IMG/VR virus record: IMGVR_UViG_3300033153_010230
Coordinates: 1 to 22,452 of that record
Direction: 5' to 3' (one strand)
From: a virus
DNA: 22,452 nucleotides
Position 1 is the stretch's first letter. The number at the start of each line of letters is the position of its first letter. Below, piece by piece: positions 1 through 22,452 of the stretch. The notes beneath the pieces are model-generated. The model was given only the letters and a program-made list of their open reading frames with translations, ran no database searches and had not been told where the DNA came from. Made by a program: the position numbers and the translations under genes.

Positions 1-1
1 T

Positions 2-49
2 GAGTGTAATGAGAGACAAAAGAAAATACAAGAGATGAGGGGGGAATGA
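2..49 (+). CDS. C-terminal end of an upstream small protein (partial)
   Basis: The frame is open from the left edge and reads 15 residues ending RGE before a TGA at 47-49. That stop overlaps the ATG of the next gene in an ATGATG arrangement, the same tight coupling seen through the whole plus-strand block, so this is probably the tail of a real gene whose body lies outside the window. The visible residues are charged and lysine- and glutamate-rich. Nothing can be said of function. Confidence 0.45.
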   Translation, partial: ECNERQKKIQEMRGE

Positions 50-282
50 TGAAATGTGAAAGATGTGGTGAAGATGCTTGGTATATTGGGAAAGATATTC
101 AAGTATGTAGAGAACACCATACTGCCTATTTATTTGAAATGCAGGAAAATGAACATCAAATATTACAAACCAAACTAGACACAGCAATCTCTGCCCTCAA
201 AAAACTCCGTCACATGGATACTTGGCAGAATGTAAAACAGATTAATGATTTTCTAGATGAAACAATTAAGGAGGTTGAATGA
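46..282 (+). CDS. small zinc-ribbon-like protein with shared C-terminal module
   Basis: This 78-residue protein starts at ATG 46 (ATG 49 is an alternative) behind a G-rich Shine-Dalgarno stretch. The N-terminus has a CERCG knuckle (C5, C8) followed by CREHH (C22 with H25/H26), which could bind one zinc ion. The second half is helical, and its last 33 or so residues are nearly the same as those of the protein at 635-844, although the N-termini are unrelated. The stop overlaps the next ATG. I do not recognise a family; a metal-binding early phage protein is a reasonable inference. Confidence 0.75.
   Translation: MMKCERCGEDAWYIGKDIQVCREHHTAYLFEMQENEHQILQTKLDTAISALKKLRHMDTWQNVKQINDFLDETIKEVE
183..282 (+). 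repeat. copy 1 of a coding direct repeat (C-terminal module)
   Basis: This segment matches 745-844 over about 100 bp by eye, with identical islands such as CTCCGTCACATG and ACTTGGCAGA, and both copies end in GTTGAATGA. Both encode an ALKKLRHM...W...QINDFLDET module. The match reaches the nucleotide level, so the duplication looks fairly recent and not a product of convergence. Confidence 0.8.
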
Positions 283-638
283 CTACAGAAGAAGCTAATG
301 AAATTATTGCTAAGTTTATGGAATACAAGAGTTGTTATAGCTGCAAAAAACTAAAAACAGAATTTGTGAAACCTGAGACTTCCTACTTCTGTGACTATAC
401 GGAATTTTGGGACAACGAACCTTGTGATGAATTAGATATGGAATATATTAAATTAGATTACTCCATATCTCTCGACTCCCTTGTGCCAGCAATCAAGAAA
501 TACTCTGAAATAGAATGTAAGTCGGGGCGGGTAAAACTTATATACAACTTGACTCGATGGACGTTTACCGATGATAACCCTGCTGAATATTTATCAAAAG
601 AATTGGCAAAAGCTATACAAGAGTTGAGGGAGGAATGA
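279..638 (+). CDS. hypothetical phage protein, possible phage ABA-sandwich type
   Basis: The protein has 119 residues and starts with MTTEEANEIIAKFM. It has an internal cysteine-rich stretch (SCYSCKK, then C near residues 38 and 49), then SLDSLVPAIKKY, and a C-terminal helix AKAIQEL. An N-terminal 'IAKFM' helix, a central 'LDaLVPa' motif and a C-terminal 'A.Ai' helix are the pattern of small phage proteins of the ABA-sandwich type. That assignment is from memory of the pattern only. The start overlaps the previous stop (ATGA) and the end overlaps the next gene by four bases. Confidence 0.75.
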   Translation: MTTEEANEIIAKFMEYKSCYSCKKLKTEFVKPETSYFCDYTEFWDNEPCDELDMEYIKLDYSISLDSLVPAIKKYSEIECKSGRVKLIYNLTRWTFTDDNPAEYLSKELAKAIQELREE

Positions 639-844
639 TGGGGCTTGATTACGGAGGAATTAGCGAATCGGGTATTAGAGATTTAGAATGTCAAAAAATG
701 TTCATGATGGAAGATCGAGTTGAAGAACTTGAGGATAAACTAAAAACCTCTATTTCTGCCTTAAAAAAACTCCGTCACATGACTACTTGGCAGAGTAACC
801 AGATTAATGATTTTTTAGATGAGACTTTGAAGGGGGTTGAATGA
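635..844 (+). CDS. small coiled-coil protein sharing a C-terminal module with the first gene
   Basis: The 69-residue product starts at ATG 635 (ATG 638 is an alternative), just after an AGGGAGG Shine-Dalgarno. Residues 1-25 are unique. From about residue 26 it is a charged helix, VEELEDKLKTSISALKKL, that runs into the module shared with 46-282. Swapping different N-termini onto one C-terminal helix suggests the helix is an interaction or oligomerisation element, but this is inference. The stop overlaps the next ATG. Confidence 0.7.
   Translation: MMGLDYGGISESGIRDLECQKMFMMEDRVEELEDKLKTSISALKKLRHMTTWQSNQINDFLDETLKGVE
745..844 (+). repeat. copy 2 of a coding direct repeat (C-terminal module)
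   Basis: This is the partner of the repeat at 183-282. Differences are scattered and largely at third codon positions, and one codon is missing compared with copy 1 (QNVKQ in copy 1, QSNQ here), so both copies appear to have stayed under protein-level selection. Confidence 0.8.
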
Positions 845-1074
845 AAGAGATATTTTACAGAACGACAAAGAAAGAGAAAGGGGTATTGAGTATAATCGCA
901 ACCCAAAAGGTCATCGATGGGTATACAGAGGGGGGATACATGTATGCTATATTTACCTCAAAGCACTTGATAGCTACTGGGAACATATCTTGCCATAAGT
1001 TTAGCGAGGTATCTCCTGTAAGCGACATAGGTATAACGTTAGATAATTTCATTAAAAGATATAATAATGAATAA
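841..1074 (+). CDS. hypothetical protein, 77 aa
   Basis: It starts with ATG overlapping the upstream stop, with AGGGGG about seven bases ahead. The sequence opens MKEIFYRTTKKEKG and appears to be a small alpha/beta protein with beta-rich middle (YMYAIFTSKHLIATG) and a final helix. No family is recognised. A 122-residue frame on the opposite strand covers the same region but has no ribosome binding site and opposes the operon direction, so the plus-strand reading is preferred. Confidence 0.65.
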   Translation: MKEIFYRTTKKEKGVLSIIATQKVIDGYTEGGYMYAIFTSKHLIATGNISCHKFSEVSPVSDIGITLDNFIKRYNNE

Positions 1075-1110
1075 CCCAAAACGCTGCAAATTAGAATACT
1101 GGAGGGATAT

Positions 1111-1416
1111 GTGAAGATATTAAAAGGCACGTTAGTTATTGCAGAAGTGGATGACTGTGGCAGGAAGCTTAATACTTTCTCGTGTGATGGATTCTTACCA
1201 ACGGGGAGGGATGTTATCATCACTGGTCGAGAAAATTATATTACTCTGGTTGGCTTAGTAGGCAAACTAGAATTAGCTTTGGGAATTGCGGAGGAGGCTT
1301 TGAATACTACATCTAAATGTGACAGCACTAGAGGTTTATGCCATTGCAAAATATGCACAGGTGTATCCATTGAAGCACTTGAGCAGATTAAAGAGACAAA
1401 GGGTAGTGATGAATAA
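1111..1416 (+). CDS. hypothetical cysteine-containing helical protein, GTG start
   Basis: This 101-residue protein uses a GTG start at 1111 with GGAGGG six bases upstream, which decides the start. An N-terminal beta region (MKILKGTLVIAEVDDCG) is followed by a helix (LVGKLELALGIAEEAL), a Cys cluster CDSTRGLCHCKIC that could bind a metal, and a final helix SIEALEQIKE. The helix-linker-helix end has the same overall plan as the C-terminal modules of other small genes here. No name can be given. Confidence 0.7.
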   Translation: MKILKGTLVIAEVDDCGRKLNTFSCDGFLPTGRDVIITGRENYITLVGLVGKLELALGIAEEALNTTSKCDSTRGLCHCKICTGVSIEALEQIKETKGSDE

Positions 1417-1447
1417 GCGAACGACGCCTGAGGAGGAAAAAAAGTGA
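1409..1447 (+). other. tiny frame starting with the repeated MNKR start segment; probable remnant
   Basis: ATGAATAAGCGAACGACG at 1409 opens a 12-codon frame (MNKRTTPEEEKK) that overlaps the end of the preceding gene. Its codons include the AGGAGG Shine-Dalgarno (1431-1436) of the next gene and its TGA overlaps that gene's ATG. It could be a translated coupling peptide, but it more likely marks a former gene start left after recombination, because three intact genes nearby begin with the same segment. Confidence 0.4.
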
Positions 1448-1575
1448 TGCAATGTTCCCTGTGTAACAAACACGGCAAAGCTCCTCGACTAAATGATGTC
1501 GTAACGTATTGTAGAGTATTAAAAACGTGGCTTTGTTTTTGGCATGCATGCCGATTCGGCTGTGAGTGCCACTAA
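1447..1575 (+). CDS. 42-residue cysteine-rich miniprotein
   Basis: It begins at ATG 1447, ten bases after a perfect AGGAGG, and ends at TAA 1573. The product starts MQCSLCNKHG and ends FGCECH, with seven cysteines (3, 6, 22, 30, 35, 39, 41) and three histidines in 42 residues. The CxxC plus later Cys/His pattern fits a treble-clef or zinc-ribbon miniprotein, although disulfides cannot be excluded. The strong ribosome binding site and coupling to neighbours support it as real despite its size. No family is recognised. Confidence 0.6.
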   Translation: MQCSLCNKHGKAPRLNDVVTYCRVLKTWLCFWHACRFGCECH

Positions 1576-1594
1576 GCAGCCATCAGGAGATGGA

Positions 1595-1741
1595 ATGAAT
1601 AAGCGAATGGCGTTTATTGGGAGGATGTTATGCTACATTGGCTTCCATCGAAAAAAGACAATCCAACTTTTTGGCAATGTTAATTATAGTGTATGTGAGA
1701 GATGTCTTGCTGGTCACCCATATATAACGGGAGAATTTTAA
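1595..1741 (+). CDS. 48-residue zinc-knuckle-like miniprotein (DUF1660-like pattern)
   Basis: The start is set at ATG 1595, not the in-frame ATG at 1544, because AGGAG lies at 1585-1589 and this ATG carries the repeated start segment. The protein reads MNKRMAFIGRML, then CYIGFH, a polar stretch, and VCERC near the C-terminus. A 'lC.iGfH ... C.rC' plan is typical of phage miniproteins of the DUF1660 kind, in which one zinc ion is bound by C, H and a CxxC knuckle. Its last base is the first base of the next start codon (TAATG). Confidence 0.6.
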   Translation: MNKRMAFIGRMLCYIGFHRKKTIQLFGNVNYSVCERCLAGHPYITGEF

Positions 1742-1929
1742 TGAATAAGCGAATGACGTTTGAAGATGTATTACGGCCAATAGCGTTCGTGGTAGGAGTG
1801 GGGGCAGTTATGACCTTGTTTCTTTACATGTTTCTAGTAGTATTAATACCTCCAAACCAACAAATAAACCCTTACTCATGGGAGAGGGACTATCAGAAAT
1901 GCTTTTATTTTTTAGGGAGATGTAAATGA
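1741..1929 (+). CDS. 62-residue single-span membrane protein
   Basis: The ATG at 1741 is chosen over the upstream in-frame ATG 1702 because it has GGGAGA just ahead and carries the repeated start segment. Residues 11-36 (LRPIAFVVGVGAVMTLFL and on to LVVLIP) form one hydrophobic span, followed by a polar tail with two cysteines (YQKCFYFLGRCK). The N-terminal charge (MNKRM) suggests N-in orientation. Function unknown; small membrane proteins like this in phage early regions include exclusion and lysis-timing proteins, which is only an analogy. Confidence 0.6.
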   Translation: MNKRMTFEDVLRPIAFVVGVGAVMTLFLYMFLVVLIPPNQQINPYSWERDYQKCFYFLGRCK

Positions 1930-2177
1930 ATAAGCGAATGACGTGGAAAGAGTGGTGTGAGGTTAATGATAGGTCAGTAAAAGCACAACATTTGTTTATG
2001 TTTAAAACATGGACCTACCAACAGTCCCACATCGACAAGCTAGAAGCCGAGAATAAGGCGTTGAAAGAATCAATCAGCACTTGGATATCCTATATTAGGA
2101 AATTACTTGAGTTGTTAGGCTTTAGCGGATTTACCGAAGAACAGGTTAGGAGAAAAATGGATGAGATTTTAAAATGA
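1926..2177 (+). CDS. coiled-coil hypothetical protein, 83 aa
   Basis: It starts MNKRMTWKEWCEVND with the third intact copy of the repeated start segment and GGGAGA upstream. The stop of the previous gene overlaps its ATG. After the tryptophan-rich start, residues 36-50 (HIDKLEAENKALKES) form a leucine-zipper-like coiled coil, and a helical tail FTEEQVRRKMDEILK follows. It is probably an oligomeric cytoplasmic protein; no family is recognised. Confidence 0.65.
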   Translation: MNKRMTWKEWCEVNDRSVKAQHLFMFKTWTYQQSHIDKLEAENKALKESISTWISYIRKLLELLGFSGFTEEQVRRKMDEILK

Positions 2178-2260
2178 AAGATGAACTACATTTTGTATTT
2201 GATGCAATTGTGTTTTTTATAGCTCCAGCAACAATGCTGATAAATTGGGTTTTGAAATGA
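2174..2260 (+). CDS. 28-residue membrane miniprotein
   Basis: The ATG at 2174 overlaps the stop of the previous gene (ATGA), so translation can be coupled. The product opens MKDELHFVFDAIVFF and ends INWVLK; residues 7-26 form one hydrophobic segment with charged ends. It is the first of three consecutive frames (2174, 2257, 2345) that each encode a one-span peptide and overlap or nearly touch, which makes a chance origin less likely than for an isolated frame of this size. Confidence 0.5.
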   Translation: MKDELHFVFDAIVFFIAPATMLINWVLK

Positions 2261-2343
2261 GCAGCCTCGCACATTTAATAATCAACACCCTATTATGCAT
2301 ACTAATTATTATTAACATGTTGTTCTGGAAGAGGGGTTTTTGA
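2257..2343 (+). CDS. 28-residue membrane miniprotein
   Basis: ATG 2257 overlaps the upstream TGA by four bases. The product starts MSSLAHLIINTLLC and ends FWKRGF. Residues 5-23 are strongly hydrophobic and the end carries K and R, so an N-out/C-in single span is likely by the positive-inside rule. Function unknown. Confidence 0.5.
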   Translation: MSSLAHLIINTLLCILIIINMLFWKRGF

Positions 2344-2344
2344 A

Positions 2345-2455
2345 ATGATGGATGATGATGGGAATATAAATGAATTTGTTTATGACTATATATTACCCAT
2401 GGCCTGTGTGGTTTTTGTGATCATCGGGTTGTATGTTGGAGTTTGGGATGAATGA
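2345..2455 (+). CDS. 36-residue membrane miniprotein
   Basis: ATG 2345 (or 2348) follows an AGAGGGG Shine-Dalgarno at 2331-2337 and lies two bases after the preceding stop. The product begins MMDDDGNINEFVYD (acidic) and has one hydrophobic span (residues 16-33, YILPMACVVFVIIGLYV), ending VWDE. The acidic N-terminus and lack of positive charge make the topology unclear. Its end overlaps the MazG-like gene by eight bases. Confidence 0.5.
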   Translation: MMDDDGNINEFVYDYILPMACVVFVIIGLYVGVWDE

Positions 2456-2711
2456 GTTAAGACAAATAATAAGACATTATGGAGATGTTCCTCAATTAGT
2501 GAAAAGCATTGAAGAGTCGGCAGAGTTTATTCAGGCCATGACTAAATACCTTGGCGATGCTAAAGAGAGAGATCATGTCATTGATGAGATGGCAGATCTA
2601 TTTGTCATGTTAAAACAAGTTGCAATTATTCTACATATTCCAAAGGAACACATCCAAGAAAGGATGGATTTTAAGATAAAAAGAACCCTTGATAGGATTA
2701 AAGATGAATAA
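2448..2711 (+). CDS. MazG-like nucleotide pyrophosphohydrolase
   Basis: The family hydrolyses nucleoside triphosphates to monophosphate and pyrophosphate; phage versions are thought to affect nucleotide pools or alarmones. The 87-residue all-helical protein carries the MazG metal-binding pattern: E23-x-x-E26 in SIEESAEFIQA and E47-x-x-D50 in DEMADLFVM, with the usual spacing between helices. The start is set at ATG 2448 (MNELRQII) because GGAG lies six bases ahead and the N-terminus then fits the family; an in-frame ATG at 2433 lies inside the previous gene. Length equals a single-domain MazG-like protein. Confidence 0.8.
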   Translation: MNELRQIIRHYGDVPQLVKSIEESAEFIQAMTKYLGDAKERDHVIDEMADLFVMLKQVAIILHIPKEHIQERMDFKIKRTLDRIKDE

Positions 2712-2719
2712 TCAGAGTC

Positions 2720-2857
2720 GTGAACCATCTATCTATATTTATACTGTGCGTAGTGTTAGCTCTTTTTGTAGTTTTGTTTTTTAATGTTAGAATATCAGAG
2801 CTAGGAGACAAAATAACAAAGGAATGTAATTATGGAAAAACTTATAGCTTACAGTGA
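2720..2857 (+). CDS. 45-residue single-span membrane protein (GTG start), overlapping the phosphoesterase
   Basis: GTG 2720 opens a frame starting MNHLSIFILCVVLALFVV, with one strong hydrophobic span (residues 4-21) and a charged tail that overlaps the start of the next gene by 26 bp in another frame. The ribosome binding site is weak, and a competing frame from ATG 2704 is less protein-like. The membrane-span composition fits the neighbours and without it this 120-bp gap would be empty. It could be a holin-like or accessory lysis peptide, but that is a guess from location. Confidence 0.45.
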   Translation: MNHLSIFILCVVLALFVVLFFNVRISELGDKITKECNYGKTYSLQ

Positions 2858-3425
2858 TCTTCATTTTCATAGCCCAGGTAGACACGCTTGGCCTCATGGA
2901 ATTGATGCTTTAGAATTTGGTGAAAATGTTATTCATGCCTCTGATTGTTTCGAGTTTAAAAACATTCCATATAAAAAAGTGATTCATTATAAAGAAGAAT
3001 TCAGGGTTTTCCTTAATAAATGCAAGCTTACTAATACTGTTTATGTTGCCTCTAACCATGGCGTATCAGTCGAAAGGGACATGGTTGGTGAATATTTCAT
3101 AGTTAAAGAATTCAATGGAATAAGAATACTTGTAACTCACGGCCATAGACTTTATTGGAAGGAGAAAAAATATACGAAGTGGGAAAATAAAAAGCCTGGA
3201 AAGGGATGGTGGAAACTACAATGGATCTCAATGAAAAATGGATCTTTCAATGAAAGCTCACCTAAAAGACCACCGCAATATGTAATCGATGAGTGCTTAA
3301 GACTTTGTAAGCTCAATGATTGCAAGGCCATCATCTTTGGCCATACCCACCATACTGCTGACTTTATGGAGCAAGGAATAAGAATTATAAACGTAGGCCG
3401 TGGCCGTACTGAGCTTTGGTTTTAA
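2832..3425 (+). CDS. calcineurin-like metallophosphoesterase
   Basis: This family of two-metal phosphatases or phosphodiesterases includes phage lambda protein phosphatase and nucleotide-repair enzymes. The 197-residue protein shows the signature residues in order: SDLH (D9, H11), the D38 position in HASDCFEF (replacing GDxxD), SNHG (N75, H76; the usual GNHE), THGH (H103, H105) and GHTHH (H171, H173). A basic, tryptophan-rich insert (about residues 109-150) lies between the last two motifs. A good Shine-Dalgarno (AAAGGA) precedes ATG 2832. The substrate cannot be told from sequence. The NlpC/P60 gene follows after one base. Confidence 0.85.
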   Translation: MEKLIAYSDLHFHSPGRHAWPHGIDALEFGENVIHASDCFEFKNIPYKKVIHYKEEFRVFLNKCKLTNTVYVASNHGVSVERDMVGEYFIVKEFNGIRILVTHGHRLYWKEKKYTKWENKKPGKGWWKLQWISMKNGSFNESSPKRPPQYVIDECLRLCKLNDCKAIIFGHTHHTADFMEQGIRIINVGRGRTELWF

Positions 3426-3426
3426 T

Positions 3427-3840
3427 ATGAAAGAAATATTCTTATTGTATGCAATGAGCTTTACAGGCGTTCCTTATTTATGGGGAGGAAACTCTGTTAT
3501 GGATGGAGTTGATTGTTCTGGCTATGTCCAGGAATGTTTAGCAGCGATTGGTGAAGATCCTCCTGGAGATCAAACTGCTCAAAGCCTATACGATTATTTC
3601 GAAAGCAAACAACGGTATTCGAAGCGTAGAAGCTTAGAAGGAAGGATTTTGTTTTTCGGCAAAGATATAGACCATATTACTCACGTGGCAATCGCTCTCA
3701 ATGATCATTTAATGATAGAAAGTGGTGGAGGTGATAGCACCACTGAGACACGCGAGGATGCAATTAAGAGAAGGGCAATGGTAAGGGTTAGGCCTATCTC
3801 CAATAGAAGAGATCTCGTTGCTGAAATAGCGTTATTCTAA
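3427..3840 (+). CDS. NlpC/P60 cysteine hydrolase, candidate endolysin
   Basis: NlpC/P60 enzymes cut peptide bonds in the peptidoglycan stem. The 137-residue single-domain protein has the hallmark GVPYLWGG...DCSGYVQ stretch with catalytic C30 and the HITHVAIAL strand with catalytic H86; a polar third residue should follow near residue 94-98. The start is ATG 3427, since the in-frame ATG at 3400 lies inside the phosphoesterase gene. No signal peptide or wall-binding domain is present, so release would need a holin. The tail module has its own NlpC/P60 protein (17265-17654), so this one may be the lysis enzyme. Alternative: a toxin-like or host-modifying hydrolase. Confidence 0.8.
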   Translation: MKEIFLLYAMSFTGVPYLWGGNSVMDGVDCSGYVQECLAAIGEDPPGDQTAQSLYDYFESKQRYSKRRSLEGRILFFGKDIDHITHVAIALNDHLMIESGGGDSTTETREDAIKRRAMVRVRPISNRRDLVAEIALF

Positions 3841-3911
3841 TGTATAACGATGCTGCTTTTATAATATTCGTAATACTTGCTGCCTGGGCATTTATTGGAA
3901 TGATCAAATAG
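3840..3911 (+). CDS. 23-residue hydrophobic miniprotein downstream of the NlpC/P60 gene
   Basis: The ATG shares one base with the TAA of the hydrolase gene. The peptide MYNDAAFIIFVILAAW (start) continues to IGMIK; nearly the whole chain is one membrane span. Location right after a candidate endolysin is suggestive of a lysis accessory peptide, but its size means a chance frame is possible. Confidence 0.4.
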   Translation: MYNDAAFIIFVILAAWAFIGMIK

Positions 3912-3990
3912 TATAAAAATTACATTCTCCATGATGGAAAATTCGATAGATGGTATTATCACTAACATTTTATTTTTAAGGAAGTACCAG

Positions 3991-4275
3991 ATGAAAACAG
4001 AGAAAATCGTAATTGAAGGTAGTGATATGACATCAATTGAAAAAGACCTTGCCATGCTACACCAAATAGAAAAGATACTAAATACTGGGCCAATAATTGG
4101 CGAGGCCAGAGATGTCATCCTAGCACTATCAAGAAACTTATTAATTAGAGATCTATTTATAAGCACAATGGGAATATCAGAAAAAGAGAAAGAAAGAATA
4201 TTTCAACAGGCCAACGACTTCATGGAAGAAAACGATAAAAAAATATTAAAAACAAGAAAAACGGAGAAGAAATGA
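3991..4275 (+). CDS. hypothetical helical protein, 94 aa
   Basis: The start is placed at ATG 3991 (MKTEKIVIEG) because AAGGAAG lies six bases ahead; an in-frame ATG at 3931 has no such site. After an N-terminal strand the protein is all helix (SIEKDLAMLHQIEKIL, then IGEARDVILALSRNLLI and a lysine-rich C-terminus). The stop overlaps the next ATG. An antisense frame in the same place lacks a ribosome binding site. No family recognised. Confidence 0.65.
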   Translation: MKTEKIVIEGSDMTSIEKDLAMLHQIEKILNTGPIIGEARDVILALSRNLLIRDLFISTMGISEKEKERIFQQANDFMEENDKKILKTRKTEKK

Positions 4276-4490
4276 GCATAGATGAAGCAGTTGAGCAAGT
4301 CTATTATTGGCAATACTCCAACACTGGGAGTTTCTTTAACCAGTTAATCACGCTATTTCAAAAAGCTGATGGTAACAATATAAAAAAGCTAAACTCTGCT
4401 TATCCTGAAATCTTTTTGGCCATAGAGATGTGGAAAGTGGCAGGAGATAATGGCGATGATTTATTTAGAGATTTTGGATTAATGGAATAA
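4272..4490 (+). CDS. hypothetical phage protein, 72 aa, GSFFNQL/ADGNN family pattern
   Basis: The protein has the pattern YYWQYSNTGSFFNQLITL, then KADGNNIKKLNSAYPEI and AIEMWK. This 'TGSF...L..L...ADg.N...L...yPe...A...W' layout recurs in small proteins of many phages, often alone or fused to coiled coils, with no function known to me. It is helical and likely cytoplasmic. Translation is coupled by a four-base overlap with the upstream gene. Its stop is followed by a short AT-rich gap before a TTG-start gene. Confidence 0.7.
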   Translation: MSIDEAVEQVYYWQYSNTGSFFNQLITLFQKADGNNIKKLNSAYPEIFLAIEMWKVAGDNGDDLFRDFGLME

Positions 4491-4520
4491 AAAAACAAAT
4501 ACTTTTTATAGGAGAACGAA

Positions 4521-4760
4521 TTGCATTTTTCTCACACAAAATCAGGGATAAAAAAACACTCCTCTATGGCAAAAAGCAAAGGGAGATTTCAGGGAATCGC
4601 TGAATACAACCACAGGTATTGCAAAGCAAGAGAGTGGGCACTTAAAGAGGCCTTTGCTTTCATTAGAAATCTTGCCTACAAAGAGCATCATATAGGTGCA
4701 TTGAATTTTATAAAAACAACAGAAAAAGAATTGTTAAATATTTCGAGAGAAGAAAAATGA
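4521..4760 (+). CDS. basic hypothetical protein, TTG start, 79 aa
   Basis: The TTG at 4521 lies seven bases after GGAG (4511-4514), which makes it the preferred start; an in-frame ATG at 4566 has a poorer site. The N-terminus is rich in His, Lys and Ser (HFSHTKSGIKKHSSMAKSKG), followed by a helical region with AREWALKEAFAFIRNL. The basic start suggests nucleic-acid contact, which is inference. The end overlaps the next ATG. Confidence 0.65.
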   Translation: MHFSHTKSGIKKHSSMAKSKGRFQGIAEYNHRYCKAREWALKEAFAFIRNLAYKEHHIGALNFIKTTEKELLNISREEK

Positions 4761-5089
4761 CTGAATTAAATAAAACTCTCCGTAAAATAAACAAATTACT
4801 CACTCCTCTCTGCACTCTTAACTGTCCAGACAAAGTTAACGAGAGATGCTGTGATAAGATGTTTTGCAGAGAAACAGAATCTCATTTAAAAACACTTAAT
4901 AAAAACTACTCAAAGCCAAACTATAAGAACGTTCCATACTTGAGTGAAACTGGATGTATAGTCCCAATAGAAGAACGACCATTTTGCACAATGTTTGCCT
5001 GTGAACATGCCACAAAAAATGAAACTGATATGAAGAAATGGGTAAGGCTTCAAGATAAAGCTAAGTATTTTCTAAAGGAGAATCGATGA
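4757..5089 (+). CDS. cysteine-cluster protein, putative metal binding
   Basis: The 110-residue protein contains a first cluster LCTLNCPDKVNERCCDKMFC and a second GCIVPIEERPFCTMFAC. The layout CxxxC...CC...C plus 'gC.v....RPfCt.faC' is like the CxxxCxxCC zinc- or iron-chelating proteins (YkgJ-type) and a recurrent phage cysteine protein; with about nine cysteines it most likely holds a metal or Fe-S centre. The helical tail WVRLQDKAKYFLKE follows. It overlaps both neighbours by four bases. Substrate or role unknown. Confidence 0.7.
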   Translation: MTELNKTLRKINKLLTPLCTLNCPDKVNERCCDKMFCRETESHLKTLNKNYSKPNYKNVPYLSETGCIVPIEERPFCTMFACEHATKNETDMKKWVRLQDKAKYFLKENR

Positions 5090-5295
5090 AAATTACAGTA
5101 AATGATATATACGGAACGGAAGTAAGTCTTTCGATGAGCAATTCTGGATATTATAGATTTGATTTTAAAAACGAAAGAGACTTTCCTGAACGTGAGCATA
5201 TGGGAGATAAGATCCCAAACTGCCTTAGTTTTGATGAAGACGAAGCCAGGATTTTACACCATGCTTTAAAATTAATGATTGAGAAAAATCAATGA
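5086..5295 (+). CDS. small protein with IYG / EARxLHHAL motif
   Basis: This 69-residue protein opens with a strand (MKITVNDIYGTEVSLSM) and ends with a helix DEDEARILHHALKLMIEK. The same strand-then-helix plan, with IYG and EDAR.LHHEL, is found in the minus-strand gene at 7374-7610, so the two may be distant paralogues. The 'L(T/S)..EAr.L...L' pattern is common in small phage proteins without a defined role. Shine-Dalgarno AAGGAG precedes the ATG inside the previous gene. Confidence 0.7.
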   Translation: MKITVNDIYGTEVSLSMSNSGYYRFDFKNERDFPEREHMGDKIPNCLSFDEDEARILHHALKLMIEKNQ

Positions 5296-5486
5296 AAAAA
5301 CAACCAAGCAAACACCGATTCTTAAAAGCAAAAGGATATTCCTACATCATCCAAGGGGAAACATTTAAAACCCTTGATGAGATTGCTGTAAAATGGAAAG
5401 TGAAACAAGCAACTGCCTGGTCATGGACAAAGAAAGGTAAAACTCCAGATGGAGATATTATAAGAAAAATAACGGAGATACTTTAA
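5292..5486 (+). CDS. helix-turn-helix-like protein, possible DNA-binding regulator
   Basis: The 64-residue basic protein contains KTLDEIAVKWKV followed by KQATAWSWTKKGKTP, which reads as helix-turn-helix with the second helix carrying exposed Trp, Thr and Lys. The basic N-terminus and small size suit a minimal DNA-binding protein. ATG overlaps the preceding stop. Alternatives are an RNA-binding or structural miniprotein; the assignment rests on helical pattern only. Confidence 0.6.
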   Translation: MKKQPSKHRFLKAKGYSYIIQGETFKTLDEIAVKWKVKQATAWSWTKKGKTPDGDIIRKITEIL

Positions 5487-5702
5487 ATGAGCTTCCAATC
5501 AGTTCATTACGAAAGACTAAAACAAGATTACAGAAATCTCATGGAAAAACATAGAGATACGCATGTTAAGATTTCAGATTTAAAATCTGCACTAATGGAA
5601 GCTAAAGAGGTCATGAGACATGTTAGAAGCAAAGCTTGCGTATGTGCAGAATGTCTTTTATTAAAAGAGCAGATCAAGAAGATAAAGGAGATTTTAAGAT
5701 GA
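5487..5702 (+). CDS. coiled-coil protein with CVCAEC knuckle
   Basis: It starts with the base after the preceding stop. The 71 residues form two helices (YERLKQDYRNLMEKH, then ISDLKSALMEAKEVM) separated from the last helix by CVCAEC, a compact possible metal site. The terminal LLKEQIKKIKEIL helix is amphipathic. The plan of long helix, Cys knuckle, helix resembles the other short helical proteins of this block. The antisense frame here has no support. Confidence 0.6.
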   Translation: MSFQSVHYERLKQDYRNLMEKHRDTHVKISDLKSALMEAKEVMRHVRSKACVCAECLLLKEQIKKIKEILR

Positions 5703-5992
5703 AAAGTAAATATGACTATTGCACTAATTTTGTAAATAGACACAGAGTTAAAACCATTGATGGAATTTATAGGCATAAAGAATCTGGTAAACTATTAAAG
5801 CTTCGTAACATGTACTATCAAGGCATGATAGACGGAGAAACCAATAAACCGTTTGATACTTACGAAGGAGAGATTACTATGAAAGGGGGACCATCTATTA
5901 AGAAATGTTCAATAGATTTCCATGAGTTTTCCGAATATGAATTAATTTTTACATTAGGAACACAGAGGGGATTTTTAAAGGAACAATCATGA
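5699..5992 (+). CDS. hypothetical protein, 97 aa
   Basis: The start is ATG 5699 (MKSKYDYC) with AAAGGAG eight bases ahead; the earlier in-frame ATG 5636 would overlap the previous gene by 67 bp. The sequence appears beta-rich with many aromatic and charged residues (GIYRHKESGKLLKLRNMYY; ELIFTLGTQRGFL) and may be a small folded alpha/beta domain. Not recognised. Confidence 0.65.
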   Translation: MKSKYDYCTNFVNRHRVKTIDGIYRHKESGKLLKLRNMYYQGMIDGETNKPFDTYEGEITMKGGPSIKKCSIDFHEFSEYELIFTLGTQRGFLKEQS

Positions 5993-6019
5993 TAAGTAAA
6001 GAATTCAAAGAGAGGAATA

Positions 6020-6121
6020 ATGATTACACCCGAAGTGATAAGTAAATTTTTCATAGATATGGCAATAGTATTCAATATTGTCGCAACGGCTTGTTACTTA
6101 ATTTACAGGATTATGAGATGA
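6020..6121 (+). CDS. 33-residue single-span membrane protein
   Basis: The ATG at 6020 has AGAGG four bases upstream, and the stop overlaps the next ATG in the standard ATGA form. The peptide begins MITPEVISKFFIDMAIVF and ends YLIYRIMR, with one span at about residues 9-29 and two arginines at the end. The coupling with the following gene supports it. It belongs to the same size class as the other membrane miniproteins of the block. Confidence 0.5.
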   Translation: MITPEVISKFFIDMAIVFNIVATACYLIYRIMR

Positions 6122-6369
6122 GTGATAAATTTAGACCTTTTATATATCCAAGACAATTTAATCAACTTGTTCTAGCTGGTCATTCACAAAGCGATTATTT
6201 GATAAATGTAGATATCAATAATGAAAAAGATGATTTGATGGATAAAATAAAAGGTCTGGAAGCAAAACTAGAAATAACTACTCTCGCACTCAAAGACATC
6301 AAACGAAGCGGCTACACCTTCCTTGAAAGAAACCAAGTGATCGATCAGGCAATGAGGAAGTTGAAATGA
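6118..6369 (+). CDS. coiled-coil hypothetical protein, 83 aa
   Basis: ATG 6118 overlaps the stop of the membrane miniprotein and is preferred to the in-frame ATG 6091. The N-terminal half (MSDKFRPFIYPRQFNQL) is unlike other proteins here, but the C-terminal half, IKGLEAKLEITTLALKDIKR then RNQVIDQAMRKL, follows the plan of the shared module in 46-282 and 635-844 (KL..A..ALK.L...I.....L). Homology of this copy is uncertain because DNA identity is lost. Confidence 0.65.
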   Translation: MSDKFRPFIYPRQFNQLVLAGHSQSDYLINVDINNEKDDLMDKIKGLEAKLEITTLALKDIKRSGYTFLERNQVIDQAMRKLK

Positions 6370-6578
6370 GTGACATGGAAAGAATAAAAGACGTTGTTAA
6401 CCAACACTCTAGAGTTATTAAACAACAACAAGAACAAATAAAAGAGTTGCAGAGTTGCGTAGCTTTTTTGATGGATGATCCAGATCACTCGATCGATGCT
6501 ATAGCAACAAGAAAAAGAAGAATGGAGAATTTCAAAAAAGGCTTTGAAACTGGATTAAAAGAATATGGAAATAAATAA
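6366..6578 (+). CDS. coiled-coil protein, 70 aa
   Basis: Starting from an ATGA overlap, the protein begins MSDMERIKDVVNQHSRVI and then has a glutamine-rich helix (KQQQEQIKELQSCVAFL) that should form a coiled coil. A basic second half (ATRKRRMENFKKGFETG) follows. Probably oligomeric; no function can be assigned. Confidence 0.65.
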   Translation: MSDMERIKDVVNQHSRVIKQQQEQIKELQSCVAFLMDDPDHSIDAIATRKRRMENFKKGFETGLKEYGNK

Positions 6579-6858
6579 AGTGAGTGAAATAAAATCAGAA
6601 TCTCATGGATTTGATGTAATGATGAAAAAAGAATTTGGAGATGATTATAACCGCAGGAACTATACCTCAGTTGAAATGGTAAGAGTGTGGGCCAAGCAAG
6701 AATATATAATCAGAGAAACAAAGAAGAAGCTATCTCTTGCCTCGAAGGTCATCAATGGATTATGGTTTGCGAATGGAGATTCCTTGCATGAACTTGAAGC
6801 ACAAGGCATATTTTTGACCAGTGAAGAACAAAAGATATTAAACAAATACGAAATATAA
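6565..6858 (+). CDS. last plus-strand gene, hypothetical helical protein
   Basis: ATG 6565 gives 97 residues and a 14-bp overlap with the upstream gene; a GTG at 6580 (MSEIKSES) is an equally possible start. The product is helical and charged (YTSVEMVRVWAKQEYIIRE; LTSEEQKILNKYE). It is followed directly by the convergence region and its terminator hairpin, so it marks the end of the plus-strand block. The antisense frame at 6660-6929 spans the terminator and is rejected. Confidence 0.65.
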   Translation: MEINKVSEIKSESHGFDVMMKKEFGDDYNRRNYTSVEMVRVWAKQEYIIRETKKKLSLASKVINGLWFANGDSLHELEAQGIFLTSEEQKILNKYEI

Positions 6859-6899
6859 ATAAAAAAGGCCCCCTGGAAAAATCCCGAAACCAAGGGGCC
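6859..6899 (-). terminator. rho-independent terminator for leftward transcription
   Basis: GGCCCCCTGG (6867-6876) pairs with CCAAGGGGCC (6890-6899) with one mismatch and a 13-base loop. Read on the minus strand the stem is followed by TTTTTTATTTATATTT, a good U-tract; on the plus strand no T-run follows. It therefore ends the minus-strand transcripts just beyond the lipoprotein gene. It could also slow rightward polymerases, but less effectively. Confidence 0.85.
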
Positions 6900-6954
6900 A
6901 ATCGCATATAACACCGTACATGGAAGCATAAAATAATTATCCCATTCTTTTCTA

Positions 6955-6990
6955 ATTAATCAAGGAGAAACCCGATTTTCCCTGATTAAT
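6955..6990. repeat. imperfect inverted repeat at the convergence point
   Basis: ATTAATCAAGGAGAA (6955-6969) and TTTTCCCTGATTAAT (6976-6990) form 15 pairs with one mismatch and one G-U pair around a six-base loop. It covers the 3' end of the lipoprotein gene. Neither strand has a T-run after it, so it is not a canonical terminator. It may act as an RNA 3'-end stabiliser or processing signal, or a protein-binding palindrome. Confidence 0.6.
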
Positions 6991-7286
6991 ATGAAGCTTG
7001 AATCAATAAACTTTTGATGATTATCTTTAAAGTTGATTACTTCAGTTGTCCATTCTTTACACTTCCTGGAGAACAACTTTCTTTTGACGCAATATCTATA
7101 ACAAAACTTGCCTTCGTGATTTTCTGTTTCAAAACTATGGCATGGGACGTAGCGTCTATTTTGAAATTTCCTGATAAAAGGTTTTGAGAAAGAGGAACAA
7201 CTCATCAGAATAATGGTCAACCCTGCTATCATCACGATCAACCCTTTGCTTGGCCATCTCATTTTCATATTTACTTTTGAGATCAT
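6960..7286 (-). CDS. small lipoprotein overlapping the gene upstream of it (spanin-like arrangement)
   Basis: The ATG at 7286 has AAGGAG seven bases ahead, located inside the gene at 7156-7377. Residues 15-29 (GLIVMIAGLTIILMS) are a signal peptide ending in the lipobox LMSC, with C30 as the lipidated residue. The mature part of 79 residues is basic with four cysteines (VPCHS, KFCYRYC, RKCKEW). A lipoprotein encoded out of frame within the gene upstream recalls Rz/Rz1 outer-membrane spanins, but it is cysteine-rich, not proline-rich, and the partner lacks a clear membrane span. Alternatives are a surface exclusion or host-derived lipoprotein. Confidence 0.7.
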   Translation of the reverse strand: MISKVNMKMRWPSKGLIVMIAGLTIILMSCSSFSKPFIRKFQNRRYVPCHSFETENHEGKFCYRYCVKRKLFSRKCKEWTTEVINFKDNHQKFIDSSFILIRENRVSP

Positions 7287-7377
7287 AGAATTTCTCCTTT
7301 TTCTTCTGAGAGTAATCAGGTGTTTTCTCCATGTACTTCGATGCTAGTGCGAGAGCTAAATTCACCCATTCAATCAT
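7156..7377 (-). CDS. hypothetical charged helical protein, 73 aa
   Basis: ATG 7377 lies behind a strong GGGGAGGA Shine-Dalgarno and overlaps the upstream stop. The protein begins MIEWVNLALALASKYMEK, an amphipathic rather than membrane helix, then a lysine-rich stretch KKKEKFYDLKSKYENEM and RVDRDDSRVDHYSDELFLF. The DDSR..D...eL plan reminds me of short proteins near phage lysis genes, but I cannot name a family. Its last 131 bases are shared with the lipoprotein gene in another frame. Confidence 0.65.
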   Translation of the reverse strand: MIEWVNLALALASKYMEKTPDYSQKKKEKFYDLKSKYENEMAKQRVDRDDSRVDHYSDELFLFLKTFYQEISK

Positions 7378-7610
7378 ATGTCCTCCCCTGTTGGAACAGT
7401 CTCACAGTAGCCTGATGTATTAGCAGTGGTACACGTAGGGCCTTTAGTGAAATCTATGTCTGTTGTTATGATAAAAGGAGAACGAATTGGTGAAATATAT
7501 GTTTCGTGTGCAAACAAGTTAACTAATTCATGATGCAACTTTCTAGCATCCTCAACCGTAAGCATCACATCTTTTCCATAAATCTCAATCGTAATTGACT
7601 TAACTTTCAC
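7374..7610 (-). CDS. small protein with IYG / EDARxLHHEL motif, GTG start
   Basis: A GTG at 7610 follows AGGAG. The first half, VKSITIEIYGKDVMLTV then EDARKLHHELVNLF, matches in plan the plus-strand protein at 5086-5295, suggesting distant paralogues on both strands. The second half (about residues 34-78) is a low-complexity, Thr-rich tail with two cysteines (GPTCTTANTSGYC). It is the first gene after the terminator at 7633-7659, so it needs either readthrough or a promoter in the gap; I see no convincing promoter. Confidence 0.7.
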   Translation of the reverse strand: MKVKSITIEIYGKDVMLTVEDARKLHHELVNLFAHETYISPIRSPFIITTDIDFTKGPTCTTANTSGYCETVPTGEDI

Positions 7611-7622
7611 CTTAAACTCCTA

Positions 7623-7659
7623 AAATAAAAAAAGCGAGAAGACGTTTAATCTCCTCGCT
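7623..7659 (-). terminator. rho-independent terminator inside the minus-strand block
   Basis: AGCGAGAAGA (7633-7642) pairs with TCTCCTCGCT (7650-7659) with one mismatch and a seven-base loop. On the minus strand the stem is followed by TTTTTTTATT. It sits between the 119-residue gene and the GTG-start gene and probably ends the main tail-to-lysis transcript or reduces expression of the last three genes. Confidence 0.8.
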
Positions 7660-7732
7660 CATAAAGGGCATAAACCCAATCATTAGAATCAACACTAGTT
7701 TTATCCAAAAGGACGTGGTTTTGTAAAACTTT

Positions 7733-8092
7733 TTACGCTTCACCTTTTACCTTGTTAACCAGTTCTATTGATCTTGTGATCAAAGAATATGCATCTTCAA
7801 CGATTCCAATTCCATCTTCAATAAATGCTTCGAGACTATCATTAACGAGATCCAGCTTTTTCTTTAGTGCTTCCTCAAGTTCTATTCTCTCACTAGCATC
7901 TAGTTCCATGAGTTCTTTCTTGATCATCTCGAAGTCAATTGATCCCATTGCTGCAACTTCATCAAGAAGACCTGTGATAAGCATGTAGCGCGCCATCCCT
8001 TTTGTTCTACCAATTTGATCACCAATATTTCCGATCTCAGCAGCAAACATTAGTAGTGGAAGAATGTTTTTAATACCGTATTTTTTTTCCAT
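7733..8092 (-). CDS. conserved-looking helical phage protein, 119 aa
   Basis: ATG 8092 has AGGAG six bases ahead. The protein MEKKYGIKNILPLLMFAAEI... is all helical, with a middle section DEVAAMGSIDFEMIKKEL, an acidic stretch (ELDASERIELEEALKKK) and a C-terminal amphipathic helix. I associate this 'KKYGIKN' opening with proteins of unknown role near phage tail and lysis genes; no biochemical function is known to me. An antisense frame at 7752-7988 is serine-rich by mirror of the acidic codons and is not real. Confidence 0.7.
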   Translation of the reverse strand: MEKKYGIKNILPLLMFAAEIGNIGDQIGRTKGMARYMLITGLLDEVAAMGSIDFEMIKKELMELDASERIELEEALKKKLDLVNDSLEAFIEDGIGIVEDAYSLITRSIELVNKVKGEA

Positions 8093-8101
8093 GGATAACT
8101 C

Positions 8102-8320
8102 CTATTTGTTTTTGTTCAGAAGGTATTGATAAATTTCCTTCTGGCCATTGTTTAGTTTTTCTAATTGTCCCTGAATGATATTGAACTGGACATCGTCTAA
8201 TTTTTGATGTTCTACTTTCCAGGTTTTCAAGGAAGAAATATCAGTATCAAACCCTCTAAGGATTCCTGACAAAGAACCTACGATAAGAATAATGAGACTA
8301 ATAATAAATCCTTTTATCAT
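8102..8320 (-). CDS. one-span membrane protein with helical tail (holin- or i-spanin-like)
   Basis: The start at ATG 8320 follows GGAGCTCC. Residues 4-22 (GFIISLIILIVGSLSGIL) are a membrane span after a short basic N-terminus, so N-in/C-out is likely. Residues 35-72 form a helix with coiled-coil spacing (LDDVQFNIIQGQLEKLNN). A short N-terminal span plus a periplasmic coil is the plan of inner-membrane spanins and some small holins. It lies between two secreted or lysis-like genes, but the role is inference. Confidence 0.6.
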   Translation of the reverse strand: MIKGFIISLIILIVGSLSGILRGFDTDISSLKTWKVEHQKLDDVQFNIIQGQLEKLNNGQKEIYQYLLNKNK

Positions 8321-8334
8321 TTTGGAGCTCCAGA

Positions 8335-9285
8335 TTACTTACATGAATCGATAGTAGCTATCATATCTATTTTATCAGTTTCCGTAATTAATACACCATC
8401 AGCAGTTAAGGCAGCGATCTCTTCACTAGCACTATCAAGTGATCCAGTATCGATTAAGTCAATGATATCTTTGAAGTCTTTAACGAATTGCTTTACTTGA
8501 GCTTTTGTCAATCCTTTAGAATAATTAAGGTAGAACATCTTCTTTTTTACTTTATCTGCACAACGAAATCTTTCATCAATGCCTTTTTCGATTGCTGCTT
8601 TTTGAAGGTCAAGAGTTACTTGAGCAACAACTGCTTCTAATTGAAGGAGTTTAGTTTCAACTGCCGAGTCAAGGATGTTTCTAACGAACACCTTGGCATT
8701 TGGTTGTTGTAGCCCAGTCTCTTCCATTGCCATTCTTAAATCAGGCAGCGCATCGAATCTTGCTTGCCAAAGTATTCTTCTCTTATCATCTAAAATTCTG
8801 CCTCTCTCAATGACCAGATAGTTTTGCTCATTAGTTAAAGCTAGTTTTTCTGCAAGCTTTTCATCTAAGATTAATTGATCAGGAGTTTTTAGATCTTCTT
8901 GCGCTTGTTTATCAGAGAGCAATTGCACTTTTTCAACCTGAAGATCATCTCTCTCAATTACAAGATCATTAATCTCATCTTGAAGAACTATAATTCCAGG
9001 ATCTTCTTCAGGTAAAGCATCTCGCTCTACTGCTTTGGAATCAATTAAGGCTTGCTTCGCATCGATCTCGCCTTGCTTGGAGGTTATGTTCACATCAATT
9101 GCTTCAATCGCAGTATTGTAAGGAGCGATATCAGTTTCCTTTTCGTCAATCACGACTTGGATCGGTGCAATCTCATCCGGTATTTCCAGTTGTCTAGCAT
9201 CGATCTCGATTACTCTCAGATCAATCTCTTCCACCGTCATAGAGAAAAGTGTTAATGGAAAAAGTAGCAGTATTAAATATTTCAT
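8335..9285 (-). CDS. exported coiled-coil protein, 316 aa
   Basis: The N-terminus MKYLILLLFPLTLFS is a Sec-type signal (basic residue, hydrophobic core, cleavage likely after S15). Residues 17-180 are a long, regular, acidic coiled coil with repeats of the IDxK/ExxI kind (for example QGEIDAKQALIDSKAVE). The C-terminal part (about 195-316) is a separate helical domain holding the only two cysteines, C242 and C315, which could form a disulfide outside the cytoplasm. AAGGGG precedes the ATG. It lies ten bases downstream of a fibre-type gene. Not recognised; a periplasmic or surface phage protein is inferred. Confidence 0.7.
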   Translation of the reverse strand: MKYLILLLFPLTLFSMTVEEIDLRVIEIDARQLEIPDEIAPIQVVIDEKETDIAPYNTAIEAIDVNITSKQGEIDAKQALIDSKAVERDALPEEDPGIIVLQDEINDLVIERDDLQVEKVQLLSDKQAQEDLKTPDQLILDEKLAEKLALTNEQNYLVIERGRILDDKRRILWQARFDALPDLRMAMEETGLQQPNAKVFVRNILDSAVETKLLQLEAVVAQVTLDLQKAAIEKGIDERFRCADKVKKKMFYLNYSKGLTKAQVKQFVKDFKDIIDLIDTGSLDSASEEIAALTADGVLITETDKIDMIATIDSCK

Positions 9286-9295
9286 CGTTATCCCC

Positions 9296-9958
9296 TTATC
9301 TTAGTTTAGTTATCACCATTGTACCGTTCAACATATAGTTTGGGGCCGTTCCACTACTATATACTCTTAACTCATAAGTCTTCGGCTCCGTTATTGAGAA
9401 CCTATACTTTAGTCCTGACCGCATACCGCCTTGATTGGTAGAGTGGGTGATAATCGATGATGTTCTCAGCAATAGACTGTCCGTGAAGTTAAAAAACTCT
9501 GTGTATATCCAGTCACCTTTAGTTCCAGATACATCAGCTTCAATTAAGTAATCTCCCGCAGGGAAAGTGTACCTATCTAAAACTGTATCCGCTGTAACAA
9601 AAATATCTCCATGAGAACCTATGATGGGTATTGTGTCTCCAGGAGAAGCCGATGCCGATATACCGACACTTCCAGTTGTTCCGGGGGCTACTGATATATC
9701 AACTATTTGAACCTGTGTTTTTGCCACCGTTCCAACATACACCCCCGGAGCACGGGCATCTGCGCCTGACTTTTTAATACCGATCTGGAAAGCTTCCTGT
9801 TGATAACTTCCACTAGCGGCAGTATCCCATAAGTATACATTACACCCTGTTGCTGTAACAGTTGACAACGTGGAGGAAACCTCTCCATTAAAGGTCATTA
9901 TGTCGATCTTTGGAGCGCTCGTTAATCCTAATGCAGAATAGTCTAAAATTTTGCCCAA
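9296..9958 (-). CDS. fibre-type protein with C1q-like C-terminal domain, TTG start
   Basis: The start is uncertain: a TTG at 9958 gives MGKILDYSALG and overlaps the previous gene by 16 bp. The 220-residue product is rich in Gly, Ser and Thr and almost all beta. The C-terminal 95 or so residues (from DRYTFPAGDYLIEADV to GTMVITKLR) have the strand pattern of C1q/TNF-like jelly-roll domains, common as trimeric tips of phage fibres and head decorations. It is likely a virion adsorption protein acting with the two upstream fibre genes. Confidence 0.65.
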   Translation of the reverse strand: MGKILDYSALGLTSAPKIDIMTFNGEVSSTLSTVTATGCNVYLWDTAASGSYQQEAFQIGIKKSGADARAPGVYVGTVAKTQVQIVDISVAPGTTGSVGISASASPGDTIPIIGSHGDIFVTADTVLDRYTFPAGDYLIEADVSGTKGDWIYTEFFNFTDSLLLRTSSIITHSTNQGGMRSGLKYRFSITEPKTYELRVYSSGTAPNYMLNGTMVITKLR

Positions 9959-11745
9959 AAATCTTGCTGCTCACTCTGTGGAAGGGCGTAGAGTTCAGGC
10001 ATCCCTGCTGTCCAGCCTACGATCTTTACTGAAAAATCATATCTAATTGATTTCCCATCACCAATAGCGTTTCCATACAATGTACCCAAGTTATTATCAT
10101 TAAATCTGACAGTAGTAGAAGATGAGGAGCTATTTGCCCAGACAGAAACAGGTTTACTTGTTCCGTTTGAATCAGCAGAACCTAGTGATAAAGAAAACCC
10201 ATCAGTATCTATTTCTAGCCCAGAGGGTACTGCTAACGTAAGTACGGCCGCAGTCGTAGAGGTGCCTGTAGATATATTACCTTTTATATGTATGGTATCC
10301 CCAACTCTTCTATACACTGAATAATACACTATTGGACTGCTTCCCCAAGATGCTGACAATGTAGGGGTATAATCTTCCCACTCACTCAACCTATCTTCAC
10401 CAGAGCGAACTACGTGGTCGGCATCTTTCTTTTCTTCAATTGTTAAATAACTAAACGCTGAGGATGCATTCAGAGTAAACCCAACATCTGCTCTTATAGA
10501 TATCGTATCCCCTGCGGTTAATTCTCCCTTAGAAGATAAGTAGGACATTGCATTCCTAGTAAAGGCAGTGGAATGTTTAAATATATACTTGTAAAATGCT
10601 CCATTCTTATACAAAGCAAAGTTTGGTGCTAAATTCGCTGTCATGTTTATAGCAGCATTTAAATGAATAATAGAATTAGAATATTGAACAGTGTAATAGT
10701 TATCGCTGAACCCGCCACTAGTCCATCCAACACCACTACCATCAAAAGGAATATTCTCTGTGTCGGCAGTTATTGCTCTACCATCATTACCTTCAAGACC
10801 GACACTATTTCTAGTAATTAAACTGGAGGTAGAAATGGTGTCGTCGTTAAATATTAAATCGTCATAATAAGCTACGTAACCACCGGAATAATCTAAACAC
10901 TCAAATTTTACTTTAGATCCTACGCTGGTAGAAATTACATTAAATAAGATCTCAAAAGGTATTGCATCTTCACTACTATCATAATCAATAATAGCTGATC
11001 CAAGAACATTGCTTACACTATCAAGAACACTGACCTCCCATTGGCCACCGTTTGCGATTCTAAACAAACCCTTCAAGGAATGAGTAGTATGAGCTTCAAG
11101 CTGTCGATCTGTGAAAGACGTAAGTGGCGATGTTACCGAATCATTCAGGGCCGTCGGAGTAAGCTTGTATGAACTTCCTCCAGAAATAACATTAACAGAG
11201 CTTTCAATAACTGGAAGAATGTTAACACCTGTCCATCCAGTAATATCTTGATCTTCAGCATCATAAATTGCATAAGTTGAAAGACTACCAACTCCTCCAC
11301 TACCAAGCTCTGCCCAGGATGTTCCATTGTATTGATAGTAAGAAGGAGGAACATCAGAAACATAAACACAAAGGCCTGTATCTGGAGTTGCGATTGCATC
11401 TCTTTGCGCCTTACTCATTTCAGGGCAAAACTTAGATCCTTTAGTTGTTGAGAAAGGTTCAAAGAGTGAAGAGGCATCGAGAACACCAGCTCCAATCTTT
11501 AACTCTCCACCAATATCAACATTGCCTGTAGTGTTAACAGTGTTATTAAATAGAAACTCATCTGTCGCAGGGTTTACTGAGAGGATTGCAGAGTTTCCAT
11601 CAGGAGCATAATCAAAGATAAGAGATCTATCACCAAGAGCACTTGAACCAAAATGAATATTGTCTTGAGTAAATTCTTTAAACCCACCTTCTGCAATAAT
11701 CACCAAAGGAATTATCGCAAGTAGGGCAATTATTAATTTTTTCAT
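9943..11745 (-). CDS. tail fibre-like protein with N-terminal Sec signal sequence, 600 aa
   Basis: ATG 11745 follows AAGGAG and overlaps the upstream stop. Residues 1-18 (MKKLIIALLAIIPLVIIA) are a signal-like sequence with a fitting cleavage site before EGG. Then comes a VDIGGELKIG fibre repeat, the motif MSKAQRDAIATPDTGLCVYV with YYQYNGTSW (about 110-144) seen in many tail fibres and surface proteins, a Gly/Ser-rich shaft, a C1q-like section (about 335-425) and a last beta domain (about 445-580). A fibre with an export signal is unusual because virions are assembled in the cytoplasm. Alternatives: a host-derived surface protein gene captured by the phage. Confidence 0.7.
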   Translation of the reverse strand: MKKLIIALLAIIPLVIIAEGGFKEFTQDNIHFGSSALGDRSLIFDYAPDGNSAILSVNPATDEFLFNNTVNTTGNVDIGGELKIGAGVLDASSLFEPFSTTKGSKFCPEMSKAQRDAIATPDTGLCVYVSDVPPSYYQYNGTSWAELGSGGVGSLSTYAIYDAEDQDITGWTGVNILPVIESSVNVISGGSSYKLTPTALNDSVTSPLTSFTDRQLEAHTTHSLKGLFRIANGGQWEVSVLDSVSNVLGSAIIDYDSSEDAIPFEILFNVISTSVGSKVKFECLDYSGGYVAYYDDLIFNDDTISTSSLITRNSVGLEGNDGRAITADTENIPFDGSGVGWTSGGFSDNYYTVQYSNSIIHLNAAINMTANLAPNFALYKNGAFYKYIFKHSTAFTRNAMSYLSSKGELTAGDTISIRADVGFTLNASSAFSYLTIEEKKDADHVVRSGEDRLSEWEDYTPTLSASWGSSPIVYYSVYRRVGDTIHIKGNISTGTSTTAAVLTLAVPSGLEIDTDGFSLSLGSADSNGTSKPVSVWANSSSSSTTVRFNDNNLGTLYGNAIGDGKSIRYDFSVKIVGWTAGMPELYALPQSEQQDFWAKF

Positions 11746-13010
11746 CGTGGGAATCTCCTTATCTTCACGTATATTTTTCCATCAACAAAAGTACCTTGAT
11801 CTAATTCACAAGTATAGTTCACATCAAGAGTTGCGGCATCTGTGATATCCATATCAATTAGTTTTGCTGTGCCATTAAGGATATCATTTGACCAATCGTA
11901 TTTCCAAGTTGTGTTATTAAAATCATATACTGCTTTTAACACTGTGGCCTGTTGTCTGGTTACGGATCCATCTCGACCAGTTGCGAGAATTTCAGCAACA
12001 AATCCTCCATAAACTGCTCCATCCATAGTAAACATGTCCTGGGAGATCCCACCATGTGCCATGGCCAGATTAAGACTTGATTCTGATAATGACTCTCCAT
12101 ATATAGTCACTGTTCCATTTGATATCTTTATAGCTTCATCAAAAGATGCTGCGCCAACTTGCTTAGTTGAGATAACTAAATCTGTTCCTTGATTAGTATC
12201 GGTATGGTCCTCCGTTGCTTTAACTTCAATTTTAGCAACTTCAACTTCATCACCATTTTGATCGGTAGAACTAAAAGTTGTTGAACCAATCTTATCTAAA
12301 TTTAATACCTGACCGTTGCCGGATTGCCGCCTCTTGTTAATAACAACATTAGCTCCATTAATGGAATCTTCTTGAATTGTTGTTTTAATTCCTGCTGTGG
12401 AGTCGGTGGCCTGAACGTGTAGAGTTTTATCAGGAGAGGCAGTGCCAATGCCTATCTTCCCACTTGGATCAATTCTAACGGCCTCTGTGAGTGCTGAACC
12501 ATCAGTAGGAGTAGTGAGAATTGAAATGTAAGCTCCTCTCTCGGAACTGGTTACATCATCAGTTGAAATAACTCTTATCCTTGCCTGGACATAACCAACA
12601 TCACTTCCATCTCTTCCTATTAGTTCATAGTCGCCTAGAATATCTCCAATTAAAGTTTGGCCTCCACCTAATACTCTAGATTTATCCATTTGGAGTTTAG
12701 GGCCTACACCATCATCAGATTTTTTAACGATTGAGAAAGTTCCCTCTGCGTTACCAAGAACCAAGTTCCCAGTAGCAGTATTGATTTGAAACATTTCAAT
12801 GTCAGTTGTTCCGTCATACATCATCATTGAAATAAAACCACTACCAATATTTGTAGTGTCTACCCAGTAACCATACGTTTGAAGGTTTGCAGGCCTAGAA
12901 GTTCCAGAGAAACCAGACACAACTGCATCTTTAAATTCGTTTAGAAAATCTGCTAACTGGTTCCCTGACGTGACATTTGGTATTATCGTGTCCCAAATAT
13001 TTTGTGACAT
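11742..13010 (-). CDS. tail fibre / receptor-binding protein, 422 aa
   Basis: ATG 13010 follows GGAGATG. After an N-terminal helix (residues 1-32, probably for attachment) comes a YWVDTTNIGSG section, then beta-repeat sequence, including VRIDPSGKIGIGTASPDKTLHV (about 178-199). That GIGT.sP...LhV motif is the hallmark of fibre shafts, often ahead of a self-cleaving S74 chaperone domain, which I do not see here. The C-terminal part is beta-rich (TLDVNYTCELDQGTFVDGK). It lies directly downstream of the gpJ-like gene, the usual site for side fibres or receptor-binding proteins. Confidence 0.75.
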   Translation of the reverse strand: MSQNIWDTIIPNVTSGNQLADFLNEFKDAVVSGFSGTSRPANLQTYGYWVDTTNIGSGFISMMMYDGTTDIEMFQINTATGNLVLGNAEGTFSIVKKSDDGVGPKLQMDKSRVLGGGQTLIGDILGDYELIGRDGSDVGYVQARIRVISTDDVTSSERGAYISILTTPTDGSALTEAVRIDPSGKIGIGTASPDKTLHVQATDSTAGIKTTIQEDSINGANVVINKRRQSGNGQVLNLDKIGSTTFSSTDQNGDEVEVAKIEVKATEDHTDTNQGTDLVISTKQVGAASFDEAIKISNGTVTIYGESLSESSLNLAMAHGGISQDMFTMDGAVYGGFVAEILATGRDGSVTRQQATVLKAVYDFNNTTWKYDWSNDILNGTAKLIDMDITDAATLDVNYTCELDQGTFVDGKIYVKIRRFPR

Positions 13011-13027
13011 ATTTCATCTCCTTGAAA

Positions 13028-16000
13028 TCATAATATAACAGTCTGTTTTCGACCATAACCTTTGCAACTAAAATCTGCCTGCCTGGAAACTGCTACATTA
13101 TTCTTATCATAAAAGTTTATTGTAAATCCCGCTAGGGTTTTATTGCTCAATACAAAATAGTCACCTTGTTGCGCTGCATCTTGAGTAACTTGAATCGAAG
13201 GAGTAGTGCCAGGTCCAGCAAAGGCCGGATCGTAGACTACAGCAAGTCCTGGAGATGGAACTGTTAAGTTATTAAAGTCAACTGTTCTATCTGGCATATC
13301 AGCTTTTATTACTCCATCAAAAACCCTAGGCGAAATGCTTGGCTTTTTTGAAACAAGCTTAAGCCTAAATTGAAATATTCGACCTGTGAAATCTCCGATA
13401 GTAAACTTACGCCATGGTGTCCATTGATCTTGAGCACCTTCTGAAATTGGATCAATCGATGAGAGAGTTACCCAATCACTCATAACATTAAAACTCTCCG
13501 TTGATCTATAATGAGTTTCAACATCCCATTCACTAACTCTTGCACTTGTCATTAATACGACATCGGAAAGAGTTACCCAATTACTCATAATATCATCTTC
13601 AGAATAACCTTCAGCATCTATTAATGATGAAAGCCTTACTTCATGAATATCACCAAGATCAAGAAACTCACTATAGTAATAATAACCATCACTGTAGTAT
13701 TGATCAGCAAGTTGTTCTTGGAGAATTAAAGCATCTCCTAATTTAACGACCTGATCCTTACTTCCAGTAACAGTTGGGAAATCATTAGTCTCTTCAATTA
13801 CATTTAGATTAACTAGCTCTGGAATCGACGTAACAACACTTGCAGCAATGTCCGACTCATTATCATTCCAATCAACTGCTTTAATATAATAAGATCCGGT
13901 TCTAGCTTGAACACTACAAAGAGATGTGTTCCTGTCAACAATTTGAAGAGGAATAGAATTTTCCCAACTAGCAGTTAGCTTTGGAGAATATCTAATAAGG
14001 TAATGATCAATATCACAATCTGAAACCACTCTCCAATCTAACTGAAGAGTTTCATTTAGTATGTTTGCAAAGAGACCATCAATATCTGAAGGAGCAGTTG
14101 TCTTACTTGTTGGTGTCGCGGTTACGTCACTTACTTCACCAAGTGATAACTTGTTACCGTTTGATGCAACTCCAATGACCTTAAAACTATGGATGCTTTC
14201 AAGGTCATTTTCATTAACAGCATAAGTATATTCTGTGAGTGTGGAATAATCTATTAACTCATAACCTCTTCCAGAATCAACATAGATTTCATAAGTCTCA
14301 ACAACCCCACCATCAGGAGTTCCCCAATCTAACTTAACCGTATAAAGATATTGGCCAGCATTGCACGTCCAAGTATTACTTAGAACTGTCAAGTTTGTGA
14401 CTTCAGTTGGGGGAGCAACTTCTGTATCAACTGAGATTGAAATCTGTGGAGAATAAGCTGGTAACTCTCCAGTTGATTCAGCATCATAAATTGCATCTGC
14501 TTTTTCAACTAATTGTAACTGAGCACTTAAATCATCATTTGGTTGAATCGCTCTTACTAAACATTCAATTGTTATATTATCAACTTCCCCCCAAATTAAC
14601 AGATCACCAATACCAGGGACTATTCCATCTACTGTTGCAGTAGTTGATGATGTGATAGTCATTGTATCAGTTACAATTACACCAGTGTTTGAATTCCTAA
14701 ATGTATAACCATAATCAACTCCACCTTCAGTTATAAAACCATCATCTATTTCAATATTACTTCCAGCAACGTCCTTGACTCTCGCAGGCCTTCCACCAGC
14801 TTTCATTACATCGTATTGAACTAAAACAAAATCACCTCTAGTACAAACAAGGTTTTCAAAGTCTGCTGTGATAGTTATGTTCTCTTGACGAAGCTTTGCC
14901 TGAGCTAACATATAGCGGCCATATCGCCATGCCTGTTCTTCATTAGTGCAAGCAAAGGTATCTAACTCTTCAAACTCAGTCGCAGTAAGAGAAGTATAAC
15001 CGTCAACATAAACATCGGTTTCTCTTATAGACCAATCTTCATTCCCATCAACATATTTAACTTTAAAACCATGAGGCATATCAGCATAGTTCCTTGATGA
15101 GTTAAAGTTAACAGAGTTCCTTGGAGTAAATACCTGAACCGGAACAGTTTTTAATTTATCGATCAGCACTCCATATCTGCCATTGATAATATTGAGTGAT
15201 GCCTGAGCAGAAGAAGTAACTTGATTGATTAATGTTTGAAGAGTTGCATTGTAATCTAATACAAAACAACTTTTAAATCTTGGTTGTTCAAATACTTTAG
15301 TCGGTGGTGGAGTTGGAATCTCAGAGCAAAAGGTTGACCACTCTAAAATGGAATCAGTGTCAAGTCTTGATTTATCTATTTTTCTTTTATTCAACTCTCC
15401 AGTTAATAGATCAGCAAATACCCACGCAGGATTTGAAGTCTCTTCCAGGTTCCAGGAGGTTCCATCGTAAACACTAAGAACAGATGAACATATTCCTGAT
15501 AAATTATTAATTGTTCCATTTAACTGATCAGTCGCTTTAATCCTTAACTCTAGAAACACATGACGGTTTGTTGTAGCAAGTGGATTTCGATCAAACCTAG
15601 TTGTCATCGATGCCCAAACCATCTCATCTCTTATTTGAAATGTATGTCCACCATAAGACCTCGTTCTAGTTATTCTTATCTTAACTTGGTCTATTGACTT
15701 TGGAGTGAAGCGAAGAGATCCATAAACAAGTTCAGCAGAGTTGCCAATAATAGTTACGATTCCACTTGTACTTCTTGAAAGGTTAAACACGTCTCTTGGT
15801 GATGGAGTTGCGTTAATAGCAGTATAAACACTAAACTCAAGCTTAAAGGTATCTTCAAATACTCCAATGTTGTAAGGAAGACCATTATAAAGAGTATAAG
15901 TGTAATGAGTAGCATCGAAGACTGTTCTTGTTTTAATCTTGCCAACAATTGTTCCACCGTAAGTAACATAATCATTTGCGTTTATATATCTTGAAGAAAC

Positions 16001-17278
16001 GAAAGTCGTAGATCCACTAGGTAGACCATAGTAATTTGTATAATAAGTAACATTTTCAGTCTCACCATAAAGGCCAACTTCATTTGAAGTTCTTGGAGTT
16101 GTACGCAATATAGTATAATTATTATAAAGCATATTAAATGATGAGTTTCTAACAAGCGGATACATTGGAACAGATTGATTACTAACCCCCGTGATATCAC
16201 CAACCGACGACCAGCTTTCAACATAGTTTTCATCATTAAATGCTTGCCAATTCTCAGTTCCTTCTTCAGCAAACTGAACACTAAGCTCTACAGTTCTATC
16301 TGCCCTTGAACCATTAGTTGCATAAGTTGTAAGGCCTCCAGGGAAGGCGACCATTACAGTGATCTCTTGCCTATCACCATCACCACCATCATCTGCTGAA
16401 CGAGTTGTTTGATACTCAGAAGGATCTGCACCTACATCATTTTCATTAACATTTAAAGTAGCTGAAACATCTATCTGATTAACATCACCTTTATAGTATT
16501 CAAAAGTTTTACTTAGATCTTTATCCCAATCACCAACATCAATATCAGGACGATTAGGATCTACAAATCTATAATAAGCATTAAAATAATCATTGAAAGA
16601 AGTATCACCAATTTTGATATCAGAGACATTAAGCGGCCCATATCCAAAGTCATAGATTCCATAAAAGTATTGAACTATCTCACCATTATCATCTGTTTCT
16701 AATTCTGTATATGGATTAGCAGCAACGATTGGAAACATTCGATGAGTTCCGTAAACCTTTGGGACCGTTCCATACTTATTTGTTTTGTTTGACTGGCCAG
16801 TAATTGCATACATCTGTGAATCAGAGTAATCATAATTAGTAGCAGTTCCACCGATGCCAGCATCAGGAGGAGGTATCAAGGCATTAACAAGAAGAGTTGT
16901 TCCAATAGCAGCACCAACTCTAATGCCAATAGCAGCGGCCATACCCCAACCACCACCAGCAGCGAGGCCACCAGTGTAAGCTGTGGCAACTGCGATAGCG
17001 GCAATGATTGCTACTTGACCTAGTATCTGGCCGAAGTCTCCACCTTTAGGAGTTATCGCTATTAGAACCTGAGAATCACTACTTGGAATAGTATAAGTCC
17101 ACAACTCTCTATCAATGATGTAACCATCAACAAGTATTTCAAAATATTCTTTTAACTTATCATCATTATACTCAAAGGTTTCCCACACACGATCAAAAGT
17201 TTCCTGGAGGTTTTCAGTTCCAACCCTTTCGATTTCGATCTCTTTAGAATTTAGTGCGCTTTGTCTAAATTTGATCAT
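13028..17278 (-). CDS. gpJ-like central tail-tip / host-specificity protein, 1416 aa
   Basis: In lambda-like phages this protein forms the tail tip hub and central fibre and contacts the receptor. Near the N-terminus (about 80-137) is the hydrophobic Gly/Ala helix region (GQVAIIAAIAVATAYTGG onwards) followed by NALIPPP, and then the NKYGTVPKVYGTHRMFP segment typical of J proteins. A hub region follows. Two fibronectin type III-like domains lie at about 956-1055 and 1060-1150. Near the C-terminus a duplicated piece (MSNWVTLS and MSDWVTLS) marks two beta modules. Shine-Dalgarno AAGGAT precedes ATG 17278; it overlaps the NlpC/P60 gene by 14 bp, as expected for K then J. Confidence 0.88.
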   Translation of the reverse strand: MIKFRQSALNSKEIEIERVGTENLQETFDRVWETFEYNDDKLKEYFEILVDGYIIDRELWTYTIPSSDSQVLIAITPKGGDFGQILGQVAIIAAIAVATAYTGGLAAGGGWGMAAAIGIRVGAAIGTTLLVNALIPPPDAGIGGTATNYDYSDSQMYAITGQSNKTNKYGTVPKVYGTHRMFPIVAANPYTELETDDNGEIVQYFYGIYDFGYGPLNVSDIKIGDTSFNDYFNAYYRFVDPNRPDIDVGDWDKDLSKTFEYYKGDVNQIDVSATLNVNENDVGADPSEYQTTRSADDGGDGDRQEITVMVAFPGGLTTYATNGSRADRTVELSVQFAEEGTENWQAFNDENYVESWSSVGDITGVSNQSVPMYPLVRNSSFNMLYNNYTILRTTPRTSNEVGLYGETENVTYYTNYYGLPSGSTTFVSSRYINANDYVTYGGTIVGKIKTRTVFDATHYTYTLYNGLPYNIGVFEDTFKLEFSVYTAINATPSPRDVFNLSRSTSGIVTIIGNSAELVYGSLRFTPKSIDQVKIRITRTRSYGGHTFQIRDEMVWASMTTRFDRNPLATTNRHVFLELRIKATDQLNGTINNLSGICSSVLSVYDGTSWNLEETSNPAWVFADLLTGELNKRKIDKSRLDTDSILEWSTFCSEIPTPPPTKVFEQPRFKSCFVLDYNATLQTLINQVTSSAQASLNIINGRYGVLIDKLKTVPVQVFTPRNSVNFNSSRNYADMPHGFKVKYVDGNEDWSIRETDVYVDGYTSLTATEFEELDTFACTNEEQAWRYGRYMLAQAKLRQENITITADFENLVCTRGDFVLVQYDVMKAGGRPARVKDVAGSNIEIDDGFITEGGVDYGYTFRNSNTGVIVTDTMTITSSTTATVDGIVPGIGDLLIWGEVDNITIECLVRAIQPNDDLSAQLQLVEKADAIYDAESTGELPAYSPQISISVDTEVAPPTEVTNLTVLSNTWTCNAGQYLYTVKLDWGTPDGGVVETYEIYVDSGRGYELIDYSTLTEYTYAVNENDLESIHSFKVIGVASNGNKLSLGEVSDVTATPTSKTTAPSDIDGLFANILNETLQLDWRVVSDCDIDHYLIRYSPKLTASWENSIPLQIVDRNTSLCSVQARTGSYYIKAVDWNDNESDIAASVVTSIPELVNLNVIEETNDFPTVTGSKDQVVKLGDALILQEQLADQYYSDGYYYYSEFLDLGDIHEVRLSSLIDAEGYSEDDIMSNWVTLSDVVLMTSARVSEWDVETHYRSTESFNVMSDWVTLSSIDPISEGAQDQWTPWRKFTIGDFTGRIFQFRLKLVSKKPSISPRVFDGVIKADMPDRTVDFNNLTVPSPGLAVVYDPAFAGPGTTPSIQVTQDAAQQGDYFVLSNKTLAGFTINFYDKNNVAVSRQADFSCKGYGRKQTVIL

Positions 17279-17654
17279 GTCTAAAATATCCTTCTATTCT
17301 TTTTTCCCATTTTGCCAGCTTATCGATAACACATCCAGTTTTTTCCATAGTGTGCAAGAAAGAACCTCCATTGATATAAATACCAATGTGAGAAGAGATC
17401 CCGTTAATTCTAAACACTATTATATCTCCAAAGCCTGGAGAGTTAACTTGTTTAAATTTTTGCTTTTCAATTTCAATTAATCGTGAAACGTTTTTCTTAT
17501 CACTGGGATCATCATAAACGATGGCATCAAGATCAAGCATCATGATCTTACGATAGAATAATTTTGTAATCTCCCAGCAATCAAAAGCTGAATAAGGTAA
17601 ACCTATCAACTCAAGTAAAGAGGCCTGGGAAATTGGTTGGTGTGTATTTTTCAC
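17265..17654 (-). CDS. tail-tip NlpC/P60 hydrolase (lambda gpK-like), GTG start
   Basis: In lambda-type tails gpK carries an NlpC/P60 domain and is needed for tail-tip assembly, perhaps helping wall penetration. This 129-residue version keeps LIGLPYSAFDCWEITKLFY with catalytic C26, SSHIGIYI with H89 and a third His in FLHTME (H101). It lacks the N-terminal JAB metallopeptidase domain of full-length gpK. The GTG start gives a 44-bp overlap with the DUF1833 gene; the Shine-Dalgarno is weak, so a coupled start is likely. Its place just before the gpJ gene supports the tail role. Confidence 0.85.
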   Translation of the reverse strand: MKNTHQPISQASLLELIGLPYSAFDCWEITKLFYRKIMMLDLDAIVYDDPSDKKNVSRLIEIEKQKFKQVNSPGFGDIIVFRINGISSHIGIYINGGSFLHTMEKTGCVIDKLAKWEKRIEGYFRHDQI

Positions 17655-18081
17655 CTGTCATCTCAGTGTTTAAAAAGTCATCCATAAATAGTCTAGCACT
17701 AACTGACGTTTGATTATAACTAACGTCTTTTATCTTTAACTCTCCAACTTCAATCTCAACAAAATCTGGATCTGAAGCTAGAATCATTTCAATAGTAACA
17801 TCAATATAATCAGTAACCGTTCTGATCTCATCGATAAGTTCTAATGAAACATTATCAAAATTAATTTGAACTTCTCTTAACGACTCTCCATCATCTGTAG
17901 GGAGAGTGATCTTCATAGGGAAAGCTGAATATAGATTTCCTCTTGAAGTTATATCTTCAACATTGTTAACAAAGCGAAGAGTTGAGAAAGAAGAATGGGT
18001 AAGAGTAACTAACATTAAAAAAGGATCATCAGATTCCTGGAAGAACAATTGAGCTAATGCATTATTGGAAAGTGTTCTCAT
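17611..18081 (-). CDS. DUF1833-like tail protein (gpL position)
   Basis: The 156-residue protein opens MRTLSNNALAQLFFQESDDP and continues with LMLVTLTHSSFSTLRFVNN and a beta-rich core, the pattern of DUF1833 tail proteins. It occupies the place of lambda gpL, between the gpM-like and gpK-like genes, and probably forms part of the distal tail ring. Unlike lambda gpL, which binds an Fe-S cluster through cysteines, it has no cysteine at all. ATGA overlap with the upstream gene. Confidence 0.78.
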   Translation of the reverse strand: MRTLSNNALAQLFFQESDDPFLMLVTLTHSSFSTLRFVNNVEDITSRGNLYSAFPMKITLPTDDGESLREVQINFDNVSLELIDEIRTVTDYIDVTIEMILASDPDFVEIEVGELKIKDVSYNQTSVSARLFMDDFLNTEMTGEKYTPTNFPGLFT

Positions 18082-18299
18082 TTAAACTCTCCAAACATCC
18101 ATAGGTATAACGCTGATAGGTATGAACCTTTATAAATAAAGAAACTAAACTCTTCTACAAACATCGCTTCTATGGGAGCAATCACCCATAGGTAAGGGTA
18201 GGACCAGAAGCCTCGAAGCTCACATATGCCATCCTCGACAACCCGAAATTCCATAGGAAGACCACAAATAATACATTTGCCCCAATCGTCCTGCATCAC
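18078..18299 (-). CDS. small CxxC protein inside the tail module, 73 aa
   Basis: The start MMQDDWGKCIICGLPMEFRV gives one CIIC knuckle (C9, C12), with a third Cys at position 26. The rest is aromatic and hydrophobic (LRGFWSYPYLWVIAPIEAMF, then FFIYKGSYLSALYLW), perhaps membrane-associated or buried in the tail. It overlaps both neighbours by four bases and is thus cotranslated with tail-tip genes. Not recognised; no lambda counterpart. Confidence 0.65.
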   Translation of the reverse strand: MMQDDWGKCIICGLPMEFRVVEDGICELRGFWSYPYLWVIAPIEAMFVEEFSFFIYKGSYLSALYLWMFGEFK

Positions 18300-18481
18300 A
18301 CCTCATCCTTAATTATGTTCATTATTTCTCTTTTTGATTTTTGTCTCTCAGCTTTTTTGTTAATAACTTTCTTAAAATGAGCATCGCAAAGTGAACACCA
18401 AACACCTTTGTTGTATTTTTGACCATAGGCCAAATGTTTTGGTCTCTTTTCATTTTTGCAAGTCAAGGCATTTCCTCCCAT
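18296..18481 (-). CDS. small basic zinc-ribbon-like protein inside the tail module, 61 aa
   Basis: The sequence has C8 in NALTCKNEKRPKHL, then VWCSLCDAHFKK (C29, C32, H35) and a lysine/arginine-rich helix to the end. Three Cys and a His could bind one zinc ion. The basic tail suggests nucleic acid or acidic protein contact. It starts within the last 19 bp of the gpM-like gene and overlaps the next gene by four bases. Function unknown. Confidence 0.65.
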   Translation of the reverse strand: MGGNALTCKNEKRPKHLAYGQKYNKGVWCSLCDAHFKKVINKKAERQKSKREIMNIIKDEV

Positions 18482-18816
18482 TGAAAGTTCAATCTAAATA
18501 TTCTGCCGCCTAGTGGTGTAATTGATGGTTCCTTAATAAAACGGAACTCACTTTCAACCCCTGTCATGGGATGGTCATAATTAAAAGTTTTGACTCCTCC
18601 CGATAATGTTGTTTTAAAGAAACTTGAAAAAGTTAAATAATCATCATAGTCCATATTAATGGTACATGAAAATTTATCAATACCTTTCGTAAATCTCTGC
18701 CTTACTTTCTCAGGGCCAACATCCATTTTTGATCTAATAATTACCGAACCAAACTCTTGAGTAAACCCAGTTTGATTTAGTAAATCCTGAAGTGCTGATG
18801 GAAATACCTCTGCCAT
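18463..18816 (-). CDS. gpM-like minor tail protein, 117 aa
   Basis: The pattern is an N-terminal region, a segment VGPEKVRQRFTKGIDKFSC, a strand-helix part ending in FFKTTLSGGVKTFNYDHPMTG, and RFIKEPSITPLGGRIFRL with a final W. This 'RRR.T....F...F....L..GA..F....P..G....RF...P' plan is typical of the small minor tail proteins that follow the tape measure gene and form the ring between tube and tip. ATG overlaps the tape measure stop by one base (TAATG). Confidence 0.78.
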   Translation of the reverse strand: MAEVFPSALQDLLNQTGFTQEFGSVIIRSKMDVGPEKVRQRFTKGIDKFSCTINMDYDDYLTFSSFFKTTLSGGVKTFNYDHPMTGVESEFRFIKEPSITPLGGRIFRLNFQWEEMP

Positions 18817-20978
18817 TATCTTCCTTTCCTTGTTACGCCATAAACTTCTCTAAAGGTTCGATCAAACCTTCCATCGCCTATAGCTCTTTTAACTTTATCT
18901 ACTACCAATACATCAATTTGAGTTTCACCATTAGGCCCCACACTCTCTTGAGTTTCAGTTGTTGTTCCACTTGAATTATTAATTACATTAACAACTGTTG
19001 AGCTTCCACTTGATGCAACTCCAAGCTTTCCGTTTGCTCCTCTTGTTAATGGCAGTATGGCCTCTGGTCCGGCCTCCCCCATAAGTCCTGCACCGTTGGC
19101 CATTGGAAAAAGGGTAGGGCCGCCGACAACCCCACCCGAAGCGAAAGGTATTACATTTCCTCCGTGAAAGGCGTTACCTTTTGCTGATACATTTGCAAAT
19201 TGAGCACCAGTAGATGTTGTCGATACAGCAGTTGTAAACCCACCACCTCCGGAAGAGAATAGACCGCCAAGTGCTCCTCCTAATGGGCGAACGATTGCTT
19301 GTCTTACTGCAATTCTTGCTAGATCATCTAATATAGAGTTAGTCAATTCTCTGAAACTAAACTTTCCTTCTCTAACAAAAGAGACTAACTGATCTTCTAA
19401 TCCCTTAAATGCTGATCCAATAGACCTTGCGATATCACCAGCGAATGTTCCAAGGCTAGAGCGAAGAGAATTTATACCTGATTCTAATCCGGCCATGGCC
19501 TGCTCGCCTAAGTTCATTTTATCAAAGGCTTCAGGTATTTTTAATAATTGTTGATTGTATTCAAAGACTGAAATTTTTCCTTCGTTCATTTTAACAGTCA
19601 GTTCATTTATTTTAATTCTTTCAAGTGCTGATGAATAAGCTTCAGCATCAATTGCTCCTGATCTAAACTGAGCATTCAATGCTGCAAGAGGATTTGCCTT
19701 TCCACCTTTAGTCGACACACTCAAGTTCTTCATTGAAGCTTCAATGCGATCAAGAATATTTTCAGTTTTTTTCTTTTTCTCTAATTTCTTGATCGCCAAT
19801 TCAAGATTAGTTATCTCTTGTGTTGTTTTTGCAATTTTTGCAATCGTATCTGGCTTTATAACTGGATCTATTTTCATGCCAGCAAGTTCTTTGAAAAAGT
19901 TTATAAACTTAGTATCAATACTATCTCTCCAGGCAAAAAACTCCTGCACAGGTCTGACCAAGTACTTCTTCCAGGCAAGTTCCATTTTCAATAAAGATCC
20001 TTCCCAGTCAAGAGCAAGAGCACCTATCAGTGTCCCCACTACAATCAAAGCAGCACCGATACCTGTAGCTGCCAAAGAAAAAGAAAATGCTTTAAATGCC
20101 AAGATCATGCTCGGTATCGCTCTACCTACGACTAATGTTGTTAAGGCAATAAAGGCAATTCCTATGGTTTCAAGGTTATCAATAAGTCCTTTTGTGAATG
20201 CTTCGAAAGCTCTAGACAAACCGAATTCTTGATTCAATTTATGGATCTTAATTCTTAGAGTATCAATAAGGATGATAGTTGATTGCTCAAAAGTTGTTCC
20301 AAGATTTCCTGCATCTTTTTCTATCTGCTGAAAATTTGATGATAAAGCTCCAAGAACTTTTTCGTTAGTTAATTTACCTTGTTCACCAAGAAGCTTTAAC
20401 TCTCCTTTTGTAACACCAAGAGATTCAGCAAGAAGTCCAGATACTTTTGCGTTTGATAACATAACGGCCCGAAGTTCTTGTCCCTGTAATCTTCCAAGTG
20501 ATAAGGCTTGAGTAAATTGCAAAAATGTGGAAGCAGCTTCTTGAGCACTCGCTCCTGATAGTCTTAATGTTTGTTGTAGGGTTTGGGTAATACCAAGCAT
20601 CTGATCCATCGAGAGACCAGTTCCAGCGGTAGCAATTGCAACTCTGTTAAAGCCTTCTGCAATAGTATCGATTGAAGACCTGGTATGACGTGCGACAACT
20701 GCAATGTCATCCATTATCTCCGCTGCTTTCTCCCCAGAACCAGCGAAGACTGAAATTCGATCTTGTAATAATTGAAAAGTATCAGCAGTTCGAACTAAAG
20801 TTCTAATACCTATCGCAGCAATAAAACCTTTAAAGGCAAGTGCGGCACTACTTAATCCAGATGCCATCTTTTTAGTGCTGCGATTGACACTCCCCATTTG
20901 CGTGGCAAGTTTCTTTAGGTCTTTATCGCCCTTAACTCTGACATCAACTATTATTACACGTTTCTGCTTATCGACCAT
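18816..20978 (-). CDS. tail tape measure protein, 720 aa
   Basis: The protein sets tail length and leaves the tail during DNA injection. The N-terminal part has the tape measure domain: LVRTADTFQLLQDRISVFAG, then ASAQEAASTFLQFTQALSLG and LQGQELRAVM (about 60-175). Hydrophobic helices at about 265-325 (for example IGIAFIALTTLVVG) may cross the host membrane, then a coiled coil (about 385-420) and a Gly-rich end with the GEAGPEAILPL motif typical of lambda-type tape measures. At about 0.15 nm per residue the tail would be close to 105 nm if uncleaved. AGAGGAAA precedes ATG 20978 inside the frameshift frame. Confidence 0.9.
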   Translation of the reverse strand: MVDKQKRVIIVDVRVKGDKDLKKLATQMGSVNRSTKKMASGLSSAALAFKGFIAAIGIRTLVRTADTFQLLQDRISVFAGSGEKAAEIMDDIAVVARHTRSSIDTIAEGFNRVAIATAGTGLSMDQMLGITQTLQQTLRLSGASAQEAASTFLQFTQALSLGRLQGQELRAVMLSNAKVSGLLAESLGVTKGELKLLGEQGKLTNEKVLGALSSNFQQIEKDAGNLGTTFEQSTIILIDTLRIKIHKLNQEFGLSRAFEAFTKGLIDNLETIGIAFIALTTLVVGRAIPSMILAFKAFSFSLAATGIGAALIVVGTLIGALALDWEGSLLKMELAWKKYLVRPVQEFFAWRDSIDTKFINFFKELAGMKIDPVIKPDTIAKIAKTTQEITNLELAIKKLEKKKKTENILDRIEASMKNLSVSTKGGKANPLAALNAQFRSGAIDAEAYSSALERIKINELTVKMNEGKISVFEYNQQLLKIPEAFDKMNLGEQAMAGLESGINSLRSSLGTFAGDIARSIGSAFKGLEDQLVSFVREGKFSFRELTNSILDDLARIAVRQAIVRPLGGALGGLFSSGGGGFTTAVSTTSTGAQFANVSAKGNAFHGGNVIPFASGGVVGGPTLFPMANGAGLMGEAGPEAILPLTRGANGKLGVASSGSSTVVNVINNSSGTTTETQESVGPNGETQIDVLVVDKVKRAIGDGRFDRTFREVYGVTRKGR

Positions 20979-21288
20979 GTTTCCTCTCTTCTTTTCCGTG
21001 ATGCTCTAGGTAAACATTATCAAGTTTTCTCATTAAATAAAGAAAATCATCAAAATCATCTATATCGTAAATTGTAGCAAATTCTGAGATAGAAGTGAAA
21101 GGAATTGGTGCAACACTCATTGTGCTGCGACAAGTATTTAATTCAAAGAAGCTTTCAACATAAAAAACGAAAGGCCCTAGCTCTGGTTCCAGGTCCTTCT
21201 CTTTTAATTGCTCCTTCGCCTGTAGTATTGCATAAGAAGCTTCTCGCCCTTCCCAGTTAAGATTCCAAGAAAGCCAAGAAGCTAAGAG
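20968..21288 (-). CDS. T-frame of the tail assembly chaperone (reached by -1 frameshift)
   Basis: After the G-frame, the -1 frame is open for 106 codons from CTC at 21288 to TAA at 20968-20970, starting LLASWLSWNLNWEGRE and ending HHGKEERKHGR. It has no ATG, GTG or TTG before residue 57 and a TAA in this frame at 21310-21312, so it cannot be started independently as a full domain and must be expressed by the shift at GGGAAAC. In lambda the gpG-T fusion bridges tape measure and tail tube proteins during assembly. The fusion here would have 237 residues. Confidence 0.85.
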   Translation of the reverse strand, partial: LLASWLSWNLNWEGREASYAILQAKEQLKEKDLEPELGPFVFYVESFFELNTCRSTMSVAPIPFTSISEFATIYDIDDFDDFLYLMRKLDNVYLEHHGKEERKHGR

Positions 21289-21294
21289 TTTCCC
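21238..21294 (-). promoter_or_regulatory. -1 programmed ribosomal frameshift signal
   Basis: On the minus strand the heptamer G GGA AAC (21294-21288) is in the X XXY YYZ register of the G-frame, five bases from... its TAG, which starts three bases after the heptamer (TCT TAG). After a four-base spacer (TCTT), arms AGCTTCTTGGCTTTCTTGG and CTGGGAAGGGCGAGAAGCT (21283-21265 and 21256-21238) form 18 pairs, including G-U pairs, with one mismatch and an eight-base loop. This is the classic slippery-site plus stem-loop design; lambda uses GGGAAAG. Confidence 0.88.
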
Positions 21295-21680
21295 AAATCT
21301 TCTTTGTAGTTATCTTGACTCGATGCATGTTCAACAAGAGTATCGAGAAGATCAGGAAGCTGACAAAAAACCTCAACTGCTTTCTCTTTAGAGAAGGGAG
21401 CGATTTCACCATCAATCTCTATCCCTTCCCAGTCGATGACGCATGAATGAACAAATGATTTACAATAAATAGATCTCTCTTTCTCGTCTGATATTAAGCT
21501 CTTTTCAATTGCTTTTGCATAAGGCTTATGGAATTTGGCCATGGCCTTTTTAACTTCTACTGAATTAGATCCACCGAAACGAGCAATCTTGAAGCGAACA
21601 CCTTCACTTATCTCGAACCAAATTCCTTCGATTTCCATTTTCCGATCTGTCTTAAACGATTTGTCTAGATTAATTTTCAT
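21282..21680 (-). CDS. tail assembly chaperone, G-frame, 132 aa
   Basis: It starts at ATG 21680 behind AAGGAG. The protein opens MKINLDKSFKTDRKMEIEG and has a beta N-terminus (IWFEISEGVRFKIARFGG) followed by helices (VKKAMAKFHKPYAKAIEK) and ends in DLLDTLVEHASSQD. This plan and its place between tail tube and tape measure genes match the lambda gpG/HK97 gp14 chaperone family, which holds the tape measure soluble before tube polymerisation. Most ribosomes should end at TAG 21282-21284; a fraction shift into the T-frame. Confidence 0.85.
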   Translation of the reverse strand: MKINLDKSFKTDRKMEIEGIWFEISEGVRFKIARFGGSNSVEVKKAMAKFHKPYAKAIEKSLISDEKERSIYCKSFVHSCVIDWEGIEIDGEIAPFSKEKAVEVFCQLPDLLDTLVEHASSQDNYKEDLGNS

Positions 21681-21712
21681 ATATGACTCCTTTGATAGTT
21701 GGATTTTAGATC

Positions 21713-21743
21713 AAAAAAAACCCCCCTGTCAAAGACAAGGGGG
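21713..21743 (-). terminator. strong rho-independent terminator after the tail tube gene
   Basis: On the minus strand CCCCCTTGTC (21743-21734) pairs with GACAGGGGGG (21730-21721, including one G-U pair) around a three-base loop and is followed by eight T (21720-21713). It lies between the tail tube stop and the chaperone start, inside what should be one operon, so it probably works as an attenuator giving high tube and low chaperone expression. Confidence 0.88.
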
Positions 21744-21783
21744 CTTCATAGGAGTCATAATCACTAGACGTGGATGGCAGCAA

Positions 21784-22452
21784 TTAGGACCTGAATATTT
21801 TTAGTGCTGGTTCTCCGTTTGCTCCAACTTTAGCAACACCACTCATTGTAATAATAACATCTTGGTTAATTCCGGCACTGGCAGGATCATCAAAACTTAC
21901 TTGAACGGCAGGAATAAAGAATGCATAATATCCATCAGCATTTTTAAGTTGAAAACCAATTGAGAAAGATTCTTGAGATAATTTCTTAGCAAGAGTTCCC
22001 CAGTTATCATCAGAAAGATAAGCAGAAATAGAAACTTCAATCTGTGCAGTTCCTTCGCTGTAATCTTTTGGAGCAGTAAGGCCAATACAAGTTTGTGGAG
22101 TCAGATTATTATTAAGGCTAATATCAACTGACTGAATACAAAAACAAGCTTCTTGAAATATTCCAGTTGCACTTGAAGCAATGAAAGGCATATCGACAGA
22201 TCCATTCATTGACTGAGAAGTAGCAGGATCATTAATCGTTCTTCCATCAGTCATGAAGTCAGCAGAAGCCTCTACTGGTTCATGATCATTTCCAGAGAGA
22301 GAAAAAGAACCTGTTATAATCGCACCGTAAGCAGCACTAAGAGAGAAGCCTGAAGCAATCATGCCTCTATAGTTAATGGCCTTTGTGGTTAGATCAAGAA
22401 AAGCTTTTTCCATTGAGAAGGAAGTTTTAGTTGTTCCAATTGAGATCTCATC
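21784..22452 (-). CDS. major tail (tube) protein, N-terminus beyond the window
   Basis: The frame is open from the right edge: 13 residues (DEISIGTTKTSFS) precede the internal Met at 22413, and this fits the family 'eisiGt...SFs.EKaf.Di' opening, so the Met is not the start. The visible 222 residues include KAINYRGMIASGFSLSAAYG, IITGSFSLSGND, and beta-rich repeats to ALKIFRS, typical of long-tailed phage tube subunits of the Phage_tube_2 kind. These subunits stack as hexamers around the tape measure. A strong terminator follows the gene. Confidence 0.8.
   Translation of the reverse strand, partial: DEISIGTTKTSFSMEKAFLDLTTKAINYRGMIASGFSLSAAYGAIITGSFSLSGNDHEPVEASADFMTDGRTINDPATSQSMNGSVDMPFIASSATGIFQEACFCIQSVDISLNNNLTPQTCIGLTAPKDYSEGTAQIEVSISAYLSDDNWGTLAKKLSQESFSIGFQLKNADGYYAFFIPAVQVSFDDPASAGINQDVIITMSGVAKVGANGEPALKIFRS

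Follow-up and report, generated by a model that had tools for sequence, protein, structure and literature searches.

A predicted lambda-type -1 frameshift site, followed by an unusually stable putative stimulatory hairpin, in the tail-chaperone genes of an uncultured phage

The tail-chaperone locus

The window analysed in this study was the whole 22,452-nt stretch of the viral record IMGVR_UViG_3300033153_010230. On its minus strand the genes follow the order tail tube, G, T and tape measure, and two overlapping frames sit between the tail tube gene (PF18906) upstream and the tape-measure gene (PF20155 and PF09718) downstream (Table 1). G starts at ATG 21680 and stops at TAG 21284-21282. TAA 21312-21310 bounds the -1 frame upstream, which leaves it open over 28 bases before the G stop, and TAA 20970-20968 bounds it downstream; the frame holds 113 codons in total, 106 of them after the slip, and the T region overlaps the start of the tape-measure gene. 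This frame has its first ATG, GTG or TTG at codon 64, or at codon 57 when counted from the slip. The G stop, the 106-codon frame, the TAA at 21312-21310 and the start-free first 56 residues were all found where an earlier note on this DNA had placed them.

Table 1. Features of the tail-chaperone locus, with positions counted from the first letter of the window.
Feature	Position	Strand	Evidence or remark
Tail tube protein gene	21784..22452	-	PF18906, 2.2e-22; runs off the window edge
G gene, tail assembly chaperone short form, 132 aa	21282..21680	-	phrog_313, 1.6e-23; phrog_8233, 1.3e-20
T region read after a -1 slip, 106 codons + TAA; tail chaperone C-terminal domain	20968..21288	-	PF23812, phrog_3817
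Tape measure protein gene, 720 aa	18816..20978	-	PF20155, 1.6e-41; PF09718, 7.1e-19
Slip site G GGA AAC, read in the frame of G; the G stop follows after 3 nt	21288..21294	-	Same heptamer in 45 of the 46 distinct close sequences
Second formal heptamer T TTG GGA, overlapping the first and probably incidental	21291..21297	-	In a minority of relatives
4-nt spacer UCUU	21284..21287	-
5' arm (19 nt, with a single G-G mismatch) of the putative stimulatory stem	21265..21283	-	Fold -24.0 kcal/mol
8-nt loop	21257..21264	-
3' arm of putative stimulatory stem	21238..21256	-

The T region matched Pfam Phage_TAC_18 (PF23812) above the cut-off with 1.4e-7 (1.7e-7 using the full open frame) and phrog_3817 with 1.3e-15. 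When G and T were joined in silico, a single match to phrog_8233 covered residues 2-232 of the 237-aa fusion, and its 8.3e-33 surpassed the values for the two parts taken separately. The family matches and the synteny settle the identity of G and T. The T domain starts at residue 32, and codon 64 falls inside it. Since no ATG, GTG or TTG occurs until that codon, a slip is the only evident route to the full T domain. The frameshift reading recovers a second tail-chaperone product which is often missed or truncated by gene callers. The earlier note had stated that automated callers would miss the T frame, which holds for the YuA record, where there is no T gene, and in part for other records, in which a start-truncated T is called.

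Searches with single G and T proteins in viral_contigs gave no matches, an alignment of 18 sequences was too diverse to serve as a query, and nothing relevant was found among solved structures with the G profile. No relative of G was found in the genome collection, where the matches were only to the C-terminal part of the tape measure, and therefore no host was identified. Two NlpC/P60 peptidase genes are present in the contig, one in the tail module at 17265-17654 (-) and one on the opposite strand at 3400-3840 (+).

The slip heptamer and its conservation

Three copies of GGGAAAC were observed in the window. About two are expected by chance, and thus the motif alone carries no weight; the weight of the evidence is in its frame, place and conservation. 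GGGAAAC lies in the X XXY YYZ frame, as the earlier note had claimed when it counted one canonical site in the shift window. However, TTTGGGA (21297-21291) is also formally X XXY YYZ; among relatives it appeared only where GAT/TTT-type codons precede, which is the case in a minority of them. In E. coli, G_GGA_AAC is a low-efficiency slip site, and GGGAAAC is employed by insertion elements (PMC4066793) and by a haloarchaeal virus (PMC5009743).

A search of IMG/VR returned 59 closer G loci, which were reduced to 46 distinct close sequences including the window. GGGAAAC was placed 0 or 3 bases ahead of the stop in 45 of them, the exception being L141. The codon preceding GGA was TTG (29), CTG (7), GTG (5), ATG (2), GCG (1) or ACG (1); it encodes Leu, Val, Met, Ala or Thr, yet it ended in G every time. 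The background in the same genes is low (G-ending codons make up 28% of Leu codons, and GTG 12% of Val codons), and a G-ending codon whatever the residue points to selection on the nucleotides and not on the protein. A heptamer of this kind was also kept over larger distances. Relatives from GenBank included the chaperones of Yuavirus, Septimatrevirus, Lokivirus, Titanvirus, the Caulobacter giants and others, and each of the 20 that were fetched had an RRRAAAC or GGGAAAA in the correct frame, with 0 to 39 nt between it and the G stop. The comparison of related phages that the earlier note had proposed thus came out in favour of a conserved heptamer. A joined CDS was already annotated in seven records (KL1, Kakheti25, Loki, RcHartney, CcrColossus, Siara and CcrKarma).

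Some relatives carried other motifs at the slip position. L141 reads CTG GGG GAG, that is GGGGGAG (L141:1887-1893), in place of GGGAAAC and keeps the T frame, and the same GGGGGAG was found at the slip position of the distant relative L037 (L037:1639-1645), again with the T frame kept. GGGGGAA is a recurrent non-canonical slip motif in actinophages (the 'fivetwo' sites), explained by G-U pairing of the glutamate tRNA on GGA (PMC10885494), and by analogy this pairing would also serve at GGGGGAG. We considered L141 as a counter-example in which T was retained and GGGAAAC lost. It is more probable that the slip site was exchanged than that it was lost, because L037 also has GGGGGAG and this motif resembles the GGGGGAA class (PMC10885494). 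The window differs from these actinophage sites in having the canonical GGGAAAC. Another distant relative, L088, has A_AAG directly ahead of the stop; A_AAG is the best slip tetramer in E. coli (PMC4066793).

We found no Shine-Dalgarno-like stimulator upstream of the heptamer in the window, where the anti-Shine-Dalgarno pairing energy was -1.8 kcal/mol and the local mean -2.3 kcal/mol. In about one third of the relatives (for example L125, L121 and L162), AAGGAAG, absent from the window, ends a few nucleotides upstream of the heptamer and is a possible Shine-Dalgarno-like 5' stimulator. Lys just upstream of the slip site was encoded by AAG in 15 of 21 cases, compared with 37% in the genes overall. 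Across the relatives, the Shine-Dalgarno-like strength showed no link with hairpin strength (Spearman 0.08).

The hairpin behind the heptamer

The stem with 18 of 19 pairs that had been noted four bases downstream of the heptamer is present, though five of its pairs turned out to be G-U and 13 Watson-Crick. It is built of 9 pairs, a G-G mismatch, 9 pairs and a loop of 8, and the last two letters of the G stop codon, AG, are part of it. With 4 nt, the spacer falls a little below the usual 5-8 nt (PMC4066793). The minimum free energy of -24.0 kcal/mol (z about -3.9) was equalled by none of 200 dinucleotide shuffles, and only 13 of the 14,930 57-nt windows on both strands, in 5 distinct places, folded as stably. 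Synonymous recodings of the T frame reached this stability in 18 of 3,000 cases (p 0.006), and codon permutations in 0 of 3,000. No complement of at least 5 nt to the loop was found within 80 nt, as a pseudoknot would need. As an intrinsic terminator the stem was rejected: there is no T-run, and it did not appear in the terminator scan. Elsewhere in the window, at 16948-17004 (minus strand), a 57-nt segment within the long J-like tail protein gene folds most stably of all (-28.5 kcal/mol).

Across nine close sequences, the 18 pairs of the window formed in 46.9% of cells compared with 45.1% in shuffles, so the pairs are not conserved; the covarying stem positions that the earlier note had hoped for did not exceed shuffles in these nine sequences. 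Structure as such was more frequent: 15 of the 45 close sequences (33%) had a z below -2 in the 57 nt behind the heptamer, compared with 10% of 268 nearby controls (Mann-Whitney p 0.003, an optimistic value because the sequences are related). No other of the 45 had a z as extreme as that of the window, and L126 (-26.8 kcal/mol) came second. In L110, which is the nearest relative (G 71% identical), this place showed no significant structure (z +0.64). In Achromobacter phage JWX, a stem of 11 bp without interruption lies 8 nt downstream of the heptamer. A stem this long so near the heptamer had been regarded as untypical. That is right for its degree but not for its kind, which is known from the 15 structured relatives, from JWX and from dnaX. 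In the sequences compared, the hairpin behaves like an element particular to its lineage, whereas the slip site before it is fixed.

Proposed frameshifting and rival explanations

Domain content, synteny and the near-universal conservation of the heptamer back the earlier reading of a tail-chaperone -1 frameshift. With high confidence, we take the site as a candidate for programmed -1 frameshifting of the lambda G/GT type, with the lineage-specific stem probably stimulating it; the frame, heptamer, domains, synteny, conservation and in-silico hairpin stability were observed, and the slip itself, its efficiency and the effect of the hairpin are inferred. With three bases left before the G stop, ribosomes on G would come upon G GGA AAC, where a fraction would slip back one base, the P- and A-site tRNAs re-pairing on GGG and AAA. 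The slipped ribosomes would read on through the 106 T-frame codons, giving the 237-aa G-T besides the 132-aa G. If the proteins work as in lambda, G would bind the tape measure protein and the rarer fusion would recruit tail tube subunits. When the heptamer occupies the P and A sites, the 18-bp hairpin would stand at the mRNA entrance of the ribosome and probably raise the slip rate.

The locus resembles lambda gpG/gpGT in the order tube, G, T and tape measure, in T lying in the -1 frame, in the G-T fusion (PMC5009743) and in a GGGAAA-type heptamer near the G stop. However, lambda has GGGAAAG 15 nt before the stop while GGGAAAC lies here 3 nt before it, the downstream structure of lambda is weaker (-12.9 kcal/mol) than the 18-bp stem, and G and T belong here to phrog_313/8233 and PF23812. 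Septimatrevirus Kakheti25, Kilunavirus KL1, Lokivirus, Titanvirus, Siaravirus and the Caulobacter giants have a homologous G, the same heptamer class at the same place and T in -1. In these joined-CDS phages, however, G is about 24-31% identical, and the hairpins are either different or lacking; in most siphoviruses of the set an additional gene, absent here, separates T from the tape measure. E. coli dnaX shares a simple hairpin a few nucleotides behind the slip heptamer, but it differs in its A_AAA_AAG, its upstream Shine-Dalgarno-like stimulator, its 11-bp stem and a shift that shortens the product (PMC5009743). We read the site as an ordinary, textbook lambda-type case in an uncultured phage, with a putative stimulator that is unusually stable.

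It is very unlikely that T is a separate protein made from its own or a re-initiated start with no slip. Some GenBank records do annotate T as a separate gene, but no ATG, GTG or TTG precedes codon 64, inside a domain which starts at residue 32, and the conservation of the heptamer at silent positions would then have no reason. Transcriptional slippage, by which mRNAs with an altered base count would give the fusion through normal translation, seems even more improbable. The runs on which bacterial transcriptional slippage is described have about nine A or T (PMC5009743); some relatives do have six A in a row, in AAAAAAC, but the runs here are just GGG and AAA, and GGGAAAC is the rule in close relatives.

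The role of the hairpin is less certain than the frameshift. The stem could be fortuitous, because its pairs are not conserved and L110 is unstructured there. The frameshift would then be real, the heptamer working alone as in the relatives without structure, and the hairpin a by-product of the coding sequence; this fits with about two thirds of the close sequences lacking significant structure at the same place, and we hold it for a serious but less probable explanation. Against it stand the rarity of equally stable folds among synonymous recodings and codon permutations, the extreme z of the window and the enrichment of structure just behind the heptamer in the family. A real stimulatory effect of the hairpin is considered fairly likely. 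GGGAAAC is weak in E. coli and yet used by insertion elements and a haloarchaeal virus, which suggests that the stem could matter more here than at the GGGAAAG of lambda. More tentatively, the heptamer may be nearly fixed while the hairpin is rebuilt in each lineage, tuning the ratio of G to G-T, with this phage at the strong-stimulator end. The family offers a natural series, with the same heptamer and hairpins from none to -27 kcal/mol, for measuring what the hairpin contributes at GGGAAAC.

Upstream, an intrinsic terminator with a T-run lies between the tail tube gene and G (21747-21717, minus strand). Its 3' arm holds TTGACA (21732-21727), followed 18 nt on by TAAAAT, and the whole region (21703-21747, minus strand) reads as a predicted near-consensus promoter built into the terminator. 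TTGAC before G recurred in most close relatives, often within or just past a terminator-like hairpin, and the Loki record annotates a terminator at the same place before G.
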